From positions 1 through 55,126 of the forward strand of contig WGAY01000078.1 in assembly GCA_015494585.1 (NCBI GenBank): DNA of 55,126 nt, given 5' to 3'. A program made the position numbers and the translations under genes. This DNA comes from Candidatus Omnitrophota bacterium. GTDB lineage: Bacteria > Omnitrophota > Gorgyraeia > S143-82. Shown here piece by piece: positions 1 through 55,126 of this stretch. The notes beneath the pieces are model-generated. The model was not told the DNA's origin. It searched no databases and saw nothing but the letters and a program-made list of their open reading frames with translations. Numbering within the stretch: the stretch's first letter is position 1; the number at the start of each line of letters is the position of its first letter.

Positions 1-132
1 TGCGATGCTACCCTATTGCGTCAGACTACTGGCTGGTCTCCTGAGGTGGGATTTAGGGATGGACTTGCCTTGACCATAGAGTGGTTTAAAAGACACAGAA
101 GCAGATACAAATCGGATATATACAATGTATGA
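1..132 (+). CDS. NAD-dependent sugar epimerase/dehydratase, C-terminal fragment
   Basis: Frame 1 is open from the window edge to TGA at 130-132, giving 43 residues. The segment reads TGWSPEVGFRDGLALTIEWF, the usual C-terminal pattern of extended short-chain dehydrogenases (a Leu/Thr-Gly-Trp-x-Pro turn, then a helix ending in Thr-x-x-W-[YF]). Such enzymes modify nucleotide-activated sugars, which fits the dTDP-sugar genes 280 bases downstream. The catalytic YxxxK and Rossmann motifs lie outside the window, so the substrate cannot be told. It does not resemble the end of RmlD. Confidence 0.7.
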   Translation, partial: CDATLLRQTTGWSPEVGFRDGLALTIEWFKRHRSRYKSDIYNV

Positions 133-169
133 TGAGAAGTATCGATATCTTTTTCTATCGCACTATACA

Positions 170-178
170 TGTTATAAT
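170..178 (+). promoter_or_regulatory. Candidate extended -10 promoter
   Basis: TGTTATAAT is an extended -10 box (TGn plus TATAAT). It lies just after the first gene and about 230 bases before rfbA. No clear -35 hexamer is seen 17 bases upstream. The same nine-base box recurs at 23256-23264 and 42261-42269, with one change at 27131-27139. Confidence 0.35.
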
Positions 179-210
179 CCTGAATTATGAGTAGATTTTA
201 GCTAAGATCA

Positions 211-310
211 AGGATGAAGAATGGAGTACGGAGAATGAAGGAATTTTTTTTATTAAGAAAGGAAAACATATCAGAAATAAAAATCCTTCATACTCCATTC
301 TTTCTCATCC
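211..310. repeat. Imperfect inverted repeat (GAATGGAG module) in the intergenic region
   Basis: The left arm (211-245) and right arm (281-310) are near reverse complements. GGATGA pairs with TCATCC, AGAATGGAGTA with TACTCCATTCT, and ATGAAGGA with TCCTTCAT, with short bulges and a loop of about 35 bases. A diverged copy of the same hairpin lies at 54963-55037, and a half copy lies at 29047-29060. No open reading frame uses this DNA. It looks like a small non-coding mobile or repeat module rather than a terminator, because no T-run follows the stem. Confidence 0.6.
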
Positions 311-330
311 AGTTTTGATTAAAATGCTGT

Positions 331-397
331 AGTTTTGACTTTTGAGTTATATTTGGATTAACAAGGCGATGGAGGGTCCTATGATCCGAGATAAAGT
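331..397 (+). repeat. 3' module of the dispersed intergenic repeat, upstream of rfbA
   Basis: The stretch contains TTTTGACTTTTGAGTTATAT, then GATTAACAAGGCGATGGA and TATGATCCGAG (380-390). This matches, with a short deletion, the right end of the elements before dapB (23560-23660) and before the symporter (47490-47582). In those copies the box reads TATAATCCGGG. Similarity continues almost to the GGAGG of the downstream gene, so the repeat may supply the proximal rfbA promoter. Confidence 0.55.
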
Positions 398-409
398 ATG
401 GGAGGCCCA

Positions 410-1288
410 ATGAAGGGGATTATATTGGCAGGCGGCTTTGGTACGAGGCTTTATCCGATAACCATCCCTGTGGTAAAGCAGCTTTTGCCTATATATGATA
501 AGCCTATGATATATTATCCCTTATCCACGCTTATGCTGGCCGGAATAAGGGATATACTGATTATATCTACCCCTTCGGATATTGATAGATTCAGGAGTCT
601 GTTTTCTGATGGCAGTAGATACGGACTGCGTATTGAGTATGCAGTACAGGATTATCCCAGGGGATTGGCTGATGCATTTATTGTGGGTAGGGACTTTATC
701 GGGGAAGAAGATGTGGCCCTGGTTCTGGGCGATAACATATTCTATGGTCACGGCCTAACCGATCTCCTTGAGGATAGCCGCAGGTATGTGGAAGCTCAAA
801 AAAATGCGGTTATCTTTGCCTATGCTGTAAAGAATCCGTCTGCCTATGGGGTTGTGGAGTTTGATGAAAACGGACGGGCTGTTTCTATAGTGGAGAAACC
901 TCATTCTCCAAATTCAAATTGGGCAGTTGTTGGTCTTTATTTTTACCCTAATGATGTGGTAGAGGTTGTAAAGGGGATATCTCCTTCTGAAAGAGGTGAG
1001 CTTGAGATAAGTGCGGTGAACGATTTTTATCTTAGATCTGCACGATTGGATGTGAGGCTGTTAGGCAGGGGTTATGCCTGGCTGGATACAGGGACATTTG
1101 AGAACCTGCTTGAGGCAGGCAAATTCATCGAGATTATAGAGAAGAGGCAGGGTTGGAAGATAGCCTGTATAGAAGAGATAGCCTATAGAAATGGCTTTAT
1201 ATCCAAGGAGCAGCTATTGGAGCTTGCCAGACCTTTGATGAAGAGTTCCTATGGGAAGTATCTGGTATCTCTGATAGAGGAGGACTGA
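410..1288 (+). CDS. rfbA: Glucose-1-phosphate thymidylyltransferase
   Basis: This enzyme joins dTTP and glucose-1-phosphate into dTDP-glucose, the first step of dTDP-rhamnose and related deoxysugar synthesis in the cytoplasm. The 292-residue protein opens [18 protein letters not shown], which carries the G-x-G-T-R nucleotide-binding signature. Downstream motifs such as [16 protein letters not shown] and LGDNIFYG are typical of the family. An ATG exists four codons earlier at 398, but 410 matches the family start and has GGAGG four bases upstream. Its stop overlaps the rfbC start by one base, so the three rfb genes are surely one operon. Confidence 0.95.
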
Positions 1289-1839
1289 TGCGTTATTTCG
1301 AGACAGAACTTAAAGGTGTATTTATATTCGAGCCAAATGTGTTCGAGGACGAGAGGGGATATTTTTTCGAGAGCTTCCGCAAGTCTATAGTGGCAGAGGC
1401 ATTAGGTTATGATATTGATTTTGTTCAGGATAATGAGTCGAAGTCTTGTAGAGGGGTTTTGAGGGGCATTCACTATCAGCTGCCTCCCTTTGCCCAGAGC
1501 AAGCTCGTTCGCGTGGTTAAGGGAAAGATATGGGACGTAGCCGTTGACCTACGCAGGTCAAGTCCAAATTTTGGTAGGTGGATAGGAGTAATACTTGATG
1601 ATGAGTCCAAGCGACAGATATTTATCCCAAGGGGATTTGGCCATGGTTTTGTGGTCTTAAGCGATGAGGCGATAGTTGCCTACAAGGTAGACAACTACTA
1701 TTCCAGGGAACACGATAGGGGCATATTCTACGCGGATGAGGGCCTGAATATAGATTGGCCCTTGGAGAAGGCAGAGATTATCCTTTCGAATAAGGATGCT
1801 GGCTTGCCTCTTTTGAGGGATGCGGAGGTCTTTGAATGA
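1288..1839 (+). CDS. rfbC: dTDP-4-dehydrorhamnose 3,5-epimerase
   Basis: This cupin-fold enzyme epimerises C3 and C5 of dTDP-4-keto-6-deoxyglucose, the product of RfbB. The 183-residue length is standard. The catalytic His sits in RGIHYQ (His62), and the conserved KLVRVVKGKIWDVAVDLR and PRGFGHGF segments are present. Its ATG overlaps the rfbA stop (TGATG), and its own stop overlaps the rfbB start by four bases. The pathway's final reductase gene (rfbD/rmlD) is not in this operon. Confidence 0.95.
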   Translation: MRYFETELKGVFIFEPNVFEDERGYFFESFRKSIVAEALGYDIDFVQDNESKSCRGVLRGIHYQLPPFAQSKLVRVVKGKIWDVAVDLRRSSPNFGRWIGVILDDESKRQIFIPRGFGHGFVVLSDEAIVAYKVDNYYSREHDRGIFYADEGLNIDWPLEKAEIILSNKDAGLPLLRDAEVFE

Positions 1840-2846
1840 AGACATTGCTTATCACGGGCGGTGCGGGTTTTATTGGCAGCAATTTTATAATCTATCTTAT
1901 GGATAGATATGAGGACTACAGGATAGTAAACCTGGATTTGCTTACCTATGCCGCTGATCTAGATAATCTGAAGGGCATAGAAGGCAGGGACAATTATGTC
2001 TTTGTCCAGGGAGATATCTGCGATGCAGAGCTTGTGAGTCGCTTGTTCAGAGACTACGATGTATCGGCTGTAATACATTTCGCTGCGGAATCGCATGTCG
2101 ATAATTCTATTGTCAATCCTGGTGTATTTATCCGGACCAATGTGCTGGGGACTTACGTCTTATTGGATGCTGCATATCGCTATTGGATGGATGGGCCTTT
2201 CAGGATCAAGAAGGGCTTTGAGAATGCGCGATTTCACCATATATCTACGGATGAGGTCTATGGAAGCCTAACGGATGATGGCTATTTTACAGAGGATTCA
2301 CCGTATGCGCCGAATTCACCTTATAGTGCATCGAAGGCATCTAGTGATATGCTAGTGAGAAGTTATCACCACACATATGGTATGAATACTGTGATAACTA
2401 ACTGTTCGAATAATTACGGCCCAAGGCAGCACAAGGAAAAGCTAATACCGACGATAATACGCTCTGCACTTGAGGACAGGCCGATCCCGATATATGGGCA
2501 GGGCCTGAATGTAAGGGATTGGCTTTATGTAGAGGACCACTGCAGGGCGATTGATGTGGTATTTCATAATGCGGATTCGGGTCAGACATACAATATTGGC
2601 GGGGAAAGTGAGAAGAGGAACATAGATGTTGCCAAGATTATCTGCCATATTCTCGATGAGATGAGGCCACGTTCTTCTGGTAGTTATGAGGAGCTGATTA
2701 CATTTGTAGAAGACCGCCCTGGACACGATTGGCGCTATGCTATGGATATATCGAAGATAAAAAGGGATCTGGGGTGGGAGCCCCAGATAGCATTTGAGGA
2801 TGGGATAAGGATGACAGTGGAATATTATTTGGAAAGATTTGGTTGA
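1836..2846 (+). CDS. rfbB: dTDP-glucose 4,6-dehydratase
   Basis: This is an NAD+-dependent SDR enzyme making dTDP-4-keto-6-deoxyglucose. The 336 residues begin MKTLLITGGAGFIGSNF (Rossmann GxxGxxG). They include HHISTDEVYG, whose Thr-Asp-Glu triad is that of dehydratases, and YSASKAS, the catalytic YxxxK. NNYGPRQ and VRDWLYVEDHC are family markers. The start overlaps the rfbC stop (ATGA), with GGAGG just upstream. It is third in the order rfbA-rfbC-rfbB, and a proA gene replaces the expected rfbD. Confidence 0.96.
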   Translation: MKTLLITGGAGFIGSNFIIYLMDRYEDYRIVNLDLLTYAADLDNLKGIEGRDNYVFVQGDICDAELVSRLFRDYDVSAVIHFAAESHVDNSIVNPGVFIRTNVLGTYVLLDAAYRYWMDGPFRIKKGFENARFHHISTDEVYGSLTDDGYFTEDSPYAPNSPYSASKASSDMLVRSYHHTYGMNTVITNCSNNYGPRQHKEKLIPTIIRSALEDRPIPIYGQGLNVRDWLYVEDHCRAIDVVFHNADSGQTYNIGGESEKRNIDVAKIICHILDEMRPRSSGSYEELITFVEDRPGHDWRYAMDISKIKRDLGWEPQIAFEDGIRMTVEYYLERFG

Positions 2847-2865
2847 ATGCAGGAGGTTTGAGAGA

Positions 2866-4119
2866 ATGGACGTTAAGGGGTATCTAGCAGGCATCTCGAA
2901 GAGGGCAAGGCAGGCCTCTTATTCAGTGGCCAAGGCCAGTACTGAGGAGAAGAACAGACTGTTAAAGGAGATGGCGAAGGCATTGAGGGAAAAGAGCGAT
3001 TATATTATTCAGGAGAACGAAAAGGACCTTCTCTATGCCAAAGAACATAATCTGTCTAAGGCAATGCAGGATAGGTTGCTGTTAAATAAGGCGCGTATAG
3101 AGGCGATGGCAGTATCCCTTGAGGAGATAGCGGCCCTGAAGGACCCGGTGGGGGAGGTTATCTCTGCCTGGCGGAATAAGGACGACCTGTGGATACATAA
3201 GGTCAGGGTACCGATAGGAGTGATTGGGATAATATATGAGTCCAGACCAAACGTTACCTCTGATTGTATTGGGCTGTGTATAAAGTCGGGAAATGCGGTT
3301 ATATTGCGGGGCGGAAAGGAGGCAATAAATTCTAACCTTGCGATATTTAAGACATTGAAGGCTGTATTGGAGAATAGCTCTATTTCCAGCGATGTTATCT
3401 CTTTTGTAGAAACGACCGACCGCAGTGCGGTTGCAGAGATGCTCAGGCAGGTTGGTTTTATCGATCTGATAATCCCTAGAGGAGGTGAGGGACTAATTAG
3501 ATTTGTGACTGAGAATTCCCTTGTGCCGGTTATCAAGCACTATAAAGGGGTATGCCATGAATTTGTGGATGCATCTGCTGATATTGATATGGCGGTTGAT
3601 ATATGCCTGAATGCCAAAGTGCAGCGTCCAGGGGTGTGTAATGCGATAGAAAAGATAATCGTGCACAGGGATATTGCCAGAGAATTTATCCCCAAGGTGG
3701 CAAAGGCCTTAAAGGATGCTGGGGTTGAGATCAGGGGTTGCCAGGAGACGGTCGGTATTGTAGATTGTGTCCTGGCCGAGGAGGACGATTGGTATGAGGA
3801 ATATCTGGATTTAAAGATTGCAATAAAGGTGGTTGATTCGCTCCAGGATGCAATTGAGTGGATTAACCAGCACAGTTCTCACCATTCAGATGGTATTATT
3901 ACCTCAGATTATGAATCGGCTATGCGCTTTACGCGGGAGGTAGATTCTGCGGCGGTCTATGTTAATGCCTCTACACGCTTTACTGATGGCGGTGTGTTTG
4001 GGCTTGGTGCAGAGATAGGGATAAGCACGGACAAGCTGCACGCTCGTGGACCTATGGGTGTAGAGGAATTGACGACATATAAGTATATTATATTTGGGGA
4101 GGGGCAGGTAAGGAAGTAG
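2866..4119 (+). CDS. proA: Gamma-glutamyl phosphate reductase
   Basis: ProA reduces glutamyl-5-phosphate to glutamate-5-semialdehyde with NADPH in proline synthesis. The 417-residue protein belongs to the aldehyde dehydrogenase superfamily. The catalytic Cys258 lies in QRPGVCNAIEK, and IPIGVIGIIYESRPNVT-like and FTDGGVFGLGAEIGIST segments are diagnostic. I start at ATG 2866 because AGGAGG (2851-2856) is well spaced for it; a TTG at 2839 inside rfbB is less likely. The partner kinase proB is not in the window. The gene follows rfbB by 19 bases and is probably co-transcribed with it. Confidence 0.95.
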   Translation: MDVKGYLAGISKRARQASYSVAKASTEEKNRLLKEMAKALREKSDYIIQENEKDLLYAKEHNLSKAMQDRLLLNKARIEAMAVSLEEIAALKDPVGEVISAWRNKDDLWIHKVRVPIGVIGIIYESRPNVTSDCIGLCIKSGNAVILRGGKEAINSNLAIFKTLKAVLENSSISSDVISFVETTDRSAVAEMLRQVGFIDLIIPRGGEGLIRFVTENSLVPVIKHYKGVCHEFVDASADIDMAVDICLNAKVQRPGVCNAIEKIIVHRDIAREFIPKVAKALKDAGVEIRGCQETVGIVDCVLAEEDDWYEEYLDLKIAIKVVDSLQDAIEWINQHSSHHSDGIITSDYESAMRFTREVDSAAVYVNASTRFTDGGVFGLGAEIGISTDKLHARGPMGVEELTTYKYIIFGEGQVRK

Positions 4120-4136
4120 TTCCCTTTGGAGTTACT

Positions 4137-4697
4137 ATGGGTCGACGGATAGGTATGCTTGGCGGGGCCTTTGACCCACCTCACATAGGCCACCTGATTC
4201 TGGCGGAGGCCGCATATAGGCAGTGCGCACTTGATGAGGTTGTCTTTGTGCCTTACCATTTAAGTGGAGATAAATATCCCTGCGCAAGTCCTGAAGACAG
4301 ACTCGAGATGATGCGCCTTTCTGTAAAAGGGATTGATTATTTTTCCTGTAGTGATATGGAGATAAAGAGAGGAGGCAGGACTTATACTATAGATACGGTT
4401 AAGGAGGTCCTCGAAAGGGAACCTGATTGCCAGCTATTTTGGATAATAGGTTCTGATTCTGCTAGGGGCTTAACTTCTTGGAAAGAATGGGAAAACCTGA
4501 TAAAATTGGTACAGTTTATTGTGGGGTATAGGGATGAACTTATCCCTGAACGGGATTATTTTATACCCGTCTCTATCCCTTATATAGGGATAAGCTCTTC
4601 TGAGGTGCGCAGGAGATTGAAGGAAGGTAGTTCGGTAAGGTTTATGATTCCTGAGGCAGTAAGGGAATATATTATCGAGAGGGGATTATATAGATGA
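4137..4697 (+). CDS. nadD: Nicotinate-nucleotide adenylyltransferase
   Basis: NadD adenylates nicotinate mononucleotide in NAD synthesis. The 186-residue protein starts with GGAFDPPHIGHLILAEAA, the GxFxPxHxGH nucleotidyltransferase signature. It ends with the second signature ISSSEVRRRLKEG. Length and both motifs fit the bacterial family. In many bacteria the gene follows proA, as here. Its stop overlaps the accD start by four bases. Confidence 0.95.
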   Translation: MGRRIGMLGGAFDPPHIGHLILAEAAYRQCALDEVVFVPYHLSGDKYPCASPEDRLEMMRLSVKGIDYFSCSDMEIKRGGRTYTIDTVKEVLEREPDCQLFWIIGSDSARGLTSWKEWENLIKLVQFIVGYRDELIPERDYFIPVSIPYIGISSSEVRRRLKEGSSVRFMIPEAVREYIIERGLYR

Positions 4698-5560
4698 GTA
4701 TATTCAGACCCAAAAAGCGATTTAGCTTATTCCATAAAAAGGAAAAGAAAAGGGATGTTCCATCGGATCTCCTAACAAAGTGTCCTTCCTGCCATAAACT
4801 GATATTGAGCAGGCAGATAGAGGAAAACCTCTCGGTTTGTACGAACTGTGGGTTTCATATGCAGATATCTGCGCGAAGGCGTATAGAGATAACCGTGGAT
4901 GAGGGAAGTTTTGATGAGATGTTTGCTGAGATTAAGACAACTGATCCACTCGAATTTAGCGGGCCTAAGACCTACAAGGATAAGCTAAAAGAGGCAAGGG
5001 AGCAGACTGGATTGGATGAGGCGATTATTACTGGGACTGCCAGTATAAATGGTCGACGGGTTGCCCTGGCGGTTACGGATTCCAGGTTTATTATGGGTTC
5101 GATGGGTTCGGTTTTGGGAGAAAGATTTACCAGATTGACAGAGTATGCAATGGAGAATTCTTTGCCATTGATATCTATATCTGCCTCAGGGGGTGGTGCG
5201 AGGATGTATGAGGGGATGTTTTCCCTGATGCAGATGGCCAAGACCTCCGCGGCAGTGGGTAGGTATCAAAAGAATGGGGGGATATATATATCCGTATTGA
5301 CCAATCCGACAATGGCGGGTATCCTGGCAAGTTTTGCTTCACTTGGGGATTTGCTCATAGCAGAACCTGGGGCATTGATAGGTTTTGCTGGCCCCAGGGT
5401 TATCAAGCGCACGATAAACCAGGACCTTCCCGAGGGGTTTCAGCGCTCCGAGTTCTTGCAGAAACATGGATTAATTGATATGATTGTAGAACGCAAAAAT
5501 ATGAGAGATACATTGATAAGACTTCTGGAAACCTTCTGGTATTACAAAGATAGAAATTAG
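4694..5560 (+). CDS. accD: Acetyl-CoA carboxylase, carboxyltransferase beta subunit
   Basis: AccD forms, with AccA, the carboxyltransferase that makes malonyl-CoA for fatty acid synthesis. Of its 288 residues, the N-terminus carries a four-Cys zinc ribbon (Cys30, Cys33, Cys49, Cys52). The rest is the crotonase-type carboxylase fold, with SASGGGARMYEGMFSLMQMA and GFAGPRVI motifs. The ATG overlaps the nadD stop. The partner accA is about 8 kb downstream at 13660 rather than adjacent, and accBC are not in the window. Confidence 0.96.
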   Translation: MSIFRPKKRFSLFHKKEKKRDVPSDLLTKCPSCHKLILSRQIEENLSVCTNCGFHMQISARRRIEITVDEGSFDEMFAEIKTTDPLEFSGPKTYKDKLKEAREQTGLDEAIITGTASINGRRVALAVTDSRFIMGSMGSVLGERFTRLTEYAMENSLPLISISASGGGARMYEGMFSLMQMAKTSAAVGRYQKNGGIYISVLTNPTMAGILASFASLGDLLIAEPGALIGFAGPRVIKRTINQDLPEGFQRSEFLQKHGLIDMIVERKNMRDTLIRLLETFWYYKDRN

Positions 5561-5570
5561 TGGAGGTAAT

Positions 5571-6677
5571 ATGGCAGAGGTAATTCTAAAGCAGGTTGTA
5601 AAGAGGTATGACAGGGGTGTTACGGCAGTAAAGGGGATAGACCTTGAGATAAAAGACGGAGAGTTTGTAGTATTGGTTGGCCCTTCGGGTTGTGGTAAGT
5701 CAACCACTCTGAGGTTGATAGCTGGCCTGGAGACTGTGACCAGCGGAGAGATATACATAGGCGATAGGCTGGTCAATGATGTTCCGCCGAAGAACAGAAA
5801 TATAGCTATGGTATTTCAGAACTATGCCCTTTATCCCCATATGACTGTATTTGAGAATATGGCATTTGGCCTGAAGTTGAGGCGTTATCCTAAAGAAGAG
5901 ATAAGGTCTCGGGTAGAGGAGGCGGCAGAGATTTTGGGTATAAAGCACCTATTGTCGAGGAAACCAAAAGAGCTTTCTGGTGGAGAGCGCCAGAGGGTGG
6001 CAGTTGGCCGAGCAATAGTGCGTAAACCTTTGGTGTTTTTGTTTGATGAGCCGCTGAGTAATCTGGATGCAAAATTGAGAGTAACAATGCGTACAGAGAT
6101 AAAGAGATTGCATTCGAGATTAAAGACAACGATGATATACGTTACACACGACCAGGTTGAGGCAATGACAATGGGCGACAGGGTCTGTATACTTCGTTCA
6201 GGTGAGATACAACAGTTTGACGATCCTGTAAGCGTGTATGAACGGCCTGCTAATAAATTCGTTGCCGGATTTATCGGTACACCGCCTATGAACTTTTTCG
6301 AGGGTAAGATAGTGAGAAAACAGGATAAATACTACTTTCAGGGTGATGATCTGGATTTAAAGATAACAGAGGCTATGTATCCAGTGATAAAGTCCTATGC
6401 GGATAAAGAGATTATTATGGGTATTCGTGCCGAGGACATACACGATATAGGCTATGTTACCTTTGCCAAACAGACAGGAAATAGGGCAAAGGTGATATGT
6501 GATGTGATTGAACCGATGGGCTCTGATTCCTTTGTCTATTTCAGGAGCGGAGAAAAGACCTTTGTGGCAAGGATGAGACCGAATCTGGCGCCGAGTGTTG
6601 AATCGGAGGTCGAGGTCATTTTTGATATGGCAAAGGTCCATTTCTTCGACAAAGACACAGAGAAGACCATTGTTTAG
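5571..6677 (+). CDS. ABC transporter ATPase, MalK/UgpC/MsmX type
   Basis: This is an ATP-binding subunit of the carbohydrate-uptake class. It has Walker A GPSGCGKST (residues 37-45), a Q-loop FQNYALYPHMTVFEN, the signature LSGGERQRVAVGRA, Walker B VFLFDEPLSNLD and the switch His in YVTHDQ. After about residue 235 follows a TOBE/OB-fold regulatory tail, giving the 368-residue length usual for MalK relatives. No permease or binding-protein gene is nearby, so it may be a shared ATPase energising several sugar importers, as MsmX does. That role is inference. It overlaps the next gene slightly. Confidence 0.9.
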   Translation: MAEVILKQVVKRYDRGVTAVKGIDLEIKDGEFVVLVGPSGCGKSTTLRLIAGLETVTSGEIYIGDRLVNDVPPKNRNIAMVFQNYALYPHMTVFENMAFGLKLRRYPKEEIRSRVEEAAEILGIKHLLSRKPKELSGGERQRVAVGRAIVRKPLVFLFDEPLSNLDAKLRVTMRTEIKRLHSRLKTTMIYVTHDQVEAMTMGDRVCILRSGEIQQFDDPVSVYERPANKFVAGFIGTPPMNFFEGKIVRKQDKYYFQGDDLDLKITEAMYPVIKSYADKEIIMGIRAEDIHDIGYVTFAKQTGNRAKVICDVIEPMGSDSFVYFRSGEKTFVARMRPNLAPSVESEVEVIFDMAKVHFFDKDTEKTIV

Positions 6678-7926
6678 AAAAAATCTTTTTACAATTGTTG
6701 CTATTCTTGCTTATGTTATCCTTCCTCTGTGGTACGCTATCAGTTACTGCCCTTATAATATATTTTTTGTCTTCTTATCCTATATTATCGTACTTTCAAT
6801 AATCGTATTCCTCTACCGCAGAATAACCAATACGGTCTGCTATTGGGAGATTAAAAAGAGTGATCTATACGAGAAAATCAATCTCCTGCAGGCAGAGGTG
6901 GAACAGGCCTCGCGTATGGAAAATATACTCCAGAGGAAAAAGAGTCGTTATCTCGCTCTGGAGTCTATGATGCAGAAACTTAGTTATAATCTTTCACTTG
7001 AGGCGGTTTCCCATTACATAGTACAGAAATGTATGGACATGATACCTAAAGCGGATATTGCTGTACTTTACATAGTAGATGAGGATAAACAGCGGCTTAA
7101 TCTGGTGGAAAGTGTTGGAGAGGACCCAGAATTCTACAAATTGCCAAAGAATGGAGATATATTCGACAAGTGGGTGATGAAGCATGCTTGCCCTTTATTG
7201 GTGGAGGATACATCTCAGGACTACAGGTTTGACCTGGATAGCCTTGGCAAGGCCATACCAATTGGCTCGTTAATAAGTGTTCCTCTTATGCTGGAAGAGA
7301 AGGTAATAGGTATCTTGCGCATAGATTCATTTGATAAGTATACCTTTTATTCGGAAGACCTCTCTTTCCTGCAGACCATAGGAGACTTGGCCGCAGTTGC
7401 AATAGGAAACACTATCCTCTATAAGCGTATGGAGGATCTGGCATTGCATGATGGCCTGACAAATCTCTATATGCGGCGTTACATATTAGAGCGCCTTGAA
7501 AGTATTATCCTTTATCATAAGAAAAATGTTTTCTCGCTTTTGATGATAGATATAGATGATTTCAAGAAATACAACGATACCTATGGTCATACGGCAGGCG
7601 ATATTGTTATAAAGAATGTCGCGCGTGTTTTACTTAAACATACGAGAATACATAAAGATATAGTTGCACGTTACGGTGGAGAGGAGTTTTTGGTATATCT
7701 AGAGGAGAGGAATCTTCAAGCTGCTGTTGAGATAGCAGAGAAGATACGTCAGGATATAGAATCGAAACAGGTTGTCCTCAGAAGGATACCTACCAGTGTT
7801 ACGGTGTCCATAGGGGTGGCCTCTTATCCTAAGGACGGCAAGGATAAGATTACCCTGATTAAGAAGGCGGATGAAAGGTTGTACGTGGCCAAGTCAACAG
7901 GGAAGAATAGGGTATGTTTTGCCTGA
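6670..7926 (+). CDS. Membrane GAF-GGDEF protein, probable diguanylate cyclase
   Basis: It probably makes the second messenger cyclic di-GMP from two GTP. From TTG 6670, the protein has two hydrophobic segments within the first 50 residues. A short coiled coil, a GAF sensor domain (about 120-245) and a GGDEF domain (about 250-418) follow. The active-site motif is intact (GGEEF, residues 336-340). The inhibitory I-site is not: the RxxD position five residues before GGEEF reads IHKD. The start is uncertain, because the frame stays open upstream inside the ABC gene. TTG 6670 gives an 8-base overlap and keeps the membrane segments. Confidence 0.88.
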   Translation: MFRKNLFTIVAILAYVILPLWYAISYCPYNIFFVFLSYIIVLSIIVFLYRRITNTVCYWEIKKSDLYEKINLLQAEVEQASRMENILQRKKSRYLALESMMQKLSYNLSLEAVSHYIVQKCMDMIPKADIAVLYIVDEDKQRLNLVESVGEDPEFYKLPKNGDIFDKWVMKHACPLLVEDTSQDYRFDLDSLGKAIPIGSLISVPLMLEEKVIGILRIDSFDKYTFYSEDLSFLQTIGDLAAVAIGNTILYKRMEDLALHDGLTNLYMRRYILERLESIILYHKKNVFSLLMIDIDDFKKYNDTYGHTAGDIVIKNVARVLLKHTRIHKDIVARYGGEEFLVYLEERNLQAAVEIAEKIRQDIESKQVVLRRIPTSVTVSIGVASYPKDGKDKITLIKKADERLYVAKSTGKNRVCFA

Positions 7927-8918
7927 CGCTTATTTTATCCATAATATTTGGTGTGGGTGGATGGATTATTATCTACCTATTAGCCAAAAATAAAAAGATA
8001 TCTGCGGATATGGAGTTTAAGATACAGGAGCTGGAGAAGACCCGTCAGAGGATGTACTATGACCTTGAGGCGCAGAGGAGAAAGAATAGGGAATTCGAAA
8101 AGGATGCCGAGAAAGAAGTCAAACTCTACGAGATAATAAAGAGCCTCACCAAGACGTTAGATGAGATAGAGATGTTTAAGATATTTAAGGAAAAATTAAA
8201 GGAGTACATCAATGTCGAGGACTGTATGTTCATAGACAGCACGGAATTATCTCTGACCCATAGTATGGAATATTATCTCTTTCCCATACGAGTTGAGAAC
8301 GATATACGTGGTTATCTTGCGGTCAAGGGTTGTAAGGACGAGGACTTGGATGTTTTCCACATCCTTGCGAATCAGTTTGCACTTGGAATGCGTAGGATAA
8401 AGTTATATAAGGCCATTGAAGAGATGGCTATTACCGATGAGCTTACTGGGACATTTTTACGCAGGTATGTTCTGGATCGCTTTTTTGAGAGCTTATTGCG
8501 GGCCAATAAATTTGGTTCGCCGTTAAGCTTTCTAATGATAGATGTAGACGATTTTAAGAAGATAAACGACTCCTATGGGCACCTTGTGGGCGATGCGGTC
8601 CTGAAGGAGGTGGCCAGTCGTATTATGTCAACGGCACGTGAGATAGATCTTGTGGGCCGTTATGGCGGGGAGGAGTTTTGCGTAATTCTGCTGGATACTG
8701 ATAAAAACGGTGCCAGGATGGCTGCTGAACGTATTTGTAGTGTGGTATCTGAACGCCCGATAACAGCCTATAATGAAAGCCTTTCTGTAACAGTGAGCGT
8801 GGGTGTTGCCTCTTTCCCTGAAGACGGAAAGGACCCCTATACTATAATTGAAGTGGCTGACAAGGCCCTATATGAGGCCAAAAAGACAGGGAAAAATAGG
8901 TTTGTGAGTATGGATTAA
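7914..8918 (+). CDS. Membrane-anchored GGDEF protein, probable diguanylate cyclase
   Basis: The 334-residue protein has one N-terminal membrane helix (about residues 2-24), a coiled coil to about residue 65, a short GAF-like region and a C-terminal GGDEF domain. The active-site GGEEF is at residues 251-255. Five residues upstream an RxxD (REID) I-site for product inhibition is present, unlike in the preceding paralogue. It overlaps that paralogue by 13 bases, so the pair is translated together. The two proteins could form a tandem signalling pair with different feedback behaviour, which is inference. Confidence 0.88.
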   Translation: MFCLTLILSIIFGVGGWIIIYLLAKNKKISADMEFKIQELEKTRQRMYYDLEAQRRKNREFEKDAEKEVKLYEIIKSLTKTLDEIEMFKIFKEKLKEYINVEDCMFIDSTELSLTHSMEYYLFPIRVENDIRGYLAVKGCKDEDLDVFHILANQFALGMRRIKLYKAIEEMAITDELTGTFLRRYVLDRFFESLLRANKFGSPLSFLMIDVDDFKKINDSYGHLVGDAVLKEVASRIMSTAREIDLVGRYGGEEFCVILLDTDKNGARMAAERICSVVSERPITAYNESLSVTVSVGVASFPEDGKDPYTIIEVADKALYEAKKTGKNRFVSMD

Positions 8919-8938
8919 TATAAGGCAGAACTTTCTGA

Positions 8939-11437
8939 ATGCTTGCTGAAATCATAAGGCACTCATTGAAGGAATCTCCGGGCGTTGTGTCGGTCGTGGC
9001 CTCGGCTGGCTCGGGTAAGACGTTTACGTTGACCAGTCTTTACATTGCCTTACTTTTAAAAGGCATCCCTATTGACTCTATCCTTGCGATTACCTTTACC
9101 AATAAGGCAGTAGAGGAGATGCGCCTGCGTGTGATTTCGAGGTTGATGGCAATTTATTTTGAAGGTAAGGAAGTTGATTTTTTCAGCAGTGTCCTAGGGG
9201 AGAGCGAGGAGAAGATACGTTTTCTTGCAGGGGTGATACTTGAGAAGATGCTGTTTAATCTGTCTATGATGTCCATTCAGACTATCGATAGTTTCCTGAA
9301 TAGGCTGAGGATGGCATTTAGCCTCGAACTGGGGATAAGCCCTTATGCACAGATACGAAACTCTATCTACCCTGATATGGAGATGATACTAGGTGCATTG
9401 CTTCTAGAGGCGCAGGAAAATGAGGGAATTCGCTCGAATCTTATGAGGTTTATTCATAGGTTTGCAGCAGGGCTTTCGGTCTATCGTTCTTGGGACCCTG
9501 TAGAATATGCCAGGGATGTCTTTCTTTCTTTCCTCTATCAGGAATCGTATAGCGGGTTGCAAATAGGACGGATGGACTGCCGGCCATTAAAGGCCTTAAG
9601 AGAGGAGGTTATTCAGAAGAGAGATAGGTTCCTGGATTTTGTAAGGAGGAGTTCTCTCAGTCTAAAGACTACCGTTTACAAGGCCCTGGAGGGCATTTCT
9701 ATAGACGCTCTTCAGTCGCTTACTGGTATAAGTTCTTCCTATTTCCGGAAGCTGGATATAGAAGATTATCTTGATATCTATAAAAAGGAATCCCGTACGG
9801 CTAAGCTTAAGGAAGTTAGTGATGGCTATGGCCTATGGAGAAAATTTCTGGAGTCGTTATACGAATTTTGTGAGAGTGTCTCTGTTTCTATTCCTATGCC
9901 TTTTGTAGAGGTCTATGCGGCGTTTAAGAGCATATTGGAGTCCTATCAGAGGGAAAACGATGTGACCTATCTCAATCTCCTGCAGATACATATCTCTCGA
10001 CTCGACCCTATGGTGGTAGCGGAAAAGAGTTGTATGAGGGTTTCACGTTATAAGTATTTCTTGATAGACGAGTTTCAGGATACGAGTCTCTCCCAATGGA
10101 CTGCCCTACGTCCTTTACTCGAGGAGTTATTGAGTCAAGGGGGGCTGTTGTTCTGTGTCGGGGATCCAAAGCAGACTATATATCGCTGGAGAGGTAGTCG
10201 TCCAGATATGTTTCAGTTGTTGAAAGGGGCCTTTAACGCCGAGTTTAGGGAGTTTGTACTAGATACGAACTGGCGTAGTAGCAGACAGCTGGTAGAATTT
10301 AATAACCGCATATTTTCTGTGGGACAGGAGATAGGGGCCAGGTTTGATAACGGCCATCTGGATGGAATATATCTTGGTTATCTATCTGACTGCTTTTCCC
10401 CAGATAAGGTGTGTCAGCAGAGTGTGATAGATATATCTGGTGGGGTCGAGTTAGTCTATTGGGATGATTTGCAGGATATTCAGGACTATGTGGATGCGAT
10501 ATTTTCTATTGTACAGAATAAGCTGGGATGTTCGGATGTGTGTATACTAGTTCGGACAAATTCCCAAGCAAGGGATTTATTGCTTGGCCTGTCTCAAAAG
10601 GGAGTGCCTGTGATATCCGATGAATCGGTTGCATTGACTTCTAATCCTATTATAAGGTCGATAATATGCCTATTAAAGTGGATAAGATTTCCGGAGAATA
10701 ATACTTATCTATATATGTTTCTTATGAGTGATTTATGGAAGCGGGTGTCAGGGAGAGCTAATGGATTTTGGGAGAAGGAGATAAGGATTAGAGAATCAGA
10801 TTCCCTGGCAAGTATGGTTATGTCTTATGTCTCTATTCGTCCATCTTCTAGCCTTTATCTCTATGTGAAGACCTTGATGGATAGGTTGGATGTTTTTACT
10901 ATCTATCCGGAACATCGTTTATATCTAAATGGATTTTTGGATATGATATGGAGATGGGAGATGGAAAATAATTCTTTGTTGTCGGAATTCCTTGATTATT
11001 GGGATAAACAAGATACATCCTATACAGATGCTGAGCGGCTTGCAATGCCAATGCTTAAAGATACGGTTAAAATAATGACCATACATAGCTCAAAGGGACT
11101 GGAATTTGATACAGTGATATTGCCGTTTTTAGCGATAGATTTCATAAAGCGAAAAAGCGGCAGGTTTGATGCCCAGCTCCACTGGGTAGAAGGCGATGCC
11201 CTTTATCCGCACTATGTAAATAAAAAGATGTTGTTTCCAATGACAAAACTGGAACGACTTTATAACCAGGAGAATACCCTTATCCTATGGGATAATATGA
11301 ATCTTCTTTATGTAGCAATGACGCGTGCCAAACGACGACTTATATTACTTCTGCCTGGACAGCTAAATCCTGGGAATAGAATAAAACTGTGGGCGGAGTT
11401 TGTAACCCGCGATGCAAGGTCTGAATTGGAGTCGTAA
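8939..11437 (+). CDS. UvrD/RecB-family (AddA-like) helicase without nuclease domain
   Basis: This 832-residue superfamily 1 DNA helicase has Walker A ASAGSGKT (residues 21-28), motif Ia ITFTNKAVEEM and motif II LIDEFQDTS. The remaining motifs are GDPKQTIYRWRGS, DTNWRSS, MTIHSSKGLEFDTVILPF and LLYVAMTRAKRRLIL. The overall pattern matches RecB/AddA helicases, which act in double-strand break repair. Those proteins normally continue with a nuclease domain of about 300 residues; this one ends about 30 residues after motif VI. No AddB/RecC partner is nearby. It could be a stand-alone helicase or pair with a separate nuclease. Confidence 0.85.
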   Translation: MLAEIIRHSLKESPGVVSVVASAGSGKTFTLTSLYIALLLKGIPIDSILAITFTNKAVEEMRLRVISRLMAIYFEGKEVDFFSSVLGESEEKIRFLAGVILEKMLFNLSMMSIQTIDSFLNRLRMAFSLELGISPYAQIRNSIYPDMEMILGALLLEAQENEGIRSNLMRFIHRFAAGLSVYRSWDPVEYARDVFLSFLYQESYSGLQIGRMDCRPLKALREEVIQKRDRFLDFVRRSSLSLKTTVYKALEGISIDALQSLTGISSSYFRKLDIEDYLDIYKKESRTAKLKEVSDGYGLWRKFLESLYEFCESVSVSIPMPFVEVYAAFKSILESYQRENDVTYLNLLQIHISRLDPMVVAEKSCMRVSRYKYFLIDEFQDTSLSQWTALRPLLEELLSQGGLLFCVGDPKQTIYRWRGSRPDMFQLLKGAFNAEFREFVLDTNWRSSRQLVEFNNRIFSVGQEIGARFDNGHLDGIYLGYLSDCFSPDKVCQQSVIDISGGVELVYWDDLQDIQDYVDAIFSIVQNKLGCSDVCILVRTNSQARDLLLGLSQKGVPVISDESVALTSNPIIRSIICLLKWIRFPENNTYLYMFLMSDLWKRVSGRANGFWEKEIRIRESDSLASMVMSYVSIRPSSSLYLYVKTLMDRLDVFTIYPEHRLYLNGFLDMIWRWEMENNSLLSEFLDYWDKQDTSYTDAERLAMPMLKDTVKIMTIHSSKGLEFDTVILPFLAIDFIKRKSGRFDAQLHWVEGDALYPHYVNKKMLFPMTKLERLYNQENTLILWDNMNLLYVAMTRAKRRLILLLPGQLNPGNRIKLWAEFVTRDARSELES

Positions 11438-11450
11438 TAGGTTTTGGTGG

Positions 11451-11479
11451 TTTAAAATTCGCCGATGTTGGGGTATAAT
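11451..11479 (+). promoter_or_regulatory. Candidate sigma-70-type promoter
   Basis: TTTAAA (11451-11456) and a perfect TATAAT (11474-11479) are separated by 17 bases. They lie in the short gap between the helicase gene and the coiled-coil gene, 47 bases before its ATG. The -35 box is only a partial match to TTGACA. It would drive the run of genes from 11527 to at least era. Confidence 0.45.
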
Positions 11480-11526
11480 ATTAAATCTAATTGAGGGGGG
11501 AGGGCATCCAGGAAGGAGGCCGTAGT

Positions 11527-12345
11527 ATGTTTAGGGGTGTCTGGATTTTTCTATTATTTATACTGGCTGTATCAGGGTGGGGATTCTGGTTCTATTCCCA
11601 GACTGTCGAAAGGCAGGATATTTTCGATGTAGAATCAGTACAGGCCGATTATTCATCAGAGACTACTAGTGAGTCTAAGGCCGATGAATCTGTGGCCCAG
11701 GACTTTGTGGCCCTGGATTCTCCTGTTGCTAAGGAGGCTCAGGAACATCCGGATGTAGATGCCAGGATTGTGGAACTAGAGGCGCAGAAGAAGCAGCTAG
11801 AAGAGGATTATCAGAAACTGGCGTCTCGTGTCTCTGCTATCGAGGCAGATTATAAATCTATACAGAAGGAGAATGAAGAGCTCAAAAAGAAGTTGGATCT
11901 AAAGGATGAAAGGTTAAATACCCTTAATTCTGCGGTTACTCAATTAAAACGCAAAAATACGCAGTTGACGATGCAGGTCCAGCGCCTTACTGGAGAGATA
12001 AAGGCCTTGCGTTTGGAAAATAAGGTGTTGAAGACCAGGATACAACAACTCAGGGATATTCTCAATTCTTGGCCAAAACTGAAACAGGCCATCCGCGATC
12101 TGAAGATCAGGATGAGACTTGAGAGGAAGCGAAGGAGAGAGGAGGCCAGGAGGAGGGCGCTGGCTACTGGAAACCGTGGTTATGTGGTGCGCAATGGGAG
12201 GCCGACGATTGGTGCAAATAAGGCTCAGGGTGGTAATGTGATAGAGAAATTAAAAACGAGGACAAAGCAACCTTTAAAACAAAATAGTAGCAATCCCTCG
12301 ACCAATGAAAATGTCTCGGTTGAGGTCTTGCCTGTACTTGAATGA
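11527..12345 (+). CDS. Membrane-anchored coiled-coil protein, function unknown
   Basis: I do not recognise the family. From ATG 11527 (GGAAGGAGG eight bases upstream; an upstream TTG at 11491 is less likely), it has one N-terminal membrane helix and an acidic linker. A long coiled coil follows from about residue 80 to 190, rich in Lys, Glu and Leu heptads. The tail is basic (KRRREEARRRA) and then low-complexity. The topology suggests a periplasmic or cytoplasmic spacer anchored in the inner membrane. Its stop overlaps the start of the PAP2-like gene, so the two are co-translated. Confidence 0.75.
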   Translation: MFRGVWIFLLFILAVSGWGFWFYSQTVERQDIFDVESVQADYSSETTSESKADESVAQDFVALDSPVAKEAQEHPDVDARIVELEAQKKQLEEDYQKLASRVSAIEADYKSIQKENEELKKKLDLKDERLNTLNSAVTQLKRKNTQLTMQVQRLTGEIKALRLENKVLKTRIQQLRDILNSWPKLKQAIRDLKIRMRLERKRRREEARRRALATGNRGYVVRNGRPTIGANKAQGGNVIEKLKTRTKQPLKQNSSNPSTNENVSVEVLPVLE

Positions 12346-12806
12346 TGTCGGATTTTATTTCGAGTTTCTTGAACAATAAGGTCTTCTGGATAGGCTTTAC
12401 TGGCTGGGCAATCGGTCAGGGGTTAAAGGTAGTTATTGGGGTTATAAGGGAGCATAGGTTTGACTTCCGTTGGTTTGTTGGCACTGGTGGAATGCCGAGC
12501 GCCCATTCCTCAGGGGTATCTGCCTTTGCCACTGCGGTTGGACTCAAGCACGGATGGGATTCTACCTTTTTTGCTATCGCATTTGTTATTGCCTTCCTTA
12601 CGATGTTTGATGCCCAGGGAGTGCGCAGGGCAGCGGGTCGTCAGGCGGCAGTCCTGAATAAGATAGTAGATGAGCTTTATTTGCACGGTAAGGTCTCTGA
12701 AGGTAGATTGTGGGAGCTACTGGGACATACCAGGTTTGAGGTCTTTGTTGGCTTCTTGATTGGTGTGACTTCGGCGCTATTTTTGGCTCCTAGATGGGGC
12801 TTGTGA
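12342..12806 (+). CDS. Divergent PAP2-family membrane protein (DUF212/YuiD-like)
   Basis: The 154-residue protein has several membrane helices and the motif GTGGMPSAHSSGVSA, which is the PSAHS signature of the divergent PAP2 (acid phosphatase-related) family. FDAQGVRRAAGRQA and LNKI follow, also typical. Family members are integral membrane proteins of unclear activity; hydrolysis of an isoprenoid or lipid phosphate is often supposed. The start overlaps the preceding stop by four bases. ATG 12345 is an equally possible start. Confidence 0.85.
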   Translation: MMSDFISSFLNNKVFWIGFTGWAIGQGLKVVIGVIREHRFDFRWFVGTGGMPSAHSSGVSAFATAVGLKHGWDSTFFAIAFVIAFLTMFDAQGVRRAAGRQAAVLNKIVDELYLHGKVSEGRLWELLGHTRFEVFVGFLIGVTSALFLAPRWGL

Positions 12807-12821
12807 GAAAAGGGGTTTGTT

Positions 12822-13658
12822 ATGAATAATAGACGCTATATCATTGTTGTGGGAATTATATTGGCAATAGTGGGCCTTGTTTTTGTGATGAGATCCGGTG
12901 GGCATAAAGCGAATAGTTCCTCTCCTGCGCCTGCCTCTGCAGCGAAAGTTGATATAGAGGCCCGGCTTGCTAGCATACAGGAGAAGATGGCAAGTGGGGA
13001 TTATCTTGCCGCCAGGGATATGTGTAAGGACTTGTTAGATCAGGTTAGCTCTCAGGAGGATATAGAGGTTATAGAGGACCTCCTCCAGCAGATTAATTTC
13101 AAGATAGTCACCAATCCTGTTCCTGTTGAGGGCAAGACAGTTGAATACGAGGTTAAGCCAGGTGATACACTTTATGGAATTGCCAAAAAGTTTCATACAA
13201 CCATTGATTTTATAAAGCTCAGGAATCACCTTACCAGCGACCTAATAAAACCCGGGCAGAGGCTTTCTATTTATACCGGCAAGTTTTATATAGTGGTTGA
13301 TAAGTCGCAAAATATGTTGATGTTGTATGCGGATGGTGACTTGATAAAGACATATAAGGTTTCTACGGGCAAGGATAATCTTACGCCAGTAGGTGAATTT
13401 AAGATTGTTACGAAGTTAAAGAATCCTACATTCTTTTCCAATGGAAAGGCAATCCCGCCTGGGGACCCAAATAATATATTGGGGACTCGTTGGCTGGGAT
13501 TTGATTATGGCAATGGTTCCTATGGGATACACGGTACGACTTCGCCGGATACGATTGGTAGCTATGAAACCAATGGCTGTGTTAGAATGAAGAATGAAGA
13601 AGTAGAAGAGCTATATGCTTTAGTTCCGGTTGGGACAAAGGTAAAGGTGGTTGAGTGA
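12822..13658 (+). CDS. LysM-containing L,D-transpeptidase (YkuD family)
   Basis: This is an exported peptidoglycan enzyme forming 3-3 cross-links or attaching proteins to the wall. The 278 residues comprise an N-terminal signal anchor (about 7-25), a helical linker, and a LysM domain (about 107-150, VKPGDTLYGIAKKF). A YkuD catalytic domain (about 155-278) follows, with His237 in YGIHGT and Cys253 in TNGCVRM. Both catalytic residues are present. It sits one base ahead of accA, probably in one transcript. Confidence 0.92.
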   Translation: MNNRRYIIVVGIILAIVGLVFVMRSGGHKANSSSPAPASAAKVDIEARLASIQEKMASGDYLAARDMCKDLLDQVSSQEDIEVIEDLLQQINFKIVTNPVPVEGKTVEYEVKPGDTLYGIAKKFHTTIDFIKLRNHLTSDLIKPGQRLSIYTGKFYIVVDKSQNMLMLYADGDLIKTYKVSTGKDNLTPVGEFKIVTKLKNPTFFSNGKAIPPGDPNNILGTRWLGFDYGNGSYGIHGTTSPDTIGSYETNGCVRMKNEEVEELYALVPVGTKVKVVE

Positions 13659-13659
13659 T

Positions 13660-14640
13660 ATGAAACAGGTACTGGATATAGAACGACCAATCGTTGAGCT
13701 TGAGAATAAGATTGAGGAGTTACGTAATTTTAAGGGCGATTCCGATGTTGACCTCTCAGAAGAGATAAGGCAGATGGAGAGGAGGCTAGAAGAGCTAAAA
13801 CGAAAGGTGTATTCCAACCTTACTGCCTGGCAGAGGGTGCAGCTGGCAAGGCATCCTCAGAGGCCTTATACGCTGGATTATGTCGATAGAATAATGGACG
13901 GTTTTGTGGAATTGCACGGAGATAGGATGTTCGCTGACGATAGGGCAATTATAGGGGGCATTGCCTCATTCAGAGGCCAGCCTGTTATGGTTATAGGCCA
14001 TCAAAAGGGCAGGAATCTGAAAGAGAATATCTATAGAAACTTTGGTTGTGCCCATCCCGAAGGGTATAGAAAGGCGATGAGACTTATGCGCTTGGCAGAG
14101 AAGGCCAGGATGCCAATAGTTATTTTTGTAGATACACCAGGGGCCTATCCTGGTATTGGTGCAGAAGAGAGGGGACAGGCACATGCTATTGCTGAGAATA
14201 TTAGGGATATGTTTGAGATAAATACCCCTATACTGGTATATGTCATTGGAGAAGGCGGTAGTGGAGGAGCACTTGGTATTGGAGTGGGAGATAAGGTCTG
14301 CGTTATGGAGAATGCCTATTATTCAGTGATATCTCCAGAAGGATGTGCTGCTATACTCTGGAAGACCGGCGAAGGGGTTGAGGCGGCGGCCAATGCCCTA
14401 AAATTGACTGCCCAGGACTTATTAGGATTTGGTATAATCGATGAGGTTATTCCAGAGCCGCTGGGCGGTGCCCATAGATATCCAGATAAGGCCGCTTCTA
14501 TCTTGGCCGACGCTATTGCTAGCCATCTGGCTGAGTTAAGTAGACTTTCCATGGATCAGCTCCTTGTAAGGCGATACGAGAAGTTTAGGGGAATTGGGGC
14601 CTATATGGTTCAGGAGAAAGCATCATCTGAGGCACAATAA
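13660..14640 (+). CDS. accA: Acetyl-CoA carboxylase, carboxyltransferase alpha subunit
   Basis: AccA is the partner of AccD for malonyl-CoA synthesis. The 326-residue protein begins with the family's MKQVLDIERPIVELENKIEE-type start. It contains HPEGYRKAMRLM, FVDTPGAYPGIGAEERGQ and GEGGSGGALGIGVGD. ATG 13660 is chosen over TTG 13651 because it matches known N-termini and has AAAGGTGG upstream. It follows the transpeptidase by one base and precedes thyX by two. Confidence 0.96.
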   Translation: MKQVLDIERPIVELENKIEELRNFKGDSDVDLSEEIRQMERRLEELKRKVYSNLTAWQRVQLARHPQRPYTLDYVDRIMDGFVELHGDRMFADDRAIIGGIASFRGQPVMVIGHQKGRNLKENIYRNFGCAHPEGYRKAMRLMRLAEKARMPIVIFVDTPGAYPGIGAEERGQAHAIAENIRDMFEINTPILVYVIGEGGSGGALGIGVGDKVCVMENAYYSVISPEGCAAILWKTGEGVEAAANALKLTAQDLLGFGIIDEVIPEPLGGAHRYPDKAASILADAIASHLAELSRLSMDQLLVRRYEKFRGIGAYMVQEKASSEAQ

Positions 14641-14642
14641 TT

Positions 14643-15383
14643 ATGGAAGAAAGGGAATTAAAGGTAGTCTTATTGTCTCATACGCCCAGGCCCCTGGATG
14701 TGATATATGCAGCCTGTAGGCAGTGTTATTCTCATCACAGTGCCATAGATATACTCGATGCCGATGTTTCTTTGGAAAAGAAAGAGACGCTGGTCAAGAA
14801 AGTGATTGATTCTGGGCATGAAAGTCCTCTGGAACACGTAAGCTTTACCTTCGCTGTTGAGGGTATATCTCGTGCCTGTTCGCATCAGCTGGTGAGGCAT
14901 AGATTAGCCTCATATTCACAGCAGAGTCAGAGGTATGTTGAACTGGACAATCTCCCTTTTGTTATGCCTCCTTCCATAAAGGCTAACGAGAAGGCTAGAA
15001 AGCGCTTTTTAAAGATAATCTCTGAGTTGGAGGCCTCTTATAAGGATTTGATAGACCTGCTTTCTTCCCAAAATTCGCAAGAGGACTCCCGGAAATATCT
15101 TGAGGATGCGCGTTATATACTGCCCAATGCCTGTGAGACGCGCATTGTAATTACAATGAATGCAAGGGAGTTGCTACACTTTTTTGGAGTGCGTTGCTGT
15201 ACAAGGGCGCAGTGGGAGATCCGCAGGCTATCAGAGGAGATGCTTTCTCTTGTGAGGAGCGTGCTTCCGATTATATTTGACAGAGCTGGAGCGAAATGTG
15301 AACGATTAGGATATTGTCCTGAAGGCAGCTTTAGTTGCGGACGTTATCCATTGAAAGAGGAGGTGCTCAGAAGGAATGTCTAG
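14643..15383 (+). CDS. thyX: Flavin-dependent thymidylate synthase
   Basis: ThyX methylates dUMP to dTMP using methylene-tetrahydrofolate and FAD/NADPH. The diagnostic RHRx7S motif is present (Arg85-His86-Arg87 to Ser95, RHRLASYSQQS). ESPLEHVSFTF and the C-terminal NARELLHFF region with RAQWEIR also fit. The 246-residue length is normal. Using ThyX means this organism does not oxidise folate when making dTMP, often linked with anaerobic or reduced-genome lineages. It overlaps the next gene by eight bases. Confidence 0.95.
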   Translation: MEERELKVVLLSHTPRPLDVIYAACRQCYSHHSAIDILDADVSLEKKETLVKKVIDSGHESPLEHVSFTFAVEGISRACSHQLVRHRLASYSQQSQRYVELDNLPFVMPPSIKANEKARKRFLKIISELEASYKDLIDLLSSQNSQEDSRKYLEDARYILPNACETRIVITMNARELLHFFGVRCCTRAQWEIRRLSEEMLSLVRSVLPIIFDRAGAKCERLGYCPEGSFSCGRYPLKEEVLRRNV

Positions 15384-15804
15384 CAAATCCAGCAAAGGGC
15401 CTTCAATGTTTAAGGCCGTTATCCTTTCGCTTATCTTTCCAGGACTTGGGCAGTTGTACCTTCGTCTATGGACTAAAGCGGCAGTATTTATCAGTTTAAG
15501 TGTGCTTTCTCTCTGGGAGTTGGGAAAGATTATGAAGGTATTTGAGGAGCTTTATATGGAGCTCTATCCGACATTGCTTGGTGCAATAAATAGCGGTGGG
15601 TATATGATGGATGTGAACAGCGAACTAGCTAGTATAGCTGCTGGGAAGATGGATGTCTTTGCCCAGGTAAAATATTCTGTTTTCTGGTTATTGTTTTTTA
15701 CAATAGTATTTATATGGGCCCTGGTCGATGTCAGAATTTCAGTAAAGCGTATACGTTTCTCTTCCAAAGACAATGAGACGCTGGTAGGTTCTACTGAAGG
15801 CTGA
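15376..15804 (+). CDS. Small integral membrane protein, function unknown
   Basis: The 142-residue protein has about three hydrophobic segments and begins, after a short basic tail, with SLIFPGLGQLYLRLW. This resembles the PG-x-GQ-x-Y turn of small TM2/DUF5683-like membrane proteins. No catalytic motif is seen. It is wedged between thyX (8-base overlap) and era (6-base gap), so it belongs to the same operon. I cannot assign a role. Confidence 0.7.
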   Translation: MSSKSSKGPSMFKAVILSLIFPGLGQLYLRLWTKAAVFISLSVLSLWELGKIMKVFEELYMELYPTLLGAINSGGYMMDVNSELASIAAGKMDVFAQVKYSVFWLLFFTIVFIWALVDVRISVKRIRFSSKDNETLVGSTEG

Positions 15805-15810
15805 GATGTT

Positions 15811-16689
15811 ATGGCCAAAGCTGGTTTTGTATCTATCATCGGCAGGAGTAACGTTGGCAAGTCCACTCTTGTAAACAATATTATCAATCACAAGGTATCT
15901 ATAATATCTCCTGTTCCACAGACCACTAGGCATCAGGTCAGAGGTGTATATACTGACGATAGGGGGCAAATAGTCTTTCTAGATACACCGGGGATTAATC
16001 TGGTGAAGTTTCCTCTGGCCAGGCGTTTTAATACCGTTGCCTTTAATGCCCTTTCCAATGCCGATGCCGTATTATATGTAGTCGATATCCAGGATAGGAT
16101 TGGCAGAGAGGAGACGACTGTTATAGAGACATTGAGGGAGATAGATAAACCGGTTGTCGTTGCCCTGAACAAGAAGGACCAGGGCAAGGGCTTTGTAAAT
16201 GACTACATAGATAAGATAGATGGTATAGCGCGTTACTTTATCCCTGTCTCGGCGATAAGATCAGAGGGACTTGATGCCCTGATTAATGCCATCTTTGAGG
16301 TATTGCCAGATGCGGATAACCTCTATTATCCCCCACATATGAAGACTGATTTCCCCTTGCGTTTGTTTATCTCTGAAATAATTCGAGAGAAGTTCTTGAA
16401 TGTCCTAAAAGATGAATTGCCTTATTATTTTGCGGTAATTGTGGAAGAGATAGAAGAGAAAAGGGACGATTTAATCGTTATTAAGGCTCAGATTATTACA
16501 AAGGAAAAGAGGCATAAGGCCATAATCATAGGGAAGGAAGGCAGGTTGATTAAGGAGGCAGGGACAAAAGCTAGAAAGGAATTAAAGGTATTGCTTGGCA
16601 AAAAGGTACACCTTGACCTGTGGGTAAAGGTAGATGAAAATTGGACTAATGATCCGGATATGCTGAGGGAGTTGGGTTATGCTGTGTAG
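15811..16689 (+). CDS. era: Ribosome-assembly GTPase Era
   Basis: Era binds 16S rRNA and assists small-subunit maturation. The 292-residue protein has the P-loop GRSNVGKS (residues 11-18), switch DTPG, and NKKD specificity motif. A C-terminal KH RNA-binding domain carries IIGKEGRLIKEAGTKARKEL. All functional motifs are intact. Its end overlaps the following methyltransferase start by 11 bases. Confidence 0.96.
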   Translation: MAKAGFVSIIGRSNVGKSTLVNNIINHKVSIISPVPQTTRHQVRGVYTDDRGQIVFLDTPGINLVKFPLARRFNTVAFNALSNADAVLYVVDIQDRIGREETTVIETLREIDKPVVVALNKKDQGKGFVNDYIDKIDGIARYFIPVSAIRSEGLDALINAIFEVLPDADNLYYPPHMKTDFPLRLFISEIIREKFLNVLKDELPYYFAVIVEEIEEKRDDLIVIKAQIITKEKRHKAIIIGKEGRLIKEAGTKARKELKVLLGKKVHLDLWVKVDENWTNDPDMLRELGYAV

Positions 16690-17821
16690 GTATTTTGGTG
16701 ACTGTGGGGGGTGCAAACTCCAGGATATCCCTTATGCCCAGCAGATAGAGATAAAGAGGGAGTTTATCTTAAAACAGGCAGAAAAGCATAATGTAGTTCT
16801 GCCTGATTTTAAGGTTACCCCATCGCCAAGGGAGTTTTTCTATCGAAACAAGATAGAGTTGACCTTTTCTAATGGTGGTGATGGGAAGGTTAATCTTGGA
16901 TTCCATCGCTACAAAAAGAATAGAGAGATCATAGATATAGATGAGTGCCTCATATTTTCAGAAAGGCTTCCATTACTTTTGTCCAGGATTAAGGATTACG
17001 TGCATTTCCTGTCCCTACCTGCCTATGATAAGTTTTCTCATAAAGGGTTCTGGAGGCACCTTTTGATCAGGCGTAACAAAGAGGATATCTTTACTGTGGC
17101 GATGGCCACATCTTCTCAATTTAATACAGATAAACGAGCATTGATTGATGCCCTGGCAGACCTTGATTTTGTGAAAAACATCTATTGGATAGTTAATGAC
17201 AGATTGGGTGACGCGATTGCCTTTGAGGATGTTGAGTTGTTAAAAGGGGATGGCCTTTTATATGAAAGAGTCTGTTCTACTGACTTTATTATAGGCCTAA
17301 AGGGATTCTTTCAGGTAAATCCCTGGGCAGTTGAGTCGCTGTATTGTCTTGTTCTAGAGTTGGCAAGGCGGTATACCTCTGGGAAGGTCCTTGACCTATA
17401 CGCCGGATCAGGGGGAATTGGCCTTGTACTGGCAAAGAATGGATTTGATGTATTGGGTATAGAGCTCGACGATGGTGCTGTCAGTGAGGCGCGCCAGAAT
17501 ATGCTGAATAATGGGATTAAAAACTATTCTATGTTGAAAGGGAATGTCAGGGCCCTTCTAGGCAAGAATCCTGATTGGGTAGGTAAATTTGATACAGTTA
17601 TATTAGACCCCCCTAGGTCTGGTATGCCGGATAAGGTGCGCAGGAGGGTATTGCGTCTGGCCCCATCGAATCTTGTCTATATATCCTGCAACCCAGTTAC
17701 ATTTATGGCGGATATCGTTGACTTCTTGGAGGCATATCGTATAGAGGATTTCTTTGCAATTGATATGTTTCCCCATACACCGCACATAGAATTAGTTGCA
17801 TTTATGAAAAGAAAGCAATAA
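16679..17821 (+). CDS. TrmA/RlmD-family RNA uracil-5-methyltransferase
   Basis: This SAM-dependent enzyme is predicted to make 5-methyluridine in 23S rRNA or tRNA. The 380-residue protein lacks an N-terminal TRAM domain. It starts directly with the [4Fe-4S] cysteines (Cys3, Cys9, Cys12; fourth at Cys90). Motifs VLDLYAGSGGIGL (SAM binding), DPPRSG and SCNP (nucleophile Cys337) are present. The short N-terminus makes the exact target (RlmD, RlmC or TrmA type) uncertain. It overlaps era by 11 bases and ends that operon. Confidence 0.9.
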   Translation: MLCRYFGDCGGCKLQDIPYAQQIEIKREFILKQAEKHNVVLPDFKVTPSPREFFYRNKIELTFSNGGDGKVNLGFHRYKKNREIIDIDECLIFSERLPLLLSRIKDYVHFLSLPAYDKFSHKGFWRHLLIRRNKEDIFTVAMATSSQFNTDKRALIDALADLDFVKNIYWIVNDRLGDAIAFEDVELLKGDGLLYERVCSTDFIIGLKGFFQVNPWAVESLYCLVLELARRYTSGKVLDLYAGSGGIGLVLAKNGFDVLGIELDDGAVSEARQNMLNNGIKNYSMLKGNVRALLGKNPDWVGKFDTVILDPPRSGMPDKVRRRVLRLAPSNLVYISCNPVTFMADIVDFLEAYRIEDFFAIDMFPHTPHIELVAFMKRKQ

Positions 17822-17904
17822 CCCCTATCCTTATATATGGCCGAATCATAAGGGGATAAAGGATTGTTTTAAAAGATAATCAAGGTTTTTGTATTAAAAA
17901 GATT

Positions 17905-18726
17905 ATGCCAATGGTTAATAATAGCAATATATCTGGAGTGCTTTCCAGTTTAATAGAAAGGATTCTCTCTTTTAAAGATGGACAACATCCTATTACTGCA
18001 GCCCAGTTAACGGAATTAGGTCCTAGTGACAGTGAACTGTCTATTGAATTATTTAGTTTCTTGTATGAGAAGGTGTTTGAATTATTGGGAAATGAGAAGG
18101 TCTTGCAGGGATTAGATGCTGAGAGCTTGTATTCTTTTTTGGAAAAGGGATCTGTATCGGAGTTTGTTTTAGATAAGACTGCACTGTCAAAGGGGTTTTG
18201 GTTTCTTCCCAGGACGGAGAGAAAAGAAGATTTATTGAGATTGCTTTATTCTCTTCTATCCAGGGATAGTTCAAACGATGGCGGCAAGGCAGGGCTTACA
18301 TCTAATCATCGACGGCTATTGCTTGGTTTTATGGAGATGGTGCTTGCGTTGAGGATGTATGCCACTAGCTTAGCTAAAGATGGAATCCTTTTTTCCCTTA
18401 TCCCATTTGTTCTGGATGGCAGACCATTTTTGGTTAGTATGAGGTTTTATGGTAAGAGGACGCGTTTTTACAGGGAGAAAAAGCAGCAAAGGTTTGTATG
18501 CGAATTTTCTACCAATGTCTTTGGGGTGGTAATGCTTGTGCTTGACAAGGATGAGGTGAGAGATTTTATTTGGATTGATTTATATGCCCAGAGGAATTTG
18601 GGTTTATTAAAGGAGGACAGAGAAGAAATAGATGCGCTTAGGAAGGATATAAATGCTGTGATACGCATGAGACCTTTGAACTTCAAAGATGATGGTGGTA
18701 CTATGATTTTAAATAGGAAGGCTTAA
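17905..18726 (+). CDS. FliK-like (flagellar hook-length control C-domain) protein
   Basis: The family call is tentative. Residues from about 150 to 260 form alternating strands and a helix resembling the FliK C-terminal domain: a beta segment ending in LIPFVLDGRPFLVSMRFY, then FSTNVFGVVMLVLDK and an acidic helical tail. No sequence signature is decisive. The best support is the neighbour six bases downstream, a stand-alone FlhB C-terminal homologue; FliK-like and FlhB-tail genes are often paired. No other flagellar gene lies in the window. The 83-base gap upstream contains only a weak CCTTAT/ATAAGG hairpin. Confidence 0.5.
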   Translation: MPMVNNSNISGVLSSLIERILSFKDGQHPITAAQLTELGPSDSELSIELFSFLYEKVFELLGNEKVLQGLDAESLYSFLEKGSVSEFVLDKTALSKGFWFLPRTERKEDLLRLLYSLLSRDSSNDGGKAGLTSNHRRLLLGFMEMVLALRMYATSLAKDGILFSLIPFVLDGRPFLVSMRFYGKRTRFYREKKQQRFVCEFSTNVFGVVMLVLDKDEVRDFIWIDLYAQRNLGLLKEDREEIDALRKDINAVIRMRPLNFKDDGGTMILNRKA

Positions 18727-18732
18727 TGGGAT

Positions 18733-19023
18733 ATGACAGAGAAAAGGCCGTCCATTAAACGAGCAGTTGCACTTGGGTATAGTAAATACGATGTTAATGC
18801 CCCAAAGGTCCTCGCGAAGGGACAAGGGCTTACGGCTGAAAAGATCCTTGAGATAGCAGAGGAATTTGGCGTTGCGGTCTATGAAGATGGGACACTACTT
18901 TCTATGTTTTATGCCTTAGATATTGGAGAGGAGATACCTGAAAGCCTATATATTGCCGCGGCAAAGGTCCTGGCATTTGTATATAGGCAGGATAAAAGTG
19001 CCAGTGAGAAAAAAGCCTTTTGA
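18733..19023 (+). CDS. Stand-alone FlhB cytoplasmic-tail homologue
   Basis: The 96-residue soluble protein aligns with the end of FlhB/YscU export-switch proteins. The matching features are AVALGYSKYD, NAPKVLAKGQG, the AEEFGVAVYED segment, and IPESLYIAAAKVLAFVYR. It lacks the membrane domain and the autocleaving NPTH motif, like the FlhB-homologue (FhlB) proteins of some flagellated bacteria. Those can substitute for the cleaved FlhB tail in export control. Here it is paired with the FliK-like gene, while the basal-body genes lie elsewhere or are absent. Confidence 0.85.
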   Translation: MTEKRPSIKRAVALGYSKYDVNAPKVLAKGQGLTAEKILEIAEEFGVAVYEDGTLLSMFYALDIGEEIPESLYIAAAKVLAFVYRQDKSASEKKAF

Positions 19024-19097
19024 GTTCCCTAAAGTCAACGGAATCTTTTTGTAGATATATCTTCTTACTATTTTTTATTGATGCTAGGATAGTATGA

Positions 19098-19103
19098 TAT
19101 AAT
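19098..19103 (+). promoter_or_regulatory. Candidate -10 box upstream of the mtnA operon
   Basis: TATAAT occurs at 19098-19103 in the 216-base gap before the exported-protein gene. No convincing -35 is 16-18 bases upstream. The rest of the gap is AT-rich, with an AAAGGA/TCCTTT pair near 19160-19190 that could fold. I see no known riboswitch consensus in it. Confidence 0.3.
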
Positions 19104-19239
19104 GAGTTTACTAAAACTTAAACCTACATTTCCTAAAAGGTAAAAGAATAAAGGAGGCAAAAGGATATAAGATTTGGTCCTTTCTGTCCTTTTATTTCGT
19201 CTCTGAGAAGGATTTGATTATTAAAAAAGGAGGGTTCTT

Positions 19240-19776
19240 ATGAAGGTTATCAAGTATGCAATGATTTTTTGCCTTTTATTTTCTTTGAATTCGGATCTCT
19301 TTGCCTGGAAGATGCCCAGTATAGGACTGAAAGCCAAAGACTCAAAGGAGTCCCAAGAACTTAATTCATCTATTACTGATGAAGAATATAAAGAGATAAT
19401 GTCTAAGATAAGATTGACCAGGGATGTAATAGATAGATTTTTGGAGGTATATCCACGCTATAAGTCTATTGTCGAGAAGTGTGCTCCGGATGAGGATGTC
19501 AATTCACCGGCTGCCGCCCAGAAGTGTGCAAAGAAGTTGCTGTCGCTTTTGAAGAAATATAATTTTTCTGTGGAGGAATTTGGCGGGGTGATTACTCGTC
19601 TGGCCTATGCATATGCCCAGGCTCAGATGTCGCAAGATAATCCTATAATGGGTGCGATGTCAGGGATGTTTAATAGCGGTTTGACTTCTGCTGGCCAGAA
19701 ACCAGTTGCCAAAGATGAGCTGCGACTTGTTAAGGAATATATGGATCGGCTTGAAAATATATTCGGGAGAGAGTGA
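19240..19776 (+). CDS. Exported helical protein of unknown function
   Basis: The 178-residue protein has a clear signal peptide (MKVIKYAMIFCLLFSLNSDL, then an FA|W-type cleavage region). A mostly helical, charged mature domain with two cysteines (in EKCAPDED and QKCAKK) follows. I do not recognise the family. AAGGAGGG lies just upstream of the ATG. Its stop overlaps the mtnA start by one base (TGATG), so it heads the mtnA operon, though an exported protein has no obvious role in that pathway. Confidence 0.7.
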   Translation: MKVIKYAMIFCLLFSLNSDLFAWKMPSIGLKAKDSKESQELNSSITDEEYKEIMSKIRLTRDVIDRFLEVYPRYKSIVEKCAPDEDVNSPAAAQKCAKKLLSLLKKYNFSVEEFGGVITRLAYAYAQAQMSQDNPIMGAMSGMFNSGLTSAGQKPVAKDELRLVKEYMDRLENIFGRE

Positions 19777-20858
19777 TGCAGGTTGATGGGAAATCCTACC
19801 ATACAATCTGGTCTGATGAAGAGAAAAAGGTGTTTATTATAGATCAGAGGTGGTTGCCGCATAGATTTGTTGTGGAGGAGATAGATTCCTGCACAAAAAT
19901 GGCCGAGGCTATCAGGGATATGCATCTAAGGGGTGCTATTGTTATTGGGGTTGCAGCTGCTTATGGGGTATATCTTGCAGCAAGGGATTCTAAAGGGGAC
20001 TTGGATAGGTTCAATCGGTTGTTAGATGCCCTGAGGGAGACTCGTCCCACGGCTGTAAATCTCATCTGGGGAATAGATATGGTCCTGGGGCGTATATCTG
20101 GTGTGCGTGATTGGGAGGCAGTTGTAGAGATAGCGTTCAATGCGGCGAGAGAGGTGGAAAGGGGGGAATTGCTGCGTTGTAAAATGATAGGTGAGCATGG
20201 CGTTGGTTTGATAGAGGAATTGTTTGAGAGGAAAGGCGATGTGGTCAATATCCTTACCCATTGCAATGCTGGATGGCTCGCCTGTGTGGATTACGGAACT
20301 GCGACCGCTCCTATATACGAAGCCCACAAGAGGGGTATACCTGTGCATGTGTGGGTGGATGAGACCCGGCCCCGGAATCAGGGTGCACGCCTTACTGCCT
20401 GGGAACTTCTCAATCAGGGAATACGGCATACAGTTATTGCCGATAATACCGGCGGCCACCTTATGCAGCATTCTATGGTGGATATAGTGATTGTGGGCGC
20501 GGACAGGGTTACCAGAAGAGGTGATGTGGCGAACAAGATAGGTACCTATCTGAAGGCTTTGGCGGCCAGGGATAACGGTGTCCCCTTCTATGTTGCGCTT
20601 CCGGGTTCTACTTTTGATCTGTCTTTATACGATGGTATAACAGAGATACCAATAGAACTTCGTTCGCCTGACGAGGTCCGCTATGCCCAGGGACTGCTTG
20701 GTGATCGCATTGAGAGAGTGCTTCTCTGTCCACAGGAGAGTCCGGCAGTAAATTATGGCTTCGATGTTACACCGTTCAACCTTATTAGCGGTTTTATCAC
20801 AGAGAAAGGCATTATTCCGGCTGTGGAGGATAGTATATTGGCTTTGTTTGGGGATTAA
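19776..20858 (+). CDS. mtnA: Methylthioribose-1-phosphate isomerase-type enzyme
   Basis: MtnA converts 5-methylthioribose-1-phosphate (or 5-deoxyribose-1-phosphate) to the corresponding ribulose phosphate. The 360-residue protein has catalytic Cys163 in THCNAGWLA and Asp243 in VGADRVTRRGDVANKIGTY, with the same 80-residue spacing as Bacillus subtilis Cys160/Asp240. One oddity is LRGAIVIGVAAAYG, where the family usually has RGAPAIG. ATG 19776 is chosen over GTG 19773. No MTA phosphorylase or kinase is nearby. A class II aldolase follows two genes later, as in DHAP-shunt-type pathways, so the real substrate may be a 5-deoxypentose. Confidence 0.9.
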   Translation: MQVDGKSYHTIWSDEEKKVFIIDQRWLPHRFVVEEIDSCTKMAEAIRDMHLRGAIVIGVAAAYGVYLAARDSKGDLDRFNRLLDALRETRPTAVNLIWGIDMVLGRISGVRDWEAVVEIAFNAAREVERGELLRCKMIGEHGVGLIEELFERKGDVVNILTHCNAGWLACVDYGTATAPIYEAHKRGIPVHVWVDETRPRNQGARLTAWELLNQGIRHTVIADNTGGHLMQHSMVDIVIVGADRVTRRGDVANKIGTYLKALAARDNGVPFYVALPGSTFDLSLYDGITEIPIELRSPDEVRYAQGLLGDRIERVLLCPQESPAVNYGFDVTPFNLISGFITEKGIIPAVEDSILALFGD

Positions 20859-20873
20859 AATCGGAGGTAGAAG

Positions 20874-22367
20874 ATGAGTCAGGCACAGGAATTCTTTAGC
20901 TCTATAAAGGCCTTTGCTGAGGAAGTGCACAATAATAGAATGATTGATAGGGATTCGATTTTCTACAAGATAGGTTTTGATGGAGATCAGCACCGTCTGG
21001 GCTGGGTAGTAGCACCTGAAGAGGATGCCCTTGGAGAATGGTTGGATAAGGCCGAATTTCTTCTCGAGAAACAGGTTGTGCTCTTTGTTGGTATGGGTGG
21101 ATCGATTAACACCATAAAGATGTTGAAACAGATCTTAAATATTGATAATGCCTATAGCTTCGATAATCCTGATAGGGAATTGATTATTAGGGAATTAGAA
21201 GAAATTAAGCAAAGGCACAATGTTATTCTCTCAGATATCTTTATTGTGGCGATAAGTAAATCTGCAACTACTTATGAGACCCATGAGATAGCGAAGATAT
21301 TAAAGTCTATATACGAAAAAGAGGGATTAGACATATACGAGAAAATGCTATGGATTATCGATATGCCCAATAAGGGGCAATTGGAATCGAGAGGTTGGGA
21401 TCTTTCCAAGATGACGCTTTTACCTATTCAGGTTGATGGAAGTACCGACATAGGTGGTAGGTTTACCTCTCCTCGCACTGCTTTATTTCTTCTACCGGCG
21501 CTTTTGTATCTTAGAGATAAGTCCTCGATTATCAAGATGATGAGGTGGCTTAGAGACTGGGAGATGAATAGCGAGTTTCAGAACAGAGTCTGGGAATTTG
21601 GATCACTGGTTATACCATCAGAGCTGGAGTCCAACCATCCGTTTGTCTGTATCGTCATGCCTGAAAGTCTTTCCTCTGCCTATGAACCCGTAAGGGTCTG
21701 GACGAATCAACTCTTCCAGGAATCCTTAGGTGGCAAGGTAAAGGGTTTTGATCCCAAGACGTATGTGGCCTTTGAGAGGGAGCTGTCAGAGCTTTATCCT
21801 TTTATTGAGAGATTCAATATGGCCCGCATAGAGACAGGAGTGCTGGATGAGTTGGCCTCTCCGTCTTCGGATATAGAGAGGTTGGCAATAATCAACCTAT
21901 CTCTTGAGTACGTTACTGCCATAATCGCCTATCGTTATTCCAGGAAAACAGGTGAGATATTGAATTTTGTTACCCAACCCAATGTACAGCTCTATAAGCA
22001 GAAGATGAAGTCAATAGATGAGGTTTCTTCTGGGCACAAGATTGGTCTGGATGAGATTATCCCTCTGGTAAGGGAAAATTTGAAAGATGGTATAAAGTTT
22101 GTTGAACTCGTCTACTATGGACCGGATAATAGTGTTTATGAAAATCTGAAGAACATTGGCAAGGGATTAAGGACGGATGTGCTGGAACTGGTCTTTAGGG
22201 GGCCAGACTGGAACCACCATGCCTTTCAGGCCGCACCAATGACCAGTCATACGCTGTTTGTCATCGTTGTCGACGAACGGGCGGATTTGAGTGTGAAGAA
22301 GGTTGCCCAGGCCACGGTGGATGTGCTTCGGGATTACGATGTGAGCCACCTGTATCTGTGGATATGA
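20874..22367 (+). CDS. Divergent phosphoglucose isomerase-like SIS protein
   Basis: The 497-residue protein has two SIS-type sugar-phosphate domains. Phosphoglucose-isomerase traits are FVGMGGSINTIKML, SKSATTYETHEI, DIGGRFTSPRTALFLLPALL (compare VGGRFS) and NQLFQESLGGKVKGF. The last matches the AESTGKxGKG segment and retains its Glu (Glu283). The usual catalytic C-terminal stretch is replaced by DWNHHAFQAAPMTSHTLF, so activity on glucose-6-phosphate is doubtful. It lies between mtnA (15-base gap, GGAGG start) and a class II aldolase (4-base overlap), implying a shared pathway. It could be the genome's ordinary PGI or a repurposed isomerase. Confidence 0.75.
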   Translation: MSQAQEFFSSIKAFAEEVHNNRMIDRDSIFYKIGFDGDQHRLGWVVAPEEDALGEWLDKAEFLLEKQVVLFVGMGGSINTIKMLKQILNIDNAYSFDNPDRELIIRELEEIKQRHNVILSDIFIVAISKSATTYETHEIAKILKSIYEKEGLDIYEKMLWIIDMPNKGQLESRGWDLSKMTLLPIQVDGSTDIGGRFTSPRTALFLLPALLYLRDKSSIIKMMRWLRDWEMNSEFQNRVWEFGSLVIPSELESNHPFVCIVMPESLSSAYEPVRVWTNQLFQESLGGKVKGFDPKTYVAFERELSELYPFIERFNMARIETGVLDELASPSSDIERLAIINLSLEYVTAIIAYRYSRKTGEILNFVTQPNVQLYKQKMKSIDEVSSGHKIGLDEIIPLVRENLKDGIKFVELVYYGPDNSVYENLKNIGKGLRTDVLELVFRGPDWNHHAFQAAPMTSHTLFVIVVDERADLSVKKVAQATVDVLRDYDVSHLYLWI

Positions 22368-22927
22368 AACGGAATGAGGGCTACATAAAATTTAACTGCG
22401 ATTGGAACAGGGGATCCATCCCCGAAATAGATGGCTTTGCTGCCCTGAATAGGATAAGGACGGCCCTGTGGGATATGGGCCTTATAGGTGTATATGAAGG
22501 CGGTATTGGTTATGGAAATATCAGTATGCGCGTTGATAAGGATGTCTTCCTCATAACTGGTTCGCGGACTGGGGCAAAGAGGCAGCTTGGAATCGATGAT
22601 TATTCTTTGGTAGTCGACTTTGATATTTCTAGGAATTATGTCCGCTGCAAAGGGCTAGTTCAGGCCTCTTCTGAGTCTATGACCCATGCGGCCCTCTACA
22701 GGGCAAACGATCTGGCAAAGTTAGTAATACACGTACACAGCTCCAGGATGTGGCAGTTTCTAAAAGAGAGATTACCAACGACGAGTGAGGATGCAGAGTT
22801 TGGCACTCCCCAGATTGCAATGGAGGTATTGCGTATAGCGCGCCAGCTGGAAAGGGAGTTTGGAATTATCGTATTGGGTGGCCATAAGGACGGGCTTTTA
22901 TTCTATAGTTCGCAGCTAGGCTGGTAA
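22364..22927 (+). CDS. Class II aldolase/adducin-family enzyme
   Basis: This small zinc aldolase or dehydratase belongs to the fuculose-aldolase/MtnB/Ald2 superfamily. In its 187 residues the metal ligands are conserved: His123 and His125 in HVHSS and His174 in GGHKDG. The catalytic acid is also conserved (Glu104 in SSESMTHAALYR). Start ATG 22364 overlaps the PGI-like stop by four bases; GTG 22358 is an alternative. Next to mtnA, the likely job is either dehydration (MtnB) or retro-aldol cleavage of a 5-substituted ribulose-1-phosphate to DHAP plus an aldehyde (Ald2). Sequence alone does not separate these. Confidence 0.85.
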   Translation: MKRNEGYIKFNCDWNRGSIPEIDGFAALNRIRTALWDMGLIGVYEGGIGYGNISMRVDKDVFLITGSRTGAKRQLGIDDYSLVVDFDISRNYVRCKGLVQASSESMTHAALYRANDLAKLVIHVHSSRMWQFLKERLPTTSEDAEFGTPQIAMEVLRIARQLEREFGIIVLGGHKDGLLFYSSQLGW

Positions 22928-22931
22928 GGAT

Positions 22932-23207
22932 ATGAAGTACCACATATTCTTTTCAGGACGGGTCCAGGGAGTTGGTTTTCGATATAGCTGTCAGGAGATA
23001 GCCAGGCGTTGGGGATTAAATGGATGGGTGAGAAACCGCAGAGATGGCCGAGTTGAACTTTTCATAGAGGGTAGTAGCACCGATATTTCTGGTTTTTTAT
23101 CAGACCTTGAACGCAGGTTTCTAGGCTACGTTTCGAATATGGAATATAAAGACGATGCAGAGGATATCCCATCTCAGATGTCTTTTCATATCTTACCGAC
23201 TGAATAG
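22932..23207 (+). CDS. Acylphosphatase
   Basis: The 91-residue protein has the full signature FFSGRVQGVGFRYSC, with phosphate-binding Arg17, and GWVRNRRDGRVELFIEG with catalytic Asn35. Acylphosphatases hydrolyse carboxyl-phosphate bonds, and their cellular role is poorly known. It closes the mtnA operon, four bases after the aldolase, which is an unusual place for this family. Whether it removes a reactive acyl-phosphate from that pathway is speculation. Confidence 0.93.
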   Translation: MKYHIFFSGRVQGVGFRYSCQEIARRWGLNGWVRNRRDGRVELFIEGSSTDISGFLSDLERRFLGYVSNMEYKDDAEDIPSQMSFHILPTE

Positions 23208-23255
23208 GATGAGTTCGATTTATTACTGATTGCATTCACTCCTGAATAAGATGTG

Positions 23256-23264
23256 TGTTATAAT
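23256..23264 (+). promoter_or_regulatory. Candidate extended -10 promoter
   Basis: TGTTATAAT is identical to the boxes at 170-178 and 42261-42269. TTCACT (23235-23240) is a possible weak -35, with 18 bases between. It lies just before the long repeat upstream of dapB. Confidence 0.4.
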
Positions 23265-23284
23265 TTGATAGAGGTTAAAATAAA

Positions 23285-23660
23285 CCCAAATTATGCAATA
23301 GGGATTTGTGATATAATGGAACTCGTTGTAGGGTAATAGGAAAGGCTAAAAATAAGAATTCACCATGTGGTTAAACTAAAAACTAAAAAGTCAAAACTAA
23401 AAACCACAACTCAAAAGTAAAAGCTGATTTTAATTTACACAGGGGAGGTAGATTTACAGGGAGTAAGGTGTTGCACAGGAACTGGAGGCTTGGCCGACGA
23501 TAAAGGGGTAAGGGAAAAAGGGATAAAATAAAAAGATTTAAGGTTTAAGCTGTGGATTTGACTTTTGAGATTTGACTTTTGAGTTATATTTGAATGAGGA
23601 AGTAAATGTTTGATTAACAAATCGATGGAAGATAAAGAATTCTAATGTATAATCCGGGAT
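23285..23660 (+). repeat. Composite dispersed intergenic repeat upstream of dapB
   Basis: The 481-base gap between the acylphosphatase gene and dapB holds no gene, only this repeat. Module A, CCCAAATTATGCAATAGGG, is at 23285-23303. Module C, starting GAAAGGCTAAAAATA and including CATGTGGTTAAACT, is at 23340-23385. An AAAACTAAAA/TTTGACTTTTGAG imperfect inverted repeat follows (left 23389-23418, right 23550-23585). It ends with GATTAACAAATCGATGGA and TATAATCCGGG (23648-23658). All modules recur in the same order at 47256-47582. The final box is a good -10, 35 bases before the dapB ATG. No lysine riboswitch pattern was seen. Confidence 0.75.
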
Positions 23661-23688
23661 AAATATTCTAGAGTAATAGGAGGAAGGT

Positions 23689-24489
23689 ATGGTAAAGGTT
23701 GGTATCCTTGGGGCATGTGGTCGAATGGGTAGGGCCATTAATGATATCTGTTCTCAGGACGAGAGTGTTGAGGTTGTGGCGCTTTGGGAACGTCCAGCCA
23801 GTGAATTTATCGGAAAATCTGGACAGGAGGTTGGGCTAGGCTGTGATGTAAAGATAGAATCATTTCCGTATGGTCTTCCAGAGGTTGATGTGGTAATAGA
23901 TTTTACTATGCCCGAGGTTACTATGTCCGTACTGCCAGAGGTGGTCAGACGCGGCAAGGATATGGTCATTGGAACTACTGGATTTTCCGATGAGGAGAGA
24001 AAAAAAATAGAGTCGGCAGCTGATTCGATAGGGATAGTCTTTTCACCTAATATGTCCCTTGGTGTAAATCTACTGTTTGTCCTCGTGCAGCTTGCAGTAA
24101 GCGCGTTACCTGATAATTACGAAATAGAAATAGTAGAGGCCCACCATCATTTTAAGAAAGATGCCCCATCGGGTACAGCTATGAAGCTTTGGGAGATTAT
24201 CAAGCATGTCCGTTCTCTATCTGATAACGATCTGGTCTATGGACGACGGGGGCTGACAGGTCCGCGCAGGCAGGATGAGGTGGGCATACATGCATTAAGG
24301 TGTGCTGATATAGTTGGGGAGCATACAGTAATGTTTGGAATAGAAGGAGAGAGGATAGAGTTATCTCATAAGGCCTCCTCTCGATTTGCCTTTGCCAGGG
24401 GAGCTGTGATGGCAGCGAAGTTCATAACAGAAGAAGCCAAAGGCCTCTACGATATGTTGGATGTTATGGGATTAAAGTCTCTCCTTTAG
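23689..24489 (+). CDS. dapB: 4-hydroxy-tetrahydrodipicolinate reductase
   Basis: DapB performs the second step from aspartate semialdehyde to diaminopimelate and lysine, and so supports peptidoglycan synthesis. The 266-residue protein begins VKVGILGACGRMGRAI (GxxGxxG nucleotide fold). It has VIDFTMPE, GTTGFSDEE, SPNMSLGVNLLF and the catalytic EAHHHFKKDAPSGTA. The start is preceded by AGGAGG. Transcription probably begins in the repeat just upstream. Sixteen bases separate it from priA. Confidence 0.96.
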   Translation: MVKVGILGACGRMGRAINDICSQDESVEVVALWERPASEFIGKSGQEVGLGCDVKIESFPYGLPEVDVVIDFTMPEVTMSVLPEVVRRGKDMVIGTTGFSDEERKKIESAADSIGIVFSPNMSLGVNLLFVLVQLAVSALPDNYEIEIVEAHHHFKKDAPSGTAMKLWEIIKHVRSLSDNDLVYGRRGLTGPRRQDEVGIHALRCADIVGEHTVMFGIEGERIELSHKASSRFAFARGAVMAAKFITEEAKGLYDMLDVMGLKSLL

Positions 24490-24504
24490 GACTGTGCTGT
24501 AGTA

Positions 24505-26256
24505 GTGGGAGTTGGCCAGTTGAATTTTATTGTTGATCTACTTGTCGATGTGCCTGTAGATCAACCCTTCTCATATATATCCTCGCAGGCATTGCAGGCA
24601 GGTCAGCGTGTTGTAGTTGACTTTGCGGGCAAGAAGAGACTAGCCATTGTGGTCGACTCATATCATATCGGCCAACGGGGTGTTGAAATTCCTCCATTAA
24701 AGCCTGTTCTTAAAATACTAGATTTAAAGAGAAGTAGATGGTTTTCGTCTCTTGATATTGAATTTTTGAGAACTATATCGGATTCTGTGTTTGTCTCTTG
24801 GGGGGAGATGTGCATATCTGCTCTCCCGAAGGTGTTTAGACAAAAAAGACTAGTTCAATTTTCTATAGATGAGACGTTGCGGCCAGATAATAGGGAAGAT
24901 GTGGGATTTGTAGAATCTGTGTATGGTGATTCCTGCCATTTCCATAAATTCGTACTGGAGGAAATATCAAAGCAAAACACCAGGATCTACCTATGGATAG
25001 TGGATTCTACTTATAGGGCCAGAGAGGTGCGTGAATGGATTGCCAATAAAATTAGTATTCCAGTTTTCTTATTTACTCATGATTCTACGATGGAGAGTTT
25101 GAAGGAAATAGTTGGGGCACTTAACAGAGGGTCCATATTGATAATAGGGACAAGGCATCTAGGATTTTTCCCGTTACTAAAGGGCGAAACGATATTTTTA
25201 GAAGATGCCTGGATGGATATTTATAGGCAGGAGGTTACTCCGAAGTATGACCTAAATCGTGTCCTTTCTATGCGTGCGGATGTAAACGGTTCGCGCATAT
25301 ATAGAAATATGGTGAGACGCAGGAAATCGGTTTCTGTATATGCCATACAGTCCAGGGAGCACAGGCTTCTGCCTGTATTTGTAGAGGAGGACTTTCGCAA
25401 GAGGGTTTCAGGAGGAGAGCGTTGTGCGATATTTATGTTTGGTTCTGGATATGCTAGAATGCTTAGATGCTCTTCCTGCAAGACAGTCCAGTCTTGTCCA
25501 AGGTGTGATAGGCCTTATAACCTAGTCCTTGTGGGGAAAAAACATCAACTTTATTGTCCCTCGTGTGGTCAAAGCATAGAATGGCGGGGGAAGTGTATAC
25601 AGTGCAGTTCTATTTCTGTGCGCCTTTCTTCTATGGGAGCAGAGCGCTGGACGAAGATTATTAGAGACAGGTTAACAGACGTGGATGTCTTTGTGAACGC
25701 AAGACAGATCTCTAGCCCGGGTGTGTATATCTTTAACAGATGGCAGGGACTGTGTTCGGAGTTTTCTTGTGCCCTGTTGTTGGGGATAGATAAGATACTT
25801 GCCCTTGATAGGTTTTATTCCCTGAATCTTGCCCTTGACTTTATTGCCTCTGCGTCCTTTAAGGTCAGGGATAAGTTGTTTGTTAGGACGAGGTTTGAAT
25901 GGCTGGCTGATGAGGCGTATGCTGTAGAAAGGGATGATAAGATACGCAGGGACCTGGGTCTGCCTCCGTATGGAAAGGTTGTCGTGGTGTCGGTTAGAGA
26001 TAAGCGCCTGAAGAAGGCGAATCAGTTTGCCATTGAGTTATCGAATAGATTATCGAAATTGTTGGAGAATAGGGATGCAAATATACTTGGGCCATATGCG
26101 CCTGTCGAGAAAAAGAAAAGAGATTATTATTATTTCAACATAGATATATTCTTGCATAAGGAGATCTCTCCTAATTTGACAAGAGAGATAAAGGACCTCT
26201 TATTAAGTGTAAGGAAGAGAAATAATACGATAGTAACCGTAGAGGTCTTTGAATAA
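24505..26256 (+). CDS. priA: Primosomal protein N' (PriA), helicase motifs degenerate
   Basis: PriA reloads the replisome at stalled forks. The 583-residue protein keeps the N-terminal DNA-binding region (DVPVDQPFSYISSQALQAG) and all eight zinc cysteines (LRCSSCKTVQSCPRC and LYCPSCG plus KCIQC). It also keeps the C-terminal GLPPYGKVVVV segment. The ATPase motifs are gone: Walker A aligns with SVYGDSCH (138-145), DEEH reads EDAW (233-236), and the KGHDFP and QVAGRAGR motifs are unrecognisable. The frame is intact, so this is not a fresh pseudogene. Actinobacterial PriA shows a similar loss, suggesting a structural loader role. The GTG start at 24505 is uncertain; TTG 24520 is possible. Confidence 0.85.
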   Translation: MGVGQLNFIVDLLVDVPVDQPFSYISSQALQAGQRVVVDFAGKKRLAIVVDSYHIGQRGVEIPPLKPVLKILDLKRSRWFSSLDIEFLRTISDSVFVSWGEMCISALPKVFRQKRLVQFSIDETLRPDNREDVGFVESVYGDSCHFHKFVLEEISKQNTRIYLWIVDSTYRAREVREWIANKISIPVFLFTHDSTMESLKEIVGALNRGSILIIGTRHLGFFPLLKGETIFLEDAWMDIYRQEVTPKYDLNRVLSMRADVNGSRIYRNMVRRRKSVSVYAIQSREHRLLPVFVEEDFRKRVSGGERCAIFMFGSGYARMLRCSSCKTVQSCPRCDRPYNLVLVGKKHQLYCPSCGQSIEWRGKCIQCSSISVRLSSMGAERWTKIIRDRLTDVDVFVNARQISSPGVYIFNRWQGLCSEFSCALLLGIDKILALDRFYSLNLALDFIASASFKVRDKLFVRTRFEWLADEAYAVERDDKIRRDLGLPPYGKVVVVSVRDKRLKKANQFAIELSNRLSKLLENRDANILGPYAPVEKKKRDYYYFNIDIFLHKEISPNLTREIKDLLLSVRKRNNTIVTVEVFE

Positions 26257-26261
26257 AAAAT

Positions 26262-26282
26262 GTCTAATGCATTAGACCTTTT
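26262..26282 (+). terminator. Rho-independent terminator after priA
   Basis: The perfect palindrome GTCTAATGCATTAGAC (26262-26277) is followed by CTTTTT and preceded by an A-run that extends the stem. It lies six bases after the priA stop and would work on both strands. It separates dapB-priA from smpB. Confidence 0.75.
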
Positions 26283-26350
26283 TATATTATATTAATAAAA
26301 TTATTGATTTTATCGTCGGTATATGTTTTAATATTTAAAAGAAAATTCTT

Positions 26351-26791
26351 ATGAAAGTAATTGCTACTAATAAAAAGGCAGCCAGGGATTATGAGATCTT
26401 TGATAAGTTTGAGGCTGGATTGGTTCTGACTGGGACGGAAGTTAAGTCCCTGCGTGCAGGACGGGCGAATATCAGTGATGCATTTGTTAGGATAGAAGGT
26501 GGCGAGGCCTTTGTATTTAATATGCACATACCGGAGTATAAGCATGGTAACCTATTTAATCACGACCCTGTACGCAAGCGGAAACTGCTGCTTCATAAGA
26601 GAGAGCTGGATAAGATAAATGGGGCAGTAACCAGAAAACATTATACCTGCATTCCATTGAGATTATACTTCAAGGGTGGCTGGGCAAAACTGGAAATAGC
26701 CCTTGCTAAGGGCAGGCGCCAGTACGACAAGAGGATGCAGATAAAGAAGCGTGAGGTGGAGCGGCAGATAAGAAAGGCCCTGAAGAGGTAG
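26351..26791 (+). CDS. smpB: SsrA-binding protein SmpB
   Basis: SmpB carries tmRNA to stalled ribosomes for trans-translation. The 146-residue protein has the family's IATNKKAARDYEIFDKFEAG start, LTGTEVKSLRAGRANI, PEYKHGN and the basic C-terminal tail with KGRRQYDKR. The ribosome site before ATG is weak. No tmRNA (ssrA) gene could be recognised near it. A short lysine-rich gene follows after 27 bases. Confidence 0.96.
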   Translation: MKVIATNKKAARDYEIFDKFEAGLVLTGTEVKSLRAGRANISDAFVRIEGGEAFVFNMHIPEYKHGNLFNHDPVRKRKLLLHKRELDKINGAVTRKHYTCIPLRLYFKGGWAKLEIALAKGRRQYDKRMQIKKREVERQIRKALKR

Positions 26792-26818
26792 TAGGTCAAA
26801 TAACCAAGGGGGTGACGT

Positions 26819-27019
26819 ATGGCTCAAAAGGTATTGAAGTGTGGGATTAAGAAGGAGCCAGGGTATCTGTATTTTATCGACAAGGATGGCGACATAGCCA
26901 GGGCCAAGATGGCAAGGGGTGGCAAGAAGAAAAAGGCTGCCAAGAAATCTGCTAAAAAGACGACCAAGAAAACCACAAAGAAGACCACCAAAAAGGCCGC
27001 AAAGAAGAAAAAGAAATAA
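26819..27019 (+). CDS. Small protein with lysine-rich tail
   Basis: In this 66-residue peptide the first 35 residues are compact and include GIKKEPGYLYFIDKDGDIAR. The rest is almost entirely Lys, Thr and Ala (AKKTTKKTTKKTTKKAAKKK-like), with a 12-base DNA periodicity. The tail recalls bacterial histone H1-like proteins and would bind nucleic acid. The front half contains a Y-F-I-D-x-x-G-D pattern that I believe recurs in small proteins of several deep-branching phyla, but I cannot name a function. A strong terminator follows at 27045, so it is the last gene after smpB. Confidence 0.7.
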   Translation: MAQKVLKCGIKKEPGYLYFIDKDGDIARAKMARGGKKKKAAKKSAKKTTKKTTKKTTKKAAKKKKK

Positions 27020-27044
27020 CTACTGTGCGAATTTGATTCATTGG

Positions 27045-27075
27045 GCCTCCATCAACATGAGATGGAGGCTTTTTT
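27045..27075 (+). terminator. Rho-independent terminator after the lysine-rich gene
   Basis: GCCTCCATC (27045-27053) and GATGGAGGC (27061-27069) form a perfect 9-bp stem with a 7-base loop, followed by six T. It ends the smpB transcript. Confidence 0.92.
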
Positions 27076-27130
27076 ATTTGATATCTGGTTGTATTCTAAT
27101 CGAGTTCGGATTGTAAACTTCAGAGCGATG

Positions 27131-27139
27131 TGTTATACT
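27131..27139 (+). promoter_or_regulatory. Candidate extended -10 promoter
   Basis: TGTTATACT, one base different from the TGTTATAAT boxes elsewhere in the window, lies 45 bases before the Cys-rich protein gene and after the 27045 terminator. No strong -35 is visible. Confidence 0.4.
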
Positions 27140-27183
27140 TTAAGTCAAAGGATTATAGATTGTAAAATAGATATGCTTGAATT

Positions 27184-27987
27184 ATGATAAAGTCAAAGGG
27201 TTATATATTTTTTTGTCTGAGCACCTTTCTATTGATCTGTTTGGCCCAGGATAATATTTGGGGGATATGTATAAATAGTAAACATTGCCCAAGTGAGTGT
27301 CGTTTAGAGGGTGGTGGGAAAAAACTATACACCGCACCTGATGCGTCTTGCCGATATCATCCAGGATGTTGTGAAGGCATATGTTGTGATGTAAACGGAA
27401 ACTGTGAGTGTTGCAATGGCAATATTTCTTGCCTTTGTAGTAGGGCACGCTGTACCCCGGTTTGTAATTATTCCCATACGGGAACTGATGCAGACGGAGA
27501 TGGCTGGGATAAAGAGTGTGGGGATTGTAAGGATAGCGGAGTGAATGCCGAGAGAATCTATCCTGAGAATTCTAATGAATATTGCGATTGCGATGCTAGT
27601 ACACCTGCAGAACATCCGTCTTCTACTGGGATTCCAGAAACAACTGCCTGTGAATGCACTGGTTTTGATCCGTCAAATCCATCAAATTGTATAAAGTTCA
27701 GTGATGATTGTCTTTGTTTGGATCATATAGACAACGATTGTGATGGAGATGTAGATCTTGACGATGACGAATGTCCGCTTTCAGGTAAGGATTGGGTGGT
27801 AGCCAAGAATGTATACCTGGATAGGTCCAAGAATTTGGGTGGTGCGGGGCTCTATGTAATGAATGGTTTTACCCTTACTATTGCCAGTGGTGTTACATTG
27901 ACAGTGGGTAAAGATAGAGGCGTGCATCTTATGGGACCTGGTGCCCACATTGTTGTAGAAAAGGGTGGAAGAATAGATTTCAATTAG
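27184..27987 (+). CDS. Exported Cys-rich protein with MopE-like metal-binding motifs
   Basis: The 267-residue protein has a signal peptide (to about residue 27) and about 26 cysteines in the mature part. Residues about 95-200 carry DADGDGWDKECGDCKDSG, YCDCDAST and DHIDNDCDGDVDLDDDECP. This is the pattern of the MopE/calcium-type putative metal-binding motif. The C-terminal 65 residues turn into short beta repeats (LTIASGVTLTVGKDRGVHL), like the start of a beta-helix, and stop there. A cell-surface or secreted location is likely. It appears monocistronic, between two terminators. The abrupt end could mean truncation of a longer beta-helix protein. Confidence 0.75.
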   Translation: MIKSKGYIFFCLSTFLLICLAQDNIWGICINSKHCPSECRLEGGGKKLYTAPDASCRYHPGCCEGICCDVNGNCECCNGNISCLCSRARCTPVCNYSHTGTDADGDGWDKECGDCKDSGVNAERIYPENSNEYCDCDASTPAEHPSSTGIPETTACECTGFDPSNPSNCIKFSDDCLCLDHIDNDCDGDVDLDDDECPLSGKDWVVAKNVYLDRSKNLGGAGLYVMNGFTLTIASGVTLTVGKDRGVHLMGPGAHIVVEKGGRIDFN

Positions 27988-27997
27988 ATTGATTTTT

Positions 27998-28006
27998 TGG
28001 TATAAT
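27998..28006 (+). promoter_or_regulatory. Candidate extended -10 promoter ahead of a leader terminator
   Basis: TGGTATAAT (extended -10) lies 10 bases after the Cys-rich gene. A transcript from here would meet the 28057 hairpin after about 50 bases, before the FKBP gene. Confidence 0.4.
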
Positions 28007-28056
28007 GCTTAGTAGTTGAATTGAAAGTCAGGAATATTGATTGATTTGAGTGTTGG

Positions 28057-28091
28057 GGCCGCTGAGCTCAGCTCAGCGGCCTTTTGTGTTT
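28057..28091 (+). terminator. Rho-independent terminator or attenuator
   Basis: GGCCGCTGAGC (28057-28067), loop TCA, and GCTCAGCGGCC (28071-28081) form a perfect 11-bp stem, followed by TTTTGTGTTTT. It lies 33 bases before the FKBP start. It probably ends transcription of the Cys-rich gene. Because a promoter-like box lies between that gene and the hairpin, it might also act as an attenuator. Confidence 0.85.
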
Positions 28092-28123
28092 TCAGTGGGT
28101 CTGGTTAAAAGAAGGAGGAATGG

Positions 28124-28642
28124 ATGATGCAGATGCAGATTCTCGTGCTGCTGATGGCGGCTGTGGTCTTTTCTGCTCCGAGGCTCTTTGCAGAGGAGCA
28201 GGCCTCTGCGGCCACACCGGAGCAGGTGAGCGAGACCTCGACGGTTACAATAGAGTATACTGTCAAGGACTCAAAAGGCAAGGTAGTGGATTCTAATGTC
28301 GGCAAGAAACCACTTACCTTTGATATGGAAAAACACCAGATTATACCTGGCTTGGAGAGGCGCCTTGTTGGTATGAAGGTGGGAGAAGAAAAGGAGATAA
28401 AGGTGCCGGCAAAGGAGGCCTATGGAGAGGTACAGGATGAGCTTATCATTGAGGTTCCTCTTGAGAAGCTTCCTCAGGGGGTAAAGGTAGGTGATATGCT
28501 TCAGATGCAGTCAGCAGATGGACGTGTATATCCCTGCAGGGTTGCAGAGATAAATGACAAGACGGCCAGGCTTGACCTGAACCATCCCCTGGCAGGACAG
28601 GATCTTACCTTTGATGTGAAGATCCTGAAGGTAAAAGAATAG
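28124..28642 (+). CDS. Exported FKBP-type (SlyD-like) peptidyl-prolyl isomerase
   Basis: It catalyses cis-trans proline isomerisation and probably acts as a folding helper in the periplasm. The 172 residues start with a signal peptide (to about Ala23, FAEE). A SlyD-type FKBP domain follows, with VTIEYTVKDSKGKVVDSN, FDMEKHQIIPGLERRLVGMK and the inserted flap domain (ELIIEVPLEKLP). There is no His-rich metal tail. GGAGG precedes the ATG; ATG 28127 is equally possible. A 32-base gap separates it from the RRM gene. Confidence 0.9.
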   Translation: MMQMQILVLLMAAVVFSAPRLFAEEQASAATPEQVSETSTVTIEYTVKDSKGKVVDSNVGKKPLTFDMEKHQIIPGLERRLVGMKVGEEKEIKVPAKEAYGEVQDELIIEVPLEKLPQGVKVGDMLQMQSADGRVYPCRVAEINDKTARLDLNHPLAGQDLTFDVKILKVKE

Positions 28643-28674
28643 TTTGATTACTTAATGGAAAGAGAGAGGTTTGG

Positions 28675-28977
28675 ATGATGGGAAAGAGATTATACGTTGG
28701 AAATCTTCCTTATGCTGTTAACGATGAGAGGCTTTTGGAGATTTTTTCAGAGGTCGGGACTGTCAGCAGCGCGCAGGTAATACTGGACAGAAATTCTGGT
28801 AGGTCTAAGGGCTTTGGTTTTGTTGAAATGGCAAACGATGACGAGGCCCAGGCCGCCGTGGATAGATTGAATCAGCAGGAAATAGATGGCCGTAAGATTA
28901 TCGTAAACGAGGCACGGCCTAATACCAGGAAGTCAGCTGGATTCAATCGCTCCCGTGGATTTAGGTCCTTTAGATAA
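28675..28977 (+). CDS. Single-RRM RNA-binding protein
   Basis: The 100-residue protein has one RNA recognition motif. RNP2 is LYVGNLPY, RNP1 is KGFGFVEM, and a short Arg/Ser/Gly tail follows (RKSAGFNRSRGFRS). Bacterial proteins of this kind (Rbp type) bind RNA and are often cold-responsive. The start may be ATG 28675 or 28678. It lies between the FKBP gene and a strong terminator. Confidence 0.93.
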   Translation: MMGKRLYVGNLPYAVNDERLLEIFSEVGTVSSAQVILDRNSGRSKGFGFVEMANDDEAQAAVDRLNQQEIDGRKIIVNEARPNTRKSAGFNRSRGFRSFR

Positions 28978-29007
28978 CGAATATAACCAAGGCCCACTGA
29001 ATATCCA

Positions 29008-29040
29008 TACCGCAGGTTTATGTTAGCCTGCGGTATTTTT
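29008..29040 (+). terminator. Rho-independent terminator after the RRM gene
   Basis: TACCGCAGG (29008-29016) pairs with CCTGCGGTA (29027-29035) across a 10-base loop, followed by five T. Confidence 0.9.
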
Positions 29041-29046
29041 ATTGGG

Positions 29047-29113
29047 CATGGAGAATGGAAGATTTTTTATTTTAACCTAAATTATGCGATAGAAGTTTGT
29101 GATTATTATAGGA
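29047..29113. repeat. Partial copy of the intergenic repeat modules
   Basis: CATGGAGAATGGAAGATTTT (half of the GAATGGAG hairpin module) is followed by CCTAAATTATGCGATAGAAG (29076-29095), a variant of module A. The order is the reverse of the 54934 copy, where module A comes first. It lies between the RRM terminator and the 3' end of pabA. Confidence 0.55.
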
Positions 29114-29130
29114 CTGTTTATCGTTCAGGT

Positions 29131-29745
29131 TTATTTTTCCTTCTCATATACAATGTCAAGGAAGTTTTTTATAATATCTTTGCCATATTCAGTAAGGATG
29201 GATTCTGGATGGAATTGCACGCCCCATACTGGGAATTTCTTGTGCCGTATTGCCATTATCTCCTTTTCTTTTGTCTCGGCTATTACTTCTATATCCGATG
29301 GCAGGCCCTTGCGGTCTATAATCAGGGAATGATATCTGGTGGCCATAAATCCCTGCGGAATGCCTTTGAAAAGTCTGTCCCCACTGTGGTATATCTCAGA
29401 GGTCTTTCCATGCATAAGCCTTTTGGCGTGGGTAATCCTTCCACCAAAGGCAACACCAATTACCTGGTGTCCAAGGCAGACTCCGAGTATTGGAATGTTT
29501 TTGCAGAATTTGTTTACTGCTTCTATGGATATACCAGCATCTTTGGGCCATCCAGGCCCTGGAGATATGATTATGGTATCGGGTTTAAGCGCGGCTATTT
29601 CTTCTATGGTGGTTTCTTTTGAACGCAATACAGTGGTGGTATAGCCAAGCTCTCCTATGTACTGCACGATGTTGTAGGTGAAGGAATCGTAGTTGTCTAT
29701 CATTATTATATTTTTGTTCTTTTTCTTCGTCTTCTTCTTTGTCAT
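29131..29745 (-). CDS. pabA: Aminodeoxychorismate/anthranilate synthase, glutamine amidotransferase subunit
   Basis: This subunit releases ammonia from glutamine for 4-amino-4-deoxychorismate (folate) or anthranilate synthesis. The 204-residue class I amidotransferase has MIDNYDSFTYNIVQYIGELG, the nucleophile elbow GVCLGHQVIG, and FHPESILTEYG with the catalytic His and Glu. A Lys-rich extension of 14 residues precedes the usual start; GGAG supports the longer start at 29745. The nearby PabB-PabC fusion on the other strand favours a folate role, perhaps shared with tryptophan. It follows the GGDEF gene by two bases. Confidence 0.9.
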   Translation of the reverse strand: MTKKKTKKKNKNIIMIDNYDSFTYNIVQYIGELGYTTTVLRSKETTIEEIAALKPDTIIISPGPGWPKDAGISIEAVNKFCKNIPILGVCLGHQVIGVAFGGRITHAKRLMHGKTSEIYHSGDRLFKGIPQGFMATRYHSLIIDRKGLPSDIEVIAETKEKEIMAIRHKKFPVWGVQFHPESILTEYGKDIIKNFLDIVYEKEK

Positions 29746-29747
29746 AT

Positions 29748-30890
29748 CTACTCCACGAATTGTACCTGATTTTTACCTAATCGTTTTGCCTTATACAATG
29801 CCCCATCTGCCAGCTCTATTAATTCCTGCTTGTCTTTGGCATCTTCGGGGTAGGATGCAACGCCTATACTCAAGGTGGGCAGGTTTGCTTTTTCCACTGC
29901 ATCTCTGAGGCGTTCGGCTATATGACCGGCATCCTGGCGGTTTGTATCTGGTAGTATTATGGCAAATTCCTCTCCTCCATATCTGCACACCAGGTCCATT
30001 TTCCTGGATTGTTCCCGCAGGATATAGGATATAGAACGCAGGATTTCATCGCCCTTCTGATGTCCATATTGGTCATTGTATTGTTTGAAGTTATCGATAT
30101 CGATGAGAAGGAGAGACAAGGGCCTTTCTCCTGCCTTTGCCGTAGAAAGCATCTCCTCCAGGGAATACTGAAAGTATCCATGGTTCCATAGCTGGGTAAG
30201 GGAGTCTGTGTGGGCCCTTAATAGGGCCTGTTCGTAGAGCATTGAATTTTCAATGGCCAGGCCCGCCTGGTTGGCGAACATTGTGAGCATCTTTATGTCT
30301 TCGTCGGTTATTGGCTTGCGGTTAAATATGTTATCGGCCAATATTACGCCTACGACTTTGTCATGTGCCTTTAGGGGTAAGACTACGAATTCTTCGGTCT
30401 TGAGTTCGTGAATAATCGGATCTGAGATGTAGTCTTCTGGTTTGGTATGAATTATATGTTTTATCTCTCCATCGATTACGGCCTGGGCCAAGATCCCATT
30501 CTCTGGAGATATGGAGATCTTGAAGTTTTTCACTATTTGATTGAGTCTGGAGTCGGATATCTTCTTTGAGTGTTTGTACTGCTGTATGAGGGCATTGAGA
30601 TCCAATCGGTTGTTTTCGATGTAGTGCCATATCTTATGTGCCTTTTCTCCGGAATCAGGACCAATGCCAAGTGCGCCTTCCAGGGTGTTTTGGCCTTGAT
30701 TGACGAGGAACAATATGGCCCGATTTAACCCCAGTCCGCTGTGGGCGGTAATAGCGGTAAGGATGATGTAGAGTATTTCATCTAATTTGAGTGTGCTGCG
30801 CATAGCATTGCTTATCTCGTAGAAGAGCCTGAGCTGGTGCTGGAGCTTCTCGAGTTCTTTATGTATGTTTTGTTGTCCCAGAATATTCAT
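29748..30890 (-). CDS. Soluble GAF-GGDEF protein, probable diguanylate cyclase
   Basis: The 380-residue protein has no membrane helix. A helical start (LEKLQHQLRLFYEISNAMRS) leads into a GAF domain (about 45-210) and a GGDEF domain. The active-site GGEEF is at residues 305-309 and the RKMD I-site lies five residues before it, so both synthesis and feedback inhibition look intact. It is transcribed away from mrp and just upstream of pabA. It is the third GAF/GGDEF protein in the window, and the GAF ligand is unknown. Confidence 0.9.
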   Translation of the reverse strand: MNILGQQNIHKELEKLQHQLRLFYEISNAMRSTLKLDEILYIILTAITAHSGLGLNRAILFLVNQGQNTLEGALGIGPDSGEKAHKIWHYIENNRLDLNALIQQYKHSKKISDSRLNQIVKNFKISISPENGILAQAVIDGEIKHIIHTKPEDYISDPIIHELKTEEFVVLPLKAHDKVVGVILADNIFNRKPITDEDIKMLTMFANQAGLAIENSMLYEQALLRAHTDSLTQLWNHGYFQYSLEEMLSTAKAGERPLSLLLIDIDNFKQYNDQYGHQKGDEILRSISYILREQSRKMDLVCRYGGEEFAIILPDTNRQDAGHIAERLRDAVEKANLPTLSIGVASYPEDAKDKQELIELADGALYKAKRLGKNQVQFVE

Positions 30891-30980
30891 AGCAAAATTA
30901 TAGCAAATTTTATCGTCCAGCTGGTAAAATAAATTATAAAAGTTTTAGATTGGATCGCGGTTATTAACTGGGAGGCCTGT

Positions 30981-31790
30981 ATGGATAATGTTTTGAAGAT
31001 AAGGAAGGCCGTGGAGGAGAATCTCTCTTCGGTTAGACATAAGATATTGGTTATGAGTGGCAAGGGAGGGGTTGGTAAGTCTTCTTTTGCTGTGAATATG
31101 GCTGTGGGTTTGACCCTGCGCGGCAAGAGGGTAGGGATACTGGATACTGATGTGCATGGGCCAGATGTCCTGTTACTTTTGGGTGTTGAGTCTGAGCCTC
31201 TATTTACGGATGCAATGGGCAAGATTATGCCGGTTAAGGTCAATGAGAGGCTTTCTGTCTTGAGTCTGGCCTCTAATCTTAATCCTGATGAGGCAGTGGT
31301 TTGGCGCGGACCTCTAAAAATATCTGCTATTCGTCAGTTTCTGGCAGATACCAATTGGGGAGAACTCGACTTCCTTATAATTGATTCTCCACCTGGTACG
31401 GGGGATGAGCCACTTACTGTGATGCAGTTTTTAGAGGGGATGCTTGACGGGGCAGTGGTGATAACCACTCCTCAGGATGTTGCGCTGCTTGATACCAGGC
31501 GGAGTATTGCATTTGCCAAGAAGATGAATGTGCGTTTGCTTGGTATTGTTGAAAATATGAGTGGTTTTGTGTGTCCTCATTGCGGAAAGACAACGGAGTT
31601 ATTTCTTTCCCGAGGAGCAGACAGGATTTCCCGTGAACTTGGGGTGGATGTGCTGGGGCATATCCCATTTTCCATGGCTATGGTGCGCGCCGCACAAGAG
31701 GGTAGGACTATCTGGGATGCACAGGATGACCTGGATGTCATAGAGGTCTACAATAAGATTATCGATAGGGTTCTGGAGAGGATTGGTTGA
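30981..31790 (+). CDS. mrp: Mrp/NBP35-family iron-sulfur carrier ATPase
   Basis: It carries or assembles Fe-S clusters. The 269-residue protein has the deviant Walker A SGKGGVGKSS (residues 26-35), the DTDVHGPD switch and the DSPPGTGDEPLT motif. A CxxC pair in FVCPHCGK holds a bridging cluster. The N-terminal DUF59 domain of longer Mrp proteins is absent, which is common. It is divergent from the GGDEF gene with a 90-base shared promoter region (TAAAAT and TTATAA stretches). It leads the + strand run through the pab fusion. Confidence 0.93.
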   Translation: MDNVLKIRKAVEENLSSVRHKILVMSGKGGVGKSSFAVNMAVGLTLRGKRVGILDTDVHGPDVLLLLGVESEPLFTDAMGKIMPVKVNERLSVLSLASNLNPDEAVVWRGPLKISAIRQFLADTNWGELDFLIIDSPPGTGDEPLTVMQFLEGMLDGAVVITTPQDVALLDTRRSIAFAKKMNVRLLGIVENMSGFVCPHCGKTTELFLSRGADRISRELGVDVLGHIPFSMAMVRAAQEGRTIWDAQDDLDVIEVYNKIIDRVLERIG

Positions 31791-33457
31791 TTTCAGATAT
31801 GGACCTTGCCTTCGTAAAGGATAGCTGGGTGGAGTTGAGGGATGGGGTCTTTTTTGACGATGTAGGAGAGGCCTGCGATGCGATAGAGAGTCGGCGACAT
31901 GAAGGTCCTCTGTTTGTTTACCTATCCTATAGCCCTGCGGATACTGGATACCCACTTGCGGCTATCTGGAAGATGGGCCCTAAAATATCTATGTCACCTG
32001 AGAATGGAGGTTTTGGTGTAACTAGAGTGAGGCTTGGGCGGGGATTTTACGAATTTAGGGGTGCAATTAGAAAGATAAAATCTCATATACGAGAGGGATA
32101 TACATATCAGGTAAATTATACCTTTCCGGTGGAGTTCGATTTCAGTGGTTCGCCTGTGGCCTTGTTTTTTTCTCTGCTAGGCTTTCAGCCTGTGGAGTGT
32201 CCTATGGCGGTGTTTTTTAAGGGGAGGTTCGGATTTTTGTGCCTTTCCCCTGAGCTGTTCTTTGAGGTGAGGGGAAGGGATATAGTTATGGAGCCTATGA
32301 AGGGGACCTGGTCTGTGGATGAGAGATTTGTTATAGACGAGAAGACAAGGGCCGAGAATCTTATGATAGTGGATATGATAAGAAATGATTTGGGGAGGGT
32401 CTCTTGCTTTGGCTCGGTTGAGGCAGATCTATTTATTCGAAAGGACTACAAGACTTTGGTTCAGCTGGTCTCGCGTGTAAAGGCGAGATTGAAGGAAGCT
32501 GTTTCGTATCGAGAATTATTTTCTTCCTTGTTCCCCTGCGCCTCTATAACTGGTGCTCCTAAACTGGAGACTATCTCTATTATCAATGGGCTTGAGGGAT
32601 ATAGGCGCGGTATCTATACCGGTGCTATTGGCGTTGTCGACGGGGACTATGGGCGGTTTTCAGTGGCTATCAGGACGGTCGAGCTGGACCTCTTGAAGGG
32701 AAAGGGGCGACTTGGGATCGGCAGTGGGATTGTATGGGATTCGCGCAGCCATAGAGAATATGCAGAGGATTTGTTGAAGGCCAGATTTTTCTTTTCGTCT
32801 GTATTTGACTTCCACCTCATAGAGACGATGAGGCTAGAAGACGGGAAGTTTCCGCTTCTTGAGTACCACTTCCAAAGACTGGAGGAGGCAACTGCTGTAT
32901 TTGGTTTTAGGTATCCGCGGATGAAGATAATGAGGGCATTGGATTCCCTGAGACAGGAATATAGGGATGGTTTATTCCGAGTTAGGTTGACGCTTTTCTG
33001 GGATGGGATCTATAATTTGGAGGTTAGTCCATTTTGTGAGGAAAAGCAGACTGTGTGGCGATTGATGCTGATGTCGTTTGAGAGGTATGCCCTAAAGGAA
33101 CACCTTTTGTATAAGACCAGTCTCCTGCGTGGATATTTCGATGATACCCTGAGGTCTGCCAGGAGTAAGGGTTATGATGAGGTGCTGTTTTGTGACAAAA
33201 ATGGATATCTGCTTCAGGGTTGTATTACTAATGTATTCATTGAGAAGAACGGGGAGCTTTTTACGCCACCTGTATCTTGGGGTGTGTTAAATGGGGTTTA
33301 TCGGCGTTATATGCTTGCTTCTGGTAGAGTCCAGGAGGCGAGAATAAGCCTGGATGATTTAATAGAGGGGGAGGCGCAGGTATATATGGGCAATGCCCTT
33401 AGATATCTCATCCCAGCGACCTGCGATAGACTGCTATCGAAGGAGTTCGTGGGGTAG
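31787..33457 (+). CDS. pabB: PabB-PabC fusion: aminodeoxychorismate synthase I / lyase
   Basis: This is a bifunctional folate-pathway enzyme. Residues about 1-340 are the chorismate-binding synthase, with EPMKGTW, MIVDMIRNDLGRV and ASITGAPK. Residues about 345-556 are a PLP-dependent class IV lyase, with the Schiff-base Lys443 in LYKTSLLRG and LLQGCITNVF. Together with PabA it makes 4-aminobenzoate from chorismate. The TTG start at 31787 overlaps the mrp stop (TTGA) and has GGAGAGG five bases upstream; ATG 31799 has no well-spaced site. The amidotransferase pabA lies 2 kb away on the opposite strand. Confidence 0.92.
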   Translation: MISDMDLAFVKDSWVELRDGVFFDDVGEACDAIESRRHEGPLFVYLSYSPADTGYPLAAIWKMGPKISMSPENGGFGVTRVRLGRGFYEFRGAIRKIKSHIREGYTYQVNYTFPVEFDFSGSPVALFFSLLGFQPVECPMAVFFKGRFGFLCLSPELFFEVRGRDIVMEPMKGTWSVDERFVIDEKTRAENLMIVDMIRNDLGRVSCFGSVEADLFIRKDYKTLVQLVSRVKARLKEAVSYRELFSSLFPCASITGAPKLETISIINGLEGYRRGIYTGAIGVVDGDYGRFSVAIRTVELDLLKGKGRLGIGSGIVWDSRSHREYAEDLLKARFFFSSVFDFHLIETMRLEDGKFPLLEYHFQRLEEATAVFGFRYPRMKIMRALDSLRQEYRDGLFRVRLTLFWDGIYNLEVSPFCEEKQTVWRLMLMSFERYALKEHLLYKTSLLRGYFDDTLRSARSKGYDEVLFCDKNGYLLQGCITNVFIEKNGELFTPPVSWGVLNGVYRRYMLASGRVQEARISLDDLIEGEAQVYMGNALRYLIPATCDRLLSKEFVG

Positions 33458-33460
33458 CCT

Positions 33461-34684
33461 ATGGAAAAGGCAATCTTGGTTACTGTTGTCTCGCGAGGAG
33501 AGAAGGATAAGCTACAGACCTATTCGAATGAACTAGAGCTTTTGGCGAAGACGGCAGGTGTGGAGACGATTAGGTCTATTGGATTTGATATAGATAGGCC
33601 TACTGCTGCCTATTATATAAGCAAGGGCAAGCTTGAGTTGATCAGGGAGGCGGTGGAGGAGCTTGAGCCGGATGTGGTCGTATTTGGGATAAATCTCAAG
33701 GCAAATCAGCAGAGGAATATCGAGGATATCCTTAATGTCAAGACTATAGACTATACCCAGCTTATACTTGATATATTCGCCAGGCATGCCCGTACTATGG
33801 AAGGCAAGATGCAAGTGGAGCTTGCCCAGCTACAGTACCTGCTGCCAAGGCTTTCGGGTAGGGGGATAATGCTTTCCAGGCTTGGAGGGGGAATAGGTAC
33901 TCGCGGGCCGGGTGAGACGAAGCTTGAGGTTGACCGTCGTAGGATAATGCAGAGGGTATCTAGGCTAAAGAAGGAATTGGCGCGTTATAGAGACCATAGG
34001 TCGAGGATACGATCTGCCAGGAAGAGACGTGGTGCCTCCCAGATAAGTCTGGTAGGCTATACCAGCGCCGGCAAGACGACCCTTATAAATGCCCTTGCCT
34101 CTGCCAACCAAAGGGTCTCTAAGGAGTTGTTTACCACCCTCGATCCTATTCTGCGAAAGGTGCGCCTGCCTGATGGACGTTATGTGGTGATATCCGATAC
34201 AGTTGGGTTTATTGATAGGCTGCCCCATACACTCGTTGAGGCATTTAAGGCTACCCTTGAGGAGGTGGTTTCCTCGGATTTATTGTTGGTAGTGTTGGAT
34301 GGTTCGGATGTGGATTGGCGTCGTAAGAGGAATGCGGTCTTTGATGTGCTGGAAGAAATAGGAGCGCGGGAGAAACCCATTATAACGGTTGTGAATAAGA
34401 TAGATATTGCAGATTCAAGCATCCTCTCAGAGATATCCTTGCGCGCTGCCAATCCAGTATTTGTCTCTGCCCTGACTGGTGAGGGTATAGATGCACTTCT
34501 GGAGAAGATAGCAGAGCTTTTAGTCCCGCATTTGCCCTACAATAAGTTGCTTATTCCATATGGGGATGTGGGATTGTTGAATTATATATATGAGAATGGT
34601 AAGGTCGTGAAGAGAGAGGACAGAGAAGACGGCATATATGTAGAGGGGTGGTTTGATTTGAAGGAGGGTCTTGGCACAGGATAA
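33461..34684 (+). CDS. hflX: Ribosome-associated GTPase HflX
   Basis: HflX splits or rescues stalled ribosomes under stress. The 407-residue protein has the N-terminal HflX domain (LELLAKTAGVET, DRPTAAYYISKGKLELI). The glycine-rich linker LSGRGIMLSRLGGGIGTRGP follows, then the GTPase domain with GYTSAGKTT, DTVGFIDRLPHTLVEAFKAT and NKID. All motifs are intact. It follows the pab fusion by three bases and is followed by ruvC. Confidence 0.95.
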   Translation: MEKAILVTVVSRGEKDKLQTYSNELELLAKTAGVETIRSIGFDIDRPTAAYYISKGKLELIREAVEELEPDVVVFGINLKANQQRNIEDILNVKTIDYTQLILDIFARHARTMEGKMQVELAQLQYLLPRLSGRGIMLSRLGGGIGTRGPGETKLEVDRRRIMQRVSRLKKELARYRDHRSRIRSARKRRGASQISLVGYTSAGKTTLINALASANQRVSKELFTTLDPILRKVRLPDGRYVVISDTVGFIDRLPHTLVEAFKATLEEVVSSDLLLVVLDGSDVDWRRKRNAVFDVLEEIGAREKPIITVVNKIDIADSSILSEISLRAANPVFVSALTGEGIDALLEKIAELLVPHLPYNKLLIPYGDVGLLNYIYENGKVVKREDREDGIYVEGWFDLKEGLGTG

Positions 34685-34700
34685 TTGGCAGGTAAATATT

Positions 34701-35192
34701 ATGAATGAGGTCGTTTTAGGGATAGATCCCGGAATAAATACCACTGGTTATGCGGTCATCAGGATATTGAACCGCTCCTGTTCGATTGTGGATAAAGGAT
34801 ATATAAGGCCCCCTAAAGGCAGGCCGTTTGCGAGGCGGCTTTCATTTTTGTATGAATCTATCCTGTCTATCCTTGAAGAATTTCGTCCGGCAGTAGTAGT
34901 AGTTGAGGAGATATACTCCCACATTAGTTATCCTTATACCTCTGTATTGATGGGGCATGCAAGGGGGGTTATCTTTCTGGCAATAGATAAAACTGGTGCG
35001 CAACTTCAGACTATCCCCCCTAGTAGGGTAAAAAAGGCCATTGCTGGTAGGGGCAATGCATCGAAGGAACAGATAAGAGGGGTATTAAAACAGCTATATG
35101 GGCTTGGAGAGGAGTTCGATGCCTATCCTTTGGATGTAAGCGATGCACTGGCCCTTGCCACTGGTTATGTGTTTTTGACGAAGCGGAAGTAG
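34701..35192 (+). CDS. ruvC: Holliday junction resolvase RuvC
   Basis: RuvC cuts four-way DNA junctions during recombination. The 163 residues start MNEVVLGIDPGINTTG (catalytic Asp9) and include VVVEEIY (acidic Glu69/Glu70) and the C-terminal DVSDALALATGY acidic cluster. Start ATG 34701 matches the family; a TTG at 34671 inside hflX would add ten odd residues. The usual ruvA and ruvB neighbours are missing, although yebC, another common neighbour, is 1.7 kb downstream. Confidence 0.94.
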   Translation: MNEVVLGIDPGINTTGYAVIRILNRSCSIVDKGYIRPPKGRPFARRLSFLYESILSILEEFRPAVVVVEEIYSHISYPYTSVLMGHARGVIFLAIDKTGAQLQTIPPSRVKKAIAGRGNASKEQIRGVLKQLYGLGEEFDAYPLDVSDALALATGYVFLTKRK

Positions 35193-35198
35193 TGGCGT

Positions 35199-36095
35199 AT
35201 GAGGTTCCCAGCCGAATTTGAGTCCAGACTGAAAGGGTTTTTCCCGAGATACAGCGACCAGATACTGCATAACCTCTATAGGTCCAAAGGAGTGGTGAGT
35301 TTTCGGGTAAATCGTATAAAGGGAAGGGGTAGGGATGTGATTTCTTCCCTGAAATCCCTGGGGTTTAATCTAAAACAGCTGGCCTGGTATGAAGATGGAT
35401 TTATCCTTATCAATAGATCTCTGCGAGACTTACAGCAGACCACTGCCTATCTGGAAGGCCTTATATATGTGCAGAATCCTTCAAGTATGTTGCCGCCATT
35501 GTTTATGGATCTCGAGAGGGGGCAGAAGGTCCTTGACCTGTGCGCTGCGCCAGGGAGCAAGACTTCCCAGATAGCATCTCTCCTTGAGAATGGGTGTGAG
35601 CTTGTTGCGGTGGAAAAGATAAGGCCGAGATTCTATAAACTAAAGGCGAATCTGGAGAGACAGGCAGTGCAAGCAGAGCTGCGCCTTATGGACGGGGTCA
35701 GGGTAGGCAGAGTTTACCCTGCCTACTTTGATAGAATCCTGCTGGATGCCCCATGCAGCGCAGAGGGCAGATTTGATATAAACAATCCCAGGAGCTTTAA
35801 ATATTGGTCCTTGAGAAAGGTAAAGGAGATGCAGAAAAAGCAAAAGCGCCTATTTAGGGCTGCCTATTATGCTCTGAAGCAGTCAGGGATAATGGTCTAT
35901 TCGACCTGTACTTTTTCTCCAGAGGAAAATGAATTTTTGATAAAATGGGCATTGGAAAAGTTTGATGGGCTGTCTGTTGTAGATAGGGATATAGGCCTTA
36001 AAAACGCCTTCCCTGGAATGGATGGACTGGGCTGGCATATAATCCCGAATGATGAGATGGAGGGATTTTATATATGTGTTTTGAGGAAGGGATGA
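35199..36095 (+). CDS. NOL1/NOP2/Sun-family RNA m5C methyltransferase
   Basis: This SAM enzyme is predicted to methylate cytosine-5 in rRNA or tRNA. The 298-residue protein has VLDLCAAPGSKTSQI (SAM motif), LLDAPCSAEG (motif IV Cys) and VYSTCTFSPEENE (motif VI nucleophile Cys). It lacks the NusB-like N-terminal domain of RsmB and the C-terminal extensions of RsmF. The short form leaves the target open. It is six bases after ruvC. Confidence 0.9.
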   Translation: MRFPAEFESRLKGFFPRYSDQILHNLYRSKGVVSFRVNRIKGRGRDVISSLKSLGFNLKQLAWYEDGFILINRSLRDLQQTTAYLEGLIYVQNPSSMLPPLFMDLERGQKVLDLCAAPGSKTSQIASLLENGCELVAVEKIRPRFYKLKANLERQAVQAELRLMDGVRVGRVYPAYFDRILLDAPCSAEGRFDINNPRSFKYWSLRKVKEMQKKQKRLFRAAYYALKQSGIMVYSTCTFSPEENEFLIKWALEKFDGLSVVDRDIGLKNAFPGMDGLGWHIIPNDEMEGFYICVLRKG

Positions 36096-36117
36096 TTGAA
36101 GAGAATAGGAGATATTT

Positions 36118-36879
36118 GTGAAGAAGAGGCTGGCAGTTTTTCTGGCAATTACGGTCTTGGTGGTTCTGGCTGGCAAGGTATTCCTGGATTCTATATATTA
36201 TCCGCCGATATTGATGTATCATTCACTTGATATGGGAACCTATGGAAGGCAATTGGGGGTCTCTGAAGATGTCTTCAAAGAGCAGATGGAGTTCCTGAAA
36301 CGGCATAAATACCGCGTGATTTCCCTAAGAGAGCTGGCTCAAATGATAAGGGAATCAAGACCTATTCCTAAAAGATCTGTGGTCATAACATTTGATGACG
36401 GATATAAGGACAACCTGAAGGCGGTTAAGATTTTGAGGGATTACGGCTTTCCTGCCATAATATTTATCCCGGTAATCTTTGTGGACAAGGATGGTTATCT
36501 ATCTTCTGACGATATACGTTATATAGATGGCGTTGATGGAATTGATATAGGTGTACACGGTTATGCCCATAAATATCTTCCGGAGGCGCGGGATCTGATT
36601 AAAGAGATCGTTTTCCCCTGGCGGTTCTGGCGTGGGGTCCTTGGCCATAATGTGTATGCGATTTCTTATCCTATAGGAGGGTTTAACAGGGATATCCAGG
36701 CTATAGTAAAAAGGACTGGTTATCTGGTTGCCGTGACCACGAATAGGGGATATGATAAAGGGATAGATATATACGCCTTGAGGCGGGCGAAGGTAAAGAA
36801 TTCAGATAGGGGATTAAGGTTTTGGTTTAAAGTGAGCGGATACTACGATTTCTTTAGGAAGTTGCGCAGACCAGAGTGA
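36118..36879 (+). CDS. Polysaccharide deacetylase (NodB-domain) family protein
   Basis: It is probably an envelope enzyme removing acetyl groups from an amino-sugar polymer. The 253 residues begin at GTG 36118 with an N-terminal membrane anchor (LAVFLAITVLVVLAGKVFL). The domain starts at ILMYHSL. The metal-site motifs are VVITFDDGYKDN (Asp-Asp) and HGYAHKYL (His-x3-His). It resembles the exported PgaB/IcaB-type branch, and the substrate is unknown. It lies between a methylase and yebC with short gaps. Confidence 0.88.
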   Translation: MKKRLAVFLAITVLVVLAGKVFLDSIYYPPILMYHSLDMGTYGRQLGVSEDVFKEQMEFLKRHKYRVISLRELAQMIRESRPIPKRSVVITFDDGYKDNLKAVKILRDYGFPAIIFIPVIFVDKDGYLSSDDIRYIDGVDGIDIGVHGYAHKYLPEARDLIKEIVFPWRFWRGVLGHNVYAISYPIGGFNRDIQAIVKRTGYLVAVTTNRGYDKGIDIYALRRAKVKNSDRGLRFWFKVSGYYDFFRKLRRPE

Positions 36880-36894
36880 TAACAGGAGGTTGCT

Positions 36895-37647
36895 ATGTCG
36901 GGTCATTCGAAATGGCACAGCATCAGACACAAAAAGGCGGCTAGGGATGCTAAGAGGGGTAAGATATTTACAAAACTCATAAAGGATATAACTGTTGCCG
37001 CGCGTGATGGAGGAGGAGATCCAGAGCTTAATCCGCGCCTTCGACGGGCAATAGATAAGGCCAAGGCAGCCAATATGCCGGCTGACAATATTGAAAGGGC
37101 AATAAAGAAGGGTACAGGTGAGCTGCCAGGGGTTACCTATGAATCAGTTACTTATGAAGGCTATGGGCCGGGCGGTGTGGCGATACTCGTTCACGCCTAT
37201 ACGGATAACAAAAACAGAACGGTTGCCGAGATACGCCATATCTTTTCAAAAAAGGGTGGGAATATGGCCGGTGCTGGCAGTGTGGCCTGGATATTTAATA
37301 AAAAGGGTATTATTGTTGTGGATAAGGACAGGATAGATGAGGACTCTCTCCTGGAGGTGGTGCTGGAAGCAGGGGCTGAGGATATGAGTTCGGAGTCTGA
37401 TGTCTATGAGGTGTACTGCGAGCCAGGGGCGCTGGAGTCGGTAAGGGAGGCCCTGGAGGCCAAGGGGATAGAGTATCAGTCGGCCGATGTGACGATGGTG
37501 CCATCGACTACTGTATCTATAACAGATGAATCCGTTGCCAGACAGCTGCTCTCTCTTATGGAGATGCTGGAAGAACACGACGATGTGGAAAATGTGTATT
37601 CGAATTTTGATATTCCTCAGGAGATAATGGAGAAGATAGCTGGCTAG
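36895..37647 (+). CDS. yebC: YebC/TACO1-family protein
   Basis: The 250-residue protein starts with [20 protein letters not shown], the family hallmark. [20 protein letters not shown] and [12 protein letters not shown] follow. It was long annotated as a transcriptional regulator; recent work on relatives links the family to ribosomes translating proline-rich stretches. AGGAGG precedes the start. The sequence is complete and ordinary. Confidence 0.96.
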
Positions 37648-37674
37648 GTCGTTTTGTGCTCTGTTAGGGATTCT

Positions 37675-38322
37675 ATGGATACGATTAGAGAATTAAAGAA
37701 GATATATAAAGAGATTGTCCCTGAGATAAAGGCAAGACTTGGAGAATTTAGACAATTGATAGAGGGATCTGATGACTATGCTATATATAAAGAGCTTATC
37801 TTTTGTCTACTTACACCCCAGTCAAAGGCAAGGGTTTGCTGGCAGGCTGTGTGTAGATTGGATGAGTCGGGTTTTTTGTTAAGGGGAACAGAGAAGCAGG
37901 TAAGGGATTGTCTGGTGGGGGTGAGGTTTAAGAATAATAAGGCCAGGTACATATTAGAGGCAAGAAATAGGTTTGTCTGCCCGTCGAGTGGGCCCTATAT
38001 GGCGGGTTTTATAAATGAATTTGAGGATGTATTGGCCTTGAGGAAGTGGCTGGTGAAGAATGTCAAGGGATTGGGATATAAGGAGGCCAGCCATTTCCTT
38101 CGCAACATAGGATTAGGAGAGAACTTGGCGATTCTGGATAGGCATATCTTAAAGAATCTTCGCTACTTTGGCGTAATAGAGGAAGCCCCGTCGTCCTTGA
38201 CGGCTGGCAGATATATGGAGATTGAGGAGAAGATGCGCGAGTTTTCGGATAGGATTGGAATACCTATGGACGAGCTTGATCTACTGCTGTGGTATAAAGA
38301 GGCGGGAGAGGTATTTAAATAG
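37675..38322 (+). CDS. ogg: Ogg2-type N-glycosylase/DNA lyase
   Basis: It removes 8-oxoguanine and nicks the strand. The 215-residue helix-hairpin-helix protein lacks the N-terminal beta domain of human OGG1, as in the archaeal/Thermotoga Ogg2 class. The catalytic Lys136 is in GLGYKEASHFLRNIG and Asp155 in LAILDRHIL. ATG 37675 is chosen over TTG 37654 because the protein starts cleanly there with AGGGA upstream. The class is common in thermophiles and anaerobes. It is followed by the Lrp-family gene. Confidence 0.9.
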   Translation: MDTIRELKKIYKEIVPEIKARLGEFRQLIEGSDDYAIYKELIFCLLTPQSKARVCWQAVCRLDESGFLLRGTEKQVRDCLVGVRFKNNKARYILEARNRFVCPSSGPYMAGFINEFEDVLALRKWLVKNVKGLGYKEASHFLRNIGLGENLAILDRHILKNLRYFGVIEEAPSSLTAGRYMEIEEKMREFSDRIGIPMDELDLLLWYKEAGEVFK

Positions 38323-38351
38323 GGAGATGAAGGAGAAAAAGGAGGGTAGTT

Positions 38352-38837
38352 ATGGACGAGATATTGGAGATACTAGAGAAGGATGCAAGGACCACTCCTG
38401 GAGAGATAGCAGATATGCTTGGTATGGATGAGAAGGAGGTGAAGGAAAAGATAGCCAAATATGAGGAGAAGGGGATTATCCTTGGCTATAAGGCAGTGAT
38501 AAACAAAGAGGCCTTGGGGATGATGAAGGATAAGGTGGTTGCCCTGATAGAGGCAAAGGTTTTGCCAGAGAAGAACGTTGGATTTGATAATACTGCCCGT
38601 AAGATATATAAATTTGACGAGGTCAAGACCTGTTATCTGGTTTCAGGTGATTATGATCTCTTGCTCGTTGTCGAGGGAAAGGACATACATACAGTGGCAA
38701 GTTTTGTGGCAGAAAAACTTTCTCCTATGGAATCGGTACAGGCCACCAGGACACACTTTATGCTTAAGAAATATAAGGAAGATGGTATAGTCCTGGCGTC
38801 TCCTGAAGAAGATAAAAGAATGGCGATAAGTATTTAG
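38352..38837 (+). CDS. Lrp/AsnC-family transcriptional regulator
   Basis: The 161-residue protein has a winged helix (LEILEKDARTTPGEIADMLG to IILGYKAVINKEAL). A RAM ligand-binding domain follows, with VSGDYDLLLVVEGKD. Lrp-type proteins sense amino acids as octamers. Relatives of this form are often followed by an aminotransferase; here the next gene is a secreted protein, so its target cannot be read from context. GGAGGG precedes the ATG. Confidence 0.9.
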   Translation: MDEILEILEKDARTTPGEIADMLGMDEKEVKEKIAKYEEKGIILGYKAVINKEALGMMKDKVVALIEAKVLPEKNVGFDNTARKIYKFDEVKTCYLVSGDYDLLLVVEGKDIHTVASFVAEKLSPMESVQATRTHFMLKKYKEDGIVLASPEEDKRMAISI

Positions 38838-38859
38838 AGGTTTTATGAAAGGGGCTGGT

Positions 38860-40389
38860 ATGAAAAGACTGATATTTTGTATGTCTTTGTCCCTCTGTTT
38901 TTGTGCGGTTGTTTTATATGGAGAAAACAAGAAGGAAATTACTGCCTTTTATCCGTCTCCTTATGGGGAGTATGAGCAACTCAAGAGCTTCTCTCTTTTG
39001 GTTGCCAATGGGAATAATGAATTTTTTAGAACGACTACTCCTGATAATGGATCCATTGCAGTAGAGAATTCTATATTTGTGGGGAAAGAAGACTTCCCAA
39101 CCGATAACAGCATTCGTTTTTGGGTTAATTCTGGAACCGGCATAGATGCCCAGAATACCTCTTCCTTTATCTATACCAGTGATGGCAGACTCCTGTTGGG
39201 AGACGGGGTGGCGAATGAGGTTGCTACTAATACGCAAAATAACAGAGCTGTTTTCTTAGTAACGGGTGAGAATGATTCATCTCTAATCTACACCAGTGAC
39301 GGCAGGTTGCTGTTGGGAGATGGGGTGGCGGATGATGTTAATAATAATGATGATAACAGGATTCTCCTAATCAGACCTGAGACGAGAGATGGTTTTGAGG
39401 ATGCAGAAATAATGGTTGGTAATTATAATGATGGGAATTTCAATATCACTGGTGTAAGTATTGACCAAAATGGTCAACCTTGTGTTTATATGGGTGTTAA
39501 TAACCAGGTGAAGGGGTTCTTTGTAGGATATGGGACAAACTCGAGACTTGCCTTGAGTCATGTGCAAATGAACGATGGAGAAGCTGATACCCTTATATCT
39601 GATAGTAGTGTACTTATAACCTCAATCGGTGCTGGCAATGGAAATAATGCAATTACAATATCGGCGGCAGGAGGAATTTGCCTAAGTCCTCATCCAGGGA
39701 CTTTGTACGCTTTTAACAATATAGATTCCGTTGCATTCGTGGATGCCGGGGATAATAATAAGGCCCTCGCCTGGGGGATAATCCAGAACAATAATCCTGT
39801 TGAGTATGGTTATCTTGGTGGAAATTTAAACGACAATAAAGTAGAGATAGGCGCTACCACTGGGAATTTGTTTTTGACAACTAACGGAAATCCAGCGATT
39901 GGGGTGGATGGTTTTCAACGGGTTGAGATAGGTGGAGGCGTTGGTCTTATAAATCTGGATAGCAGTCTAACTGTAAATGGGGCCAATTGGCCCAATATTG
40001 CCAGATTCCGGCAGGCCAATAGCTGGGTTGTTATTACATCACAGGGAGATGTAAAGTTGAATCAGGGAGATGTCCTTATAGATAATGGGAGGTTGGCAGT
40101 TGGTACGGATAGCCCTTTCTGGAGTTATGGTGGGAAGGGAATACGTGCGTATATCAATGGATACGCAGTGGTTAGTGATGTCTATATAAGAAATCCAGTG
40201 AATAACTCTGTTTCTTCTGGTTGGGTTTCAAATATACTCTCCAGCAGCAGGATCGACTATAGGGATTGTGCCTATACAGCTGATGCACATAAAGGTACTT
40301 GTCCCAAGGGATATGTTGCCATTGGCTTTGATTGTACCGGGAGTTGTGAAGGGTCAAATATGCGGTTGAGGTGTTGTCGGTTAAAGTAA
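38860..40389 (+). CDS. Large exported protein with FYPSPYGEYEQL start, function unknown
   Basis: From ATG 38860 (AAAGGGG upstream), a signal peptide is followed by EITAFYPSPYGEYEQLKSF. I associate this opening with surface or fibre-like proteins of uncultivated phyla, from memory and unverified. The 509-residue body is Asn/Asp/Gly-rich, of beta-strand type. It contains a duplicated unit IYTSDGRLLLGDGVA (39169-39216 and 39286-39333, 117 bases apart), and NGRLAVGTDSP near the end. The last 45 residues have five to six cysteines (SCEGSNMRLRCC). A trimeric-fibre or appendage-tip architecture is possible. Confidence 0.7.
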   Translation: MKRLIFCMSLSLCFCAVVLYGENKKEITAFYPSPYGEYEQLKSFSLLVANGNNEFFRTTTPDNGSIAVENSIFVGKEDFPTDNSIRFWVNSGTGIDAQNTSSFIYTSDGRLLLGDGVANEVATNTQNNRAVFLVTGENDSSLIYTSDGRLLLGDGVADDVNNNDDNRILLIRPETRDGFEDAEIMVGNYNDGNFNITGVSIDQNGQPCVYMGVNNQVKGFFVGYGTNSRLALSHVQMNDGEADTLISDSSVLITSIGAGNGNNAITISAAGGICLSPHPGTLYAFNNIDSVAFVDAGDNNKALAWGIIQNNNPVEYGYLGGNLNDNKVEIGATTGNLFLTTNGNPAIGVDGFQRVEIGGGVGLINLDSSLTVNGANWPNIARFRQANSWVVITSQGDVKLNQGDVLIDNGRLAVGTDSPFWSYGGKGIRAYINGYAVVSDVYIRNPVNNSVSSGWVSNILSSSRIDYRDCAYTADAHKGTCPKGYVAIGFDCTGSCEGSNMRLRCCRLK

Positions 40390-40433
40390 GATGAAAAGTT
40401 CTATTGATATGCAGGTAAATTATCTCTAAAAAT

Positions 40434-42224
40434 ATGGACAACATACGCAATTTTTGCATTATTGCACATATAGATCACGGAAAGTCCAGTCTGGCTGACC
40501 AGTTGATAAAGTACTGTGGTGCTGTAGATGAGCGCAAGTTCAGAGAACAGCTCCTGGATGATATGGAATTGGAGAGGGAGCGGGGGATTACTATCAAGTC
40601 TTCGGCAGTACGACTCAATTATAGGGCAGTGGATGGACGGAAATATGTGTTGAATCTGATAGATACCCCTGGACACGTTGATTTTTCCTATGAGGTCTCA
40701 AAGGCCCTTGCATCCTGCGAGGGTGCGCTTCTGCTCGTGGATGCCTCTCAGGGGGTTGAAGCCCAGACAGTGGCCAATCTCCACCTGGCCAGGAAAGAGA
40801 ATCTGAAGATTATCCCTGTCTTGAATAAGATAGACCTTCCAGGTGCGGATCTGGAGAGGGTTCTGCCACAGGTGGAGTCCCTGGGCTTTGCATCAGAAGA
40901 TATTGTTCTGGCTTCAGCCAAGGAAGGTATCGGAATAGATGAAATACTCGAAAGGATTGTAGCCGATATTCCACCCCCTTCGGGTGATAAAGATTCACCT
41001 TTACGTGCCCTGGTATTTGACTCGGCCTATGACCAATACAAAGGCGTGATAGTCTATTTCCGTGTATTCGATGGGAGGATCTGCCGTAAAGATAGGATTC
41101 GTTTTATGGCTAGCAAGTCAGATTTTGAGGTGGAAGGGATAGGGATTATGACCCCTGAGAGGGTGATGGTGGATAGCCTTTCAGTTGGAGAGGTGGGTTT
41201 TCTCTATGCAAATATCCGCGATCCAAAGGCCGTCAGTGTAGGAGATACCATTACCTGGATGAAGAATCAGGCCAGTGCACCACTGCCAGGATATAAAAAG
41301 ATACCGCCAATGGTGTTTGCAGGGGTTTATCCAGTGAATGCCTCAGATTTTCCCGCCTTGAGGGACGCTATGGAAAAACTATCTCTCAATGATTCATCCT
41401 TTGTCTTCGAACCAGAAAGTTCCACTGCCTGTGGCTTTGGTTTTCGATGTGGTTTTTTGGGTATGCTCCATATGGAGATAGTACAGGAACGCCTTGAACG
41501 AGAATTTGGTCTAGATTTAATACTTACTACCCCTTCGGTGGTCTATAAGGTAATTACCACGGATGGCAAGGAGCACCAGGTGCGTGGCCCAGCTCAGATG
41601 CCACCGATGGAAAAGGTAAGAGAGAGTTATGAGCCTTTTATAAAGGCAAATATCATTATACCAGTGAGCTATATTGAACCAGTAATGAATCTCTGTAAGG
41701 AAAAACGCGGCCGTTATGTTGAAACCAACTATCTTGGCAATGACAGGTTAGAGCTTATCTTCCGTATGCCCCTGGCAGAGGCGATTACTGACTTTTATAA
41801 CCGGCTCAAAACAGTCTCGCGGGGATATGCCTCTCTGGACTATGAACTGGATGGATATGAAAAGGTGGACCTGGTCAAGATGGATATTATGCTCAATAAG
41901 ACCCCTACCGATGCCCTTTCTTTTCTTGTGCCAAGGGAAAAGGCCTACGAGCGGGGCAGGGCAGTGGTAAGGAAACTGCGAGAGCTGATACCCAGGCAGT
42001 TATTCGAAATATCTGTCCAGGCGGCCATTGGCTCGAAGATTATTGCCAGTGAAAAGATACGCCCCCTGGCAAAGAATGTTACTGCTAAGTGTTATGGAGG
42101 GGATATAACCCGTAAGCGCAAGTTATGGGAGAAGCAAAAGGAAGGCAAAAAACGTATGAAGATGATGGGCAAGGTGCAGGTCCCGCAGGATGCCTTCCTG
42201 GCTACACTGAAGATAGAGGACTGA
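40434..42224 (+). CDS. lepA: Elongation factor 4 (LepA)
   Basis: LepA is a ribosome-binding GTPase thought to act in initiation/assembly and back-translocation. The 596-residue length is standard. Motifs include FCIIAHIDHGKSSLADQLI, ERGITIKSSAVRL, DTPGHVDFSYEVS and NKIDLPGA. The unique C-terminal domain has ENVTAKCYGGD-like and MGKVQVPQDAFLATLKI segments. It is 44 bases after the exported-protein gene, with only a weak ribosome site. Confidence 0.97.
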   Translation: MDNIRNFCIIAHIDHGKSSLADQLIKYCGAVDERKFREQLLDDMELERERGITIKSSAVRLNYRAVDGRKYVLNLIDTPGHVDFSYEVSKALASCEGALLLVDASQGVEAQTVANLHLARKENLKIIPVLNKIDLPGADLERVLPQVESLGFASEDIVLASAKEGIGIDEILERIVADIPPPSGDKDSPLRALVFDSAYDQYKGVIVYFRVFDGRICRKDRIRFMASKSDFEVEGIGIMTPERVMVDSLSVGEVGFLYANIRDPKAVSVGDTITWMKNQASAPLPGYKKIPPMVFAGVYPVNASDFPALRDAMEKLSLNDSSFVFEPESSTACGFGFRCGFLGMLHMEIVQERLEREFGLDLILTTPSVVYKVITTDGKEHQVRGPAQMPPMEKVRESYEPFIKANIIIPVSYIEPVMNLCKEKRGRYVETNYLGNDRLELIFRMPLAEAITDFYNRLKTVSRGYASLDYELDGYEKVDLVKMDIMLNKTPTDALSFLVPREKAYERGRAVVRKLRELIPRQLFEISVQAAIGSKIIASEKIRPLAKNVTAKCYGGDITRKRKLWEKQKEGKKRMKMMGKVQVPQDAFLATLKIED

Positions 42225-42260
42225 TTTAGATAATTTAGGAAGGTGGATTGACCTAGGATG

Positions 42261-42269
42261 TGTTATAAT
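42261..42269 (+). promoter_or_regulatory. Candidate extended -10 promoter
   Basis: TGTTATAAT lies 67 bases before the transaldolase start and after lepA. A TTGACC at 42248-42253 is too close to be its -35. The nine-base box is shared with 170-178 and 23256-23264. Confidence 0.4.
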
Positions 42270-42335
42270 TGCAGGGTATTGTAGTAGTGTGAGTGTGAAT
42301 TTGCAGGATTTATGCTATTTAGCCGGGAGGGGTTT

Positions 42336-42989
42336 ATGAAAATATTTATAGATACTGCGAATCTTGAGGAGATAAAGCAGGCCAGGGATTTTGGTATATT
42401 GGACGGTGTTACCACAAATCCTACTCTCCTTGCAAGGGAAGGCAAGCCGCCTCTGAAGCAATTGGAAGAGATCTGCAGGATTGTTGATGGCCCGGTAAGT
42501 GCGGAGGTAATAGCCTTGCAGAGCGATGAGATGGTAAAAGAGGCAAGGGATTTATCGAAAATAGCAGATAATATAGTGATAAAGATACCGTTGACCCTGG
42601 AGGGGTTAAAAGCGGTCAAGATACTAGAGGGTGAGGGAATAAAGACCAATGTTACCTTGTGTTTTTCTGCAATGCAGGCCTTATTGGTGGGTAAGGCCGG
42701 GGCCAGTTATATCTCTCCCTTTGTTGGCAGGCTGGACGATATCTCCGACGACGGTATGCGTCTTATAGAGGATATAATTACGATATACGATAACTATGGC
42801 TTTGATACAGAGATAATAGTAGCCAGTATTCGCCATCCTATGCACGTCTACTGGGCGGCAAAGCTGGGTGCGGATATCGCCACGATACCGTTTAAGACTA
42901 TTTCTCAGCTGATTAAACATCCATTGACGGATATTGGCATTGATAGATTTCTGAAGGATTGGCAGAGTCTGCAGGATAATTTAGGTTAA
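42336..42989 (+). CDS. tal: Transaldolase / fructose-6-phosphate aldolase-like (TalC type)
   Basis: The 217-residue short-form protein begins [18 protein letters not shown]. It has [14 protein letters not shown], the Schiff-base Lys83 in [20 protein letters not shown] and SPFVGRLDD. It moves three-carbon units in the pentose phosphate pathway, or splits fructose-6-phosphate. The two cannot be separated here. ATG 42336 has GGGAGGGG upstream; an ATG 24 bases earlier is not family-like. It is 14 bases ahead of thi4. Confidence 0.93.
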
Positions 42990-43003
42990 AGAAGGAGGTC
43001 TTT

Positions 43004-43774
43004 ATGTTCTCTAAATATGGCGAAAAAGAGGTTTCCTTTGCGATAATAGATGCCTTTTTTGAGAAGTTGAAGTCAGTAGTAGTCTCGGATGTGGTCATTG
43101 TTGGGGCAGGTCCAGCTGGTCTGGTTGCTGCCTATTATCTTTCTAAGAAGGGGAAGAAGGTAGTTTTGATTGAGAAAAACAATGCCCCTGGGGGAGGTGC
43201 CTGGTCAGGGGGGTATCTTATGAATGAGCTTACTATCCGCTATCCGGGCAATGAGGTCCTTGAGGATATGGGGCTCAAGGTCAAAGAGGTAAAAAAAGGC
43301 TTGTTTACTGCTGATGCACTTTACATATGTGCCGGACTTATAAAGAAGGCCCTGGAGACTGGAGCGGTTATTCTGAATCTTACGCTCTGTGAGGACATAA
43401 TAATGCGTAATGGCGTAATAGAGGGTGTGGTCATCAATTGGTCGCCTATCCAGTTTATGCCAAGACCAATGCGTACGCTGGATCCGATCGTGCTGGAGTC
43501 AAAGGTGGTTATAGATGCCACGGGACACGATGCCGCAGTAGCGGCAATGCTTGCCAAGAGGGGCTTGCTGGAGATAGCAGGTGAAGGGGCAATGCACATA
43601 GAGGCCTCCGAGGACCTCTTGGCAGAGAAGACAGGTAGGATATTTCCTGGTCTTTATACAGCGGGTATGTCGGTTTGTTCTGTATATGGCCTGCCAAGGA
43701 TGGGGCCTACGTTTGGCGGTATGTATGTCTCTGGAAAGATTGCAGCAGAGAAGATATTGGCTGAACTAGGCTGA
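43004..43774 (+). CDS. thi4: Thi4-type thiazole synthase
   Basis: Thi4 builds the thiazole half of thiamin from NAD+, glycine and sulfur. The 256-residue protein has the dinucleotide fold VVIVGAGPAGLVAAYYLS, the family's GGGAWSGGYLMNEL, and a C-terminal AGMSVCSVYGLPRMGPTFG. The sulfur-donor position (Cys205 in yeast, His in methanogens, three residues before the Pro of a D-P pair) is Thr158 here, in MRTLDP. It therefore cannot be the suicidal type. Relatives with other activities on NAD-like or ribose substrates exist, so function is less certain than family. Confidence 0.85.
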   Translation: MFSKYGEKEVSFAIIDAFFEKLKSVVVSDVVIVGAGPAGLVAAYYLSKKGKKVVLIEKNNAPGGGAWSGGYLMNELTIRYPGNEVLEDMGLKVKEVKKGLFTADALYICAGLIKKALETGAVILNLTLCEDIIMRNGVIEGVVINWSPIQFMPRPMRTLDPIVLESKVVIDATGHDAAVAAMLAKRGLLEIAGEGAMHIEASEDLLAEKTGRIFPGLYTAGMSVCSVYGLPRMGPTFGGMYVSGKIAAEKILAELG

Positions 43775-43775
43775 T

Positions 43776-44888
43776 ATGGTCAAGAAGATCCTGCTCCTAT
43801 ATATTTCAAATATATCGGGGCACAAGAGTGCTGCCAATGCCATAGAGAAGGCAATCAATATGCTTGCGCCCTTTGCTGATGTGAAGGGGATGAATTTTTT
43901 TAATTATGTTGCCCCCATCACAGAGAAGGTAGTCAATACTATGTATATGGGGGTCATAAAGCGCGCGCCTATAATATGGCAGGTTATGTATGACAATCCC
44001 AGGGTAGTCAGATCTACCTCTCGGGCACGCAGGTTTGTATATAATCAGATAAGGAAAAAGGTCGATAGGCTTATATCTCACTATAATCCAGACGTCGTTA
44101 TAGCTACTCAGGCGTTTCCCTGTGAAATCATATCCAGATACAAGATAGAAAACTCTAAGAAATTCCGTGTCTTTGCGGTTTTAACGGATTTTGCGCCGCA
44201 CTCCTTCTGGATCTCTGAGGCGGTTGATTATTACATAGTGGCAACCGATGCAGTGAAAGACAAACTTATCAAAAAGGGCGTGCCTGAAGAGAAGGTCAAG
44301 GCATTTGGTATTCCCATAGATCCGGATTTCTACTTTAGTAAAGACTCAGTGGATATTCGAAGGCGACTAGGTATTGGGCAGGATAGGGATGTGGTTCTGC
44401 TTATGGGAGGGGGACAGGGACTCGGGCCGATAGGCAAGGTCTTGAAATCAATGGATAAGGTGGATATAGATTTTGATATTATTACCATTTGTGGAAATAA
44501 TAAGAGGTTATTCCGTTCCGTTGAGAGGAATAAAAAGAGGATGCAGCATAAGGTTTGTAATTTTGGATTTGTCGAGAATGTGGATGAATTTATGTCCATA
44601 GCGAAGGTGCTTGTGACGAAGGCCGGAGGACTTACGGTGTCTGAGGCAATGGCAAAGGGCCTTCCTATGATAATAATGAATTCCCTGCCAGGACAGGAAT
44701 ACAATAATCTGAAATTTTTATTACGCAATAGATGTGCCCTGCGGGCTGAGGACCATAAGGAGGTTCGCAGGCTTTTAGAGAGGTTATTGAGAGATGCGGC
44801 CCTGTGGGAGAGGCTTCACAAAAATTCCCTGATAACAGGCCGTCCTAATGCGGCACTAGAGGTGGCGCACCTGGCATTGGAGATGTGA
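43776..44888 (+). CDS. GT28-family glycolipid glycosyltransferase (MGDG synthase-like)
   Basis: The 370-residue protein resembles monogalactosyl- and diglucosyl-diacylglycerol synthases. SNISGHKSAANAIEKA (lipid-acceptor loop, G-H), TDFAPHSFW, LLMGGGQGLG and the donor site TKAGGLTVSEAMAKGLPMIIMNSLPGQE with N are in place. It likely adds a sugar to a membrane lipid at the inner face. It starts one base after thi4 and its stop overlaps the next gene, the acyltransferase-GT2 fusion, so the two probably share a glycolipid pathway. Confidence 0.88.
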   Translation: MVKKILLLYISNISGHKSAANAIEKAINMLAPFADVKGMNFFNYVAPITEKVVNTMYMGVIKRAPIIWQVMYDNPRVVRSTSRARRFVYNQIRKKVDRLISHYNPDVVIATQAFPCEIISRYKIENSKKFRVFAVLTDFAPHSFWISEAVDYYIVATDAVKDKLIKKGVPEEKVKAFGIPIDPDFYFSKDSVDIRRRLGIGQDRDVVLLMGGGQGLGPIGKVLKSMDKVDIDFDIITICGNNKRLFRSVERNKKRMQHKVCNFGFVENVDEFMSIAKVLVTKAGGLTVSEAMAKGLPMIIMNSLPGQEYNNLKFLLRNRCALRAEDHKEVRRLLERLLRDAALWERLHKNSLITGRPNAALEVAHLALEM

Positions 44889-46462
44889 TGTGGAGACTTT
44901 ATCTGTTTTGTCTTAAGAATATAAATAAGGCCCCAGGGCTTTTTCATTTTGTAGGTAGCTTGCTGGCTAGTATCAAATACTTTTTGTGTCCACCGGACAT
45001 AAGGCGTATTGTGAGGAATATCCGTCTCATTAGAGGACGGAATTATCCTATATTTAAGGCCTTCTTATTGGGACACAGGGTATTGGTCAACTTTGTCCAC
45101 TACTGGCTGGATTTTATATATTTGGGCAGAGTAGCTCCCCATCTACTGAAAGAATCTGTTGAGATAGAAGGAAGGCAATATCTGGATGAGGCACTTTCTC
45201 TGAATAAAGGCGTAATAATTGCTACTGCCCATTTTGGCAATTGGGAGATAGCGGGTTTTTGGTTAGGTGAAAATGGCTACCCTATCCAGGCAATAGCCCT
45301 GCCGCATAAGGACAAAAAGATAAATGAGTTTTTCGACTCCACTCGTGCTATGCATAATGTAAGGGTAATTCCAACGGGCAGATCCACACGCTGTATAGGG
45401 GTGCTGAAAGAAAAAGGGGCCCTAGCAATTTTAGGGGATTGGGATTTTAGTGGAGGCAAGGCAGTCCTGGATGTCGATTTCTTTGGACGCAGGGTTCTAT
45501 TTCCCTCAGGGGTGGGTGTGTTTGCCCACAGGTTTAAGGTGCCGGTAGTGCCTTTGTTTGGGATGATTGAGGCCCCTGGCCGATATAGATTGAAGGCCTT
45601 TCCCCCTATTTCACCGGAAGGCAAATCTGCCTCCGATATCCTGCAGGCCTATGTCAAGGCTCTTGAGAATGTACTGAGAGAAAGGCCCCTGCAGTGGTAT
45701 ATGTTTGGTGAGATAAGATACGCTCCGGAAGGGATAAATAAGAATGAGCTCTGTATAGTTATCCCTGCCTATAACGAAGAAAAGCACATAGGTAGCCTCT
45801 TGAATAAACTTGCGCCAACAGGGTATAAGGTCATACTTGTCGATGACGGCTCGGTGGATAAGACCTCAGAGGTAGCATCGCAGTATGAATTTGTAATCTT
45901 GCACAGGCTTTCCTGCAATGAGGGCAAAGGGGTTGCCATAAAAGAAGGGTTGGCGATTGCGAAAAAGGAAGGATTTAAGTGGGCTGTGCTTATGGATGCC
46001 GACGGACAACACCTTCCTGAGGATATCCCTTCTTTTTTGTCAAAGGCATTCTCTGATGTGGGTATGGTCTGCGGCAATAGGATGCATAATCCTGAAGGAA
46101 TGCCTTTATTAAGGAGATTGGTGAACAGGATTATGTCAGTAATAATATCTCTGTACACATTTGATTCTATCCCGGATACACAATGCGGTTACAGGCTCAT
46201 CCGCCTTTCTGCTATCGACCCGGACAAGCTAACAAGTGACCGCTATGAGATAGAAACGGATATAATCCTGCGGGTGAGAGAAGAGGGCTGGGAGATAGTT
46301 TCTACGAACATAACCTCTGTATATCACGATACGGCTGTAAGCTACATAAACCCATTCAGGGATACATTGAGATTCATCTATTTTATGTGCATGGATTTTT
46401 TGAGGAGAATAGCTAGAATGTTGTCTGGAAGACGTAGAGATGAAAGGGATGTGGGAAGGTGA
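44888..46462 (+). CDS. LpxL-like acyltransferase fused to a GT2 glycosyltransferase
   Basis: Two enzymes lie in one 524-residue chain. Residues about 1-285 are a lipid A late-acyltransferase (LpxL/HtrB) domain, with the catalytic His115 and Glu120 in ATAHFGNWE and LGDWDFSGG. Residues about 286-524 are a DPM1-like family 2 glycosyltransferase, with CIVIPAYNEEKHIG, VDDGSVDKT, LMDADGQH (370-375) and DTQCGYRL. It could acylate and glycosylate the same lipid. Similar pairings occur in aryl-polyene clusters, but no ketosynthase or acyl carrier gene is present here. ATG 44888 overlaps the preceding stop. Confidence 0.88.
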   Translation: MWRLYLFCLKNINKAPGLFHFVGSLLASIKYFLCPPDIRRIVRNIRLIRGRNYPIFKAFLLGHRVLVNFVHYWLDFIYLGRVAPHLLKESVEIEGRQYLDEALSLNKGVIIATAHFGNWEIAGFWLGENGYPIQAIALPHKDKKINEFFDSTRAMHNVRVIPTGRSTRCIGVLKEKGALAILGDWDFSGGKAVLDVDFFGRRVLFPSGVGVFAHRFKVPVVPLFGMIEAPGRYRLKAFPPISPEGKSASDILQAYVKALENVLRERPLQWYMFGEIRYAPEGINKNELCIVIPAYNEEKHIGSLLNKLAPTGYKVILVDDGSVDKTSEVASQYEFVILHRLSCNEGKGVAIKEGLAIAKKEGFKWAVLMDADGQHLPEDIPSFLSKAFSDVGMVCGNRMHNPEGMPLLRRLVNRIMSVIISLYTFDSIPDTQCGYRLIRLSAIDPDKLTSDRYEIETDIILRVREEGWEIVSTNITSVYHDTAVSYINPFRDTLRFIYFMCMDFLRRIARMLSGRRRDERDVGR

Positions 46463-46474
46463 AAGGAGGTGCTT

Positions 46475-47251
46475 ATGCTAAGAAAGACATTTCTTTTAAT
46501 TAACTTATTTTTACTAATATCAGGACCATTGACATTTGCCATGGATGCCGATGATGTGGGCTGGCTTGTATATAATAGATACGATGGTGATGATGCCTAC
46601 TACAAGATTGATATGGAGCTGGTAGATAGATCAGGTGATAGGATTAAACGGGAAATGGAGGTCTATATAAAGGATTATAATGGACTTGATAAGACCACAA
46701 TTGTATTTTTATCACCGCCCGATATAAGGGGAACGGCATTTTTATCTATAGAGAATCCCAAGGGGGCGGATAAGACTCAGTTTCTCTATCTCCCATCGCT
46801 TGGCAGGGTCAGGCGCATTACAAGCAGGCAGAAGGCCAATAGTTTCGTGAATACAGATTATAGCTATGAGGATATAGGGCGGAGGTGGCCGGCGAAAGAC
46901 AAGCATAGGCTTATTGGCGCAGAGAACATCCTCGGAAGGCCGTGTTATGTCTTGGAATCTATTCCCAAAAGGGATGGCGAAAGTCAATATTCCAAACGGA
47001 TTTGCTATATAGATAAAGAGACAGGCTTGAGCCTGAAACGTGAGTTTTTTGATAAAAAAGGAAGGAAAATCAGGGAGATGCGGGTAAATAAGATATCGGT
47101 TATTGACGGTATCCCCACAGTTATCGATTCTGAGATGATAGACCTTAGAACGGGACATAAAACAGTGATGAAAGTTAAGGAGGTACGATATAACCAAGGA
47201 CTACCTGATAAGATCTTTAGCGTTAGATATATGAAATCCCTTACTGAATGA
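46475..47251 (+). CDS. LolA-like outer-membrane lipoprotein-sorting protein
   Basis: From ATG 46475 (AAAGGAGG five bases upstream), the 258-residue protein has a signal peptide and then a LolA-like beta domain. The family signature is DIRGTAFLSIENP, QFLYLPSLGRVRRI and NSFVNTDYSYEDI. Such proteins shuttle lipids or lipoproteins through the periplasm and often accompany RND exporters. None is nearby. Placed after a GT28 enzyme and an acyltransferase-GT2 fusion, it may carry their lipid product to the outer membrane, which is inference. Confidence 0.88.
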   Translation: MLRKTFLLINLFLLISGPLTFAMDADDVGWLVYNRYDGDDAYYKIDMELVDRSGDRIKREMEVYIKDYNGLDKTTIVFLSPPDIRGTAFLSIENPKGADKTQFLYLPSLGRVRRITSRQKANSFVNTDYSYEDIGRRWPAKDKHRLIGAENILGRPCYVLESIPKRDGESQYSKRICYIDKETGLSLKREFFDKKGRKIREMRVNKISVIDGIPTVIDSEMIDLRTGHKTVMKVKEVRYNQGLPDKIFSVRYMKSLTE

Positions 47252-47255
47252 TGAT

Positions 47256-47582
47256 CCCAAATTATGCAATAGGGTATTAAAATGTAGTGAAAGGAGTTGT
47301 GGGACAACAAGAAAGGCTAAAAATAGGAATTCATCATGTGGTTAAACTCAAAACTATTTTATATATAAGGAGAAGGTGGATTGGGAAAGAGCCAAAATGG
47401 ATTGCAAGGATTGTGAGTTTAGCTTATGATAGAGAAAAAAGAGAATAAAATAAAAAGATTTAAGGTTTTAGGCTGTGGTTTTTAGATTTGAGATTTGACT
47501 TTTGAGTTTTATTGGAGGAGAAAAGAGATGGTTTCTTAACAAAGCGACGGGAGATAAAGGATTCTCTAAGGTATAATCCGGG
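47256..47582 (+). repeat. Composite dispersed intergenic repeat upstream of the symporter
   Basis: The 365-base gap holds no gene. It repeats the structure seen before dapB. Module A CCCAAATTATGCAATAGGG is at 47256-47274, and module C with GAAAGGCTAAAAATAGGAAT is at 47311-47356. AATAAAATAAAAAGATTTAAGG-type sequence and TTTGACTTTTGAGTTTTATT come next. TTAACAAAGCGACGG precedes TATAATCCGGG at 47572-47582, 39 bases before the symporter ATG. The central 80 bases differ between the two copies. Confidence 0.75.
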
Positions 47583-47616
47583 TTTGCGGGTTTAACAGTA
47601 TATCATAGGAGGTGTT

Positions 47617-49179
47617 ATGGCGAAAAAGGTGAGGGATTCCTGGGCCTCCCGTCTAGGAGTTATCCTGGCGGTGGCTGGTAGCGCGGTTGGACTGGGTAAT
47701 TTCCTTAGGTTTCCGGTTCAGGCAGTGCAAAATGGCGGCGGTGCCTTTATGATTCCCTATTTTGTCTCACTTCTTCTCCTCGGAATACCTCTTATGTGGG
47801 TGGAATGGGCGCTTGGAAGGTATGGAGGTGGATTTGGACACGGTACAGCACCAGGGATATTTCATTCGGTATGGAATAAGAATAGATTCATAAAATACTT
47901 CGGTGTCATCGGAATATTTGGCCCGCTGGCGATCTTTATATACTATACCTATATCGAATCCTGGACGCTTGGCTTTGGCGTATTAGGTCTTATTGGCAAG
48001 CTGAAGACAGCGGCCATGGCAAAGGAATCTATGCAGGCCTTTCTTTCTGATTACCAGACCAGACTATGGCCATCTTATCTGTTTTTTCTGATTACCTTTT
48101 TCGCCAATATCTATGTTATTTCTCATGGCGTCTCAAAGGGGATAGAGAGATTTTCTCGCTGGGCAATGCCAACCCTTCTTTTTATGGCGGTTGTGTTAAT
48201 GATAAGGGTCTTAACGCTTGGTGCACCCTACCCAGAGCATCCTGACTGGAACGTCCTTAACGGACTAGGGTATCTGTGGAATCCTGATTTTTCGGCCTTG
48301 CGCAATCCCAAGGTCTGGTTGGCCGCGGCAGGTCAGATCTTCTTTACGCTAAGTGTTGGTATTGGGGTTATATTAACCTATGCCAGCTATCTCAAAAAGA
48401 CGCATGATGTCGTTCTATCAGGTCTTACTTCTGTAAGCACAAATGAGCTCATAGAGGTAGTTATTGCGGGTAGTATTGTAATTCCAGCGGCCTTTGCATT
48501 CTTGGGTCCGGTCGAGATAGAGGGAGTTGCCAAATCCGGGGCATTTAACCTGGGGTTCGTCACAATGCCAATGGTTCTAAATAAGTTCCCACTGCCTCAA
48601 TTCTTTACTGGGTTATGGTTCCTGCTTCTGTTCCTTGCTGGAGTTACTTCATCTGTTTCCCTGGTCCAGCCGGCTATTGCCTTTTTAGAAGATGAATTCA
48701 ATATATCCAGGAAGAAGGCAGTTGGGATATTTTCGGTGGTTTCTTTTGTACTGATGCAGCCCGTGATATTCTGGTTTTCAAGGGGGATTGTCGATGAGAT
48801 GGACTTCTGGGTAGGTACGGTCTGTTTAGTGGTATTTGCCCTAATTGAGGTGATCCTTTTTTCCTGGGTCCTTGGTATGGATAAGGCATGGGATGAGATA
48901 CATCAGGGGGCGGATCTTATGATACCCAGGTTCTATAGATTTATTATGAAGTACATTACCCCATTGTTTTTGATAGTCATACTAGTCTCCTGGCTCATAT
49001 CCTCGAAAGACATAATATTTATGAGCAATGTTGCCAATGCGAATAAACCCTTTGTTCTAGGTACCAGATTGGCCTTGCTGTTGTCTTTATTCCTGCTGGC
49101 CTTTCTGGTAAAGATAGCCTGGAAGAGGAGGGGGGATCGGATTGGAGCTATGGAGATAGATAGGGGTAGAGAAGGATAG
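47617..49179 (+). CDS. Sodium-dependent amino-acid/neurotransmitter-type symporter (LeuT fold)
   Basis: The 520-residue inner-membrane protein has about 12 hydrophobic segments. The family start SRLGVILAVAGSAVGLGNFL with RFPVQAVQNGGGAFMIPYF forms the sodium and substrate site. EWALGRYGG, YYTYIESWTLG and GVILTYASYL follow. Bacterial members import amino acids with Na+. GNFLRFP replaces the usual GNFWRFP. It is preceded by the promoter-like repeat and appears monocistronic. Confidence 0.92.
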   Translation: MAKKVRDSWASRLGVILAVAGSAVGLGNFLRFPVQAVQNGGGAFMIPYFVSLLLLGIPLMWVEWALGRYGGGFGHGTAPGIFHSVWNKNRFIKYFGVIGIFGPLAIFIYYTYIESWTLGFGVLGLIGKLKTAAMAKESMQAFLSDYQTRLWPSYLFFLITFFANIYVISHGVSKGIERFSRWAMPTLLFMAVVLMIRVLTLGAPYPEHPDWNVLNGLGYLWNPDFSALRNPKVWLAAAGQIFFTLSVGIGVILTYASYLKKTHDVVLSGLTSVSTNELIEVVIAGSIVIPAAFAFLGPVEIEGVAKSGAFNLGFVTMPMVLNKFPLPQFFTGLWFLLLFLAGVTSSVSLVQPAIAFLEDEFNISRKKAVGIFSVVSFVLMQPVIFWFSRGIVDEMDFWVGTVCLVVFALIEVILFSWVLGMDKAWDEIHQGADLMIPRFYRFIMKYITPLFLIVILVSWLISSKDIIFMSNVANANKPFVLGTRLALLLSLFLLAFLVKIAWKRRGDRIGAMEIDRGREG

Positions 49180-49252
49180 AGAGAATTATACTTTGATGAT
49201 TTAACAGTTTCGAGTCTTGATATGTGGGTTTTGATATTTAAGTTTATTTAAT

Positions 49253-50794
49253 ATGAAAAAGACAAAGAAACTACCTATAGGAGTCCAGGATTTTAGGGAG
49301 ATAAGGCAAGAAGATTATCTTTATATAGATAAGACTGAGCCGATATACAGACTCATAAGTGAGGGCAAGTATTATTTTCTCTCCCGTCCGCGTAGGTTTG
49401 GAAAAAGCCTGCTGGTATCCACGCTGAAGTACCTCTTTCAGGGTGAGAAAGAATTATTCAAGGGGCTTTATATCTATGATAAGTATGATTTCCCGAAGTA
49501 TCCGGTAATACATATGGCCTTTGGAGGAAGCAGGAGTGAGGAGAGATTGTTGAATATAATAAGGCAAAACATTGAGCGTAATAGCGATGCATTGGGGATA
49601 GAATGCCCTGACTATAAAGATGTGGCGTATTGTTTTGCCGAATTAATAGAAAAGGCCTATAAAAAATACAACCAAAAGGTTGTAATCCTGATAGACGAAT
49701 ACGATAAGCCTATCATAGACAACATAGATCAGATGGATGTAGCCAAGGAGAATCGCAATGTCTTACGCGAACTTTATACAGAGATAAAAAATAATGATCC
49801 TTATATAAAATTTGCCTTTCTGACAGGGGTGACCAAATTCTCCAAGGCAGGGATATTTTCGGGATTGAATAATCTAGAGGATATAACCCTTGAGCCAGAG
49901 TTTGGGAATCTATTAGGGATAACGCAGGCAGAATTAGAAAAGTATTTTGGCGATCTGTTCAAGGAGAACCATGTAGATTTAGAGGAAGTAAGAGAATGGT
50001 ATAACGGATATAACTTTCTGGGGGATCTGGTATATAACCCATTTGATTTATTGTTGTTCGTCAAAAAGGGCTTTAGATTTCGCAGTTACTGGTTTTCGAC
50101 GGCTACTCCTAAATTCTTGATAGATGTAATAGATAGAGGGAATTTTTATATACCAGAGATTGCGGGGTTGAGAGTAGATGAGACGTTATTAGAGAGCTTT
50201 GATATAGAAAATATGCGCCCAGAGGCGATATTATTTCAGGCGGGGTATTTGACAATAGATAAGCAGGTAATAAATGAAGAGGATGAGATAGAATATTTGT
50301 TACGATTACCGAACAAAGAAGTTAGTAGCTCCCTCTCAAAGGTATTGATAGAATATCTTGCGCAGAGCTTAAATATGGAGAAGCGCACAGGCATACACGT
50401 AGCGCTAAAACAGGGCAATGTGGATGATTTGCGGAAAGAGCTCGAATCACTATTTGCCTCACTGCCGTATCATATTCACATCAAAAATGAGATGGCAAGG
50501 CAGGAAGGCTATTATACATCGGTGATATTTGCGTATTTACAGAGCATAGCAGATAGGATAATTGGAGAAGATGTAACGAGTAAGGGAAGGGCAGATATAG
50601 TAGTAATGGTGCGGGATAAGATATATATCTTTGAGATAAAGGTAGACACAGAAGAAAGCCCGATAAAGCAGATAAAAGAGAGGCAGTATTATAAGAAGTA
50701 CGAAAATCAGAACAAGCCGATATATCTGATAGGAATAAAGATAGACAGTAAAGAGAGGAATATAGTTGGGTTTGAATGGGAGAAAAGAAACTAA
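49253..50794 (+). CDS. AAA-ATPase-like protein with C-terminal PD-(D/E)XK nuclease domain
   Basis: The 513-residue protein begins LPIGVQDFREIRQEDYLYID, typical of the AAA-ATPase-like/DUF1703 family. It has Walker A SRPRRFGKSLL (44-54, Lys51) and Walker B VVILIDEYDKPI. A C-terminal nuclease core carries ADIVVMV (Asp448) and FEIKVD (Glu461, Lys463). These proteins occur in many copies in some anaerobes and are suspected defence or mobile-DNA-linked elements, with no proven role. It stands alone. The 73 bases upstream include TGTGGGTTTTGATATTTAAG, which resembles the repeat's right arm. Confidence 0.88.
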   Translation: MKKTKKLPIGVQDFREIRQEDYLYIDKTEPIYRLISEGKYYFLSRPRRFGKSLLVSTLKYLFQGEKELFKGLYIYDKYDFPKYPVIHMAFGGSRSEERLLNIIRQNIERNSDALGIECPDYKDVAYCFAELIEKAYKKYNQKVVILIDEYDKPIIDNIDQMDVAKENRNVLRELYTEIKNNDPYIKFAFLTGVTKFSKAGIFSGLNNLEDITLEPEFGNLLGITQAELEKYFGDLFKENHVDLEEVREWYNGYNFLGDLVYNPFDLLLFVKKGFRFRSYWFSTATPKFLIDVIDRGNFYIPEIAGLRVDETLLESFDIENMRPEAILFQAGYLTIDKQVINEEDEIEYLLRLPNKEVSSSLSKVLIEYLAQSLNMEKRTGIHVALKQGNVDDLRKELESLFASLPYHIHIKNEMARQEGYYTSVIFAYLQSIADRIIGEDVTSKGRADIVVMVRDKIYIFEIKVDTEESPIKQIKERQYYKKYENQNKPIYLIGIKIDSKERNIVGFEWEKRN

Positions 50795-50843
50795 TCAGAG
50801 GCAAGAACAAATAGAATTCTAACAAAAAGGAGTAGTTTGGATT

Positions 50844-52400
50844 ATGAGGAGCAAGTATTATGTAACAACGCCTATATATTATGTAAATGCTAAGCCTCAC
50901 ATAGGCCACTCTTATACGAATATAGCCGCCGATGCAGTGGCTAGATTTTTTAGGCTTAAAGGGGTTGATACCTATTTCCTTACCGGAACCGATGAACATG
51001 GACAGAAGGTAGAAAAGGCGGCAAGAGAGGCAGAACGGCCTACACAGGAATTCGTGGATGAACTTGCTGATAAGTTTCGCGAATTATGGAGATTGCTAGA
51101 GGTTACACCGGATGACTTTATCCGTACAACAGAGGGGAGGCATATAAAGGCGGTAAAGTATGTGTTGAATTATCTATATGAGAAGGGCGATATCTATAAG
51201 GATTCTTATTCGGGATGGTACTGTGTCCCCTGCGAGACCTTCTGGACGGAAGGACAGGTTGAAAAAATCAATGGAAAGGCCGTTTGCCCTGATTGTAAGA
51301 GGCAAGTCGATGAATTGACAGAAGAAAATTATTTCTTTAGACTTTCAAAGTACCAAAATTGGCTTATTGATTACATAAGGAGCCATCCGGACTTTGTAAA
51401 GCCAGAAGGTAGGTATAACGAGGTCTTGAGCTTTCTTGAGAGGGAGAGATTAAATGACCTCTGTATATCCAGGCCAAAGTCTAGATTTTCTTGGGGGATA
51501 GATCTTCCATTTTCAGAAGAGCATATTGCCTATGTTTGGTTTGATGCACTGATAAACTATATCAGTGCATTGGGTTACCCTGAGAAGACAGAAAAACTCG
51601 AGAAATACTGGCCTGCTGATGTGCATCTCATCGGTAAAGATATCCTCCGGCAGCATGCTGTTTACTGGCCGATAATGCTCCATGCCCTTGATCTGGATAT
51701 ACCATATCAGGTATTTGCACATGGCTGGTGGCTTGTAGATAACAAGGGCCAGGCCGAAAAGATGTCGAAGTCACGCGGTAATATCGTAGATCCGTATACA
51801 ATGGTGGATGAGTTTGGGGTGGATGTATATCGCTATTTTTTGCTGCGTGAGATTCCATTGGGTGTGGACGGATTGTTTTCCTATGATTCTGTGCTGAAGA
51901 GGTATAATGGCGACCTTGCAAATGACCTGGGGAACCTGGTATACAGGATATTGTCCATGGCAGAGAAATACCTGCCCGAAGGGGTAGTTAGGTTTGAGGC
52001 TAGGCCGAAGAATAGACTGATTGAGAGTTTATTTGAACTGAAGGATAAAGTTGACCTAGAATTTTCTTCGCTTAATTTTTATGATGGCCTTGCCAGTATA
52101 TGGGAGGTAGTCAATCTGGCCAATAAATTCATAGAGGAGGAACAGCCCTGGACAATGCGGAAGGAGGGCAGGATAGAAGACCTGCAGAGGTTTATGTATA
52201 TATTGCTGGAAGTACTACGAATTATTGCCGCCTGTATTTATCCCGTTATGCCCTCTACTGCCGAGAAGATATGGCAGCAGTTAGGGATAGAGGACGATAT
52301 ATTGTCTGTTGGCTGGGAGGGAGTATTTGTATGGGGGGAAATCAAAGATGGTGCAAAGATAGAGAAATTCCCTCCCCTTTTCCCACGCCGTGAAGCATAG
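50844..52400 (+). CDS. metG: Methionyl-tRNA synthetase
   Basis: MetG charges tRNA-Met. The 518-residue protein has the class I HIGH motif (His19-His22 in KPHIGHSY), KMSKSRGN and WFDALINYISALGY. Zinc cysteines lie in CVPCETFW and CPDCKRQ. It ends after the anticodon-binding helices and lacks the C-terminal OB-fold (EMAP) dimerisation domain, as in many bacteria of this length. No T-box or SAM-box leader is visible in the 49 bases upstream. tatD follows after eight bases. Confidence 0.96.
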   Translation: MRSKYYVTTPIYYVNAKPHIGHSYTNIAADAVARFFRLKGVDTYFLTGTDEHGQKVEKAAREAERPTQEFVDELADKFRELWRLLEVTPDDFIRTTEGRHIKAVKYVLNYLYEKGDIYKDSYSGWYCVPCETFWTEGQVEKINGKAVCPDCKRQVDELTEENYFFRLSKYQNWLIDYIRSHPDFVKPEGRYNEVLSFLERERLNDLCISRPKSRFSWGIDLPFSEEHIAYVWFDALINYISALGYPEKTEKLEKYWPADVHLIGKDILRQHAVYWPIMLHALDLDIPYQVFAHGWWLVDNKGQAEKMSKSRGNIVDPYTMVDEFGVDVYRYFLLREIPLGVDGLFSYDSVLKRYNGDLANDLGNLVYRILSMAEKYLPEGVVRFEARPKNRLIESLFELKDKVDLEFSSLNFYDGLASIWEVVNLANKFIEEEQPWTMRKEGRIEDLQRFMYILLEVLRIIAACIYPVMPSTAEKIWQQLGIEDDILSVGWEGVFVWGEIKDGAKIEKFPPLFPRREA

Positions 52401-52408
52401 GGTGGTAT

Positions 52409-53182
52409 ATGAGTCTTGTCGATACGCATTGCCATCTTACATTCCCTCAATATGACCAGGATAGAGAAGAACTGATAAACCGCATATTTTCCTCTAATCT
52501 GGCCTGGGTGCTTAATGCCTGCTCCAGCCTGGAAGATATTGCGCCTATGAAGGACTTAGCTATGCGTTATCCGGATAAGATATTTCTTTCCATAGGGGTC
52601 CATCCGCATTATGTAGAAGGCCTATCTAATGAAGATTATGCCCTAATCAGAGATGAATTGGCCACATTTGACTACAAGGCAATTGGAGAGGTCGGGATAG
52701 ACCTATTCAGGAATTTGTCTCCGCTTGAGGCCCAGAAAGACACCTTTGCTAGGTTTATCCAATTGGCAAAGGAATTTGATAGGCCGATTATCGTGCATTC
52801 TAGGGAGGCAGATGAAATTGTTGTAGGGATGTTGAGAGAGGCTGGTCTGGAGGGCAGGTTTGTCGTGCATTGTTTTTCCGGCGGAGTCGACTTTGCCAGG
52901 CAGGTACTTGATATGGGGGGGATGATATCGGTTACTGGAAATATAACCTATAAGAAGTCCGATGCTATTCGTGAGGCAGTCAAATATGCGCCACTAGATA
53001 GGATTATGGCAGAGACAGATTCGCCATATCTTGCACCACAGATTATACGTGGCAAGAGAAACGATCCATCCTTTGTTCTGGAGGTCTATAAGGCGATTGC
53101 CGAGATAAAGTCAGTAGATTTGAATCGGTTAATAGATGTGTTGTATAGAAATGCATCACTGTTTTTTGGGGTTGGGTCATGA
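52409..53182 (+). CDS. tatD: TatD-family metal-dependent DNase
   Basis: The 257-residue TIM-barrel hydrolase has the metal ligands in LVDTHCHL, GEVGID, HSREAD, VHCFSGG and ETDSPYLAP. Members have 3'-5' DNase activity and may act in repair; the role is not settled. metG-tatD adjacency is very common in bacteria. Its stop overlaps the pilB start by four bases. Confidence 0.95.
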   Translation: MSLVDTHCHLTFPQYDQDREELINRIFSSNLAWVLNACSSLEDIAPMKDLAMRYPDKIFLSIGVHPHYVEGLSNEDYALIRDELATFDYKAIGEVGIDLFRNLSPLEAQKDTFARFIQLAKEFDRPIIVHSREADEIVVGMLREAGLEGRFVVHCFSGGVDFARQVLDMGGMISVTGNITYKKSDAIREAVKYAPLDRIMAETDSPYLAPQIIRGKRNDPSFVLEVYKAIAEIKSVDLNRLIDVLYRNASLFFGVGS

Positions 53183-54882
53183 TACATTCTATAGTTGATA
53201 AGATAAAGGCCAGCCTTGATACATTTGGAATAGTTCCTCTTTCTATGTGGGACGAAATAATCAGGGTGGCCAGGCAGGATAATATTTCTATTGTGTCTGC
53301 AATGCTTAAGTTGGGTATTATTTCCGATCCCGAGACAGGGCCCAAATTTGCAGATCAATGGGGAATAACCTATGTTTCTTCAATTGATAAGGAAGACATA
53401 GATTTTTCCTTGAAAGGAAAAATAGAAAAAGATGTAGCCAGGAAGTGGAAGGTTTTTCCTATAGGAATGAAGGACGATCATATCCTTATGGCTATATGTG
53501 ATCCATTGAATCTAGTCGGCGGATTGCTTGAAGATGAGATCGGATTCCCTATAGAGCCGGTATTTCTAGAGTGTAGTTTTGTGGAAGAATTGATAGAGAT
53601 TGCCTATCCTGAGAAATCCTCACCTAGTTCTATTGCCGTTGAGAGGCATAGTTCTGTGGTTCAACCTGTTGTAGGGGAGGAACTGCTAGAAGGGAACGGG
53701 TTAAATGCAGCCTATGTTTCTTCTGTTACTCCTGATTCTGAAGATGCGCCTATGATAGCCCTTATTGAGGAAATAATCCTTGGTGCCTACAAGGAGAGGG
53801 CCAGTGATATACATATAGAGCCATTTGAGGAGTGGGTGCGGGTAAGGTATCGGATAGATGGGATGTTGCATGAGATAGATAGGATATCCAAGGACCTGCA
53901 TGGGAGCATGGTGACCAGAATAAAGATAATGGCCAATATGGACATCGCTGAAAAACGCCTGCCCCAGGATGGTAGGATTCTATTTGAGAAGGGAGATGTC
54001 AATCTAGATTTGAGGGTCTCTACGATAAACACTGGTTATGGAGAGACCGTTGTTATTAGATTGTTAAACAAACAGGTCGGACTTATCTCTCTTAATGAAT
54101 TGGGTATGGAGGAGGACTTGCTGCAGGAGTTTCGAAAGATTATAAATCTGCCCTATGGGATGCTGCTAGTTACGGGTCCTACAGGCAGCGGTAAATCTAC
54201 GACACTTTACGCGGCCCTCTCGGAGATAGACCATAACCTGCGCAAGGTAATTACAGTTGAGGATCCAGTTGAATATCAGCTTTCTGGTATAAATCAGGTC
54301 CAGGTGCGACCCTTGGTTGGGCTTACCTTTGCATCTGCGCTTCGTTCCATCTTGCGTCAGGCCCCAGATGTCATACTGGTGGGAGAGATAAGGGATAGGG
54401 AGACTGCCCAGATAGCCGTACAGGCCGCCTTGACAGGCCATCTTGTGCTCTCAACCCTCCATACTAACGATGCCCCTTCTGCTATTACGCGACTTGTCGA
54501 TATGGGTGTGCCTTCTTACCTGGTGGCATCCTGTATTGCAGGTGTCCTTGCCCAGCGGCTTGTGCGAAGACTCTGTCCTGTATGCAAGGTAGAGATCTCT
54601 GAACCTCATGAAGATAACCATTCAGGTGAAGCTGTGGCCCAAAAGTTCAGACCATCGGGCTGTCAGGAATGCAAGATGACTGGGTTTAAGGGAAGGGTGG
54701 GAATATTTGAGCTTATGACAGTGGATACAGAGTTGCGAGATGTGATTGCCAGGGGTGCACCTGCTGAGGAATTGAAATATATTGCGGAGTCGAAAGGTAT
54801 GCAGACACTGCGAGACAACGCCTTTAGGAAGGTAAATGATGGGCTTACCACTGTCTCTGAAATAATGCGCGTTGTTAAGTAG
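53179..54882 (+). CDS. pilB: Type IV pilus / type II secretion assembly ATPase
   Basis: It powers pilin or pseudopilin extension. In its 567 residues the N-terminal MshEN domain (about 1-150) often binds cyclic di-GMP, fitting the three cyclases in the window. The ATPase core has GPTGSGKST (333-341, Lys339), VEDPVEYQL, ILVGEIRD and STLHTNDAPSAITRL. The zinc Cys pairs are in RLCPVCK and GCQECK. PilC, PilT or pilin genes are not seen before the window ends. PilB and GspE cannot be separated with certainty. Confidence 0.93.
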   Translation: MIHSIVDKIKASLDTFGIVPLSMWDEIIRVARQDNISIVSAMLKLGIISDPETGPKFADQWGITYVSSIDKEDIDFSLKGKIEKDVARKWKVFPIGMKDDHILMAICDPLNLVGGLLEDEIGFPIEPVFLECSFVEELIEIAYPEKSSPSSIAVERHSSVVQPVVGEELLEGNGLNAAYVSSVTPDSEDAPMIALIEEIILGAYKERASDIHIEPFEEWVRVRYRIDGMLHEIDRISKDLHGSMVTRIKIMANMDIAEKRLPQDGRILFEKGDVNLDLRVSTINTGYGETVVIRLLNKQVGLISLNELGMEEDLLQEFRKIINLPYGMLLVTGPTGSGKSTTLYAALSEIDHNLRKVITVEDPVEYQLSGINQVQVRPLVGLTFASALRSILRQAPDVILVGEIRDRETAQIAVQAALTGHLVLSTLHTNDAPSAITRLVDMGVPSYLVASCIAGVLAQRLVRRLCPVCKVEISEPHEDNHSGEAVAQKFRPSGCQECKMTGFKGRVGIFELMTVDTELRDVIARGAPAEELKYIAESKGMQTLRDNAFRKVNDGLTTVSEIMRVVK

Positions 54883-54933
54883 ATAGGAAATCTAAAAATA
54901 ATTGGAAAATTTGGGGCTTCGATTTATAATTAG

Positions 54934-55126
54934 TCCAAATTATGCAATAGGGATTAACATTGAGAATAAAGAATGGAGCATGGAGAATGGAAGGATTTTA
55001 TTTTTAAAAAAATATCCTTCATTTTCTATTCTTATTTGTTTAGGCTAGAAATAGAATGGTAGATTAGCAAAAGTAAAAGATAAGGAATTCGATGGATAAT
55101 TCGAGGATTAGGAGATTACCCATAGG
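54934..55126 (+). repeat. Intergenic repeat modules after pilB, reaching the window edge
   Basis: Module A TCCAAATTATGCAATAGGG (54934-54952) is followed by the GAATGGAG hairpin (left 54963-54995, right 55012-55037). GATTAGCAAAAGTAAAAGAT and GGATAATTCGAGG (55094-55106) come next, the diverged counterpart of TATAATCCGGG. A GGAG follows at 55111, so a further gene probably starts just beyond the window. Confidence 0.6.

Follow-up and report, generated by a model that had tools for sequence, protein, structure and literature searches.

PriA (primosomal protein N') restarts DNA replication that has broken down. Actinobacterial PriA proteins (the PRK14873 family) have the domains of PriA without recognisable helicase motifs. 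In vitro, the PriA of Deinococcus radiodurans lacks both ATPase and helicase activity, yet it binds forks and DnaB, and altered PriA motifs are found across Deinococcus-Thermus (PMC4504706). In E. coli, studies of ATPase-site mutants (priA300, K230R/K230A) found that primosome assembly does not require the ATPase (PMC4504706, PMC10175261), viability is retained without it (PMC4504706), and a 2023 cryo-EM study used the ATPase-site variant PriA K230A in its DnaB-loading assays (PMC10175261). In the fork-bound structure 8fak, the cysteine-rich region is pivoted and forms a pore around the lagging-strand ssDNA, and the CRR in this zinc region is the docking site of PriB (PMC10175261). Helicase-deficient PriA also relieves the defects of recG mutants in E. 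coli (PMC2764109). Why the PriA motor is so widely conserved, though E. coli survives without its ATPase, is an open question (PMC4504706). The literature that we searched contained nothing on PriA in Omnitrophota.

The DNA analysed here, referred to as the window, is a stretch of 55,126 nucleotides (a 55-kb contig) from the genome of an uncultured Omnitrophota bacterium of 1.53 Mb, which is assembled in 80 contigs and is 94% complete. It carries a priA gene whose upstream neighbor, dapB, lies on the same strand at a distance of 15 bases (Table 1). Elsewhere, the window codes for an 832-aa RecB/AddA-like helicase (8939-11437) and for a PabB-PabC-like fusion protein (31787-33457).

Table 1. The priA pseudohelicase locus: positions in the window, strand and basis of each assignment
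Feature	Position	Strand	Basis
dapB, upstream neighbor of priA	23689..24489	+	TIGR00036, E 5.7e-80
priA pseudohelicase gene	24505..26256	+	583 codons, GTG start, open frame
3' DNA-binding domain PriA_3primeBD, intact	24541..24828 (aa 13-108)	+	Pfam PF17764, E 8.3e-12, above cut-off
Former Walker A / motif I, SVYGDSCH	24916..24939 (aa 138-145)	+	alignment columns of GxTxSGKT
Core element still present, GTRHLGFFP	25147..25173 (aa 215-223)	+	IGTRSAxFxP in relatives
Former Walker B / motif II DEEH, now EDAW	25201..25212 (aa 233-236)	+	alignment
Retained YRQEVTPKYDLNR	25222..25260 (aa 240-252)	+	conservation in dead PriAs
Cysteine-rich zinc region between the helicase lobes, eight Cys, intact	25468..25605	+	alignment
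Motif V position, lost, YIFNRWQGLC	25726..25755	+	alignment
Motif VI position with arginine finger, lost, ASASFKVRD	25846..25872	+	alignment
PriA_C C-terminal domain, intact	25966..26235 (aa 488-577)	+	Pfam PF18074, E 3e-6
smpB, downstream neighbor of priA	26351..26791	+	NF003843, E 3.3e-63

The original prediction, made from the sequence of the window, was that this PriA no longer has Walker A, DEEH or motifs V and VI. Alignment with 86 other Omnitrophota PriAs confirmed it. In the Walker A columns, where an intact relative has HGITASGKTEVY, the window protein has ESVYGDS-CHFH; motif V has changed from DILIGTQMVAKGLD in intact PriA to YIFNRWQGLC, and motif VI from TQVAGRSGR to ASASFKVRD. Because the catalytic columns are nearly invariant across 34 intact relatives of the class, this loss goes far beyond chance. 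The predicted retention of eight zinc cysteines and of the end domains in an open frame of 583 codons was likewise borne out, by the alignment (C322, C325, C331, C334, C351, C354, C364 and C367) and by a Pfam search, in which PF18074 scored 28.4 bits against a curated cut-off of 26.9 and the helicase domain was absent. The NCBIfam PriA models match the protein chiefly via its zinc region, with E values down to 3.5e-27 and scores far under the model cut-offs; TIGR00595, for example, gives 80.6 bits for the whole protein and has a cut-off of 230.35.

The further claim that all helicase motifs were lost held for the ATP-handling motifs, but not for the core as a whole, in which GTR (215-217), F221, P223, Y240, Q242, P246 and Y248 are still conserved. 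Among 49 PriAs without the catalytic sites, which we call dead, the glycine of the GTRHLGFFP element is kept in 100%, its arginine in 86%, phenylalanine in 98% and proline in 86%. The retained YRQEVTPKYDLNR probably occupies the position of the aromatic-rich stretch behind motif II; P246 is invariant in dead PriAs, and Y248 and Y240 are kept in 90% and 88% of them, respectively. In the window protein, residues 240-248 read YRQEVTPKY, and RQEVTPKY is identical across the three proteins of its family, f1. The window protein is a PriA by its domains and fold, it is no active helicase by its catalytic motifs, and it belongs with the PriA pseudohelicases of Deinococcus-Thermus.

An AlphaFold2 model of the window protein, based on a 69-row alignment of loci, had a pLDDT of 92.3 and a pTM of 0.90 and predicts a full PriA fold. 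In a Foldseek search with this model, ranks 1-9 were all PriA, and the top PDB match was 8fak, E. coli PriA on a fork with PriB (E 1.2e-37, TM 0.81), with the remaining PriA entries at TM 0.60-0.67. When an intact relative, L034, was modeled as a control, 8fak was again the top match (TM 0.89 vs 0.67-0.76 for the others). The likeness to the fork-bound form is therefore not a property of dead PriAs, and the idea that the dead protein is locked in that shape was dropped.

The genus includes three other genomes. Two of them, G003 and G001, share the loss, with PriAs that are 82% and 41% identical to the window protein; in the third, G002 (390 contigs), PriA was not found, so the loss is common to the congeners with a detectable PriA. 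With a 29-row PriA alignment as query, PriA was detected in 291 of the 315 genomes of the class that were searched. The sampled PriAs of the class were bimodal: 24 families had all catalytic sites and 31 lacked them, so that the loss is not confined to the window genome and affects most sampled families of the class. The Lys-Thr/Ser of Walker A, the Asp-Glu of DEEH and the final arginine of motif VI are all present in the intact set of 40 genomes (the 24 families of the class and six genomes from other classes), and the dead set comprised 62 (the 31 families of the class and f60 of another class). Walker A is lost in the dead genomes, usually along with the other two sites. The only exception to this sharp division is a truncated contig. 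In 14 dead genomes without Walker A and motif VI, motif II still has its acidic pair. Within Omnitrophota, the class of the window genome itself has intact PriAs, and so do most of the genomes sampled from the other classes; the loss therefore most likely arose inside the phylum.

Full-length open frames are found in 31 dead families, and dead PriAs retain residues selectively. Of the 49 dead PriAs, 94-96% retain the zinc cysteines, 100% P276 and 90% Y278 (L034 numbering). By contrast, the Walker A lysine survives in 20% and the threonine in 0%; for the motif VI arginines, the figures are 2% and 6%. Three ATP-dead lineages have cleanly deleted the whole eight-cysteine zinc region: f51 (L203, L204 and L091, in three genera), f38 (L092, genome G101) and f60 (L193 and L194). 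The reverse case was seen in L197 (G336, family f64), in which the ATPase motifs are intact and four of the eight zinc cysteines are replaced (SSCCCCTN). In five genomes of 93-97% estimated completeness (G150, G169, G182, G230 and G017), PriA was not detected with either alignment, which suggests that it is perhaps becoming dispensable.

How often the motor was lost was assessed with RpoB and PriA trees. In the RpoB trees, 24 sampled dead genomes, including that of the window, form one clade with 100% support, while dead f4+f12, f21, f9/f19/f23, f32 and f60 are placed elsewhere or unresolved; f21 is the sister of an intact family with 95-99% support. Parsimony on these trees gives 5 or 7 changes of PriA state, of which no more than 2 or 3 are required by branches supported at 95% or higher. 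A PriA tree made without the motif columns gives 4 changes. The tree that includes them gives one split, as is expected with the lost columns, which are the trait itself, among the data. A tree with all dead PriAs in one clade was marginally rejected (AU p 0.044, LG+G4). These results argue against a single loss for all dead PriAs, and the motor was probably lost several times across the phylum; since the deep branches are poorly resolved, recurrence is likely but short of proof. A stronger proposal, that the motor was dropped independently at least five times, each time leaving a selected fork-binding scaffold, and that some lineages later deleted the zinc domain or the whole gene, we consider about evenly balanced between true and false. 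The window family is the most diverged PriA branch of the set (1.7-2.2 changes per column), and its partner binding may have been altered.

The RpoB sequences themselves showed two further features. The full-length RpoBs of the 24-genome dead clade (L137-L158, L183 and L184) are about 100 residues shorter, at 1133-1176 aa, and their match to the RpoB model begins only around position 298, unlike those of the rest of the sampled phylum. In L175 (G015:C22:37502-41188), the open frame that contains rpoB runs to 2590 residues and may be a fusion of rpoB and rpoC.

We next consider selection on the gene. Between the window PriA and that of G003, dN was 0.10 and dS 0.83 by NG86 (ratio 0.12), and 0.109 and 0.64 by YN00 (ratio 0.17). 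Domain by domain, the ratio ranged from 0.08 to 0.32, showing the purifying selection in every domain that a check of constraint had been proposed to reveal, and the former helicase lobe (aa 135-262) gave an NG86 ratio of 0.10. Dead PriAs of other families gave 0.13-0.25 where dS could be estimated, the zinc-less copies 0.18-0.25 (NG86), and the two estimable pairs of intact PriAs 0.06-0.08; in many of the dead and intact comparisons dS was close to saturation. With ratios about twice those of the two intact pairs, constraint on dead PriAs is strong and somewhat relaxed. A search with TIGR00595 found no second priA in the 94%-complete window genome; the other identified matches were Mfd, RecG, UvrB and a Hel308-like helicase. 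The Mfd-like protein (L001:739-2715, contig C2) has an open frame of only 659 residues. Low dN/dS in every domain and the single copy together indicate a maintained pseudohelicase and not a decaying gene.

We consider it highly probable that the window PriA is a pseudohelicase that descended from a normal PriA helicase and serves as a structural factor for fork recognition and DnaB recruitment. By analogy with the D. radiodurans protein and the E. coli ATPase-site variants, it most likely recognizes forks and recruits the replisome without unwinding DNA. For the window protein, fork binding, DnaB loading, the source of any unwinding and the absence of ATPase activity itself are all inferred. 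In the proposed mechanism, the protein would no longer bind or hydrolyze ATP or unwind DNA. Three parts of it would recognize abandoned forks: the domain that binds 3' ends, the C-terminal domain, and the surface with which the old helicase core faces DNA. The lagging-strand ssDNA would be clasped beside the zinc region, and the protein would act as a platform for bringing in the replicative helicase DnaB. The lagging strand would need no unwinding, since ssDNA is already exposed at most forks, or it would be unwound by another motor, such as RecG.

The Deinococcus PriA is likewise a helicase-descended protein with a disabled ATP site and the PriA domain architecture (PMC4504706). Its description stresses poor motifs I and II and the change of the Walker A lysine to arginine (PMC4504706), whereas motifs I, II, V and VI are unrecognizable in the window protein, which is also shorter, at 583 aa. 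Unlike in Deinococcus, the losses in Omnitrophota occur in several lineages, and many other members of the phylum keep the ATPase. The actinobacterial family is more distant from the window protein by model match, PRK05580 giving E 3.5e-27 and PRK14873 at best E 8.7e-7. A common origin with the Deinococcus or actinobacterial losses is not supported, because intact Omnitrophota PriAs exist. E. coli PriA has the same architecture and the same predicted fork-bound fold (8fak, TM 0.81), but the wild-type protein is an active 3'-5' helicase, while the loss in the window protein is natural, complete and evolutionarily old. The original prediction knew of no such case in a diderm candidate phylum; the kind was already known from the D. 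radiodurans pseudohelicase (PMC4504706), and what stands is that the candidate phylum is new. Three more features look new: ATP motifs that are eroded almost completely, a loss that probably recurred, and forms without the zinc region.

Other explanations of these observations were weighed against a maintained structural factor. A frameshifted or chimeric priA might be suspected in a metagenome-like assembly of 80 contigs, but the same lesion occurs in three assemblies of the genus, the protein aligns with many other PriAs, and the gene is flanked by dapB and smpB on a long contig, so that an artefact of alignment or assembly can be practically dismissed. Decay would fit the graded series that runs from dead PriAs with the zinc region through those without it (f51, f38 and f60) to the PriA-less genomes, as well as the dN/dS values somewhat above those of intact PriAs: the gene would be on its way out, losing the ATPase, then the zinc domain and then the gene, in small genomes with little need of restart. 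An intact second copy combined with relaxed selection on this one, the finding named in advance as favoring a decaying paralogue, was not what we saw, and we rejected the paralogue on the single copy and the purifying selection. The constraint extends to the zinc-less copies, the open frames of the 31 families are full-length, and the AlphaFold2 model has a confident full fold, all of which make decay very unlikely. We detected no DciA, a DnaB-loading partner in other bacteria, in f1, f10 or f38, although its loss did not significantly track that of the PriA motor (Fisher p 0.12). This absence counts against the structural-factor reading and would suit a PriA that has taken on a new role, as an accessory factor for binding forks or D-loops, and has given up DnaB loading, as would the extreme divergence of the f1 branch and the zinc-domain deletions in other dead lineages, the E. 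coli zinc-region CRR being where PriB docks (PMC10175261). However, neither terminal domain and none of the eight zinc cysteines is missing from the window protein, and the ATPase-less D. radiodurans PriA still binds DnaB (PMC4504706); we regard such repurposing as unlikely.

Somewhat less unlikely, though still doubtful, is that another helicase, RecG or a Hel308-like protein, took over unwinding and that its gain allowed the PriA loss. RecG is present in the window genome and in 52 of 56 sampled genomes, but it is no rarer in intact genomes, where it was always detected; it therefore does not track PriA loss, and we excluded it as a compensator on this ground. The four genomes in which RecG was not detected (G029, G033, G283 and G291) all have a dead PriA and a full-length Hel308-like helicase, a pattern that recalls the E. 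coli recG finding with helicase-deficient PriA (PMC2764109), but the numbers are too small to use (absence vs dead state, Fisher p 0.13). Of the tree genomes, 11 of 32 dead and 0 of 23 intact ones have the long type of Hel308-like helicase (Fisher p 0.0014; one hit is cut and one lies inside a giant frame). The window family, however, lacks Hel308, as does nearly the whole of f3, while the intact family f16 has it, and an independent-pairs test had too few contrasts; we thus set it aside as the compensating helicase. Among the helicases compared, none was found to track PriA loss. At G278:C23:264099-264884, an N-terminal Hel308-like part lies within a 24,333-residue open frame.

The window PriA, as a maintained pseudohelicase, means that a priA gene in an uncultured genome does not imply the presence of a PriA helicase. 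The 24 families with the motor and the 31 without it, in which the rest of the protein is selected, offer matched comparisons for the role of the motor. If at least five independent losses did occur, the PriA ATPase, which nearly all other bacteria conserve, would be dispensable under certain conditions, predictable from ecology or genome, and Omnitrophota would represent a natural experiment on the purpose of the PriA motor.
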